From: Bacillota bacterium
GTDB lineage: Bacteria; Bacillota; Clostridia; Christensenellales; QALW01
Length of the DNA: 38,731 bases
Direction of reading: 5' to 3'
NCBI GenBank assembly: GCA_029007865.1
Contig: JAQXIQ010000141.1
Span: forward strand, 1 to 38,731
The notes beneath the pieces are model-generated. The model was not told the origin of the DNA. It did not search any database and saw nothing but the letters and a program-made list of their open reading frames with translations. The position numbers and the translations under genes are program-made. This document shows, one piece after another, positions 1 to 38,731 of the stretch. Numbering within the stretch: the first letter of the stretch is position 1; every line of letters begins with the position of its first letter.

Positions 1-693
1 AAAGACATGATGCCGGGCGAAAACGCGGCGCCGATTCATCCCAATTGCCGGTGCTCCGTTGCCGCGTGGGAAAATGATGCCGAGTATGAGGCATGGCTTG
101 ACTATCTGGACAAGGGCGGCACAACGGCGGAGTGGAACACCACAGGCAAAGCCGAGCGGGAATCAAAGAAACAACACTTGACAGATGTTTACAGAAGGAA
201 TAAAATTGAATCGCAGAATATTGATAATCGCAGAATGGCAAATTCGGCAAGACAAAGCCCTCTGCATATTTTGACGGAAAACGAAATCTGCTCAGTGAAA
301 GCAGATGCGGAAAGTTTACAGATTCCATTAGAAATATTACGATTTAACGAAGGCGATAACACTGGATTCATTGATTCTAGAAAGATTATCAATATTCGCG
401 GCGATGTGCTCCCTGATCCTTCGTCACAACAATTAAGAGACAGACTATCACAAAAAGCGGTATTAGCACATGAATACTATGGGCATTATAAAAATCATCC
501 CTCGACTTTCAGAATCGGAGAATGGCGGGATGAATTTAGGGCAAGTTATTGTGCAGCAATAAATGCTCCTAGTTTAAGCGATGAAGAACGTCGAATGTTG
601 ATGCTTGATGCGTATGATAGAGCAAAAGAATCCGGCGTGAGAGTAAGTTATAATAAGAAAGCAAGGGAATTGATTTATGGAAATGATGAATGA
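1..693 (+). CDS. Phage MuF-type head protein C-terminus with HEYYGH effector-like extension (5' partial)
   Basis: The reading frame is open to the window edge, so the N-terminus is missing. The first visible residues contain IHPNCRCS, which closes the MuF/SPP1 gp7-like minor head protein domain. The following ~165 residues form a separate extension with A+T-rich codons, unlike the G+C-rich MuF end. The extension contains HEYYGH (about visible residues 155-160) followed by WRDEFRASY, a conserved-looking acidic/aromatic stretch. The His spacing is HExxxH rather than the canonical zincin HExxH, so metallopeptidase activity is uncertain. MuF proteins of temperate phages are known carriers of C-terminal toxin or enzyme domains, which makes a delivered effector possible but unproven. 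It overlaps the next small gene by 17 bp. Confidence 0.75.
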   Translation, partial: KDMMPGENAAPIHPNCRCSVAAWENDAEYEAWLDYLDKGGTTAEWNTTGKAERESKKQHLTDVYRRNKIESQNIDNRRMANSARQSPLHILTENEICSVKADAESLQIPLEILRFNEGDNTGFIDSRKIINIRGDVLPDPSSQQLRDRLSQKAVLAHEYYGHYKNHPSTFRIGEWRDEFRASYCAAINAPSLSDEERRMLMLDAYDRAKESGVRVSYNKKARELIYGNDE

Positions 694-853
694 GAAAGAG
701 CGCAATGCGCTGGATGAAAAATTAAACAATCCCGAAAAAAAAGTTATATGTCCACGTTGTGGCAATGAAATAGTATATGAAAAGCGTGGAAATTCGATTG
801 CAGTTGAATGTAAAACAAAAAAATGCATTTATGGCGGTCTCAGAGGCCTATAA
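677..853 (+). CDS. 58-residue zinc-ribbon protein overlapping the MuF gene
   Basis: This small ORF begins inside the last 17 bp of the MuF extension gene in another frame; ATGs at 683 and 686 are alternative starts. It encodes a charged N-terminus followed by CPRCG, about 16 residues, then CKTKKC, a CxxC...CxxxxC arrangement typical of small zinc ribbons. It is followed by a strong hairpin and an intrinsic terminator. The tight overlap with a variable C-terminal phage domain would suit an immunity or accessory partner, but no immunity family is recognised, so that role is only inferred. It could also be a phage zinc-ribbon protein unrelated to the upstream gene. Confidence 0.55.
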   Translation: MEMMNEKERNALDEKLNNPEKKVICPRCGNEIVYEKRGNSIAVECKTKKCIYGGLRGL

Positions 854-904
854 ACGCAATAAACAGCGATAAACTTAATAAAGCCGCGTTTTCACGCGGC
901 AGTT

Positions 905-939
905 AAAAGCACTTTGCAGAAATGCAGGGTGCTTTTTTT
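905..939 (+). terminator. Intrinsic terminator after the MuF/zinc-ribbon pair
   Basis: Stem AAAAGCAC (905-912) pairs with GTGCTTTT (929-936), with an inner TGCA/TGCA stem and GAAA loop, followed by a T run to 939. A separate GCCGCGT/ACGCGGC hairpin lies just upstream at 883-900. Confidence 0.75.
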
Positions 940-960
940 ATGCCCGGAGGATGATGCGTA

Positions 961-1328
961 TTGATTGAAATTACGCGCGGCGGGGGCTGCATAACAGTAA
1001 AAGGCCATGCCGGATATGCAGAGCACGGCAGGGATATAGTTTGCAGCGCCATATCAGCCCTTACACAGGTTTTTATAGCGTCGGTTGAGCAATTACCACA
1101 GACAGATTAAAATGCGTTATAGCGGCCGGAAACGCCGTTATAAGATATGGGGACTTATCGGAGCATGGCCAGCTTTTGATTAAGTCCTTTTTTGTCGGCT
1201 TAAAAATGATAGCCGATGAATACCCGCAGCACGTGCGGATTGTCCCGGCCGTGGATGACGTAAAAAGCAACGGGAAAAAAACAAGCGAAAGTTTCAAAAA
1301 TTCGGAGGTAGAACATGAAAAATCTTGA
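961..1328 (+). pseudogene. Phage Prp-like ribosomal-processing cysteine protease, frameshifted
   Basis: A TTG start at 961, 10 nt after GGAGG (946-950), opens a frame encoding GHAGYAEHGRDIVCSAIS, the Prp (YsxB) signature with the catalytic His (GHAGY) and Cys (VCSA). This frame stops at 1108-1110. The rest of the family (TTDRLKCVIAAGN, then SFFVGLKMIADEYP) continues in a second frame that is open from about 1089 to the stop at 1326-1328. The break fits loss of one nucleotide near 1087-1090. Prp cleaves the N-terminal extension of ribosomal protein L27 in Firmicutes, and phage homologues cleave the leader of capsid or scaffold proteins. Here it precedes such a leader stub. A sequencing or assembly error is the alternative explanation. 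Confidence 0.8.
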
Positions 1329-1359
1329 TTTGCAGCTTTTTGCGGCGGGGAAAAATTAA
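1315..1359 (+). pseudogene. 14-codon capsid/scaffold leader stub with Prp cleavage motif
   Basis: After GGAGG at 1304-1308, ATG at 1315 starts MKNLDLQLFAAGKN and then stops. LDLQLFA closely resembles the Prp cleavage sequence of phage capsid/scaffold proteins and of L27 (LxLQFFA). A normal gene would continue for hundreds of codons, so this is the 5' end of a truncated structural gene. The start overlaps the end of the Prp pseudogene. Confidence 0.65.
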
Positions 1360-1362
1360 TGC

Positions 1363-1391
1363 TTTACTTTATCATAGTAATGTGATACAAT
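1363..1391 (+). promoter_or_regulatory. Sigma-A-type promoter of the amino acid ABC operon
   Basis: TTTACT (1363-1368), 17-nt spacer, TACAAT (1386-1391), with an extended -10 TG at 1383-1384. It lies about 60 nt upstream of the lipoprotein gene start at 1455 and directly after the prophage stub. Confidence 0.75.
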
Positions 1392-1454
1392 GAAAAAGTA
1401 ATAAGCTCCGGCGCCGATTGGCGTACGGATACAAAGTTAATACGGAGGATTGCA

Positions 1455-2228
1455 ATGAAAAAGATCACTGTGTTTTTGATGCTGACCGCACTGGTGTTAA
1501 GTCTGCTGTGCGGCTGCGCTCAGAAGGAAGAATTTGTTGTGGGGTTTGACGCCAGCTTTCCGCCTTACGGTTACATGGACAACGGTGAGTATGTCGGCTT
1601 TGATATCGACCTGGCAAAAGAGGTGGCTTCGCGCAACGGCTGGGATATCAAGCTGCAGCCTATTGACTGGAACAGCAAGGATTTCGAACTGAACTCCGGC
1701 ACCATTGACTGTATATGGAACGGCTTTACCATCAACGGCCGCGAGGACGACTATACATGGAGCAAGCCCTATGTGGACAACAGCCAGGTGGTAGTGGTTA
1801 AAAAGGACAGCGGAATATCTCAGCTTGCCGACCTTGCAGGAAAGATCGTAGCGGTACAGGACGACTCTTCGGCACTGGCGGTGCTTACAGATGAGGAGAA
1901 CCAGGAGATGCTGGCGCTTGCTGCTTCCTTTAAGGAGCTGCAGAAGGTGCCGGAATACGACACGGCGTTCCTCAGCCTGGCTTCCGGAGCGGTGGACGCC
2001 ATAGCCATGGATATAGGCGTAGCCCAGTATAAGGTGAAGGCGCTGGGCGACGGATATGTGATACTGGATAAGCAGCTTGCTACCGAGCAGTACGGGGTAG
2101 GCTTCAAAAAGGGCAACACCCAACTGCGCGACAAGGTACAGAAGACTCTGGAGGAGATGATAGCGGACGGCACCTTTATGGAAATTGCCCGCAAATGGGG
2201 ACTTGAGGAGAGCGTTACAACCGAATAA
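1455..2228 (+). CDS. Amino acid ABC transporter substrate-binding lipoprotein
   Basis: Extracytoplasmic family 3 solute-binding protein that captures polar amino acids (His/Gln/Glu/Arg/cystine type) and delivers them to the permease encoded next. Residues 1-20 form a lipoprotein signal ending in LLCGC, so Cys21 is the predicted lipidated residue. The mature part opens with VGFDASFPPYGYMD and GFDIDLAKEVA, the lobe-1 family signature, and the FTINGRED and WSKPY segments line the ligand cleft. Its 257 residues are normal for the family. GGAGG at 1443-1447 supports the start. It is first in a three-gene operon. The exact amino acid cannot be read from sequence. Confidence 0.93.
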   Translation: MKKITVFLMLTALVLSLLCGCAQKEEFVVGFDASFPPYGYMDNGEYVGFDIDLAKEVASRNGWDIKLQPIDWNSKDFELNSGTIDCIWNGFTINGREDDYTWSKPYVDNSQVVVVKKDSGISQLADLAGKIVAVQDDSSALAVLTDEENQEMLALAASFKELQKVPEYDTAFLSLASGAVDAIAMDIGVAQYKVKALGDGYVILDKQLATEQYGVGFKKGNTQLRDKVQKTLEEMIADGTFMEIARKWGLEESVTTE

Positions 2229-2247
2229 AACGCAAACGCAAAGCCTG

Positions 2248-2287
2248 CTCTCCGGCGCTGTGCACCGGAGAGTATTGATTTTTTATT
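2248..2287 (+). terminator. Attenuator-like hairpin between binding protein and permease
   Basis: CTCTCCGG (2248-2255) pairs with CCGGAGAG (2265-2272), followed by a T-rich stretch to 2287. In binding-protein-first ABC operons such a hairpin commonly lowers downstream transcription or stabilises the upstream mRNA, giving more binding protein than permease. Confidence 0.55.
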
Positions 2288-2301
2288 AAGGATGTGCCCT
2301 G

Positions 2302-2955
2302 ATGAGTTTTTGGGATATTTGCACTCAACTGGCTGGCGGGATGCTGACCTCGCTTGCAATATTTGTTCTGACGCTTTTGTTTTCGCTGCCGCTTGGGCTG
2401 CTGGTGGCCTTTGGCAGGATGAATAAGCACGCCTTTATAAGGATTCCGGTCAAGATATATATATCCATTATGCGCGGCACGCCGCTTATGCTGCAGCTTC
2501 TGATAGTATACTTCGGACCGTACCTGCTGTTCGGTATGGAGACAACCTCGTATTACCGTTTCCCGGCGGTCATAATTGCCTTTTCCATCAATTATGCGGC
2601 ATATTTTGCCGAGATCTACCGGGCGGGGATCGAATCCATACCCAAGGGGCAGTATGAGGCCGCGCAGGTACTGGGTTTGTCCAGGTCTCAGACATTTTTC
2701 AGAGTGATACTGCCGCAGGTGGTAAAGAGGATACTGCCTCCGGTCACCAATGAGGTTATCACCCTTGTGAAGGATACGTCGCTTGCCTATGCCATAGCCG
2801 TGACCGAGATGTTTACCCTGGCAAAGCAGATAGCGGCCGCCGAGACCTCCATGCTGCCGTATCTGGCGGCGGGTATATTCTACTATGTTTTCAACTTTGT
2901 GGTGGCATGGTCAATGGAGAAGGCGGAGAAGGCGTTTGGATACTATCAGACATAA
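2302..2955 (+). CDS. Amino acid ABC transporter permease
   Basis: Integral membrane permease of the His/Glu/Gln/Arg/opine uptake family, likely a homodimer. At least four hydrophobic helices are visible, beginning at residues 12-36. The cytoplasmic EAA loop (about residues 117-139, GQYEAAQVLGLSRSQTFFRV then ILPQ) is the site that docks onto the ATPase. Its 217 residues are typical. The ribosome binding site is weak (AAGGATG), consistent with lower output than the binding protein. The ATPase gene follows after 12 nt. Confidence 0.93.
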   Translation: MSFWDICTQLAGGMLTSLAIFVLTLLFSLPLGLLVAFGRMNKHAFIRIPVKIYISIMRGTPLMLQLLIVYFGPYLLFGMETTSYYRFPAVIIAFSINYAAYFAEIYRAGIESIPKGQYEAAQVLGLSRSQTFFRVILPQVVKRILPPVTNEVITLVKDTSLAYAIAVTEMFTLAKQIAAAETSMLPYLAAGIFYYVFNFVVAWSMEKAEKAFGYYQT

Positions 2956-2967
2956 TGAGGTGGCGGT

Positions 2968-3723
2968 ATGGTACTTGAAATAAAACACCTGGTAAAGAGC
3001 TTTAATAATAAGGCGGTGTTAAAGGATATTTCCCTGGAGGTTGAGCAGGGCGAGGCTGTGGCGGTGATAGGCCCGTCCGGCAGCGGTAAAAGCACGCTTT
3101 TGCGCTGCGCCACTACGCTGGAAACGGCGGACAGCGGAGAGATACTGTATAACGGCCGGGCTTTGATGAGCATGGAGGACGGAACTGTCAGCTATGCTCA
3201 GGGGGAGGAGCTGCGCCGGATACGCGCCAGCTTCGGCCTGGTATTTCAGAATTTTAATCTTTTTCCGCACATGTCGGTAATGGACAACATAACCCTGTCT
3301 CCCAGAATAGTGTTCGGGAAGTCCAAAGAGGAGGCGGAGACCAAAGCCGTCGAGCTGCTTGAGCGTATGGGGCTTGCGGATAAGGCGGGGGAATATCCCT
3401 GCCGGCTTTCCGGAGGACAGCAGCAGCGCGTTTCCATTGCAAGAGCGCTGGCGCTGAGCCCGGATATGCTTTTTTTTGACGAACCCACAAGCGCGCTGGA
3501 CCCTGAGCTGACCGGAGAAATATTAAAGGTCATACGGGAGCTTGCGGAGCAAAGGATGACAATGGTAATAGTGACGCACGAGATGAGCTTTGCAAAGGAA
3601 GTTGCCGACCGGGTTATTTTTATCGATCAGGGGGTAATAGTGGAGCAGGGAACTCCTCAGCAGGTGTTTGAGGCGCCGCGCAATGAGCGCACGCGGGCGT
3701 TTTTGTCCAGGTTTTCCGATTAG
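2968..3723 (+). CDS. Amino acid ABC transporter ATP-binding protein
   Basis: Nucleotide-binding subunit energising the uptake system. Walker A is GPSGSGKST (residues 35-43), the Q-loop Gln lies in [10 protein letters not shown] (about 93), the signature LSGGQQQR begins at 147, Walker B ends FFDEP with catalytic Glu172, and the switch His is His204 in VTHEM. Its length (251) and all motifs are intact. It is last in the operon and is followed by a clear terminator. GAGG upstream serves as ribosome binding site. Confidence 0.95.
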
Positions 3724-3740
3724 ATGAAATGAGTTTTCGT

Positions 3741-3764
3741 AAGCGGCGGCGGCGCCGCTTTTTT
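3741..3764 (+). terminator. Terminator of the amino acid ABC operon
   Basis: AAGCGGCG (3741-3748) pairs perfectly with CGCCGCTT (3753-3760) around a GCGG loop, followed by T residues to 3764. Confidence 0.9.
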
Positions 3765-3797
3765 GTTTGCAAAGCGCAGAAGTATGTGGATTTTGTT

Positions 3798-3909
3798 AAA
3801 AATACGATAAAAAATGCGCAAAAAAAGCGCAAAAAAAGCGCAAAAAAACGCTTAAAAATGCGCAAAAAACGCTTAAAAATGCGTTAAAAAAAGCGCAAAA
3901 AATGCGCTT
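3798..3909. repeat. Phased A-tract array, 11-bp period
   Basis: Ten A-tracts of 5-7 nt begin at 3798, 3809, 3820, 3831, 3842, 3854, 3864, 3875, 3886 and 3897. The spacing is 11,11,11,11,12,10,11,11,11, with GCGC, CGCTT or TGCG between tracts. A-tracts in phase with the helix curve DNA, so this stretch is predicted to be strongly bent. Read on the minus strand it forms several hairpin-plus-T-run units. It lies between two convergent operons. Short antisense reading frames here are low-complexity and not credible genes. Confidence 0.85.
3886..3909 (-). terminator. Minus-strand terminator of the hydrogenase-like/PHP operon
   Basis: On the minus strand AAGCGCA (3909-3903) pairs with TGCGCTT (3897-3891) around a T-rich loop and is followed by T5 (3890-3886). 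A second, weaker hairpin AACGC/GCGTT with a T run lies at 3885-3864, so the array may act as tandem terminators. Confidence 0.7.
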
Positions 3910-3953
3910 GTGCGACCTCGCGGAATAAAATACGGCGGCGGTAACGATCAAGA

Positions 3954-4658
3954 TTATTTGCCCGAGATATAGGCCAGAAATGCCTCCGCGCTGCATTCGG
4001 GCAGGTCTAACTCCTGCTGCCGCTCCAGTATGGCGCCCAGGTCGTGCGCGTCGGAGGAGGACAGCACCCGCATGCGCGGATCGTACTGGGAAAAGCCGTT
4101 TGCCATTCCAAGGGGCGATACTTCCACGCAGCGGACATTCAGGTGCGGGTTGATAAAGCCCAGTATCGGTATTATGCCGTGGCTGGGCCGGTCGATGTGA
4201 GCCGGAACGGCGACTCCTCCGAATTGCCGGACAAGCTCAAAGCCCTCCTCAAGAGAGAGGCTCAGAGGGGAGAGCAAAAGCCGCGGCTCGGTGCGCACAG
4301 GCTCATCGTTTTCGTCAAGCACCGTCTGTTCTCCGAAAAAGCGCGGGTTGTTCTCTATAGGGGGCAAAAACGAATAGGCTGCGTCCGAGAACTTCATGGC
4401 GGCCTCAAGGGACGGGAAATATGCCAGGGTATGTACTTCCTCCGCGGTCTCCAGCTCCATGCCGGGTATAACCGTTATTCCGGCGCGACGAGCCGCACAA
4501 AATACTGCGGGCAGATTCGCGCAGGTGTTGTGGTCGGTAACCGATATTATATCCAGACCTTTAAGCATTGCCATGTTGACAATGTTATTGGGAGTCATAA
4601 GCTCGTCTCCGCAGGGAGAAAGGCATGAATGGATATGCAGGTCGGCATAAAGAAGCAT
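3954..4658 (-). CDS. PHP-domain phosphoesterase
   Basis: Cytoplasmic metal-dependent phosphoesterase of the PHP superfamily (TrpH/YciV-like size class). Visible metal-ligand motifs are DLHIHS (His8, His10), TDHN (Asp42, His43), GMELE (Glu68), PAHIDRPS (His154) and SSDAHD (Asp203, His205), so the active site looks complete. Its 234 residues form essentially one domain. The ATG directly abuts the TAA of the upstream DRTGG gene, indicating translational coupling. It is the last gene of the operon. Its substrate is unknown; nucleotide or nucleic-acid phosphoester hydrolysis is typical of relatives. Confidence 0.85.
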   Translation of the reverse strand: MLLYADLHIHSCLSPCGDELMTPNNIVNMAMLKGLDIISVTDHNTCANLPAVFCAARRAGITVIPGMELETAEEVHTLAYFPSLEAAMKFSDAAYSFLPPIENNPRFFGEQTVLDENDEPVRTEPRLLLSPLSLSLEEGFELVRQFGGVAVPAHIDRPSHGIIPILGFINPHLNVRCVEVSPLGMANGFSQYDPRMRVLSSSDAHDLGAILERQQELDLPECSAEAFLAYISGK

Positions 4659-4991
4659 TTATTCCACTCCGTTTTTATACATAAGTCCGCATATACTGTA
4701 TGCACTCATGGGGCTGGAAAGCACGGTAATGTTCTCCTGGATGGCTTTTTCAAGGGGAGCTCCCTCCATTTTGATGCCTTCGGGCAGTACGATGCAGGAA
4801 ATGTCATGCAGGGCGGCAACGGCAACTACATTAAGATGAGTCTGCACGGTTACCCAGGCCATACCGGCCTTTCCGCCCGCCATAACCCAGGAAAGCAGGT
4901 CGCAAACCATACCGGAGGTTATTTCACGCTCTCCGGCCTCTCCGCTGAGTACCGAAGCGTTTATAAGTTCTTTAAGCTCGTTGACAGTCAT
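4659..4991 (-). CDS. DRTGG-like domain protein (downstream copy)
   Basis: A 110-residue single-domain protein resembling the DRTGG fold found alone or in regulatory regions of other proteins. It is a paralogue of the 117-residue protein encoded at 6984-7337: both share the pattern ELK/EIK...INAS.LxGE near the N-terminus, a central TGLTNAHV-like or VQTHLNVV segment, and a final YxxCGxxYxxG. AAAGGAG with a 7-nt spacer supports the ATG, and this ribosome binding site lies in the end of the hydrogenase-like gene. Ligand and function are unknown; it may sense a nucleotide or partner within the operon. Confidence 0.75.
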   Translation of the reverse strand: MTVNELKELINASVLSGEAGEREITSGMVCDLLSWVMAGGKAGMAWVTVQTHLNVVAVAALHDISCIVLPEGIKMEGAPLEKAIQENITVLSSPMSAYSICGLMYKNGVE

Positions 4992-4993
4992 TG

Positions 4994-6307
4994 TTATTCT
5001 CCTTTGAATGTGTTGTTTTTGTGTTCCGCATCGGAAAGACTGCGGTATTGCTCTTTCAGTTTATATATACAGTCGATTTCGCTGGAATAGCCTCTTACTA
5101 TGTCCTCGGCCTGGCAGCGGCAGGTGGGACTGCCGCAGGAGCCGCAGTCAAGGCCGGGCAGATCGGCTTCTATTTCGTCTATACGCTCCATCATGCTCAG
5201 CGCCTTGCGGAAATCCGTGTCCAGCTTCAGCACCGGATTGGGGGGCAGAATATAATCAAAACGCAGCGCGTCGGTATCGTCCAGATGTACGCCGGAGCGG
5301 TAGGTCTGGCGGTCCTCCCTGGACATCTCTTCACACAGCTTATGCAGACGCATTTTGGCTATATAGCTGTATTCAAATACCAGCGGCCCGCCTACGCAGC
5401 CCCCGGTACAGGCAAGCCCTTCAAAAAAGTCTATTTCGCTCAGGCGCCCGTCCTCAATTGCCTCCAGGGCTTTTATAACATTGTGTACGCCGTCCACGGC
5501 CAGGTAGTTCTCGGTGCCTACCTGATTTGCCTCGCCGCCGCTGGAAGCCCAGCCCACGCCGCCGGAGAGCCCTATGCGTGCCTGGTTAAAGCCTGCGCCG
5601 CTTTTTGCCTCCCTGTTTATGGCCGCCGCAAGCGGACCGTAAAGCTCCATCATGGACAGCACTCCGTCTATACCGGAGGTGTGGTTGCCCAGGGGCGATA
5701 TCTTGGCCGTCATTTTTGCGGGGCAGGGGGATATAAAGAAAATGCCTATATCCTTTAGGTTACAGCCCCATTTTTCGCAGAAGCTGCGCCTGGCCAGCAG
5801 GGCGGCTGCCTCAACCGGCGGGCGCAGAGGGACTATGTTTTCCCGTAATGCCGGAAAGCGCACCTGGATAAGCCGCATTATTGCGGGGCAGGCGGAGGAT
5901 ATAAGGGGCTTCCGGACGCCGCCCTGCTGCAGCATGCGGCGTATATGCTGGGATAGCACATCGGCGCCTACGCTGGTTTCATAAACGCCGTCAAAGCCCA
6001 GGGAGCGCAGAGCGGAAAAAACCTGGGTTATGCTTTTAAGCCCCTTAAACTGCCCGTACAGAGTGGGAGCAGGCAAGGCCACGCTGTATTTATAGCGCTT
6101 TATGTCGGACAGAGAATCCGTCATGGCGATTTTGGCATGGTGAGGACAAACGCGTATGCACTCTCCGCAATCGATGCAGCGCTCCTTAATTATGCGCGCT
6201 TTTCCGTCGCGTACGCGTATTGCTTCGGTAGGACAGCGTTTAAGGCAGCTTGTGCAGCCCGTACATTTATCCTTATCCAGTGTTACCGAATGGTAGTACT
6301 GAGACAT
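4994..6307 (-). CDS. [FeFe]-hydrogenase-like H-cluster domain protein, probably sensory/non-catalytic
   Basis: Residues 1-60 form a 2x[4Fe-4S] ferredoxin domain (Cys15/18/21/25 and 44/47/50/54). The H-cluster domain follows, with ligand cysteines Cys140 (SSACP), Cys195 (SPCPAK), Cys300 and Cys304 (LACTGGC). A C-terminal Fe-S motif (Cys388, 391, 396, 413) resembles the CGSCGxPTC domain. In catalytic enzymes the first motif is TSCCP, the second MPCxxKxxE. Here the proton-shuttle Cys is Ala139, the Met is Ser193 and the Glu of the proton path is Ala201, while Lys198 is kept. That points to the sensory or uncharacterised groups (C/D) rather than a H2-producing enzyme. AAAGGAG precedes the ATG. 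The neighbours are an anti-sigma-type ATPase and DRTGG and PHP proteins. Confidence 0.85.
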   Translation of the reverse strand: MSQYYHSVTLDKDKCTGCTSCLKRCPTEAIRVRDGKARIIKERCIDCGECIRVCPHHAKIAMTDSLSDIKRYKYSVALPAPTLYGQFKGLKSITQVFSALRSLGFDGVYETSVGADVLSQHIRRMLQQGGVRKPLISSACPAIMRLIQVRFPALRENIVPLRPPVEAAALLARRSFCEKWGCNLKDIGIFFISPCPAKMTAKISPLGNHTSGIDGVLSMMELYGPLAAAINREAKSGAGFNQARIGLSGGVGWASSGGEANQVGTENYLAVDGVHNVIKALEAIEDGRLSEIDFFEGLACTGGCVGGPLVFEYSYIAKMRLHKLCEEMSREDRQTYRSGVHLDDTDALRFDYILPPNPVLKLDTDFRKALSMMERIDEIEADLPGLDCGSCGSPTCRCQAEDIVRGYSSEIDCIYKLKEQYRSLSDAEHKNNTFKGE

Positions 6308-6396
6308 CTGACATGCTCCTTTCGCGGTTATTGAGCATCCGGCAATTGCGGTGCGCAGCCGTCAGCCTTTGCGGCGCGGCTGCGGAGTGTACTGTT

Positions 6397-6822
6397 TCAG
6401 GCGATATTTATACGCATTACTATGGTGGTGCCGCCGGGGGCGGACTCTATTGTGAAGGAATCCGAATGCCGCTTCATGTTGGGGAGCCCCATTCCGGCGC
6501 CGAACCCCATTTCCCGTATGGAATCGCTGGCGGTAGACCAACCTTCCTTCATGGCAAGGGATATATCCTTTATTCCGGGGCCGCGGTCGTTGGAAGTGAT
6601 AACGATTTCGGCAGGGGAAACCTCAAGACACATTGTGCCGCCCAGAGAATGTATGATCAGATTTATCTCGCATTCGTAAGCCACTACCGAAGCATGGCGT
6701 ATTTTGTCGGAATCCACTCCAAGCTGTTTAAGGACGCGCTTTATCTTTGCGCTGGCTTCACCGGCGCGGACAAAATCGTCCTTTTCCACCGGATATACTT
6801 CACGGTACAGAAGCTCGCTCAT
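6397..6822 (-). CDS. Anti-sigma-factor-type ATP-binding protein (HATPase, RsbW-like)
   Basis: Single GHKL ATPase domain of about 141 residues. Visible boxes are the N-box ECEINLIIHS, the G1-box DRGPGI and the G2-box GFGAGMGLPNMK, all intact. Relatives phosphorylate anti-anti-sigma factors or bind sigma factors; no such partner gene is in this window. I chose ATG 6822 because GGAG lies 6 nt upstream; an in-frame ATG four codons earlier (6834) lacks a good ribosome binding site. It lies between a DRTGG gene and the hydrogenase-like gene, so it may relay the redox state sensed by the latter. That link is inference. Confidence 0.82.
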   Translation of the reverse strand: MSELLYREVYPVEKDDFVRAGEASAKIKRVLKQLGVDSDKIRHASVVAYECEINLIIHSLGGTMCLEVSPAEIVITSNDRGPGIKDISLAMKEGWSTASDSIREMGFGAGMGLPNMKRHSDSFTIESAPGGTTIVMRINIA

Positions 6823-6917
6823 ATCAATCTCCATTCCGCCGCCGACTGGAAGAACAGCCGTATAGATCTCCGACGGCGGCAGGACGGAGAAGTATGCTGC
6901 GTTCCGGCTTGCTGTAC

Positions 6918-6973
6918 GTATGTACGGCCGGGTATGTATGGCCGGGTATGTACGGTCGGGTATGTACGGATCG
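6918..6973. repeat. Four tandem 14-bp repeats in an operon-internal gap
   Basis: Unit GTATGTACGGCCGG occurs at 6918-6931, 6932-6945, 6946-6959 and 6960-6973 with a few substitutions (the last copy is the most divergent). It sits in the non-coding gap between the upstream DRTGG gene (ends 6984) and the ATPase gene (starts 6822), the only sizeable gap (161 bp) in this operon. It does not look like CRISPR because there are no spacers. Confidence 0.85.
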
Positions 6974-6983
6974 CGGTACCGGG

Positions 6984-7337
6984 TTATACGGCCTCGTTCT
7001 TGCCGGGCAGGCCGTGGGCATACAGCTTTCCGCAGGCTTCATAAAGAGTGCAGTCGGTGCTCAGCACCGCGAGCCCCAGCTCCCGGGCCAGCTCCAGGGC
7101 ATCCTGTGGAGGCTGCTTGCCGCGTACAAATACGACGCATACCACATCCAGCATTTCGCTTGTGCGTATCACATGGGCGTTGGTAAGCCCGGTAAGCAGA
7201 CACATACGCTCCTTGGGAAAGGCCAGCACATCGCTCATCAGGTCGCATCCGCAGCCGGCCATGCAGTCGGCTTCCTGCTTGTCCTCACCGCAAAGAAAAG
7301 AGGCGTTCAGAATGGCTTTGATTTCCTTTATCTTCAC
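6984..7337 (-). CDS. DRTGG-like domain protein (upstream copy)
   Basis: A 117-residue paralogue of the 110-residue protein encoded at 4659-4991. I chose the GTG at 7337 because GGAGG precedes it with a 7-nt spacer; a TTG ten codons earlier is possible but lies across the ribosome binding site. It is Cys-rich in the middle (DCMAGCGCDLMSD) and has TGLTNAHVIRTSEM and YEACGKLYAHG. It starts 13 nt after the SPOR-domain gene stop, so it is in the same operon. Its function is unknown; such domains frequently accompany [FeFe]-hydrogenase gene clusters in Clostridia. Confidence 0.75.
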   Translation of the reverse strand: MKIKEIKAILNASFLCGEDKQEADCMAGCGCDLMSDVLAFPKERMCLLTGLTNAHVIRTSEMLDVVCVVFVRGKQPPQDALELARELGLAVLSTDCTLYEACGKLYAHGLPGKNEAV

Positions 7338-7350
7338 TGTGTTTCCTCCG

Positions 7351-8175
7351 CTAAGACAGATTTTCAATCATATCGCGGTACGCGATAATCATTTCAATAT
7401 AATTATACTTTATATCGGAGAAAAAATCCAGCCCCTCTTTGCTGTTTTTTATGGAAATATTGTTTAGCTGAAGGCGGGCGTTGCGGTAAACGGTGAGCAG
7501 CCGGGGGATAAGCTCCTCGTCGGGGGAGTATGGCAGTGACTCCAGGCCTGCTATAATCTCCTCAACTGCGGTAAGCCTGTAGGTGTAGTTTATACGCACC
7601 TGGGAGGCGGTTATCTCGCAGCTGTCCAGCAAAACCGATTCCTCCATAAGGTCTTTGACAAGAGCAGGGTAATAATCACAGGCCTCCAGCAGGATATCAA
7701 GCTGTTCTTTGCTGCACTGCAGCTTAAAGGAAATGCTGCCGCTGGAGAGCATATAAACGGAGGGCGAAAATTCCTTGTCCGTCTGTTTATCCGCTACGGA
7801 CTGAGCCTCGGCCTGAGTCAGGTATCCTGCCGCGATTACGCGGTATGAGTCCTGATTAAGCACATATCCCGCGCCTCCGCGCTGGGCGATTGTTTTGGCT
7901 TCGGCGGCGGCCGGCGCGGCATCGGTATGGCTGCCAAGCTGCAGAAGGTATACATCCAGCCTGGGCAGGGTTATGCGGCCGTTTGTCCGGTCGTCCGGCA
8001 TAGGCGTAACCGCAGGCGGTGCCGAGCCGAAAAGAGGCATCAGTATATTGTCGGATATAGCCCGGCCTATACCGCTTATAAGCAGTATGGCGACGGTCAG
8101 GGCCAGCGCGACGGTGATCACGGCGACCTTTCTGTTATTTTGGAAACCTTTTGCCGGAGCGAAGTGTTTTGCCAT
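7351..8175 (-). CDS. Membrane-anchored SPOR-domain protein
   Basis: A 274-residue protein with a short cytoplasmic tail, one transmembrane helix (about residues 17-40) and an extracellular part. Residues about 73-130 (DVYLLQLGSHTDAAPAAAEA, then GYVLNQDSYRVIAAGYLTQ) match the SPOR fold, which in other bacteria binds denuded peptidoglycan at septa or cortex. The remaining ~140 residues are helical with no recognised domain. AAAGGA lies 10 nt before the ATG. It is the first gene of the hydrogenase-like operon and is divergent from the DUF6062 gene. A role in cell wall or sporulation is possible but not shown. Confidence 0.75.
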   Translation of the reverse strand: MAKHFAPAKGFQNNRKVAVITVALALTVAILLISGIGRAISDNILMPLFGSAPPAVTPMPDDRTNGRITLPRLDVYLLQLGSHTDAAPAAAEAKTIAQRGGAGYVLNQDSYRVIAAGYLTQAEAQSVADKQTDKEFSPSVYMLSSGSISFKLQCSKEQLDILLEACDYYPALVKDLMEESVLLDSCEITASQVRINYTYRLTAVEEIIAGLESLPYSPDEELIPRLLTVYRNARLQLNNISIKNSKEGLDFFSDIKYNYIEMIIAYRDMIENLS

Positions 8176-8237
8176 GTATATCAGTCCTTTGCGTTTTTTG
8201 CGGTGCAGGAGCGCAGTCCATTCCGGTAAATTGTATG

Positions 8238-8266
8238 TTTCATAATGGATATTTATGTGTTATAAT
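8238..8266 (+). promoter_or_regulatory. Promoter of the DUF6062-MazG operon
   Basis: TTTCAT (8238-8243), 17-nt spacer, TATAAT (8261-8266), with extended -10 TG at 8258-8259. The start codon is at 8315. Confidence 0.65.
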
Positions 8267-8314
8267 AAAAAATAGCTGGGGAGTTTTCCTTTGCGGACTT
8301 AGCAGGAGGAGTAT

Positions 8315-9073
8315 ATGGCTTATAAAATAGAGACCATTTCGGTTTATGAAGCTTTTGAGCAGCACTGTGCCTGCCCGCTGTGCGCACTCAGAGACAAGCT
8401 TGAGGCGGATTATACCGAGTATTATCTGGGTAATGCGGCAATGCTTCCGGAAATAAGGGTAGAGGTCAACAAAAACGGCTTTTGCGGCAGACACCTTGAT
8501 ATGCTTTATGAGGCGGGCAACCGTCTTCCGCTTGCCCTGCAAATGCATACGATGCTGTCAGAGCATAACAAAAGGAGCGCAAAAGCCATGCGGGATTATG
8601 CTGCAAAGTGCGCATCGCGTTCCGGTAAGGCGGCGCAGGCGTCTCTTGACAGGCTGGAGCAGACACTCCGGGAAAATGAGCACAGCTGTCTTGTGTGCCG
8701 GAGTACCCGGGATAACATGGAGCGGTATATTCAGACCGCGGTGAGACTGTATTTTGACGAGAGCAGGTTCCGGAAGCTTTACGAAAACTGTTCAGGGTTT
8801 TGCAACGGTCACCTTGTACAGCTTTTGCGCAGCGCAGAAAAAGTGTGCTCCAGGGCCGAGAACGAGCGGTTTGTGAACAGGACACTGCTGCTGCAGCAGC
8901 AATCGCGGGAAAAACTGGCGGGGGAGCTGGAGCATTTTACAAAAATGTTTGACTACCGCAGCCGCGGACAGGAGTGGGGGGAAAGCCGTACCGCCGTTGC
9001 AAGGACGGCGCAGCTTTTCGGAGGAGACACCAGAGCCGAGCGTTCCGGCAATGGCGGCAAGGAAGACAAATAA
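8315..9073 (+). CDS. DUF6062 family protein with duplicated Cys/His motifs
   Basis: A 252-residue soluble protein of a Clostridia-typical family without known function. It holds two similar modules: CPLC (Cys20, Cys23) followed by GFCGRHL (Cys57, His60), and CLVC (Cys125, Cys128) followed by GFCNGHL (Cys163, His166). Each set of three Cys plus one His could hold zinc or an Fe-S cluster, suggesting internal duplication. The C-terminal ~45 residues are polar and probably disordered. GGAGGAG precedes the ATG. The MazG gene follows after 68 nt on the same strand. Confidence 0.8.
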   Translation: MAYKIETISVYEAFEQHCACPLCALRDKLEADYTEYYLGNAAMLPEIRVEVNKNGFCGRHLDMLYEAGNRLPLALQMHTMLSEHNKRSAKAMRDYAAKCASRSGKAAQASLDRLEQTLRENEHSCLVCRSTRDNMERYIQTAVRLYFDESRFRKLYENCSGFCNGHLVQLLRSAEKVCSRAENERFVNRTLLLQQQSREKLAGELEHFTKMFDYRSRGQEWGESRTAVARTAQLFGGDTRAERSGNGGKEDK

Positions 9074-9141
9074 AATACCGGCCAACCTTGAAGCGTGAAA
9101 AACGGGCGTATATGCCCCTTGCATAACGGAGAGAAACATAT

Positions 9142-10563
9142 ATGGACAGACTTTATATTATCGGCTGCGGCATTGCGGCGGATGACCTTACAAAGCGGGC
9201 GGAGGAAGCAATAGCGCGGTGTGACAGCGCGGTGCTGCAGACAGAGAGAATGCCTGCGCACAAGCAAATATCCGCTTTGCGGGAAGTCCTGACCTGCGAC
9301 GAGCTTTACCGGCAGGCGCAGGATTTTGACGCTCTTGCCGAGACGGTGTGCGATTTTATTTTCAGTCAGGAGGGCAGCGTGTGCTATTGCGTCATGGGCA
9401 GCGGGCTGGACGATACCTGCGCCGCTTATGCGCTTAAAACGGCGCGCTCCCGCGATATACCGGTACAGGTAATACCGGGTGTGTCCCTGGCCGACAGCGC
9501 CTGCGCCTGCTGCGGATATACAGGGGCAACGGTAAGCTTTACCGCATTTGAACTAATGGACAGACGGCCTGACCCCAAAAACGGGCTTTGCGTCACGTCT
9601 ATAGACGATGCGCTGCTGGCGGGACGGGTAAAGTGCCGCCTGACCGATATTTATGACGATGAGCAGAAGGCGTATTTCTGCATAGACGGCGTACAGTCCG
9701 AAATAATGCTGTGCGAGCTGGACAGACAGGGCAAATACAATCATACCGCCTGTCTTGTGATAGAGCCGGTTCCTTTTGAAAAGCTGGCTTCGTATAATAC
9801 CGGGGATCTGCTTGACATTATGGAGCGCTTACGCGGGTTTGACGGCTGTCCGTGGGACAGGGAGCAGACTCACCAGACCCTTGTCAGATATCTTATTGAA
9901 GAGTCCTATGAGGTTGCCGACGCCGTTGAAAAGAAAGATGATTTTGCGCTTGCGGACGAGCTGGGCGATGTGCTGCTGCAGGTGGTGTTCCATGCACAGA
10001 TCGGGACAGAGCATAGTGAGTTTGATTATCATGATGTGGTAAATGCCATTTGCAGAAAGATGATAAAGCGTCATCCGCATATATTTGCAGATGTGCATGT
10101 AAGCGGCAGTGCGGAGGTTTTAACCAACTGGGAGAGCATTAAGCGGCAGGAAAGGGGACAAAGCGATTCCGATGTGCTGCGCAGCGTACCCAGGTCTTTT
10201 CCGGCGCTGATGCGTGCCGAAAAGGTGGGGGATAAGGCAAGACATGCGGGCTTTGATTTTGCCGATGTGCAGGATGCGCTTAAAAAGCTGGAGGAGGAGA
10301 CAAAGGAATTTGCGGCAGAGCTGGACAGGAGCAGCGAAAGGCAAGAGGAGGAGTTTGGAGACCTGCTTTTTGCGGCGGTGAATGTCGCGCGCAAATGCGG
10401 GATACAGCCCGAATTAGCTCTGAACAGGGCTGCGGATAAGTTTGTGCGGCGCTTCTGCGCCGTGGAGGCTGCGGCGGAAAAAGACGGCAGACATCTGCGC
10501 GAGCTGGATATGGAGCAGTTTGACAGGTACTGGGAAACCGTCAAACTGCAGGAAAAGAAATAA
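9142..10563 (+). CDS. mazG: MazG nucleotide pyrophosphohydrolase with N-terminal tetrapyrrole-methylase-like domain
   Basis: Two-domain YabN-type protein. Residues 1 to ~215 have the shape of SAM-dependent tetrapyrrole methylases, but the usual GxGPGD start is replaced by GCGIAADDL, so methylation activity is doubtful. The MazG part begins with CPWDREQTH (residues 236-244), then EESYE (Glu253, Glu254, Glu257) and DELGD (Glu273, Asp276), the metal-binding helices of the family, and a second MazG-like repeat (about 360-460) with KLEEETKEF and EEEFGDLLF. MazG hydrolyses NTPs to NMP and pyrophosphate, clearing abnormal nucleotides. In Bacilli this gene sits beside rqcP; here rqcP is about 9 kb away. 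Confidence 0.9.
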   Translation: MDRLYIIGCGIAADDLTKRAEEAIARCDSAVLQTERMPAHKQISALREVLTCDELYRQAQDFDALAETVCDFIFSQEGSVCYCVMGSGLDDTCAAYALKTARSRDIPVQVIPGVSLADSACACCGYTGATVSFTAFELMDRRPDPKNGLCVTSIDDALLAGRVKCRLTDIYDDEQKAYFCIDGVQSEIMLCELDRQGKYNHTACLVIEPVPFEKLASYNTGDLLDIMERLRGFDGCPWDREQTHQTLVRYLIEESYEVADAVEKKDDFALADELGDVLLQVVFHAQIGTEHSEFDYHDVVNAICRKMIKRHPHIFADVHVSGSAEVLTNWESIKRQERGQSDSDVLRSVPRSFPALMRAEKVGDKARHAGFDFADVQDALKKLEEETKEFAAELDRSSERQEEEFGDLLFAAVNVARKCGIQPELALNRAADKFVRRFCAVEAAAEKDGRHLRELDMEQFDRYWETVKLQEKK

Positions 10564-10585
10564 GAGGCGGAATATAAATAATCCG

Positions 10586-10631
10586 ATGCGGGCGGCTATT
10601 GAGATGCAATGGCCGCCCGCATTATCGTTTT
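10586..10631 (+). terminator. Terminator-like hairpin after mazG
   Basis: ATGCGGGCGGC (10586-10596) pairs perfectly with GCCGCCCGCAT (10612-10622), followed by TATCGTTTT. The stem is long but the T run is interrupted. In the rest of this convergent gap (to 10710) a weak AAAGCCG/CGGCTTT stem may end the P-type ATPase transcript. Confidence 0.6.
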
Positions 10632-10710
10632 GCGTTTCCGACGGGTAATGCACCGTTCCGACATCAAAGTAAAGCCGTAAGGAGACGGTTGGCGCCTATG
10701 CGAACCGGCT

Positions 10711-13026
10711 TTATACGGGGCAATGTCCGGTCTTGCGCAAATATGCAAGCAAAAGCCTCAGCCCGTAAAACAGGCCAAGCTCCGCGGCGGCGGTTGTGAG
10801 CAGCACTGCGGCAAAGGTGAGAGAGGGGGCGACGATGCCGAACAGTTGCGGGAAAAGAAGTATGCCCAGTGTAAAGAGAATGCACATTGACGCCAGCAGT
10901 ACCGACCTGAGCAGATTTAGAGGGGAGGATACATAGCAAAGGTTTATCATAAACACAAAGCCGGTAAGCATGACGCAGCCGGAGGAGAGCATCTCGCCGC
11001 TTACCGTAAGCGCAGGTATCAGCTGTGAAAGATAAAGCAGGCATATACCCACAAACACGGTTACACCTCCGGGAATACAGCGGTACAGTATGTTGCTCAG
11101 AAAGCTGCCGGATATGCGCTCCCTGTTTGGTTCAAGAGCCAGGATAAACGACGGGATGCCTGTCCCGGTGCTGGACAGCAGGGACATCTGTATCGGCATA
11201 AAGGGGTACGGGCGTCCTATAAGCATAAAAAGGAAAGCCAGAAGGGAGGCGTATATCGTCTTTATCAGGAACAGGGCGGCGGAGCGCTGCAGGTTGTTTA
11301 TGCTTCGTCTGCCCTCCGCCACTACGGCGGGCAGTGCGGCGAAATTGTTGTCAAGCAGGACAAGCTGGGCTATTCCGCGTGCCGCATCGGTGCCGTTGCC
11401 CATAGCCACCGAGCAGTCCGAGGCCTTGAGCGCGGGAACGTCGTTGACACCGTCCCCTATAAAGGCTACGGTGTGACCCTCTTTTTTGAGGCACTCTACA
11501 AGCAGCTGCTTCTGCAGCGGTGACACGCGGGCGAACAGCTTGAAGTGCTTTACTGCGTTTTCCAGCTTTTCCGGAGGGCAGGAGGAGACATCCAGCGCTT
11601 CGCCGGGGATTCCGCAGTCGGAGGCTATGCGCTCTACGGTGGCTTTGCCGTCTCCGCTGAACACATATACGTCCACGCCCTGCTCTTTGAAGTATTCCAA
11701 TGTCCCGGCGGCCTCCGGGCGCACGACATCCCGCAAAGTGATTATTGCGTAAGGGGTCAGCGGCGGCAGACCTTCCTCGGGAAAGGGAGCATCGCCGCGC
11801 GCAAGTAAGAGGACACGCTTAGACTGAGAGAGGGATAATATTTGGACATTCAGCTCGTCGCTCATATCGGGCAGCACGTATTCCGGTGCGCCCCATACCA
11901 GGGTAGTATCGCCGAAACGCGCTCCTGACCACTTGTTTTTGGAATTGAAGCTGCGTATCTGTTCCGCATTTGCCGTTGCCGTCCCGAAATGAGCGCTCAT
12001 GGCCCTGTATGTAGCATTATTGTCTGGCAGCGCGCCTATAAGCCGGGCACAGTCGCGTCTTATCCCGTCGGGAGAGCTTGCAAGCGGAATAACATCCTCC
12101 ACGGTCATCCTGCCCTCGGTAAGGGTGCCGGTTTTATCCAGGCATAAAACGTCCACGCGGGCCAGGTTTTCAATACAGTGCAGCTCCTGTACCAGTACCT
12201 TTTTGCGGGTAAGACGCAGCATGCTTACGGCAAGGACGGTACTTGTCAGCAACACCAGTCCGTCCGGTATCATCCCCAGCACTGCGGCGGCGGTTGCCGT
12301 AACGGTGCCTGCGATGTCGCCGGACTGCACGGAATACTGTATAAAAAATGTTACGGCGCCCACGGGAATAACGCATATGGAAAGAATAAATATTATGCGC
12401 CGCAGTGTGTTCATTATCTGTGAATCGGGCCGTATATGCTTTTTGCCTTCGCGGGCAAGGCTGGCGGTATAGCAGTTTTCTCCCACCGCGGTGACCCGAA
12501 CCTTTGCACTGCCGCCCAGAACAAAGGACCCGGCATACAGACAGTCGCCTTTTTGCTTTTTTATGCCGTCGGATTCTCCGGTCACGCAGGACTCGTCTGC
12601 CTCCAGCTCGCCCTGCAGCACGGTGCAGTCGGCGGGCACCTGATGCCCGTGGGAAAGTATAAGTAGATCGCCCTTTGCCACATCAAAAACGGATATGTCG
12701 TGCTGCACGCCGTCCCGCACGGCAGTTACCTTTACGGCGTTTATGACGGACAGCTTATCCACCGCACGCTTGGAACGGAGCTCCTGTACAATGCCTATAA
12801 GCAGATTGGCAAGCACTATCAGTATAAACAGGGTATTCTTATAGGAGCCCACCGCGATCAGGGCGGCTGCAAGCAGAATATTGACAAGGTTAAAAAGCGT
12901 GCAGATGTGACGCAGCAGGATCTGACCGACAGACAGAGAGGTACTCTTCTGCTTGTGGTTTTTTTCGGCTTTGGCGGCCTGCTCCGAGGTCAGACCGTTT
13001 TGAATAAACAAATCATCCTGATCCAT
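10711..13026 (-). CDS. Cation-translocating P-type ATPase
   Basis: A 771-residue P-type pump. TGES (149-152) is the dephosphorylation loop, IPDG (253-256) the unwound M4 cation-site motif, DKTGT (Asp297 phosphorylated) the P-domain start and GDGVND (524-529) the hinge. Hydrophobic helices flank these in the P2-like order (M1-M2 near 38-82, M3-M4 near 208-272, about six at the C-terminus). There is no N-terminal heavy-metal domain or CPx motif, so it is not a Cu/Zn/Cd exporter. The IPDG variant and overall shape resemble CtpE-like calcium or related cation pumps, but ion choice is inference. AAGGA precedes the ATG. It lies 21 nt after the DUF2461 gene and is probably co-transcribed. Confidence 0.9.
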   Translation of the reverse strand: MDQDDLFIQNGLTSEQAAKAEKNHKQKSTSLSVGQILLRHICTLFNLVNILLAAALIAVGSYKNTLFILIVLANLLIGIVQELRSKRAVDKLSVINAVKVTAVRDGVQHDISVFDVAKGDLLILSHGHQVPADCTVLQGELEADESCVTGESDGIKKQKGDCLYAGSFVLGGSAKVRVTAVGENCYTASLAREGKKHIRPDSQIMNTLRRIIFILSICVIPVGAVTFFIQYSVQSGDIAGTVTATAAAVLGMIPDGLVLLTSTVLAVSMLRLTRKKVLVQELHCIENLARVDVLCLDKTGTLTEGRMTVEDVIPLASSPDGIRRDCARLIGALPDNNATYRAMSAHFGTATANAEQIRSFNSKNKWSGARFGDTTLVWGAPEYVLPDMSDELNVQILSLSQSKRVLLLARGDAPFPEEGLPPLTPYAIITLRDVVRPEAAGTLEYFKEQGVDVYVFSGDGKATVERIASDCGIPGEALDVSSCPPEKLENAVKHFKLFARVSPLQKQLLVECLKKEGHTVAFIGDGVNDVPALKASDCSVAMGNGTDAARGIAQLVLLDNNFAALPAVVAEGRRSINNLQRSAALFLIKTIYASLLAFLFMLIGRPYPFMPIQMSLLSSTGTGIPSFILALEPNRERISGSFLSNILYRCIPGGVTVFVGICLLYLSQLIPALTVSGEMLSSGCVMLTGFVFMINLCYVSSPLNLLRSVLLASMCILFTLGILLFPQLFGIVAPSLTFAAVLLTTAAAELGLFYGLRLLLAYLRKTGHCPV

Positions 13027-13047
13027 TTGAATTCCTTTTTCTGCGGT

Positions 13048-13716
13048 TTATGTCCGCAATTCGGCCTCCATAAACAGTTTATATCCTGCCTCCAGGGTGA
13101 TAAAGTCGGTTTCGACATTCTTTTCAAGCTCAGGGGATTCCAGAGAGGAAACATCCAGGCTTCGTATAAAACAGACGGTTTTGCGGTTTATAAAGTCCTG
13201 CTGAACGGCGGACAGGTCGGGACGGCGGGAGCGCTTATAGCTCTCTCCGGTGAGAACAAGCTCCGGATGTGCCTGTGCCATGGCTGCCGTTTCCAGAAAC
13301 AGCGGGTGATTTATGGCTACCAGGCTGCGCAGGCTCTCCATGGCCTCCTTTGAGGCGCAGTAATAGCCCATACCCCAGCGCACCTGACGCGGAGATATCT
13401 CAAAGAAAAAACCGGGCAGACCGTTATAGAGCTTTTTTTGGCGCATAAAGCAGCACCATGCCGTGTCGCGGTACAGAGATTTATCGGCGGAAAAACGGGT
13501 ATCACGGTATATGCGGGAGAGGCATTTGCCTATTTTGGGCGTGCAGTCGATCAACGGGTCTATGCTTTTGACCGTCGGAGTGAGATATTCCGTAAGCCGT
13601 GCCATGGGTTCATATATGAGGCGGCGGTAATCCTCCCTGTGAGCGGCAAACCATTCGCGGCTGTTATTTAACCTGTTGATATATAAAAAATCAAGAGCTT
13701 CGTCCGTAAAAAGCAT
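13048..13716 (-). CDS. DUF2461 (TIGR02453-type) family protein
   Basis: A 222-residue cytoplasmic protein. The start MLFTDEALDFL places LNNSREWFAAHREDY at residues 15-30, as in the family. Further family features are IGKCLSRIYRDTRFSADKSLY, here shared between residues about 60 and 85, and FFEISPRQVRWGMGYY. An in-frame codon 21 residues upstream would give a longer protein, but GAGGG just before 13716 and family alignment favour the shorter form. Biochemical function is unknown. It heads a minus-strand pair with the P-type ATPase gene and is driven by the divergent promoter at 13788-13816. Confidence 0.85.
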   Translation of the reverse strand: MLFTDEALDFLYINRLNNSREWFAAHREDYRRLIYEPMARLTEYLTPTVKSIDPLIDCTPKIGKCLSRIYRDTRFSADKSLYRDTAWCCFMRQKKLYNGLPGFFFEISPRQVRWGMGYYCASKEAMESLRSLVAINHPLFLETAAMAQAHPELVLTGESYKRSRRPDLSAVQQDFINRKTVCFIRSLDVSSLESPELEKNVETDFITLEAGYKLFMEAELRT

Positions 13717-13787
13717 ATTTCCCTCTGAAACAAATATAATATGCCGCACACAATCAATACTGACGGTTTTGAGCGACAAACAGCATT

Positions 13788-13816
13788 ATAATAGCAATGT
13801 TTGTTGTAAAATGCAA
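13788..13816 (-). promoter_or_regulatory. Divergent promoter of the DUF2461/P-type ATPase operon
   Basis: On the minus strand TTGCAT (13816-13811), 17-nt spacer, TATTAT (13793-13788) with extended -10 TG; an overlapping TATAAT gives a 20-nt spacer. The -35 lies in an 11-bp GGTTGCATTTT element that recurs at the opposing promoter. Confidence 0.6.
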
Positions 13817-13895
13817 CCGAAACTTCAGCAAGAGAAATAATAAAGCATTTATAAAAAATAAACAATAAAAATCTCTTGTTTTTTTCGGTTTTGGG

Positions 13896-13923
13896 TTGCA
13901 TTTTCAAAAAGGTATGCTACAAT
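13896..13923 (+). promoter_or_regulatory. Promoter of the GH99-like gene
   Basis: TTGCAT (13896-13901), 16-nt spacer, TACAAT (13918-13923), with TGC preceding the -10. The -35 lies in GGTTGCATTTT (13894-13904), the inverted match of 13808-13818 at the divergent promoter. The A+T-rich stretch between them shows no other gene. Confidence 0.65.
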
Positions 13924-13950
13924 ATCAAAAAACGAAAGGGAATCGGTTAA

Positions 13951-15648
13951 ATGAGCATGAATCAGAACAAGCTTGTCGGCATTGACAAGCTGGGCCGCAC
14001 TGTGGAAGCGGTTAAGTATCAGGATAACGGCAAGAAGGTAGGCTGTTTTTTCTGGCTGTGGATAGGTCAGCCGTACGCAAGCGGCGCATGGGATGCCACA
14101 GAGATATTAAAAATGGAGAACGGCGCGGATATTCTGTACCATCAGGATGCAAAGGGCGTCTCTCCTTCCGGGCAGGCGCACTGGTGGGGCAAGCCGCTGT
14201 GGGGCTATTATAATTCCGACGACAAATGGGTTATAGCCAAGCAGCTCGAGATGCTTGCAAGCGCCGGAGTGGATTTTATTGTATTTGATGCTACAAATAC
14301 CGTTACATATCCCCATGTGTATCTGCGCATAATGGAGATAGTGCACGAAATGATACAGGAGGGCAATAATCCGCCGCGCTGCGCGTTTTATACACACACG
14401 CATTCCATAGCCACCATGCGCGTGCTGTACAGGGAGCTTTACAGCAAGGGGCTTTACAGCGATGCGTGGTACCGGGTGGACGGCAAACCCTTTATTGTGG
14501 CCTTTACCGATCCTGAGGCGGATATAATTGCCGAGGAGATCACGCTGCGCTGCAAGACCGATTACAATCCCGGCCCGGTGGAGCCCGAAATACTGGATTT
14601 CTTTTCCTTCAGGCGTCCGCAGTGGCCTACAAACGACACCGTATATCCCGACGGCTTCCCGTGGGTTGAATGGATTTATCCCCAACCCATACATACCGAT
14701 GTGATGAATGTTACGGTAGCGTCGCATCCCAATGTGCCCATGAGCTTTACCCGTACCAGGGGTCTGGAAAACTGGGGAAGAGGCTGGGACCCGGATAAGA
14801 AGGTCAATGTACCCGAGAAATGCTTTGAGGGCAGCTTCTTCCAGCTGCAATGGGATAACGCCATCAAAAACCGCGATAAGCTGGATACCGTCTTTGTGGG
14901 CGGCTGGAATGAATGGATAGCCTATAAACAGCTTTACGATGGCGAGTATATGCTTTGCGACGCGGCCGATATGGAGCTTTCCCGCGATATTGAACCCATG
15001 GAGGGCGGTTATGAGGATAACTTCTATCTGCAGCTGATACGCAATGTACGGCGCTTTAAGCAGGGCGACAGGCAGCTTGAGGAGCAGGGCGATAAAATCA
15101 CCTGCGATATTGAATCGCCCGATAGCTTTGCCGGGGCAGAGCAGTATGTCAAGATAGGGCAGAAGCCGGCTGTACGCGATGCCAGCGGCTGCACAAAGGA
15201 ACTGCGCTATACTGCGGAGGCGGCAAGGAACACCCTTACAAGAGTATCCGTTGCAAACGATGACGACACGCTCTGGTTTATGCTGGAGGCTTATAATGGG
15301 TTTGCGCCCTTTACGGCCTGCGACAATACCTGCCTTTATATCGGCACGGGCAAGCCGGAGCTCAAGGGCTATTACAGCTATGAGTATGTCCTGAAGCGCA
15401 CGGGGGAGCAGGAAATGCAGCTCTACGCGCTTAATCAGGACGGAACCGCCAGTACCCTGGCCACGGTGCCCTGCCGCGTTAAGGACGGCAAACTGATGCT
15501 GGGCGTTGCCAGATCTCTGATTAAGCCGTGCGACAGCATATATTTCAAGGCCACGGATTCCGTAGTTTTGGACGATATAATGAAGACCTATACCACAGGC
15601 AGCGCAATGCCCATGGGCAGACTGTCATACGAGTACAGACTCAAGTAG
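13951..15648 (+). CDS. GH99-like glycoside hydrolase-fold protein
   Basis: A 565-residue protein with an N-terminal TIM-barrel-like region (about 25-385) and a C-terminal beta-rich region (about 390-565) resembling a carbohydrate-binding or sandwich domain. Barrel signs are GCFFWLWIGQ, LASAGVDFIVFDATN and GGWNEWIAYKQL; WNEW (319-322) is typical of the GH99/GH71/WbsX-like group. No signal peptide is visible (MSMNQNKLVGIDK), so it probably acts in the cytoplasm on imported glycans, or is exported another way. AAAGGGA precedes the ATG. It appears monocistronic, with its own promoter and a terminator. Substrate and catalytic residues cannot be assigned from sequence alone. Confidence 0.72.
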   Translation: MSMNQNKLVGIDKLGRTVEAVKYQDNGKKVGCFFWLWIGQPYASGAWDATEILKMENGADILYHQDAKGVSPSGQAHWWGKPLWGYYNSDDKWVIAKQLEMLASAGVDFIVFDATNTVTYPHVYLRIMEIVHEMIQEGNNPPRCAFYTHTHSIATMRVLYRELYSKGLYSDAWYRVDGKPFIVAFTDPEADIIAEEITLRCKTDYNPGPVEPEILDFFSFRRPQWPTNDTVYPDGFPWVEWIYPQPIHTDVMNVTVASHPNVPMSFTRTRGLENWGRGWDPDKKVNVPEKCFEGSFFQLQWDNAIKNRDKLDTVFVGGWNEWIAYKQLYDGEYMLCDAADMELSRDIEPMEGGYEDNFYLQLIRNVRRFKQGDRQLEEQGDKITCDIESPDSFAGAEQYVKIGQKPAVRDASGCTKELRYTAEAARNTLTRVSVANDDDTLWFMLEAYNGFAPFTACDNTCLYIGTGKPELKGYYSYEYVLKRTGEQEMQLYALNQDGTASTLATVPCRVKDGKLMLGVARSLIKPCDSIYFKATDSVVLDDIMKTYTTGSAMPMGRLSYEYRLK

Positions 15649-15736
15649 TCCGCAGGCCGCGCAGGCCGCGTACAGGCAAGCGGCACGCCGGAACGGTTTG
15701 TGCCCGATAGGTAAACAGGTTAATAAGTTAATAAAA

Positions 15737-15779
15737 AAGGCATCCGGTGCGTTAATGCGGCGGATGCCTTTTGCTTTAT
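15737..15779. terminator. Bidirectional terminator between GH99-like and PIN-TRAM genes
   Basis: AAGGCATCCG (15737-15746) pairs with CGGATGCCTT (15761-15770). T-rich tails follow on the plus strand (TTTTGCTTT) and, better, on the minus strand (T6), serving both convergent genes. Confidence 0.8.
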
Positions 15780-15839
15780 AAAAACCGTTAAGTAAATGCC
15801 GTTTGAGAGTGCCGCGCAGGCATTGCGCGCAGACGGCTT

Positions 15840-16898
15840 TTACATTTCCTTGATTTTGGCAAATATCATGCGGCCGGCGCTGGTCTGAAGCACGCTGGTT
15901 ACAATTACTGTTACCTCCTGGCTGATAAAGCGGCGGCCTCCCTCTACAACGATCATGGTGCCGTCCTCAAGGTAAGCCACGCCCTGGCCGGGTTCTTTGC
16001 CCTCCTTAACTATCTGCAGCACCATTTCCTCGCCGGGGAGCATAAGCGGTTTGACGGCATTGGAAAGGTCGTTGAGGTTAAGAACTCTGACGCCTTGCAT
16101 CTTGCCTATCCGGCTGAGGTTGTAGTCATTTGTGACGAGTTCTGCACCCAGCTTCCAGGCAAGCTTGACAAGACGGGAATCAATATCTTCGTCGGAGACG
16201 GAGGTTTCGTCGATGCTCAGGTTGACATCCTCCATGCCCTGGAGGCGTGCCAGCATATCAAGGCCGCGGCGGCCGCGTGCGCGTTTGAGGATATCGTCGC
16301 TGTCTGCGATACGGCGGATTTCGGCAAGCACCATATTGGAAATGATTATTTCGCCCTTGAGAAACCCGAGCTCTATTATGTCCACCACGCGCCCGTCAAT
16401 GATGACCGAGCTGTCCAGAACATAGCGGTTGGCGGGCTTGTCGCCGTTTGTGTCGAATTTGACCTCGTCCATTCTGGAACGCGCAACGCGTATGCCCAGA
16501 AGAGCAAAGGTGGCGTAAAGCACAAGGCTTATGGAAAGAGTAATAAGAGGCGCGTTCAAAAACAGTATAAACGGCAGGGAGAGCAGAAAGGCGATTATGA
16601 CTCCCACCATAAAGCCGCATACACACATAAGCAATTCCTTAAATGGCATCTTGGACAGGCCGCGCTCCATACCGGAGAGCGTGTCGCTGAGCCACTTTAC
16701 AAAACTGGCACTCATCAAAAAGAAGACCAGCCCGAAGAGAACGGCTGCCGCGCCGTATATTACTCCGGTAGCAAGCGGATTAAGGAATATACCCCATTCG
16801 GGATGGTTTTTGACAAAGGATTCCAGAGCTTCCACTACGCCTACGCCGAAAACCGCGCCCAGCGGGAAGGAGAGAGCCCGTACGATTTTTTTCCACAT
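15840..16898 (-). CDS. Membrane-anchored PIN-TRAM domain protein (YacL-like)
   Basis: About 352 residues: four hydrophobic segments in the first ~140 residues, a PIN nuclease domain (about 155-270), then a TRAM RNA-binding domain (about 275-350). PIN acidic residues are visible in YVLDSSVIIDGR, NMVLAEIRRIAD and LVTNDYNLSRIG, so the metal site appears complete. TRAM is recognisable from GEEMVLQIVKEGKEPGQGVA and TVIVTSVLQTSAGRMIFAK. The product is likely a membrane-bound RNase. ATG 16898 is preferred over a TTG three codons upstream; neither has a strong ribosome binding site. It follows radA by 64 nt, as in many Firmicutes. Confidence 0.88.
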   Translation of the reverse strand: MWKKIVRALSFPLGAVFGVGVVEALESFVKNHPEWGIFLNPLATGVIYGAAAVLFGLVFFLMSASFVKWLSDTLSGMERGLSKMPFKELLMCVCGFMVGVIIAFLLSLPFILFLNAPLITLSISLVLYATFALLGIRVARSRMDEVKFDTNGDKPANRYVLDSSVIIDGRVVDIIELGFLKGEIIISNMVLAEIRRIADSDDILKRARGRRGLDMLARLQGMEDVNLSIDETSVSDEDIDSRLVKLAWKLGAELVTNDYNLSRIGKMQGVRVLNLNDLSNAVKPLMLPGEEMVLQIVKEGKEPGQGVAYLEDGTMIVVEGGRRFISQEVTVIVTSVLQTSAGRMIFAKIKEM

Positions 16899-16962
16899 AT
16901 ATGTCAATAATGCGCCGTGATGTTAAAAGCGCCCTTTCTTTTGATTGAGGACTGCCGTTTAT

Positions 16963-18315
16963 CTAAAACAGTGAACACTCTTTAATTGCCTGTTCCAGCG
17001 TTCCTGCATAAATTATATCAGCATCAGGCAAAGATTGCAAACCTTTCTTGCTGTTTTGAGGCAATATAAGCCGCCTGTATCCCAGACGCACGCATTCGGC
17101 GGCGCGGGCGGCGATATTGCTTACGCTGCGCAGCTCACCGGTAAGCCCGACTTCGCCCATGAAAACCGTGCCTTTGGGCAGCCGGATATCCTTGGCGGCG
17201 GATGCAGTTGCGGCCAGCAGGGCAAGGTCTGCGGCGGTATCGTCGATGCGCAGCCCGCCGGCGGCGTTAAGGTATATGTCTTTATCGTACAGCGGGTAGC
17301 CCAGACGCTTTTCCAGGACGGCCAAAAGCATGGCGACCCTGTTGTAATCAAAGCCGTTTGCGGAGCGCCTCGGTGCGGCAAAGGCGGTACGGCAGACCAG
17401 AGCCTGCACGTCGCACAGCAGAGGGCGGGAGCCTTCCATGGTGCACAGCACCGCGTTGCCAGGGGCCTCGCTGCCGCACAGCAGGCGCGCACTTGGGTTT
17501 TCCACGGTGCGCATGCCCTGCTCGGTCATCTCGAATATGCCGATCTCGTTGCTGGCGCCGAACCGGTTCTTAACTGCCCGAAGAATCCTGAAGGAGCCGC
17601 TTTTTTCTCCCTCAAAATAAAGCACCGTGTCCACAAGATGCTCTAACACCTTGGGGCCCGCGATGGCGCCCTCCTTGGTGACATGCCCCACAAGTATCAC
17701 GGCGGTACCGCTGCTTTTGGCAAAGCGCATAAGCCGGGCGGTGCATTCACGCACCTGAGAAACGCTGCCCTGAGCGCCCGAGAGCTCGTTTATGTAAACG
17801 GTCTGCACCGAGTCCACGACCGCCAGACGGGGCTTTATGCGCTCCAGTTCGTCAATTATGCAGCCCAGCTCGGTCTGAGCCAGCATAAGCAGGTTGTCGC
17901 CGTGCACGTTGAGGCGGTCTGCCCTGAGCTTGACCTGCTGCGCGGATTCCTCGGCGGAGGCGTAAACAACGGTTCCTCCGGAGGCTATATTGCCGGCTAT
18001 CTGCAGCAAAAGGGTGCTTTTGCCTATTCCGGGGTCTCCTCCGCACAGGGTAAGAGACGCGGGGACTATGCCGCCGCCGAAAACGCAGTCCAGCTCGGCT
18101 ATCCCGGTGGAAAAACGGGAAAAGCTTTCCTGCTGCACCGAGGAAAACGGTACTGCATGTGTGCGCGGAGACGAAGCGCTGCCGCTTTTGGGAGGTTTTG
18201 TTTCGGTTTGCTCGCACATGGTGTTCCATTGTCCGCAGGACGGGCATTTGCCCAGCCATTTTATACATTCGTATCCGCACTGGCTGCAGATAAATACAGT
18301 GCTTTGCTTGCTCAT
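16963..18315 (-). CDS. radA: DNA repair protein RadA (Sms)
   Basis: A 450-residue RecA-like branch-migration ATPase acting on recombination intermediates. The N-terminal C4 zinc finger uses Cys10, Cys13, Cys24 and Cys27; Walker A GGDPGIGKST is at 92-101; the RadA-specific KNRFG motif is at 249-253; the C-terminal ~150 residues are the Lon-protease-like domain (GGLRIDDTAADLAL, FMGEVGLTGELR). All hallmarks are intact. ATG 18315 is favoured since AAGGA lies 10 nt upstream; an ATG three codons earlier sits too close to it. It lies downstream of ispDF and a tiny membrane-peptide gene on the same strand. Confidence 0.96.
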   Translation of the reverse strand: MSKQSTVFICSQCGYECIKWLGKCPSCGQWNTMCEQTETKPPKSGSASSPRTHAVPFSSVQQESFSRFSTGIAELDCVFGGGIVPASLTLCGGDPGIGKSTLLLQIAGNIASGGTVVYASAEESAQQVKLRADRLNVHGDNLLMLAQTELGCIIDELERIKPRLAVVDSVQTVYINELSGAQGSVSQVRECTARLMRFAKSSGTAVILVGHVTKEGAIAGPKVLEHLVDTVLYFEGEKSGSFRILRAVKNRFGASNEIGIFEMTEQGMRTVENPSARLLCGSEAPGNAVLCTMEGSRPLLCDVQALVCRTAFAAPRRSANGFDYNRVAMLLAVLEKRLGYPLYDKDIYLNAAGGLRIDDTAADLALLAATASAAKDIRLPKGTVFMGEVGLTGELRSVSNIAARAAECVRLGYRRLILPQNSKKGLQSLPDADIIYAGTLEQAIKECSLF

Positions 18316-18433
18316 GGTTTGCATATCCTTCCGGGATACGGCGTCCGTGCGCCGGAACCGTGCTTTTGCACCGGTCTGCTCCGGGATTGCTGAGGAACCG
18401 GCATAAAACAGGAAGCGCCGTATGCAGTTTGTT

Positions 18434-18529
18434 TTAAGAGAGTAACGCTATGATTATGGCGGCGATCAGAAAAACGCCCATAAGGCACAGAATGACGGTA
18501 TCTTTTTTGGTTACGGTGAGCTTTTTCAT
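18434..18529 (-). CDS. 31-residue single-pass membrane peptide
   Basis: A tiny ORF beginning 2 nt after the ispDF stop. GGAGG, located in the last codons of ispDF, is spaced 7 nt from the ATG, which is ideal. The product starts MKKLTVTKKD (positively charged, cytosolic) and continues as one hydrophobic helix of about 20 residues (VILCLMGVFLIAAIIIALLS). A strong ribosome binding site plus clean membrane topology argue that it is translated. No family is recognised. It sits between ispDF and radA and could be a regulator of a membrane complex, but function is unknown. Confidence 0.65.
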   Translation of the reverse strand: MKKLTVTKKDTVILCLMGVFLIAAIIIALLS

Positions 18530-18531
18530 AT

Positions 18532-19650
18532 TTATTCCTCCAACAGCACCGTCGCAAGGGCGGCGATGCCCTCCTTTCTTCCCGTGAAGCCCAGACCCTC
18601 GGTGGTGGTGGCCTTTACGCCTACTCTGTCCGGGGTTATGCCCAGTGCGGCGGCAACATTGCTGCGCATCTGTTCAATATATGGGGAGAGCTTGGGAGCC
18701 TGGGCAATTATCGTTATATCGGCGCAGGAGGCGCGCAAACCTCGGTCGCGCAGCATCCGGGTGACCTGTCGGAGCAAAAGCATGGAATCGGCATCCTTGT
18801 ACTTTGCGTCGCTGTCCGGGAAATAATAACCTATATCCCGCATACCTGCCGCGCCCAGAAGCGCGTCGGCAAGCGCGTGCAGTGCGACGTCGGCGTCGGA
18901 ATGCCCGGCAAGCCCCAGGTGATAGGGGATTTCCGTGCCGCACAGCACCAGTCTTCTGTTTTCGGCAAATGCGTGGACATCAAAGCCGTTGCCAGTTCTC
19001 ATGGTTTGCTCCTCTTTTGCAAAGGCTCTTGCCGCGCTGATATCCTCCGGAGTGGTGAGTTTTATGTTGCGGTAATCCCCCTGCGAGATAAATACCGGAT
19101 ATCCGGCGTTTTCGTAGACCGACGCGTCGTCGGTGGCATCCTGAGACGAGACCGGGTATGCCTCGGCAAGACGCTTAAAATCAAAGCCCTGCGGCGTCTG
19201 CATCTGCCACAGCTCGCTGCGCGGCGGAGAGACGGCGGCTTTGCCGTTTATGCAGCGGCGTATCGTGTCCTTAGCCGGCACCGCGGCTACTGCGCAGCCC
19301 TTTTCCTTGGTTACGGCAATGCAGTCTTTTATGACTTCGCTGCTTACAAGCGGACGCGCTCCGTCATGGATAAGCACGATATCGGCATCGCCTATGCTGT
19401 CAAGCGCAGCCTTTACGCTTTGGGCGCGCGTACTTCCTCCGCGGCAGAATGTGCACTGCAAGCCTTCCAATTCGTGCCGTATTTCCGACTCGTTATTCGC
19501 AGAGCATACCACCGCCAGCGTGTCGGCAAACGGGACAAAGGCCTCCGCCGAGCGCCGTATGACGCTCTTGCCGTTAATGCTTACAAGCAGCTTGTCCAAG
19601 CCCATTCTTCTTGAGGAGCCTGCGGCCGCGATTATTACAGCGGTTTTCAT
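18532..19650 (-). CDS. ispDF: Bifunctional IspD-IspF, isoprenoid (MEP) pathway
   Basis: A 372-residue fusion. Residues 1 to ~215 are IspD, 2-C-methyl-D-erythritol 4-phosphate cytidylyltransferase (AAAGSSRRMGLDK for CTP binding, HDGARP, DATDDASVYE). Residues ~217-372 are IspF, the 2,4-cyclodiphosphate synthase (GNGFDVHAF with Asp224 and His226, GHSDADVALHAL with His258, zinc ligands; TTEGLGFTGRKEGIAA at the end). The enzymes catalyse non-consecutive MEP-pathway steps, with IspE between them. The ATG overlaps the stop of rqcP (TGATG), showing coupling; a GTG one codon upstream is the alternative start. Confidence 0.96.
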   Translation of the reverse strand: MKTAVIIAAAGSSRRMGLDKLLVSINGKSVIRRSAEAFVPFADTLAVVCSANNESEIRHELEGLQCTFCRGGSTRAQSVKAALDSIGDADIVLIHDGARPLVSSEVIKDCIAVTKEKGCAVAAVPAKDTIRRCINGKAAVSPPRSELWQMQTPQGFDFKRLAEAYPVSSQDATDDASVYENAGYPVFISQGDYRNIKLTTPEDISAARAFAKEEQTMRTGNGFDVHAFAENRRLVLCGTEIPYHLGLAGHSDADVALHALADALLGAAGMRDIGYYFPDSDAKYKDADSMLLLRQVTRMLRDRGLRASCADITIIAQAPKLSPYIEQMRSNVAAALGITPDRVGVKATTTEGLGFTGRKEGIAALATVLLEE

Positions 19651-19889
19651 CACAGCACCCTGTACATGCTCTGAGCGTCGTTTTTGGAGGTGTGCTCATC
19701 CAGAGACAGCACCTCAAAATCCGCAGTTTTTTCTCCGAAACGCACGCTTATTCTGTCTCCGGGTTTGACCTCGTAGCCGGCTTTGACCGGTTTTCCGTTA
19801 ACGCTGACCCTTCCGGCGTCGCAGGCCTCATTGGCTACGGTGCGACGCTTGATAATACGGCTTACTTTTAAGTATTTATCTATTCTCAT
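19650..19889 (-). CDS. rqcP: S4-domain RNA-binding protein RqcP (YabO)
   Basis: A 79-residue S4-fold protein very similar to Bacillus YabO/RqcP: MRIDKYLKVSRIIKRRTVAN at the start, GRVSVNGKPVKAGYEVKPGD in the middle and SMYRVL at the end. RqcP works with RqcH in ribosome-associated quality control, promoting alanine-tail addition to stalled nascent chains on the 50S subunit. GGAAAGG is the ribosome binding site. It is first in the rqcP-ispDF-small peptide-radA-PIN/TRAM run. Its leader carries a long trinucleotide repeat right upstream of the ribosome binding site. Confidence 0.92.
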   Translation of the reverse strand: MRIDKYLKVSRIIKRRTVANEACDAGRVSVNGKPVKAGYEVKPGDRISVRFGEKTADFEVLSLDEHTSKNDAQSMYRVL

Positions 19890-19905
19890 GTTTGGCCTTT
19901 CCGCT

Positions 19906-19962
<57 letters not shown>

Positions 19963-20047
19963 GCCGGCGCCGGCCTGCCGTCAGACCCTGCACAAGTGAT
20001 ACGGGCCCTGAAGACAGGCGTTGCAGGCTTATAGCCCGGCAGTTTCT

Positions 20048-20076
20048 ATTATAGCCGCTTAGCCGGTAAATTGCAA
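20048..20076 (-). promoter_or_regulatory. Promoter of the rqcP-ispDF-radA operon
   Basis: On the minus strand TTGCAA (20076-20071), 17-nt spacer, TATAAT (20053-20048). The transcript would have a leader of about 150 nt containing the AAC repeat. Confidence 0.8.
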
Positions 20077-20209
20077 TATAATTTGATTAAAGCGTATCGT
20101 GATGGCAGTAATTAAACTGTCCGGGGCTTTTTCCGGGCATAACCGGCGGTGCGACCCGGAGCTTAACAGCAGGCTACAGTGCCTGCGCATTGCGCGGCAG
20201 GCGTACGCG

Positions 20210-21991
20210 CTAGCTGAACTGCGCGTAATACAGGTCTCTGTAAAAGCCGGGGGAGGCCAACAACTGCTCATGTGTGCCTCTCTGCAGTATTTGTCCTTCG
20301 CGCAGTACAATCACGCAGTCGGCATTTTTGACAGTGGAGAGCCTGTGAGCGATGACTATGCAGGTTTTATTCTTCATCAGAGACTGCATGGCCTGCTGGA
20401 GCAGTGCTTCGGTACGGGAGTCCACATTGCTGGTGGCCTCGTCCAGTATAAGCACGGAGGCGTCGGAAAGCATGGCTCGGGCAATGGTAAGCAGCTGCTG
20501 CTGACCCTTTGAAATGCCGCTGCCCTCGTCGGACAGTAGGGTGTCGTACCCGTTTTCCAGGCTCATTATGTAGTCGTGTATACGGGCGGTTTTAGCCGCC
20601 TGCTTTATCTGCTCGTCGGTTACGCCACTGCTGCCGTAGGCTATGTTTTCCCTGACGGTGCCGTCAAAGAGCCAGGTATCCTGCAGTACCATGGAGAAGC
20701 CCTTGCGCAGAGATTTTCTGCTGGCCTGCAGGGAGGGAAGTCCGTCCACCGATATAGTCCCGCTGTCCGCGTCGTAGAAACGCATTAAGAGATTTATCAG
20801 GGTGGTCTTTCCGGCCCCGGTAGGGCCCACTATAGCCAGCGTCTGCCCCGGAGAGACGGACATGGTTATATCGCGGAGAGTGGCGATATCCGGAGTATAG
20901 GAAAAGCTGACACTGTTAAAGCTTATTTCGCCCCGTATGCTCTTAAGGTTAAGCGCTCCGGGAATATCCGGGGTTTCGGGCGCCTCGTCCAGAAGCCGGA
21001 ATACGCGCTCGGCGGCGGCGACTGCGGACTGAAGCTCGGTCAGCACGCCTGCCATTTCGTTTATCGGGCCTGCAAAACGGCGGGAATACAGCACAAAGGC
21101 GGAGAGGTCGCCCAGCGATATGCCGCCGGAGAGAAATATGAAGCCTCCCATGGTGCTGATAAGCGCCAGGGCCAGGTTGTTGATAAAATTCACGGACGGA
21201 CCCACGATGCAGCCGTGGTAGTCCGCATCGTAATATGCGCTTACGGCGTCCTCGTTGCGGCGGTTAAAGCAGCTGCACACAAAGTCCTCGCGGCTGCCTG
21301 CCTTTATTACCGTGTGTCCGCTGAGCATCTCCTCCGCATAACCGTTAAGCTCGCCCAGCTTGCCGGAGCGTTTGCGGAAATAGGGCTGGATTCTTTTGGT
21401 TTTGTACCGGGTAAAGAGTATGGAGGCAGGCAGGGTAACCGCAAATATCAGCATCATGACCGGAGAAATGGTGATCATCATAATAAAGGAGCCGGTCACC
21501 GTTATCAGGGATGCGAATATCGAGAGCAGATCTCCGGAAAGAGAGGTGTTTACGGTGTCAATATCGTAGGAAATGCGGCTTATGATATCTCCCGCAGGGT
21601 GGGAGTCAAAATAGCCCACGGGCAGCGTGAGCAGCCGCTGCATGACCTCCCTGCGCATGGAGCGCACTATTTTTTGCGACAGCTTTATCATCAATACCGA
21701 CAAAAGGTAGGACAGCGCGGCGGAAAGCACATAAAACAGCGCCATCAGTCCGCAGTAGAGGAACACCTTGTCAAAGTCGGTATTGCCGGGCGCTATTGCG
21801 TCTATGGCAGCGCCGGAGATCTTTGGGCCAAGCAGGGCCAGGAGGTTGGAGGCAAGCATCAATATAAGGGCAGCGGCGGTCATCCACTTGTTGCGCAGCA
21901 GATAACCCACCAGGCGTTTTATGGTGCCGCGCCGGCTGCGCAGAAAGGAAGCGCTGTTCTTTGCGGAAGTTTCTTTATTCAAGCACGGCAC
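20210..21991 (-). CDS. ABC exporter half-transporter B (catalytic Walker B, degenerate signature)
   Basis: A 593-residue type IV ABC exporter half: six-helix membrane domain (about 35-330) then nucleotide-binding domain. Walker A is GPTGAGKTT (Lys395), Walker B ends ILDEATS (Glu518), the switch is His549, all canonical, but the signature is ISKGQQQ rather than LSGGQ. This complements the partner encoded just upstream, so the pair likely forms a heterodimer with one degenerate and one active ATP site. The GTG start overlaps the partner's end by 17 bp. Substrate is unknown; multidrug or lipid-like exporters are the closest known relatives. Confidence 0.9.
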   Translation of the reverse strand: MPCLNKETSAKNSASFLRSRRGTIKRLVGYLLRNKWMTAAALILMLASNLLALLGPKISGAAIDAIAPGNTDFDKVFLYCGLMALFYVLSAALSYLLSVLMIKLSQKIVRSMRREVMQRLLTLPVGYFDSHPAGDIISRISYDIDTVNTSLSGDLLSIFASLITVTGSFIMMITISPVMMLIFAVTLPASILFTRYKTKRIQPYFRKRSGKLGELNGYAEEMLSGHTVIKAGSREDFVCSCFNRRNEDAVSAYYDADYHGCIVGPSVNFINNLALALISTMGGFIFLSGGISLGDLSAFVLYSRRFAGPINEMAGVLTELQSAVAAAERVFRLLDEAPETPDIPGALNLKSIRGEISFNSVSFSYTPDIATLRDITMSVSPGQTLAIVGPTGAGKTTLINLLMRFYDADSGTISVDGLPSLQASRKSLRKGFSMVLQDTWLFDGTVRENIAYGSSGVTDEQIKQAAKTARIHDYIMSLENGYDTLLSDEGSGISKGQQQLLTIARAMLSDASVLILDEATSNVDSRTEALLQQAMQSLMKNKTCIVIAHRLSTVKNADCVIVLREGQILQRGTHEQLLASPGFYRDLYYAQFS

Positions 21992-23678
21992 CCCCGATCT
22001 GAGAAAGACTTATTTCCTTGTATATGGCGCAGGAGTCCAGCAGCTGCTCGTGAGTGCCGCAGGCGATTACCCGCCCTGCGTCCATTACCAGTATTTTATC
22101 GGCGTTCATTACCGAGCTGATGCGTTGGGCGATTATTATTTTTGTCATGTTTTCCTTGGCAAGCCCGCCGCGTATTGCGGCGTCGGTGGCGTAATCAAGA
22201 GCACTGGAGGAGTCGTCCAGCACCAGCACGCGCGGTTTACCGGCAAGCGCGCGCGCTATCAGCAGCCGTTGTCTCTGGCCGCCGCTTATATTGGTGCCTT
22301 TGGCCGTTATATGCTTCTCTATGCCCGCCGGGTCGTTAAAAACAAAGTCCGCCTTGGCTTTTTTCAAGGCATCGGTTACATCGCTCTGCGGTATATCCCT
22401 GCCGAAACGCACATTTTCCAGCACCGTGCCGGTAAATATAAAATCGTTCTGCATTACCGCCGCAAAGAAGGAGTGCAGCTCGTCGCTTTTATACGAGCGC
22501 ACATCGCGGCCGCACAGGCATATTCTGCCGCTGCCGCAGTCGTAAAGGCGCAGCAAAAGCTTTATAACAGTGCTCTTGCCGCTGCCCGTGGCGCCTACGA
22601 TGCCTAAGGTCTGTCCTTCCTCCAGCTCAAAGCTGACATCCTGCAGGCAGGGAGTGCCGCCGTAGGCAAAGCTGACATTCTGAAAGCTGATGAAGCTTTG
22701 GGTGTATACGGTGTTATCCTCAAGCCGTTCAAGGTCCTCAGGAGTATCCAGCACCTGGTTTATGCGCTGTGCGCTGGCCGAGCTCTTTGAGTACATTATA
22801 AACATTCTTGTAACCACCAGCATGGCGTTGGAAATGATGGTAAAATAGCTCATAAAGGCGATTATCTTGCCGCTTTGGCTTACTCCGGCGTTTACCAGAA
22901 ACGCACCCGTGAGTATAACCGCTATAAGGCCCAGATTGAGCAAAACGGTCATTATGGGGTTGCTGGCGCCCATGATAATGCCGGCGCGCTGTTCTTTATC
23001 CGACAAACCCCGGTTAAGGCTTTCAAAAGAGGACTCTTCGGCCGGCTGTGTGGAAAAAGCCTTTATTACCCTGATGCCCTTGCTTATCTGACGCACCTTG
23101 CGCACCATGGAATCGGCGGCAAGCTGAACCTCGCGGTACAGCTGCCTGCCGCGCTTGCTTATAAAATACACGGCGGCGCTTATAAACGGAAGCACCGCAA
23201 GCATTACAAGTGCTAAGGCCGGTTCCATTGCAAAGGCACAGCATATTCCGCCTATCAGCAGTATCGGCGCTCTTACCCCCATGCGCTGCATCATACCCAC
23301 CATCTGATGAATATTGTAAGTGTCACCGGTAAGGCGGGTCTCCAGGGAAGGTATGCCTATTTTGTCCACCTGGGTGCAGGAAAGGGACATGCATCTGGCA
23401 AACAGATCGCGGCGTATGGCGCGCGTGGTGTCCCGGGCGACCGCCGAGGCAATCCTGTTGGCGACAATATTGCCGGATATACCGATCACGGCCGCCAGCA
23501 GCATCAGCAGCCCTAAAAGGATAATGTTACTGCGGCTGCCCGCAGGCACCACGGTATCCAGCATGTATGCAAGCATCCACGGCAGCGCCAGGTCCATAAG
23601 CGTTCCGATGATTTTTATGGCAAGGCCCAAACACATGCGGCCGGTAAAGGGGCGTATGTAGCGAAATATTTGCTTCAT
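21975..23678 (-). CDS. ABC exporter half-transporter A (degenerate Walker B)
   Basis: A 567-residue ABC exporter half with six membrane helices (about 12-310) and a nucleotide-binding domain. Walker A GATGSGKST and signature ISGGQRQR are canonical, but the catalytic Glu of Walker B is Asp489 (VLDDSSSALD) and the switch His is Gln518 (IIIAQRIS). In known heterodimeric exporters (TM287/288, BmrCD type) such changes mark the non-hydrolytic site, formed with the partner's altered signature. GGGAG lies 10 nt before the ATG. It is first of the two-gene operon and divergent from spoIVA. Confidence 0.9.
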   Translation of the reverse strand: MKQIFRYIRPFTGRMCLGLAIKIIGTLMDLALPWMLAYMLDTVVPAGSRSNIILLGLLMLLAAVIGISGNIVANRIASAVARDTTRAIRRDLFARCMSLSCTQVDKIGIPSLETRLTGDTYNIHQMVGMMQRMGVRAPILLIGGICCAFAMEPALALVMLAVLPFISAAVYFISKRGRQLYREVQLAADSMVRKVRQISKGIRVIKAFSTQPAEESSFESLNRGLSDKEQRAGIIMGASNPIMTVLLNLGLIAVILTGAFLVNAGVSQSGKIIAFMSYFTIISNAMLVVTRMFIMYSKSSASAQRINQVLDTPEDLERLEDNTVYTQSFISFQNVSFAYGGTPCLQDVSFELEEGQTLGIVGATGSGKSTVIKLLLRLYDCGSGRICLCGRDVRSYKSDELHSFFAAVMQNDFIFTGTVLENVRFGRDIPQSDVTDALKKAKADFVFNDPAGIEKHITAKGTNISGGQRQRLLIARALAGKPRVLVLDDSSSALDYATDAAIRGGLAKENMTKIIIAQRISSVMNADKILVMDAGRVIACGTHEQLLDSCAIYKEISLSQIGGAVLE

Positions 23679-24052
23679 TTAGTATCAGCTCCCGATGAGA
23701 CGGCCTGTCTGCATATCGCCTTATGCGGCGCGCGTAAAGGACTGCTGCGGACGGCACGGTTAAATATCAAAGCATATTACGGTATTATTCTATTGCGGAG
23801 AGACGGTATTTGCGCCGGCGGGCGGGCTTTTTTTCCGGAGATGCCCCAAAGCCGGGTATGTATTCAGTAATATGCAGGGCGCAATAAAATATAATAAATT
23901 ATAAGCTTTTGTCCGGCCGTTTGTCAACCGGGCGCCGGGCGGACCGGGATAAAAAGTATCGGATATTTATATGTATAAGGCAGAATATTATGTCCGCGCG
24001 CAACATAGATTATCAATGCAAATAAGAAATCAGAATAAGCGGGAGGATCATC
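23679..24052. other. Divergent intergenic region between ABC exporter and spoIVA
   Basis: This 374-bp non-coding stretch separates two divergent transcription units. A possible sigma-E-like promoter for spoIVA lies at 23962-23991. An imperfect G+C-rich inverted repeat (GTCCGGCCG near 23912, CGGGCGGAC near 23935) could form a hairpin upstream of it. No convincing vegetative promoter for the exporter genes and no small ORF with a ribosome binding site were seen. Confidence 0.5.
23962..23991 (+). promoter_or_regulatory. Possible sigma-E-type promoter of spoIVA
   Basis: GATATTT (23962-23968) and AATATTAT (23984-23991) resemble the mother-cell sigma-E -35 (ATATT) and -10 (CATACAAT-like) elements, but the spacing is about 1-2 nt longer than usual and the leading C of the -10 is absent. 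In Bacillus spoIVA is sigma-E controlled, which supports the guess. Confidence 0.35.
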
Positions 24053-25531
24053 ATGGAGGGCTTCGATCTGTATAAGGATATCGCTCAGAGAACCGGAGGC
24101 GATATATACATAGGAGTTGTCGGGCCGGTACGCACGGGCAAATCCACCTTTATCAAAAGATTCATGGATCTGCTGGTACTGCCCAATATCGAAAACGAAT
24201 TTGTCAAAACGCGGGCGGTGGATGAACTCCCGCAGAGCGGCTCGGGACGCACGATTATGACCACGCAGCCCAAGTTTGTACCAAATGAGGCGGTTAAGCT
24301 CAGGCTGTCGGACAGAGCCGAGCTGAGCGTGCGGCTGGTGGACTGCGTGGGGTATCTGGCACAGGGGGTTCTGGGGCATCTGGAAAACGAGGCTCCACGT
24401 ATGGTGCGCACGCCCTGGAGCCAGGAGGAAATGCCCTTTGAGCAGGCGGCGGAGCTGGGCACGCGCAAGGTCATAGCGGAGCATTCCACCATAGGCATTG
24501 TGGTTACTACCGACGGCAGCATTACGGGCATGCCGCGCTCGGCGTATACCGAGGCGGAGGAGAGAGTAATAAATGAGCTTAAAGACCTGGGCAAGCCCTT
24601 TACGGTGGTGCTCAACAGTACGGACCTGTACAGTATGGATACACAGCGGCTCATAATGCAGTTGGAGGAAAAGTATTCGGTGCCGGTGGTGGGCATGGAT
24701 GTGCTTAACATGACGCAGGACGATCTGTCCGGCCTGCTGGAGAGGGTGCTGTATGAGTTTCCGCTCAGGTGTATAGAAATAGAACTGCCGCGCTGGGTGC
24801 AGGCTCTGCCCCGGGATCACGAAATTGTGACCGGACTGCTGGAAGCGCTTGCCGGAGCGCAGAAGCAGGAGAAAATGCGGGATTACCCGCTGCTGCTGGA
24901 TGCCTTTGACGCCATGGAGGACACCGTAAAGAGCTTTGATGTGGTAAAGGTGCTGCCCGGTGAGGGCAAAATATGCTATGAGCTTACCGTGGTTCCGGAG
25001 CTGTTTTACAGGGTGCTGGGGCAGGAGTGCGGCTGTGAGATCAAGGGGGATTTTCATCTGATATCCATTATACGGGATCTTATTCAGGCTAAGCGTGAGT
25101 ATGACCGTATCGCCCCGGCGCTTGAGGCGGCGCAGTCTACGGGCTACGGCGTGGTGATGCCGTCCATGGAGGATATGGTGCTGGAGGAGCCCGAGATGGT
25201 AAAGCAGGGCGGAAGATACGGCGTAAAGCTAAAGGCCAGCGCGCCCAGTCTGCACCTGATACGGGTGGACATCAAGACCGAGGTCAGCCCCATCGTAGGC
25301 AGCGAGCAGCAGAGCGAGGAAATGGTAAAGTATATGCTCTCCGGCTTTGAAAGCGATACATCCAAGATATGGGAGAGCAATCTGTTCGGCAAAAGTCTGC
25401 ATGAACTGGTTCAGGAGGGACTCTCCGGAAAGCTGGTGCGTATGCCGGCGGAGGCTCAGCGCAAAATGCAGCTGACCATTGAACGCATTGTAAACGAGGG
25501 CGGAGGCGGGCTTATATGCATATTGCTTTAG
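24053..25531 (+). CDS. spoIVA: Stage IV sporulation protein A
   Basis: A 492-residue cytoskeletal ATPase that polymerises on the forespore surface to form the spore coat basement layer. The P-loop GPVRTGKST is at residues 24-32, VDCVGYLAQG follows in the G-domain-like region, and the conserved C-terminus ends GGLICILL, as in Bacillus SpoIVA. Length and sequence are full-size for the family. GGGAGG precedes the ATG. The gene is single, with an own terminator. Its presence shows that the organism carries the endospore programme. The locus is not linked to other sporulation genes here. Confidence 0.97.
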   Translation: MEGFDLYKDIAQRTGGDIYIGVVGPVRTGKSTFIKRFMDLLVLPNIENEFVKTRAVDELPQSGSGRTIMTTQPKFVPNEAVKLRLSDRAELSVRLVDCVGYLAQGVLGHLENEAPRMVRTPWSQEEMPFEQAAELGTRKVIAEHSTIGIVVTTDGSITGMPRSAYTEAEERVINELKDLGKPFTVVLNSTDLYSMDTQRLIMQLEEKYSVPVVGMDVLNMTQDDLSGLLERVLYEFPLRCIEIELPRWVQALPRDHEIVTGLLEALAGAQKQEKMRDYPLLLDAFDAMEDTVKSFDVVKVLPGEGKICYELTVVPELFYRVLGQECGCEIKGDFHLISIIRDLIQAKREYDRIAPALEAAQSTGYGVVMPSMEDMVLEEPEMVKQGGRYGVKLKASAPSLHLIRVDIKTEVSPIVGSEQQSEEMVKYMLSGFESDTSKIWESNLFGKSLHELVQEGLSGKLVRMPAEAQRKMQLTIERIVNEGGGGLICILL

Positions 25532-25544
25532 CCTGAATGTAATT

Positions 25545-25577
25545 AAAGCGGCGGATGAAAGAGCATCCGCCGCTTTT
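25545..25577. terminator. Bidirectional terminator between spoIVA and the NYN gene
   Basis: AAAGCGGCGGATG (25545-25557) pairs perfectly with CATCCGCCGCTTT (25564-25576) around a 6-nt loop, with T's at the end on the plus strand and TTTAATT on the minus strand. It serves two convergent genes. Confidence 0.9.
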
Positions 25578-25612
25578 ACTTTGAAATCGCAGGCTTGCTT
25601 TTGTGCCGGCAA

Positions 25613-26389
25613 TTATTTGGCTGCGTCCTTGTCCCTGACATATATATGCTTGGTGTGCGGCTTTCCGCTCTGCCTTATGTCCAGCTCAAAGCGGTCTATG
25701 CTGCGTACCAGCTGACTTAGCTTGCTGAAGCCGAAGTTGCGCGGGTCGAAATCCGGCTGCTTTTTGATAAGCAGACTGCCCAGCTCTCCCAAAGATGCGT
25801 AGCCCTCCTCGTCGGCTATGTCTTCTATGGAATCGGCAAGAAGTGCGGTTATGGAGGGCGGAACCTTCTTTTTGACGGGGGCTTTGGCGGACTTTTTCTC
25901 TGTGGGCTTTATGTCCTCCTGCTTTTGCTCCACTGCCGCGGCGCGGATTACCTCAATATAGACAAATTTGTCGCACGCCACAATGAACGGCGCAGGTGTT
26001 TTCTTTTCCCCTATGCCAAAGACCTTCATTCCGGCTTCCCGCAGACGGGTTGCCAGCCGGGTAAAATCGCTGTCGCTGGATACCAGTACGAAGCCGTCCA
26101 CACGCTGTGAATACAGAATATCCATGGCGTCTATTATCATGGCAGAGTCGGTGGAGTTCTTACCGGTGGTATAGCTGTATTGCTGGATGGGAGTAATGGC
26201 GTTTTCCAGCAATATGTTCTTCCAGGAGGCCAGCTGCGGGGTGGTCCAGTCTCCGTATATACGCTTGATGGTGGGTGTGCCGTAAACGGCTATTTCCGCC
26301 ATGACATCCTTCATAGCCGTTCGCGGTGCGTTGTCTGCGTCTATCAGCACGCATAAGCGCATATCCCGATTATCGTTTGTCTGTTCCAT
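25613..26389 (-). CDS. NYN-domain nuclease-like protein with C-terminal LOTUS/OST-HTH domain
   Basis: A 258-residue protein. The N-terminal NYN (PIN-like, LabA-type) domain spans about 10-150, with acidic residues Asp17 and Asp19 (LIDADNAP), Asp81 (NSTDSAMIIDAMD), Asp106 and Asp108 (SSDSDF) forming a plausible metal site. A Lys-rich linker (about 155-177) leads to an OST-HTH/LOTUS RNA-binding domain (about 178-250, with GFSKLSQLVRSIDRFEL). This combination suggests a small RNase or RNA-binding regulator; the target is unknown. AAAAGGA precedes the ATG, and a strong promoter lies at 26424-26452. Confidence 0.88.
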   Translation of the reverse strand: MEQTNDNRDMRLCVLIDADNAPRTAMKDVMAEIAVYGTPTIKRIYGDWTTPQLASWKNILLENAITPIQQYSYTTGKNSTDSAMIIDAMDILYSQRVDGFVLVSSDSDFTRLATRLREAGMKVFGIGEKKTPAPFIVACDKFVYIEVIRAAAVEQKQEDIKPTEKKSAKAPVKKKVPPSITALLADSIEDIADEEGYASLGELGSLLIKKQPDFDPRNFGFSKLSQLVRSIDRFELDIRQSGKPHTKHIYVRDKDAAK

Positions 26390-26423
26390 AAAACTGATTC
26401 CTTTTCGGTTTTCTTATGCAGCC

Positions 26424-26452
26424 ATTATATCATTATTTTGCCTGTTTTTCAA
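26424..26452 (-). promoter_or_regulatory. Promoter of the NYN/LOTUS gene
   Basis: On the minus strand TTGAAA (26452-26447), 17-nt spacer, TATAAT (26429-26424), with extended -10 TG. Confidence 0.8.
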
Positions 26453-26514
26453 TACGTTAAAGCAAATACTGCGGTAAATATGTGCATTTGATTTGCACAC
26501 TGTGCGCTTTGGGT

Positions 26515-26542
26515 TTGCTTTTTTACGGATTTGGGGTATAAT
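26515..26542 (+). promoter_or_regulatory. Promoter of the metF-metH operon
   Basis: TTGCTT (26515-26520), 16-nt spacer, TATAAT (26537-26542). The leader to the ATG at 26603 is only about 55 nt, too short for a SAM or cobalamin riboswitch, and none is seen. Confidence 0.65.
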
Positions 26543-26602
26543 AATACAAATAATTTACTCTGCGGAGCAGGCTTGCGCCGCTGTTTTGGAAAAGGTGAAA
26601 AA

Positions 26603-27469
26603 ATGAAGATATCGGATATAATACAAAGCGGAAAACCCTGTCTTTCCTTTGAGGTGTTTCCGCCCAAAACATGGGACAATGTTGAGAAGGTCAAGGCTGC
26701 CTGCAGCGCGATAGCGGAATTAAAGCCCGATTATATGAGCGTTACATACGGGGCCGGGGGCGGCACCAGAGAGTATACGGCGGATATTGCATCGTTTTTG
26801 CTGGAAAAGGGGGTCACGCCTCTTGCTCACCTGAGCTGTGTGTATTCCGACAGGGAGGGGATACATGCGCAGTTAGCGGAACTGAAGGGGCGCGGCATAG
26901 AAAACATTCTGGCGCTGCGGGGGGATTTACCCAAGGAGGGATTGCACGGCGATTATAAATACGCCAGTGATCTGGCTGCGGATATTGCGGCCTTCGGAGG
27001 CTTCTGCATAGGCGGAGCGTGCTATCCGGAGAGTCATCCGGAAAGCCCGAACAGCGCCTTTGATATAGATATGCTTAAGCTTAAGGCGGACAGCGGATGT
27101 GAGTTTTTCACAACCCAGATGTTTTTTGATAATAATATTCTGTATAACTTTCTGTTCCGCCTGCTGCGCGCCGGAGTCAATGTGCCGGTGGTGGCCGGAA
27201 TAATGCCGGTGACCAATGTGCGCCAGATAAAGCGCATCTGCTCAATATCCGGAACGGCGCTTCCCCAGCGCTTCTGCCGCATTATGGACAGGTTTGCCGA
27301 TGACCCCGTCGCTCTGCGCCAGGCCGGCATTGCCTATGCAACCGAGCAGATAATAGACCTTTATGCAAACGGGGTACAGGCCGTGCATGTCTACTGCATG
27401 AATCAGCCCGACATTGCGCGCAGCATACATAACAATATTTCCGGTATAATCAAACGGGAGCCTGTATGA
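26603..27469 (+). CDS. metF: 5,10-methylenetetrahydrofolate reductase
   Basis: A 288-residue flavoprotein that reduces methylene-THF to methyl-THF, the methyl donor for methionine synthase. The family start SFEVFPPK carries catalytic Glu17; TYGAGGGTREYT, ILALRGD and TQMFFDN are further MetF motifs. An in-frame ATG 24 codons upstream exists at the promoter -10, so the start at 26603, with AAAAGGTG ahead of it, is correct. The stop overlaps the start of the next gene (ATGA). With the next two genes it forms a methionine operon. Confidence 0.96.
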   Translation: MKISDIIQSGKPCLSFEVFPPKTWDNVEKVKAACSAIAELKPDYMSVTYGAGGGTREYTADIASFLLEKGVTPLAHLSCVYSDREGIHAQLAELKGRGIENILALRGDLPKEGLHGDYKYASDLAADIAAFGGFCIGGACYPESHPESPNSAFDIDMLKLKADSGCEFFTTQMFFDNNILYNFLFRLLRAGVNVPVVAGIMPVTNVRQIKRICSISGTALPQRFCRIMDRFADDPVALRQAGIAYATEQIIDLYANGVQAVHVYCMNQPDIARSIHNNISGIIKREPV

Positions 27470-28062
27470 TTTTTAACGATGTAATATGCCGTACTGCGGA
27501 GACGGGCAGCATTGCCCCCGATAAAAACGAAATTGCGGCAAGGCTGGGGGTTCCGCGAGGATATCAGAACAATGCCATCGACCGATGCCTTGAGGAGCTG
27601 CAGCACAGCGCGGTATATAAATATGCCTATGCGCGCCTGCCGCTGCGGCTGCAGGACGGAATATGCGACCTGGATTTTGTCAAAGTGCGCAGCCGCGATC
27701 TGTATGCCAACCTTTCCAAGGGTGCCGGGTGCCGGGAGATAGTAGTGATGGCGGTTACTCTGGGGGCGGGCGTTGACAGACTGCTTGCCCGATGTGCCAC
27801 ACAAGGACAAAGCAAGCATTTTATTATGGATGCGCTGTCAAGCGCGGCAGCGGAAGTATTATGCGATTATGCGCAGTCGTGCATATGTGCGTCGGAATGC
27901 TGTCATCCAAGATATAGCCCTGGATACGGAGACCTTTCCATTGAGCTGCAGGCGCCGCTGCTTGAGCGGCTGAATGCCGGGCGGCTGCTGGGAATAACTC
28001 TTAACGGGGCGTTTCTGATGTCACCGGTAAAATCCGTAACCGCTATAATCGGACTGGAATAA
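27466..28062 (+). CDS. Free-standing methionine synthase activation-domain protein
   Basis: A 198-residue homologue of the C-terminal reactivation domain of MetH, which binds SAM and remethylates oxidised cob(II)alamin. The signature RYSPGYGDLSIELQAPLL followed by RLLGITLNGAFLMSPVKSVT is clear. The downstream MetH lacks this domain, so the two proteins together replace a full-length MetH. ATGA overlap with metF and GGGAG 5 nt upstream indicate translational coupling. This split arrangement is known in Clostridia and Thermotogae. Confidence 0.9.
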   Translation: MIFNDVICRTAETGSIAPDKNEIAARLGVPRGYQNNAIDRCLEELQHSAVYKYAYARLPLRLQDGICDLDFVKVRSRDLYANLSKGAGCREIVVMAVTLGAGVDRLLARCATQGQSKHFIMDALSSAAAEVLCDYAQSCICASECCHPRYSPGYGDLSIELQAPLLERLNAGRLLGITLNGAFLMSPVKSVTAIIGLE

Positions 28063-28075
28063 AGAGGTTTTTTAC

Positions 28076-30463
28076 ATGGGTATACTGGAACTTATAAATA
28101 AACGCAGGGTATATTTCGACGGGGCTATGGGCACGGTACTGCAGTCCATGGGGCTGAAGGCGGGCGCCTATCCGGAGCTGTGGAATCTGACAAGGCCGGA
28201 CGATATCGTGCGGGTACACTGTTCGTATCTGGAAGCGGGAAGCGATATAATAACGGCTAATACCTTCGGCGCGAATCCTCTGCGGTTTGAAAACTGGCAG
28301 GAGGTCATAGAGGCTGGAATAGGCTGTGCTCGCCGCGCTGTAGGAAGCCGGAGGGATAAATTCGTCGCATACGATATCGGTCCGTGCGGCAGGCTGCTGG
28401 CGCCTCTTGGAGAACTGGAGCCGGAAAAGGCGATAGAGCTGTTTGCGGCAGGAGTAAGGACGGCGGAGCAAAGCGGTGCGGATCTTATAATCATCGAGAC
28501 CATGAATGATTCCATGGAGACAAAGGCTGCGGTGCTTGCGGCAAAGGAAAACTGCTCGCTGCCTGTTTTTGTTGCCAATGTCTATGACGAATCCGGCACG
28601 CTTATGACGGGCGCCGACCCTCAGGCTATGGTTGCCATGCTGGAGGGACTGGGCGTTAACGCAATAGGAGTTAACTGCTCTCTTGGCCCGGATAAGATAG
28701 CCGGGGTAATCGGGGAATATATAAAGTATTCGTCTCTGCCTGTTATAGCCATGCCCAACGCCGGGCTGCCCGAGATAAAGGACGGCAAAAGCATTTTCGG
28801 CATGGAGGCCGAGGAATTTGCGGGCAGTATGGAGGAGCTTGCCTGCAAAGGGGTTTCCATTCTGGGCGGCTGCTGCGGTACCACTCCGGAGTATATCAAA
28901 AAAACCGTTGCGCACACGGCTTCTTTGCCGTATTCTGCGCCCCTGCGCAAGCAGCGGACGGTGATTTCCTCCTATACGCATGCGTTAGAGATAGGTTCGG
29001 AGCCGGTGATTATCGGCGAGAGAATAAATCCCACCGGAAAAAAGAAGCTGAAAGAGGCGCTCAGAAGCGGGGACACCGATTATATTCTGGGCGAGGCCAT
29101 AGCGCAGGGAGAGGCGGGGGCTCATGCGCTGGATGTCAATGTGGGGCTGCCCGAAATAGACGAGCCTGCGGTTCTGGAGCATTGCGTGCGCGCAATACAG
29201 GCGGTGTCCGACCTGCCGCTTCAGCTTGATACCTCGGACCCGGCGGCGCTGGCCCGCGCAATGAGAATTTATAACGGCAAGCCGCTTATAAACTCGGTTA
29301 ACGGCAAGGAACAGAGCATGCGGGAGGTTTTCCCGTTAGTAAAAAAATACGGCGGCGTTACCGTTGCGCTTACTCTGGACGAAAACGGTATACCGGACAG
29401 CGCGGAGGGGCGCTGCCTGATAGCGCAGCGCATAATTGAAACCGCGCGCAGCTACGGCATAGACAAGCAGGATATAATCGTGGACCCGCTGGCAATGGCC
29501 GTGTCCTCCGACAGCGCAAGCGCGGCGGTAACCCTGGAAACGGTGAAAATGCTGCATCAGGCGGGCATAAGAACCAGCCTCGGCGTATCCAATATCTCCT
29601 TCGGGCTGCCGCAGAGAGATGTTATAAATACTGTTTTTTACGCAAATGCTCTGGCCTGCGGGCTGGATTGCGCCATAATGAACCCGTTTTCCAAAGGAAT
29701 GATGTCGGTTTATTATGCCTTCCGTGCCCTTAACGGTATGGACAGAGCCTTTGCCGACTATATCGCTTTTGCTCAGGGAAATACCTTTGACAGCGGAAGC
29801 GTAAGCAGAGCCTCGGCGGCGATCGCCGGCGCAAATGCGGAGTCCCTCAAGGATGCTGTTATAAAAGGTCTTAAAGATGCCGCGATCCGTATAACAAAGG
29901 AACAACTCGGGTCGCGGGAGCCCCTTGATATAATCAATTCCGATATAATTCCGGCACTAAATGCCGTGGGAGAGGCTTTTGAGAGCAAGAGAGCATTCCT
30001 GCCGCAGCTGCTTATGTCTGCCGATGCGGCGTCTGCGGCGGTGGAGACGGCCAAGGAGCGTATGCCGGCGGTAAGCGCGGAAAGCGGAAAAGAGGTAATA
30101 TTGGCTACGGTCAGGGGCGATGTCCACGATATAGGCAAAAATATAGTCAAGGTGCTTCTGGAAAGCTACGGTTTTGCGGTGCATGACCTGGGCAAAGATG
30201 TGCCGCCCGAGACGGTGCTGGAATGCGCGCTTAATACCGGCTGCCGTGTGGTGGGGCTAAGCGCACTTATGACCACCACGGTGCCTGCCATGGAGGAAAC
30301 GATCCGGCTGCTCAAAAGCAAAATCCCCGGCGTTATAACCGTTGTGGGCGGCGCGGTGCTGAATCAGGAGTATGCCGATATGATAGGCGCGGATTATTAC
30401 TGCCGCGACGCGATGGATACCGTGCGGCTGGCACAGCGTATCTATGGCGAGGATGCATTATAG
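28076..30463 (+). CDS. metH: Cobalamin-dependent methionine synthase core (no activation domain)
   Basis: A 795-residue enzyme. Residues 1-285 are the homocysteine-binding barrel with zinc ligands Cys201, Cys266 and Cys267 (GVNCS, GGCCGTT). About 300-560 is the methyl-THF pterin-binding barrel (GERINPTGKKK, VNSVNGKE). About 575-670 is the cap region and about 675-795 the B12 domain with DVHDIG (His684, lower cobalt ligand) and GLSALMTTT. It transfers the methyl group from methyl-THF to homocysteine. The C-terminal activation domain is missing and is supplied by the preceding gene. The stretch to 30746 has no gene, only terminator-like hairpins. Confidence 0.94.
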   Translation: MGILELINKRRVYFDGAMGTVLQSMGLKAGAYPELWNLTRPDDIVRVHCSYLEAGSDIITANTFGANPLRFENWQEVIEAGIGCARRAVGSRRDKFVAYDIGPCGRLLAPLGELEPEKAIELFAAGVRTAEQSGADLIIIETMNDSMETKAAVLAAKENCSLPVFVANVYDESGTLMTGADPQAMVAMLEGLGVNAIGVNCSLGPDKIAGVIGEYIKYSSLPVIAMPNAGLPEIKDGKSIFGMEAEEFAGSMEELACKGVSILGGCCGTTPEYIKKTVAHTASLPYSAPLRKQRTVISSYTHALEIGSEPVIIGERINPTGKKKLKEALRSGDTDYILGEAIAQGEAGAHALDVNVGLPEIDEPAVLEHCVRAIQAVSDLPLQLDTSDPAALARAMRIYNGKPLINSVNGKEQSMREVFPLVKKYGGVTVALTLDENGIPDSAEGRCLIAQRIIETARSYGIDKQDIIVDPLAMAVSSDSASAAVTLETVKMLHQAGIRTSLGVSNISFGLPQRDVINTVFYANALACGLDCAIMNPFSKGMMSVYYAFRALNGMDRAFADYIAFAQGNTFDSGSVSRASAAIAGANAESLKDAVIKGLKDAAIRITKEQLGSREPLDIINSDIIPALNAVGEAFESKRAFLPQLLMSADAASAAVETAKERMPAVSAESGKEVILATVRGDVHDIGKNIVKVLLESYGFAVHDLGKDVPPETVLECALNTGCRVVGLSALMTTTVPAMEETIRLLKSKIPGVITVVGGAVLNQEYADMIGADYYCRDAMDTVRLAQRIYGEDAL

Positions 30464-30608
30464 AGCTATTGCGGCGGCGGTAAACATGGCGACGGTGCGC
30501 AAAAACGGAGACAGTACAGACAAAGCAAATGGGGAAGACTATCCGCCCCGGTGATGTGCAACAAAAAAGACAATAAAGCCCCGCTTACCGGCAGAAGGAA
30601 CAAGCGGG

Positions 30609-30639
30609 AAAAAAGAAAGCCGCACGCGTGCGGCTTTCT
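30609..30639 (-). terminator. Long palindromic terminator after the RpiB/LacAB-type gene
   Basis: A perfect 26-bp palindrome centred between 30626 and 30627 (left arm AGAAAGCCGCACG) is followed on the minus strand by T6 (30614-30609). A second stem CCCGCTT/AAGCGGG (30580-30608) lies beyond it. On the plus strand the tail is poorer (GAGATTTT), but it may also stop metH transcripts. Confidence 0.75.
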
Positions 30640-30746
30640 GAGATTTTAATGCGGTGCAAACTTGCTGCCCCTTTTTGGGGATTTGCGTTTGCGCCTTGCG
30701 CATGCTTTGCACGCCGCCGGTCCGGCGGCATTTTAAGCAGCCCTGA

Positions 30747-31325
30747 TTACTTAATGTTGTCGGGTTTGACTTCCAGCTTGAGGGGATAGTCGCCCAGATG
30801 CTTAACCTTAAAGCCGTTGGCCTTGAACTCTTCGTAATTGAAGGCGTCCAGCTCATCGCAGGCCAGCTTGTGGAACTCGTAGAAGTTGTGCCACCACTCG
30901 TAGCCGCTGCCCAGGTCGTTGTTCAGGAAGGCTTCGGCGATTTCGATGCCCATCTGAGGAGCAACATAGAAGGCGCCCATAGCCAGAACGTTGACGCCGT
31001 TTCCGGTAATAGCGCGGAGGGCCGCAGGTACGGACTCAACAACGCCGGCGTGAACTCCGGGGCATTTGCTGGCGGCGATATGTATACCCATACCGGTACC
31101 GCAGAACAGAAGCGCACGGTCAAACTCCTTCTCGGTTATGGCTGCGCCGACGCGCAGACCGATGCGGTGGAACATAAGGTCGGTGTCATCCTGGTCGGGC
31201 GAGGTCACGCCGTAATCGGTGATCTCCCAACCCTTTTTCTTAAGGTGGGCAACTACCGCCTCTTTAAGAGGAAAACCGGCAAAGTCTGCGCCTACAACAA
31301 GCTGCTTGTTTTTAACTGACTTCAT
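30747..31325 (-). CDS. RpiB/LacA/LacB family sugar-phosphate isomerase
   Basis: A 192-residue aldose-ketose isomerase. The N-terminal ~145 residues match RpiB: VVGADFAGFPLKEAV at the start and FCGTGMGIHIAASK with catalytic Cys75. Classic RpiB has about 150 residues, so ~45 extra C-terminal residues (YEWWHNFYEFHKLACDELDA and beyond) form an extension. It may act on ribose-5-phosphate/ribulose-5-phosphate or a galactose-6-phosphate-like or branched sugar; this cannot be decided. GAAAGGA precedes the ATG. It is a single gene with its own promoter and terminator. Confidence 0.88.
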   Translation of the reverse strand: MKSVKNKQLVVGADFAGFPLKEAVVAHLKKKGWEITDYGVTSPDQDDTDLMFHRIGLRVGAAITEKEFDRALLFCGTGMGIHIAASKCPGVHAGVVESVPAALRAITGNGVNVLAMGAFYVAPQMGIEIAEAFLNNDLGSGYEWWHNFYEFHKLACDELDAFNYEEFKANGFKVKHLGDYPLKLEVKPDNIK

Positions 31326-31360
31326 GATTGTATATTCCTTTCGAAAAATTTATTTATTAA

Positions 31361-31389
31361 AGAGTAACATATTTCGCCGCGTTTGTAAA
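31361..31389 (-). promoter_or_regulatory. Promoter of the RpiB/LacAB-type gene
   Basis: On the minus strand TTTACA (31389-31384), 17-nt spacer, TACTCT (31366-31361), with TG one base before the -10. Confidence 0.65.
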
Positions 31390-31455
31390 CAGCAAAATTC
31401 ATAAAAACCGATATAAAAAACATATAACGCAGCCCTTGCTGCAAAAAACTGCCGT

Positions 31456-32307
31456 TTATGTGCCGCACATACATCGGCAGACCCGGGCAAAATCCTCCGC
31501 AGAGAGCTTTTCGCCGCGTATTCCCGGGTCTATACCGGCCCGCTCAAGCAGAGACATTGCATCAGGCCTTGAGAGAGAAAACGCGGTCATCAGGTTGTTT
31601 GCGAAGGTTTTTCGCCGCATGGCAAAGGCGGCGTGCATTATGTCAAAGAAAAGCTTTTCGTCCGGCACATCCACGGCGGGGCGGTCGCGGCGGGTAAGCG
31701 TTATCACGCGGCTTTCCACCTTGGGCGGAGGGAAGAAGCAGGAAGCGGGGAGCCTGGACTGCAGGCGTGCCGTGCAATAGTACTGCACCGCACAGGTAAG
31801 GCTGCCGTATTCCGGGGTGCCGGGCTGTGCGGCCATACGCTGAGCCACCTCGCGCTGTACAAGCACCGTCAGCGATTTGTACGGCAGTCCGCTTTCCAGA
31901 AGCTTCATTATTATGGGTGTTGTAATATAATACGGAAGATTGGCCACCAGCTTAAAGCCTGGGCAAAGGCGCAAGCGGTATAATTCGTCCGTGTCAAGCT
32001 GCAGGAAATCGGCGTTTATAACCTCGGCATTAAAGCCGTCCAGGGTTTCCGCCAGCACTGGGAGCAGAGTGCGGTCTATCTCCACCGCGACAACTTTTTT
32101 TGCCCGCCTTGCCATGACCCGGGTGAGCGTCCCGGCGCCGGGACCTATTTCCAGCACCGTGTCCTCCGGGCCGATGGCCGCGTCGTCGGCTATCATGCCC
32201 AGTATCCGCTCATCGCAAAGGAAATTCTGCCCCAGGCTTTTGGAAAAGCCGAAGCCGTGCTTTTGCAGGAGTTGTTTCAGTTCCTGGCCGCTAAGTTTTT
32301 CTATCAT
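31456..32307 (-). CDS. rsmA: 16S rRNA dimethyladenosine transferase RsmA (KsgA)
   Basis: A 283-residue SAM-dependent enzyme dimethylating two adjacent adenines in the 3' hairpin of 16S rRNA during late 30S assembly. SLGQNFLCDE at the N-terminus, the SAM loop LEIGPGAGTLT (52-62), VEIDRTL and the catalytic NLPYYITTP (123-131) are all present. GAGGTG precedes the ATG. It starts 15 nt after the ABC permease gene and is the last gene of that operon, an unusual but not unheard-of neighbour. Confidence 0.96.
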   Translation of the reverse strand: MIEKLSGQELKQLLQKHGFGFSKSLGQNFLCDERILGMIADDAAIGPEDTVLEIGPGAGTLTRVMARRAKKVVAVEIDRTLLPVLAETLDGFNAEVINADFLQLDTDELYRLRLCPGFKLVANLPYYITTPIIMKLLESGLPYKSLTVLVQREVAQRMAAQPGTPEYGSLTCAVQYYCTARLQSRLPASCFFPPPKVESRVITLTRRDRPAVDVPDEKLFFDIMHAAFAMRRKTFANNLMTAFSLSRPDAMSLLERAGIDPGIRGEKLSAEDFARVCRCMCGT

Positions 32308-32322
32308 TTGCGCACCTCTGTC

Positions 32323-33960
32323 TCAGCCGTTTATTTTTTGCAGCATAGCGGCGCCTTTACTGACGGCCAGTCTGCAGAGCACCGCCGAGGAAACCGCCAG
32401 CAGCACTATGATTGTCGCGGCGGCCGCAAAAGCGCCGAGGGCAATGCCCATCAAAACGCCTACCACGCTGAGCGCGACGATAAGCGCCATGGAAACAAGC
32501 ATGCACATTCCGGAGTTGAGCGTCTGCTTAATGGCGACCTGCGGGCTGCTCCAGTCCAGCTTGGGACGGTAGCAGTCAAAAAGCATACAGATACAACTGT
32601 CCGAAACGCCGATAAGCATGGCAATTACAAAGGCCGCGAGCGCCGAAACGGGAGATATAAACAGCACGGCAATGATAATTGCAGAAGGAAGAATGGATAT
32701 CAGGTTTATGGACAGGGAGCAAAGCAGCTTGCCCTTTACCACCGTCCGGAGGTCTACCGGGATCATTTTAAGCACAAAGAAGCTCTTGCCTTCCCGGGTT
32801 ATCATGGTGGCGCCGCCTGTGTTGATCGTACCCATAAAGCCCATAAATGCGCCGGCGATGAGCGCCGCCAGCCAGATGTCGACTTCTCCGGCCAGCCGCA
32901 GGCTCCCCCTGTCCCCGGAGGACAGTCCGATTATAATGCACATAAGCGGCAGCACAACGGCCCCGCTGAGCGCGTTCATGGCGTAAACCGGGGTTTTTGT
33001 TATAACCCTCCATTCCTTCTTGAATACCGCCGCAACGGCAGAGGAACGGGACGCGAGCTGTGCTTTTTTATGCTTGCCGCGGTGTCCCTCCAGCTGCGCC
33101 TGCATACCGCGGTAGTACAGCCGTCCGGCTATCAGCCATGCAAGGAAGCCGCCGCCGACCGCGGTCAGCACGGACAGGGCGAGATTAAGCAGACGCTGCG
33201 TCCCGGTTACGGCGCAGGCCATCCAGGCCGCAGGGGGGAATATCCCGCTTAAGGAATTTATGAATTCGCTGTTGCCCTGAAGCAATGCCATGATATATGC
33301 CTGATCAATCTCCTCAGGCATATTGCGCGAAAGCAGCATTTGCCCCGTTACAATCAGCAGCATGAAAACTGTGCTTATTATCATGGCGGCGCGTTCGCGG
33401 TTTTTGGCGTACGCGGTAAGGGGCATAAACAGTACGGACAAAAGCGAGGCTATAAGCAGCGGTACCGAGGGTATGATGAGTATCATCAGAAACCCGATGA
33501 ATATCGCCGGAATATCGCCGCTCGTTAAGCCGTAGCATACCGTTATAGGGGTAAGGAACAAAAAGGCAAATATAAGCTGGGTGATATATAAGCGCGTGAC
33601 CTTGACCGCATATACGGTGGACTGTTTTACCGGCAGCATGGCGTAAAACTCGTTATCCCGGCACAGAAAAAGCCGGCTTATCATGGAAAACAGCCCGAAA
33701 ACAAGACCTACGGCGCAAAAAGCGGTAAAGGCCAGTGTAAACAGTGCGCGCTGCATCTCCAGGGCGGCAAAGGCGGCGGTAATGCTGCCTGCCGTAATAA
33801 GGTAGAGGCCGTACATGGGCGCAAGCGCAACGGCGAGAACTATAAGTACGGTAATATTCTTTTTGAATTCCTTAGGGTCGCTGCGGGCCATGAATTTAAG
33901 CGAGGCCAGCAGTCCGGTCGTGCGCTCCTGAAAGCGCATAAGACGAAAAAAGGTTTTCAT
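32323..33960 (-). CDS. ABC-2-like exporter permease, about 12 membrane helices
   Basis: A 545-residue integral membrane protein with roughly twelve hydrophobic segments in two halves, separated by a charged loop (about residues 290-320, QLEGHRGKHKKAQLASRSSA). FLCRDNEFYAMLPVKQSTVY in the first half and MITREGKSFFVLKMIPVDLR in the second are similar coupling-type segments, which suggests internal duplication. It is the likely membrane partner of the ATPase encoded 57 nt upstream. No strong ribosome binding site is seen at ATG 33960. Substrate is unknown. Confidence 0.82.
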   Translation of the reverse strand: MKTFFRLMRFQERTTGLLASLKFMARSDPKEFKKNITVLIVLAVALAPMYGLYLITAGSITAAFAALEMQRALFTLAFTAFCAVGLVFGLFSMISRLFLCRDNEFYAMLPVKQSTVYAVKVTRLYITQLIFAFLFLTPITVCYGLTSGDIPAIFIGFLMILIIPSVPLLIASLLSVLFMPLTAYAKNRERAAMIISTVFMLLIVTGQMLLSRNMPEEIDQAYIMALLQGNSEFINSLSGIFPPAAWMACAVTGTQRLLNLALSVLTAVGGGFLAWLIAGRLYYRGMQAQLEGHRGKHKKAQLASRSSAVAAVFKKEWRVITKTPVYAMNALSGAVVLPLMCIIIGLSSGDRGSLRLAGEVDIWLAALIAGAFMGFMGTINTGGATMITREGKSFFVLKMIPVDLRTVVKGKLLCSLSINLISILPSAIIIAVLFISPVSALAAFVIAMLIGVSDSCICMLFDCYRPKLDWSSPQVAIKQTLNSGMCMLVSMALIVALSVVGVLMGIALGAFAAAATIIVLLAVSSAVLCRLAVSKGAAMLQKING

Positions 33961-34017
33961 TTTTACAAACCGTGCTCCGCGTTAATGACGGCAGAGCTCC
34001 TTTCATGCTTGGTGTTA

Positions 34018-34743
34018 TCAGACCGAACCCTCGGTGCATTCCATGAATATGCTCTCCAGGCTTTCGTCGCTGCCGCTGCGGAGCTCATCCAGTGTGCCCA
34101 CGGCCACCAGGCGGCCGTGATTTATTATGCCTATGCGGTCGCACAGCTTTTCCGCCACCTCCAGGACATGGGTGGAGAAGAAGACGGTGTTGCCCTCGTT
34201 GCAGTGGGCGCGCATTTCCTGCTTGAGCAGCAGCGCGCTTTTTGGGTCAAGCCCAGTCATGGGCTCGTCCAGTATCCACAGAGCCGGCTTGTGCAGCAGC
34301 GCGCCGGTAATGACCAGCTTTTGCTTCATGCCGTGAGAGTAGCTTTTTATGGGGTCGCTTCCTGCGTCCGAAAGCGAGAAAAGCGACAGATAGTGATGGA
34401 TGCGTTCTTTGCGGTCGGCGGTGGAAACACCGTACATATCCGCCATAAAATCCAGGTATTCGGCGCCGGAAAGCATTTCGTAAACCTCGTGGTTATCCGG
34501 CACATAGCCCAGAGACCGCTTTGCGGCTATGGGGTCGTCGGTTATGGAATGTCCGGCAATTTCTATGCGTCCGCTGTCCGGAGCAAGAATGCCGCATATC
34601 ATTTTGATGGTGGTGGTTTTGCCCGCTCCGTTAGGGCCTATAAAGCCGAATATTTCGCCGGGACGCACTTCAAGGCTAAGGTTGTCCACGGCCTTGATGT
34701 CGTTTTTGGCATAGCTTTTATTCAGACCGCTGATTTTAAGCAT
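34018..34743 (-). CDS. ABC transporter ATP-binding protein (exporter type)
   Basis: A 241-residue ATPase of the ABC-2/NatA-like group. Walker A GPNGAGKTT is at 36-44, the Q-loop region is YVPDNHEVYEML, the signature is YSHGMKQK (instead of LSGGQ, as is common in this group) and Walker B is LWILDEPMTGLDP, with the switch His in FSTHVLE. GGGAGGG precedes the ATG. It is first in the operon with the 12-helix permease and rsmA. Confidence 0.92.
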   Translation of the reverse strand: MLKISGLNKSYAKNDIKAVDNLSLEVRPGEIFGFIGPNGAGKTTTIKMICGILAPDSGRIEIAGHSITDDPIAAKRSLGYVPDNHEVYEMLSGAEYLDFMADMYGVSTADRKERIHHYLSLFSLSDAGSDPIKSYSHGMKQKLVITGALLHKPALWILDEPMTGLDPKSALLLKQEMRAHCNEGNTVFFSTHVLEVAEKLCDRIGIINHGRLVAVGTLDELRSGSDESLESIFMECTEGSV

Positions 34744-34771
34744 GATGTTCCCTCCCTAAGTTTATAAAAGC

Positions 34772-34800
34772 ATTATACAACAAATCGGCAGGCATTGCAA
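34772..34800 (-). promoter_or_regulatory. Promoter of the ABC exporter-rsmA operon
   Basis: On the minus strand TTGCAA (34800-34795), 17-nt spacer, TATAAT (34777-34772), about 30 nt before the ATG. Confidence 0.8.
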
Positions 34801-34840
34801 TTATAACCGTAAGGTTTAACTCATCGCGGTAAATGTTGTG

Positions 34841-34869
34841 TGGCAAAAACGCGCAATATGTGATATAAT
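34841..34869 (+). promoter_or_regulatory. Promoter of the YfbR-like gene
   Basis: TGGCAA (34841-34846), 17-nt spacer, TATAAT (34864-34869) with extended -10 TG. It is divergent from the exporter promoter. Confidence 0.6.
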
Positions 34870-34929
34870 AACAGACGGTTGTCATAAGCGGATTTTTTTA
34901 TACTTTTTATTTATGCAAGGAGCGGAGAT

Positions 34930-35508
34930 ATGGCGCATTTTTTTGCTTATATGGCCAGGATGAAATATATACGGCGCTGGGGGCTGATGAAAAACAGCGG
35001 AACCGAAAATATTCAGGAGCATTCGCTTCAGACGGCGATGATAGCGCACTGTCTTGCCGTGATAAAGAATAAGCTGTACGGCGGCAGTCTGGACGAGGGC
35101 AGGGTGGCGCTGCTTGCAATGTACCATGAGGCCGGAGAGGTTATCACGGGGGATCTTCCTACGCCCATTAAGTATTTCAATCCCGAGATAAAAAAGGCGT
35201 ATAAGGATATCGAAGGCATTGCCGAGCAGCGGCTGCTGTCCTCCCTGCCAGAGCAGCTCAGGGCGGACTTTGCGCCCCTTGTGCATCAGGACGCCGGAAG
35301 CCCGGAGCGAAGAGTGGTAAAGTATGCAGACAAAATATGCGCATATCTTAAATGCGTGGAAGAGCTGAGGATGGGCAACCAGGAGTTTTCCAGGGCGAAA
35401 AAGACCATTGAGGCGGAGCTTGACGCAATAGAAGCTCCGGAGGTCAGGTATTTTATGGAGAATTTCGCGCCCAGCTTTGCTCTGACTCTTGACGAAATGG
35501 AATTGTAA
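34930..35508 (+). CDS. yfbR: YfbR-like HD-domain 5'-deoxynucleotidase
   Basis: A 192-residue homologue of E. coli YfbR, which dephosphorylates deoxynucleoside 5'-monophosphates. Shared stretches are RWGLMKNSGTENIQEHSLQ, TGDLPTPIKYFNP and KYADKICAYLKCVEEL. Metal-site residues His31, His66 and Asp134 and Glu70 are kept, but the HD doublet reads His66-Glu67 (YHEAGEV instead of YHDASEV), a conservative change at a metal ligand that may alter metal preference. The stop codon region is tandemly duplicated (21 bp). AAGGAG precedes the ATG. Confidence 0.9.
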   Translation: MAHFFAYMARMKYIRRWGLMKNSGTENIQEHSLQTAMIAHCLAVIKNKLYGGSLDEGRVALLAMYHEAGEVITGDLPTPIKYFNPEIKKAYKDIEGIAEQRLLSSLPEQLRADFAPLVHQDAGSPERRVVKYADKICAYLKCVEELRMGNQEFSRAKKTIEAELDAIEAPEVRYFMENFAPSFALTLDEMEL

Positions 35509-35532
35509 AGAGACGAAATGGAATTGTAAAGA
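35491..35532 (+). repeat. Perfect 21-bp tandem duplication over the yfbR stop codon
   Basis: The 21 bases at 35491-35511 (encoding DEMEL, stop and two more bases) are repeated exactly at 35512-35532. The second copy is downstream of the stop and untranslated. It looks like a recent slippage or duplication event, or a collapse/expansion artefact. Confidence 0.95.
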
Positions 35533-35578
35533 GCGGCGGATAAAACGGAAATGTTAACCGCGTTGGCGGAATTATCTG

Positions 35579-35612
35579 AAAGGAGAGCGGCGGCAAGCGC
35601 CGCGTCCAAATG
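35579..35612 (+). promoter_or_regulatory. Ribosome binding site separated from the start by a hairpin
   Basis: AAAGGAG (35579-35585) lies 24 nt from ATG 35610, too far for normal initiation. Between them GCGGCG (35587-35592) pairs with CGCCGC (35598-35603) around GCAAG. If folded, the effective spacing is 7 nt (one base plus GTCCAA). A stop codon at 35577 and no in-frame start upstream make ATG 35610 the first possible start. Confidence 0.6.
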
Positions 35613-36419
35613 AAACTGGGAATATCAACCGCATCGCTTAACGGTAAGCTGAACACCGAGGATGCGTTAAAATGGATAGGGGATATCGGAGCGCAGTGCG
35701 CCGAGGTTTTTCTGACCACATACAGCGAATACAGACCGGCCTATGCAAAGGAGCTGTTAAGAGCGCAAAGAGAAACCGGAATAGCGGTCAGCAGCATGCA
35801 CACGCTCAACACTCAGTTTGAGGGACAGCTGTTTTCCCGCAGTCAAAGGCAGAAGCAGGATGCTTTTGACATCTTCAGAAGCGTACTGGATATCGGAGAG
35901 GCGCTGGGAGCGCTTAATTATGTACTGCACGGCCCGACGCAGATAAAATATACCAAGTACAATACCGATTATGCGCATTTTGCCGCCGTAACGGATGAGC
36001 TGGACGCCGAGTGCGAAAAGCGGGGGATGAGGCTTACGTGGGAGAATGTGCACTGGGCTCATTACAATCATCCTGATTTTATTTCCCGTCTTGAACGCCA
36101 TGCCGGCCGCGCGGTGCACACAACGCTGGATATAAAGCAGGCAATGCAGAGCGGCACCGACTGTTATCGCTATCTTGAGATCATGGGGCAAAGACTGGTA
36201 AATGTGCATTTGTGCGACTTTGATTCGGAGGGCGCACTTTATCTGCCCTTTGAAGGCACTTTTGATTTTGAGGGTCTGTTCTTGCATCTGAACGCGATGA
36301 ATTTTGACGGCAGCGCCGTAATTGAAGTGTACGACAGGAGCTTTTCCGAGCCCGAGCAGCTGCGCTGCTGCTATGAAAGAACGCTGGAGACAATGAGGGC
36401 GGCCGCAAACGCTGACTGA
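35610..36419 (+). CDS. Sugar phosphate isomerase/epimerase-like TIM barrel protein
   Basis: A 269-residue single-domain protein of the xylose-isomerase-like (AP endonuclease 2) barrel superfamily. MKLGISTASL opens the first strand; HGPT, TWENVHW (Glu145), TTLDIKQA (Asp174), NVHLCD (His200) and VIEVYD (Glu239) are positioned like the metal and substrate residues of sugar epimerases. Substrate is unknown. The gene follows yfbR after about 100 nt. Its ribosome binding site is separated from the ATG by a stable hairpin. Confidence 0.85.
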   Translation: MKLGISTASLNGKLNTEDALKWIGDIGAQCAEVFLTTYSEYRPAYAKELLRAQRETGIAVSSMHTLNTQFEGQLFSRSQRQKQDAFDIFRSVLDIGEALGALNYVLHGPTQIKYTKYNTDYAHFAAVTDELDAECEKRGMRLTWENVHWAHYNHPDFISRLERHAGRAVHTTLDIKQAMQSGTDCYRYLEIMGQRLVNVHLCDFDSEGALYLPFEGTFDFEGLFLHLNAMNFDGSAVIEVYDRSFSEPEQLRCCYERTLETMRAAANAD

Positions 36420-36501
36420 GCATGCGCCGCAGCCGCGGTTTAATATGCTTTATTACGGCTTTGCCATATCATATATTTACAGAATTACGGAGGAAGAAAA
36501 C

Positions 36502-37638
36502 TTGACTTTTGAGGAACTTAACCTGCCGCATGAGATCGCGCGGGCAATAAACCAGATGCATTATACGCAGGTAACGCAGATACAGCAGGAAGCCATACCG
36601 GAAATGAGAAAGGGAAGGGACATAATAGCCAAAGCGCCCACGGGTACGGGCAAGACCTTTGCCTTCGGCATACCGCTGATAGAGGGCATAGACGAGCAGA
36701 ACCGCAGTGTACAGGCGCTGGTACTGGCGCCCACAAGGGAGCTGACCATTCAGATTTCCGAACAGCTGCGTTTGCTTGCGCGGTATAAAAACGGGGTACG
36801 GGTGCTTTCGGTCTACGGGGGACAGCCCATCAGCAAACAGATTGAAGCCCTCAAGCGCAGACCCAATGTGGTGGTGGCCACTCCGGGAAGGCTTATAGAC
36901 CTCATGAACCGCAAGGCCATAAACCTGGACGGTGTTACTCTGGCGGTGCTGGACGAGGCGGATGAGATGTTGGATATGGGCTTTATCAAGGATGTGCGCG
37001 GAATACTGGACCGCCTGCCCTCCATGAAGCAGATGGCGATGTTTTCCGCCACTATATCCAGAGAGGTCATGGATATAGGCTGGCTTTATCAGCGTGACGC
37101 GGCGGAAATAACGGTGGAGCCGGAGCTGGAGAGTATGCCGCTGATAAATCAGTATGCCATAGAATGCTCGGGCGGCTCTAAATTCGGGACGCTGCTGGAT
37201 ATTATGGAATGCAGGCGCTTCCGCAGGGTGATAATATTCTGCAACACCAAGCGCATGGCTGAACGCCTTTACACACAGCTGGCTGCCAAGGGCTTTTGCG
37301 TGGACTGTCTGCACGGGGACATCAGGCAGAGCACCAGAAACCGCATAATGCAGGACTTCAAAAACGGCGATATAGACGTGCTGGTGGCCACCGATGTAGC
37401 GGCGCGCGGCATAGATGTCAGCGGCATCGACGCGGTGTTTTCCTATGACGTGCCGCAGGAGAACGCGTATTATCTGCACCGCATCGGCAGGACGGGACGC
37501 GCACGCAATACCGGCGATTCATACATATTCTATACGTTAGCGGAAAAATTCAAGCTGGACGACATTATACGCCTGACGAAAAGCGATGTAACCTTTATAC
37601 GCCTTAACAATGCTCACAAAATAGAAACTATTCAGTAA
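36502..37638 (+). CDS. DEAD-box RNA helicase, minimal core
   Basis: A 378-residue RNA-dependent ATPase. Motif I APTGTGKT is at 45-52, PTRELTIQI and TPGRLIDL follow, DEAD is at 151-154, SAT follows in FSATIS, and the C-terminal half has VIIFCNTKR, ATDVAARGIDV and HRIGRTGR (326-333). The Q motif (about 1-31) is present. There is no C-terminal RNA-binding extension, unlike CshA or DbpA. I chose the TTG at 36502 because GGAGG stands 10 nt upstream and the protein then begins MTFEELNLP, as in the family; a longer in-frame reading to 36445 lacks a ribosome binding site. Likely role: RNA unwinding in ribosome assembly or decay. Confidence 0.93.
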   Translation: MTFEELNLPHEIARAINQMHYTQVTQIQQEAIPEMRKGRDIIAKAPTGTGKTFAFGIPLIEGIDEQNRSVQALVLAPTRELTIQISEQLRLLARYKNGVRVLSVYGGQPISKQIEALKRRPNVVVATPGRLIDLMNRKAINLDGVTLAVLDEADEMLDMGFIKDVRGILDRLPSMKQMAMFSATISREVMDIGWLYQRDAAEITVEPELESMPLINQYAIECSGGSKFGTLLDIMECRRFRRVIIFCNTKRMAERLYTQLAAKGFCVDCLHGDIRQSTRNRIMQDFKNGDIDVLVATDVAARGIDVSGIDAVFSYDVPQENAYYLHRIGRTGRARNTGDSYIFYTLAEKFKLDDIIRLTKSDVTFIRLNNAHKIETIQ

Positions 37639-37736
37639 CGGTTGGGAAAAGCGGCATTTTTGCGTCTGTATTACCCGGACAAATGCCTCTTGCGCCTGAT
37701 CGCAGGAGCAATGAGAAAACATAAGCATTCAAACCA

Positions 37737-37768
37737 AAACCGCAGGCTGCCCCCGGCCTGCGGTTTTT
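37737..37768 (+). terminator. Terminator of the DEAD-box helicase gene
   Basis: AAACCGCAGGC (37737-37747) pairs with GCCTGCGGTTT (37756-37766), with a T run to 37768. Confidence 0.9.
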
Positions 37769-37832
37769 CGCATGTCATTGAAGAAGATGTGCAATATTTA
37801 GTCAAAAAGCGGTAAAAGATGAATTTTGCATA

Positions 37833-37862
37833 GTGACATACCCCGGTCGGTTGTGTTATAAT
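37833..37862 (+). promoter_or_regulatory. Promoter of the SPFH-domain gene
   Basis: GTGACA (37833-37838), 18-nt spacer, TATAAT (37857-37862), with extended -10 TG. Confidence 0.65.
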
Positions 37863-37906
37863 AAAATAGATACTGAGTAAGCACTATTCTGAAAGGAGCA
37901 TTATTT

Positions 37907-38731
37907 ATGGGACTTATCAAGGCGGGTATCGGAGCTTTGGGCGGTACTCTGGCGGATCAGTGGAAGGAATTCTTCTATTGTGAGTCTATGGGCAAGGATG
38001 TGCTTATGACCAAGGGTCAGAAGCGTATAACGGGGAGATCCTCCAATACCAAAGGTAACGATAATATCATTTCAAACGGCAGCGGAATAGCCGTAGCGGA
38101 CGGACAGTGCATGATAATCGTGGAGCAGGGCAAGGTCGTGGAGGTATGTGCCGAGCCGGGAGAATTCACATACGATTCCTCCACCGAGCCCAGTATATTC
38201 TCGGGCAAGCTGGGCAGCAGCATAATAGAGACCTTCAAGACAATAGGCAAGCGTTTCACATACGGCGGGGATACCGGGAAAGACCAGCGGGTGTATTATT
38301 TCAACACCAAGGAGCTGATAGACAATAAGTTCGGGACGGCCAATCCCATACCGTTCCGCGTAGTGGACAGCAAGATAGGGCTGGACGTGGACGTATCGGT
38401 ACGGTGCTCTGGAGTATATTCCTATAAGATAGCGGACCCGCTGCTGTTTTACACCAATGTATGCGGCAATGTGGAGCGTGAGTATACCCGGGACGAACTG
38501 GACGGACAGTTAAAGACGGAGTTTATCAGCGCTTTGCAGCCGGCATTTGCCAGACTGTCCGACATGGAGCTGCGTCCCAATCAGATAGTGGCGCACAACA
38601 CGGAACTGGAAAATGCCATGAATGAGGCGTTATCCGCAAAGTGGGGCGAGCTGCGCGGGTTAAAGGTAGTCAGCATAGCGCTTGGCTCGGTCACACTGCC
38701 GGAAGAAGACGCGGAGATGATCAAGCAGGCA
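37907..38731 (+). CDS. SPFH-domain protein, YdjI/virion-core-like (3' partial)
   Basis: The gene runs off the window; 275 codons are seen. It resembles Bacillus YdjI, often annotated as a virion core protein with an SPFH (stomatin/flotillin-like) domain. MGLIKAGIGALGGTLADQWK opens the protein, followed by the core with GSGIAVADGQCMIIVEQGKV, IPFRVVDSKIGLDVDVSVRC and LLFYTNVCGNVEREYT. Full-length relatives continue with a Gly-rich region and a C-terminal zinc ribbon, which would lie outside. AAAGGAG stands 9 nt before the ATG. Such proteins associate with membranes and PspA-like stress systems; the exact role here is not shown. Confidence 0.88.
   Translation, partial: MGLIKAGIGALGGTLADQWKEFFYCESMGKDVLMTKGQKRITGRSSNTKGNDNIISNGSGIAVADGQCMIIVEQGKVVEVCAEPGEFTYDSSTEPSIFSGKLGSSIIETFKTIGKRFTYGGDTGKDQRVYYFNTKELIDNKFGTANPIPFRVVDSKIGLDVDVSVRCSGVYSYKIADPLLFYTNVCGNVEREYTRDELDGQLKTEFISALQPAFARLSDMELRPNQIVAHNTELENAMNEALSAKWGELRGLKVVSIALGSVTLPEEDAEMIKQA

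Follow-up and report, generated by a model that had tools for sequence, protein, structure and literature searches.

The HydS operon and its partner genes

The window analysed here is a stretch of 38,731 nucleotides (contig JAQXIQ010000141.1) from a Bacillota bacterium of the order Christensenellales. Six co-directional genes on its minus strand encode, in that order, a SPOR-domain protein, a DRTGG protein (DRTGG-1), an RsbW-like ATPase, an [FeFe]-hydrogenase homologue named HydS, a second DRTGG protein (DRTGG-2) and a PHP-family enzyme (Table 1). The open reading frames of all six were present where the original prediction, which was made from the DNA alone, had placed them. It had also described the genes as tightly spaced and running in one direction; the direction was as described, but the spacing is only partly tight, with gaps of about 13, 150, 90, 2 and 0 bp in the order given. 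The listed open reading frame of DRTGG-1 starts at TTG 7367, but GTG 7337, which has a GGAGG ribosome site, is the likelier start, and the RsbW-like gene possibly starts at ATG 6822 instead. A 14-bp tandem repeat, GTATGTACGGCCGG, lies between these two genes. Directly behind the PHP gene, and between two convergent transcription units, an A- and GCGC-rich unit of 11 bp, AAAAAATGCGC, occurs nine times in tandem; this hairpin array is likely to be the end of the operon.

Table 1. Features of the HydS locus, other features of the window and further hydrogenase genes of the same genome
Feature	Position	Strand	Evidence
11-bp tandem array and overlapping terminator-like hairpins	3809..3907	-	directly behind PHP gene
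PHP-family metal-dependent phosphoesterase, 234 aa	3954..4658	-	Pfam PHP, 40.3 bits
DRTGG protein 2 (DRTGG-2), 110 aa	4659..4991	-	paralogy to DRTGG-1, orthologue matches, fold
HydS, group D (M2e) [FeFe]-hydrogenase homologue	4994..6307	-	Pfam, tree, residues, predicted fold
RsbW/SpoIIAB-like GHKL ATPase, 145 aa	6397..6834	-	HATPase_c_2, 32.5 bits
14-bp tandem repeat, 3.7 copies	6918..6969		
DRTGG protein 1 (DRTGG-1)	6984..7337	-	Pfam DRTGG, 21.0 bits; inspection of ribosome site
SPOR-domain protein, membrane-anchored, 274 aa	7351..8175	-	open reading frame; Pfam SPOR, 21.2 bits
DUF6062 gene	8315..9073	+	230 bits
SpoIVA gene, complete	24053..25531	+	377, 198 and 112 bits
Short open reading frame	27466..28062		no Pfam match
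Methionine synthase	28076..30463	+	Hcy, pterin and B12 domains
Group A6 hydrogenase	contig C17		NF040763, 921 bits
Group B1 hydrogenase	contig C103		TIGR04105, 562 bits
Group C homologue, cut by contig end	contig C100		tree

The partner proteins answered to their predicted families. The RsbW-like protein matched HATPase_c_2 and has an intact N box (ExxxN) and intact G boxes, and its GHKL motifs were 100% conserved in relatives, in agreement with the GHKL ATPase that had been proposed. It is like the anti-sigma kinases RsbW and SpoIIAB in its GHKL fold and intact ATP-binding motifs. However, its score against the SpoIIAB (anti-sigma F) equivalog model was only 41.7 bits, far under the cut-off of 135. 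The operon contains no sigma factor and no STAS partner or antagonist, which counts against the signalling reading proposed below. DRTGG-1 fell under the Pfam DRTGG cut-off of 25.2 bits, and DRTGG-2 had no Pfam match of its own. DRTGG-2 is 33% identical to DRTGG-1 (E 2e-18), however, 17 of 20 DRTGG-2 orthologues matched PF07085, and its predicted fold (pLDDT 95.6) gave a TM score of 0.81 to the DRTGG domain of Archaeoglobus AF1212 (2ioj) and of 0.78 to that of a Clostridium perfringens pyrophosphatase (3l31), confirming that the two are paralogous DRTGG proteins.

The PHP protein had been called complete-looking, and all of its metal ligands are indeed present; the D/H/E residues that make up the metal site in the six PHP motifs were kept in 26 of 26 homologues from the order. 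The invariance of these ligands and of the GHKL motifs shows that the partners are maintained as active proteins. The SPOR protein has a single N-terminal hydrophobic segment and a marginal Pfam match (cut-off 21 bits), as would be expected of the membrane SPOR protein that had been predicted. A role of the locus in anti-phage defence was rejected because PADLOC gave no relevant match.

Placement of HydS in group D

HydS matched Fe_hyd_lg_C in Pfam (108.5 bits), together with two N-terminal Fer4 (4Fe-4S) domains and a C-terminal 4Fe-4S domain (PF04060, residues 383-415) with cysteines C388, C391, C396 and C413; no PAS domain was matched in Pfam. Its predicted model had a pLDDT of 86.9, and the best-matching solved structures were [FeFe]-hydrogenases. 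In a tree of 78 proteins HydS fell, with 100% SH-aLRT support, into a clade of 49 that contains 48 other group D homologues and stands apart from groups A, B and C. The phylogenetic check that the original prediction had called for thus put HydS outside the catalytic group A. The group D clade includes a protein of Thermoanaerobacter wiegelii, on which the published positions of TamHydS, the group D protein of Thermoanaerobacter mathranii, landed on the expected residues in our alignment with no offset.

Every residue named in the original prediction was confirmed: the H-cluster cysteines C140, C195, C300 and C304 and K198 are retained, whereas positions 139, 193 and 201 are altered to Ala, Ser and Ala; in addition, position 298 is Leu. 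These losses had been taken as a sign of a non-catalytic protein, which was too strong. In TamHydS, Cys299 is replaced by Ala, Met353 by Ser and Met497 by Leu (PMC8163306, PMC10407848). A139, S193 and L298 of HydS correspond to A137, Ser and Leu of TamHydS, so that the substitutions are a group D signature, and on these grounds we also rejected the view that HydS is a degenerate catalytic enzyme. The group D proton path, which in TamHydS consists of E252, D265 and E289 with S249 (PMC10407848), is intact in HydS as E259, D272 and E296. The tree and these residues together identify HydS as a group D (M2e) [FeFe]-hydrogenase homologue.

The original prediction had HydS sensing H2 or redox state rather than turning over. 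The sensing part agrees with the view of others that group D hydrogenases are sensory, which is probably right; the part that denies turnover goes too far in view of the intact proton path; TamHydS turns over slowly, with an activity that is low but real (PMC10407848). The C-terminal cluster of TamHydS is unresponsive to H2 (PMC13104023), which we counted against the sensor reading proposed below. HydS and TamHydS have in common their domain order, the lack of a PAS domain, the A137/Ser/Leu signature, the proton path E252-S249-D265-E289 and the C-terminal 4Fe-4S domain.

Group C (M2f), represented by TmHydS, HfsB and the HydS of R. albus, resembles HydS in its proposed sensory role and in its C-terminal 4Fe-4S domain, and TmHydS carries the same Cys299-to-Ala exchange. 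However, group C proteins have a PAS domain and a phosphatase-like neighbour, whereas the window protein has neither and belongs to a separate clade, and membership of HydS in group C was therefore rejected. The L079 protein, in contrast to HydS, does have a PAS domain.

A gene neighbourhood conserved across Clostridia

We compared the locus with those of 27 other genomes of the order and with 80 loci from a second collection; the two sets share a few records. DRTGG-1, RsbW-like, HydS, DRTGG-2 and PHP recurred in this order, usually followed by a HydC-like gene, an HATPase, a 2Fe-2S protein, HydB and HydA; the three small genes before HydB were named from their position and from similarity to HydB. 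Counting only loci on contigs that were long enough, RsbW stood beside HydS in 78 of 78 other loci, DRTGG-1 in 69 of 72, DRTGG-2 in 65 of 70 and PHP in 60 of 65, and 36 of 62 had HydB inside the stretch that was fetched. The same gene order was found across Clostridia, including Thermoanaerobacter, Acetivibrio and Christensenella, confirming the conserved linkage of the RsbW-like, DRTGG and PHP genes. In 8 of 28 loci of the order (the window included) and in 9 of 69 named loci a SPOR homologue stood at this position; SPOR is the only lineage-variable gene of the set and is an optional head gene. A wiring peculiar to the window was rejected, since the module is conserved in about 100 loci.

The original prediction considered the wiring, especially with a SPOR protein at the head, to be undescribed. 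Group D genes had been reported to be linked to an HATPase and to group A hydrogenases (PMC8163306), and the HATPase and group A hydrogenase genes that neighbour TamHydS liken its locus to the module of the window. For the DRTGG, PHP and SPOR partners of a group D HydS we found no description in the literature, our coverage of which was incomplete. By its genes and their order, the operon belongs to a known clostridial group D module, which is widespread and better conserved than had been assumed. Group D hydrogenases have so far been studied as purified proteins, with no known signalling chain, and the near-invariant neighbours RsbW, DRTGG-1, DRTGG-2 and PHP are candidate signalling partners.

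The usual position of the module directly before hydCBA could also mean that HydS is an accessory of HydABC, or else a slow catalytic hydrogenase, for whose assembly or repair the RsbW-like, DRTGG and PHP proteins would serve. The low activity of TamHydS (PMC10407848) would agree with such a role. In the genome of the window, however, hydBA is not in the same operon, as it lies on another contig (C17), which separates the sensor module from the enzyme, and in several loci HydBA is divergent from the HydS module. Strict co-expression is thus not needed, and we consider an accessory or catalytic role very unlikely.

Upstream of the operon and divergent from it lies a DUF6062 gene. Among the sets examined, about 16 other loci have a DUF6062 homologue adjoining the HydS operon, and the gene may for this reason be part of the HydS module.

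Missing maturases and the cofactor of HydS

The genome of the window encodes four [FeFe]-hydrogenase homologues, one each of groups A6, B1, C and D. The window itself was said to lack a true catalytic hydrogenase, which is correct, the group A6 and B1 genes lying elsewhere in the genome. We searched this genome for the maturases and did not find HydG; for HydF there was nothing above the generic GTPase background, and for HydE nothing at E 1e-20 or better. A genome-wide search for hydABC and hydEFG, as suggested in the original prediction, returned hydBA with the group A6 enzyme but no hydEFG, an absence which that prediction had itself named as evidence against it. The absence weakens the reading of HydS as an H2 sensor and favours either redox sensing or an unknown maturation route. 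In a single genome that is 92% complete and in 153 contigs, such an absence would mean little.

All three maturases were, however, absent from 5 of 5 genomes of the family. Of 61 genomes of the order, 12 had HydG above the cut-off, 11 had HydF and 13 had HydE, nearly the same genomes each time, and 21 of the 28 genomes with a full-length HydS had no maturases. Several of these maturase-negative HydS genomes are assembled in contigs that are few and long (three in G038, five in G005, ten in G006 and in G059). We also sampled 198 genomes of the order, almost all of which are 95% complete or more. A group A enzyme was found in 176, HydG in 29 and both in 26; about 150 of the 176 group A-bearing genomes thus lack HydG, if it is assumed that neither of two unlisted negatives is HydG-positive. 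HydG was present in Christensenella hongkongensis and was not found in metagenome-assembled genomes such as those of Candidatus Limiplasma, Ventricola and Excrementavichristensenella; the loci of these named relatives point to Christensenellales as the order. Across the entire class, HydG was found in 188 of 293 genomes and in 109 of the 142 that bear HydS. T. wiegelii, the near relative of the TamHydS host, also encodes HydG and differs in this from the genome of the window. The maturase label changed at least three times on the starred branches of the HydS tree alone, so that the maturases were repeatedly lost or regained. Our incomplete coverage of the literature yielded no paper that deals with maturase-less hydrogenases in this order. 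What is new, beyond the positions covered by the original prediction, is that HydEFG is missing on a large scale where hydrogenase genes of groups A, B, C and D are intact.

The HydG proteins of the order fell into two score classes of about 710 and 930 bits, which divide G034, G056, G377, G387, G405 and G423 from the other HydG-positive genomes. This hints at separate origins or a horizontal gain of the maturases.

The maturase genes may have been missed by the assemblies through binning gaps, or be too divergent for the HydG, HydF and HydE models. Most of the genomes are drafts or bins, that of the window among them. On the other hand, three unrelated families vanish together, and do so also in genomes that are at least 95% complete and in few contigs; the same HydG search succeeded across most of the class, and in other genomes it picked up other radical-SAM enzymes at about 170-190 bits. 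We therefore put this third reading below both redox sensing and assembly of the [2Fe] site by another route, and judge it improbable.

We compared residues between maturase-negative and maturase-positive genomes. All four cysteines of the H-cluster and all three residues of the proton path were invariant in HydS from both (29 of 29 negative and 20 of 20 positive proteins), and loss of an H-cluster cysteine in maturase-negative genomes was not seen. The differences were confined to softer positions: in maturase-negative HydS the Met497 site is mostly Asn and not Leu, and the Glu361 site mostly Ala and not Ser, differences that may reflect ancestry. Group A motifs were identical in the two sets, and the group B enzymes of maturase-negative genomes retain the proton-shuttle cysteine. 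The group A motif TSCSPGW was rejected as a sign of inactivation, as it also occurs in maturase-positive genomes and in HydA1 of Acetobacterium woodii (7q4v). Such conservation would be easier to explain if the [2Fe] site were still made, and it counts against a HydS with [4Fe-4S] clusters only.

The hydrogenases of the order could accordingly be complete, their [2Fe] site being built without a recognisable HydE, HydF or HydG, and HydS would then be a genuine H2 sensor. The strict conservation of the H-cluster and proton-path residues regardless of the maturases speaks for this, as do the presence of groups A6, B1, C and D in one maturase-less genome and the large share of group A-bearing genomes without HydG. 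To our knowledge, however, HydEFG is the only route to the [2Fe] site, and no substitute maturation gene was recognised next to the hydrogenase loci, the neighbourhoods being where we searched. We regard a complete H-cluster in these proteins as rather unlikely, and the broader proposition, that most species of the order assemble working [FeFe]-hydrogenases, the HydS sensor included, without HydE, HydF and HydG, as unlikely.

Alternatively, the hydrogenase-like proteins of maturase-negative genomes may have been recruited to non-sensing roles with [4Fe-4S] clusters only. The eukaryotic hydrogenase-like protein Nar1/IOP1, which keeps the cysteines, has no [2Fe] site and acts in Fe-S delivery, is a precedent in principle, though neither kinase nor PHP genes are linked to it. 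HydABC would then be an NADH:ferredoxin bifurcator that works without H2, and HydS an accessory subunit for electron transfer or assembly. Recurrent absence of the maturases while HydS and HydABC are retained, with the changes on the HydS tree, is consistent with recruitment, and among the Archamoebae, which retain a HydB homologue, Entamoeba does so without maturases (PMC10711303). However, the motifs that are used only for H2 chemistry show no relaxation, and we hold recruitment to be quite unlikely.

The reading that we tentatively prefer is that the operon is a standard clostridial group D signalling module with HydS as a redox sensor that has only [4Fe-4S] clusters. As no HydEFG was found, HydS most likely carries [4Fe-4S] clusters alone, including the cubane of the H site, and would sense the poise of ferredoxin, rather than H2 by means of a complete H-cluster. 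We infer the cofactor content, the protein contacts, the direction of signalling and the targets, and with them every step after HydS, as follows. HydS would read the reduction state of the low-potential electron pool of the cell, and its conformation would control the RsbW-like ATPase or kinase; the two DRTGG proteins would be subunits that serve as partners or bind a ligand, with the PHP enzyme as a phosphoesterase of the same circuit. The output would most likely tune the electron-bifurcating HydABC hydrogenase and the fermentative flow. Relatives in group C provide a precedent for hydrogenase-type sensors that control fermentation (PMC5707799, PMC11837493), in that deletion of hfsB alters fermentation and adhE expression (PMC5707799). 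With intact hydrogenase genes so widely present without HydEFG, H2 metabolism that is predicted from hydrogenase genes alone may be misjudged in a large group of gut bacteria, or else there may be another route of H-cluster assembly.

Elsewhere in the window, a complete SpoIVA gene suggests that the organism forms endospores or descends from a recent endospore-forming ancestor. The methionine synthase has no activation domain, and a short open reading frame adjoins its gene.
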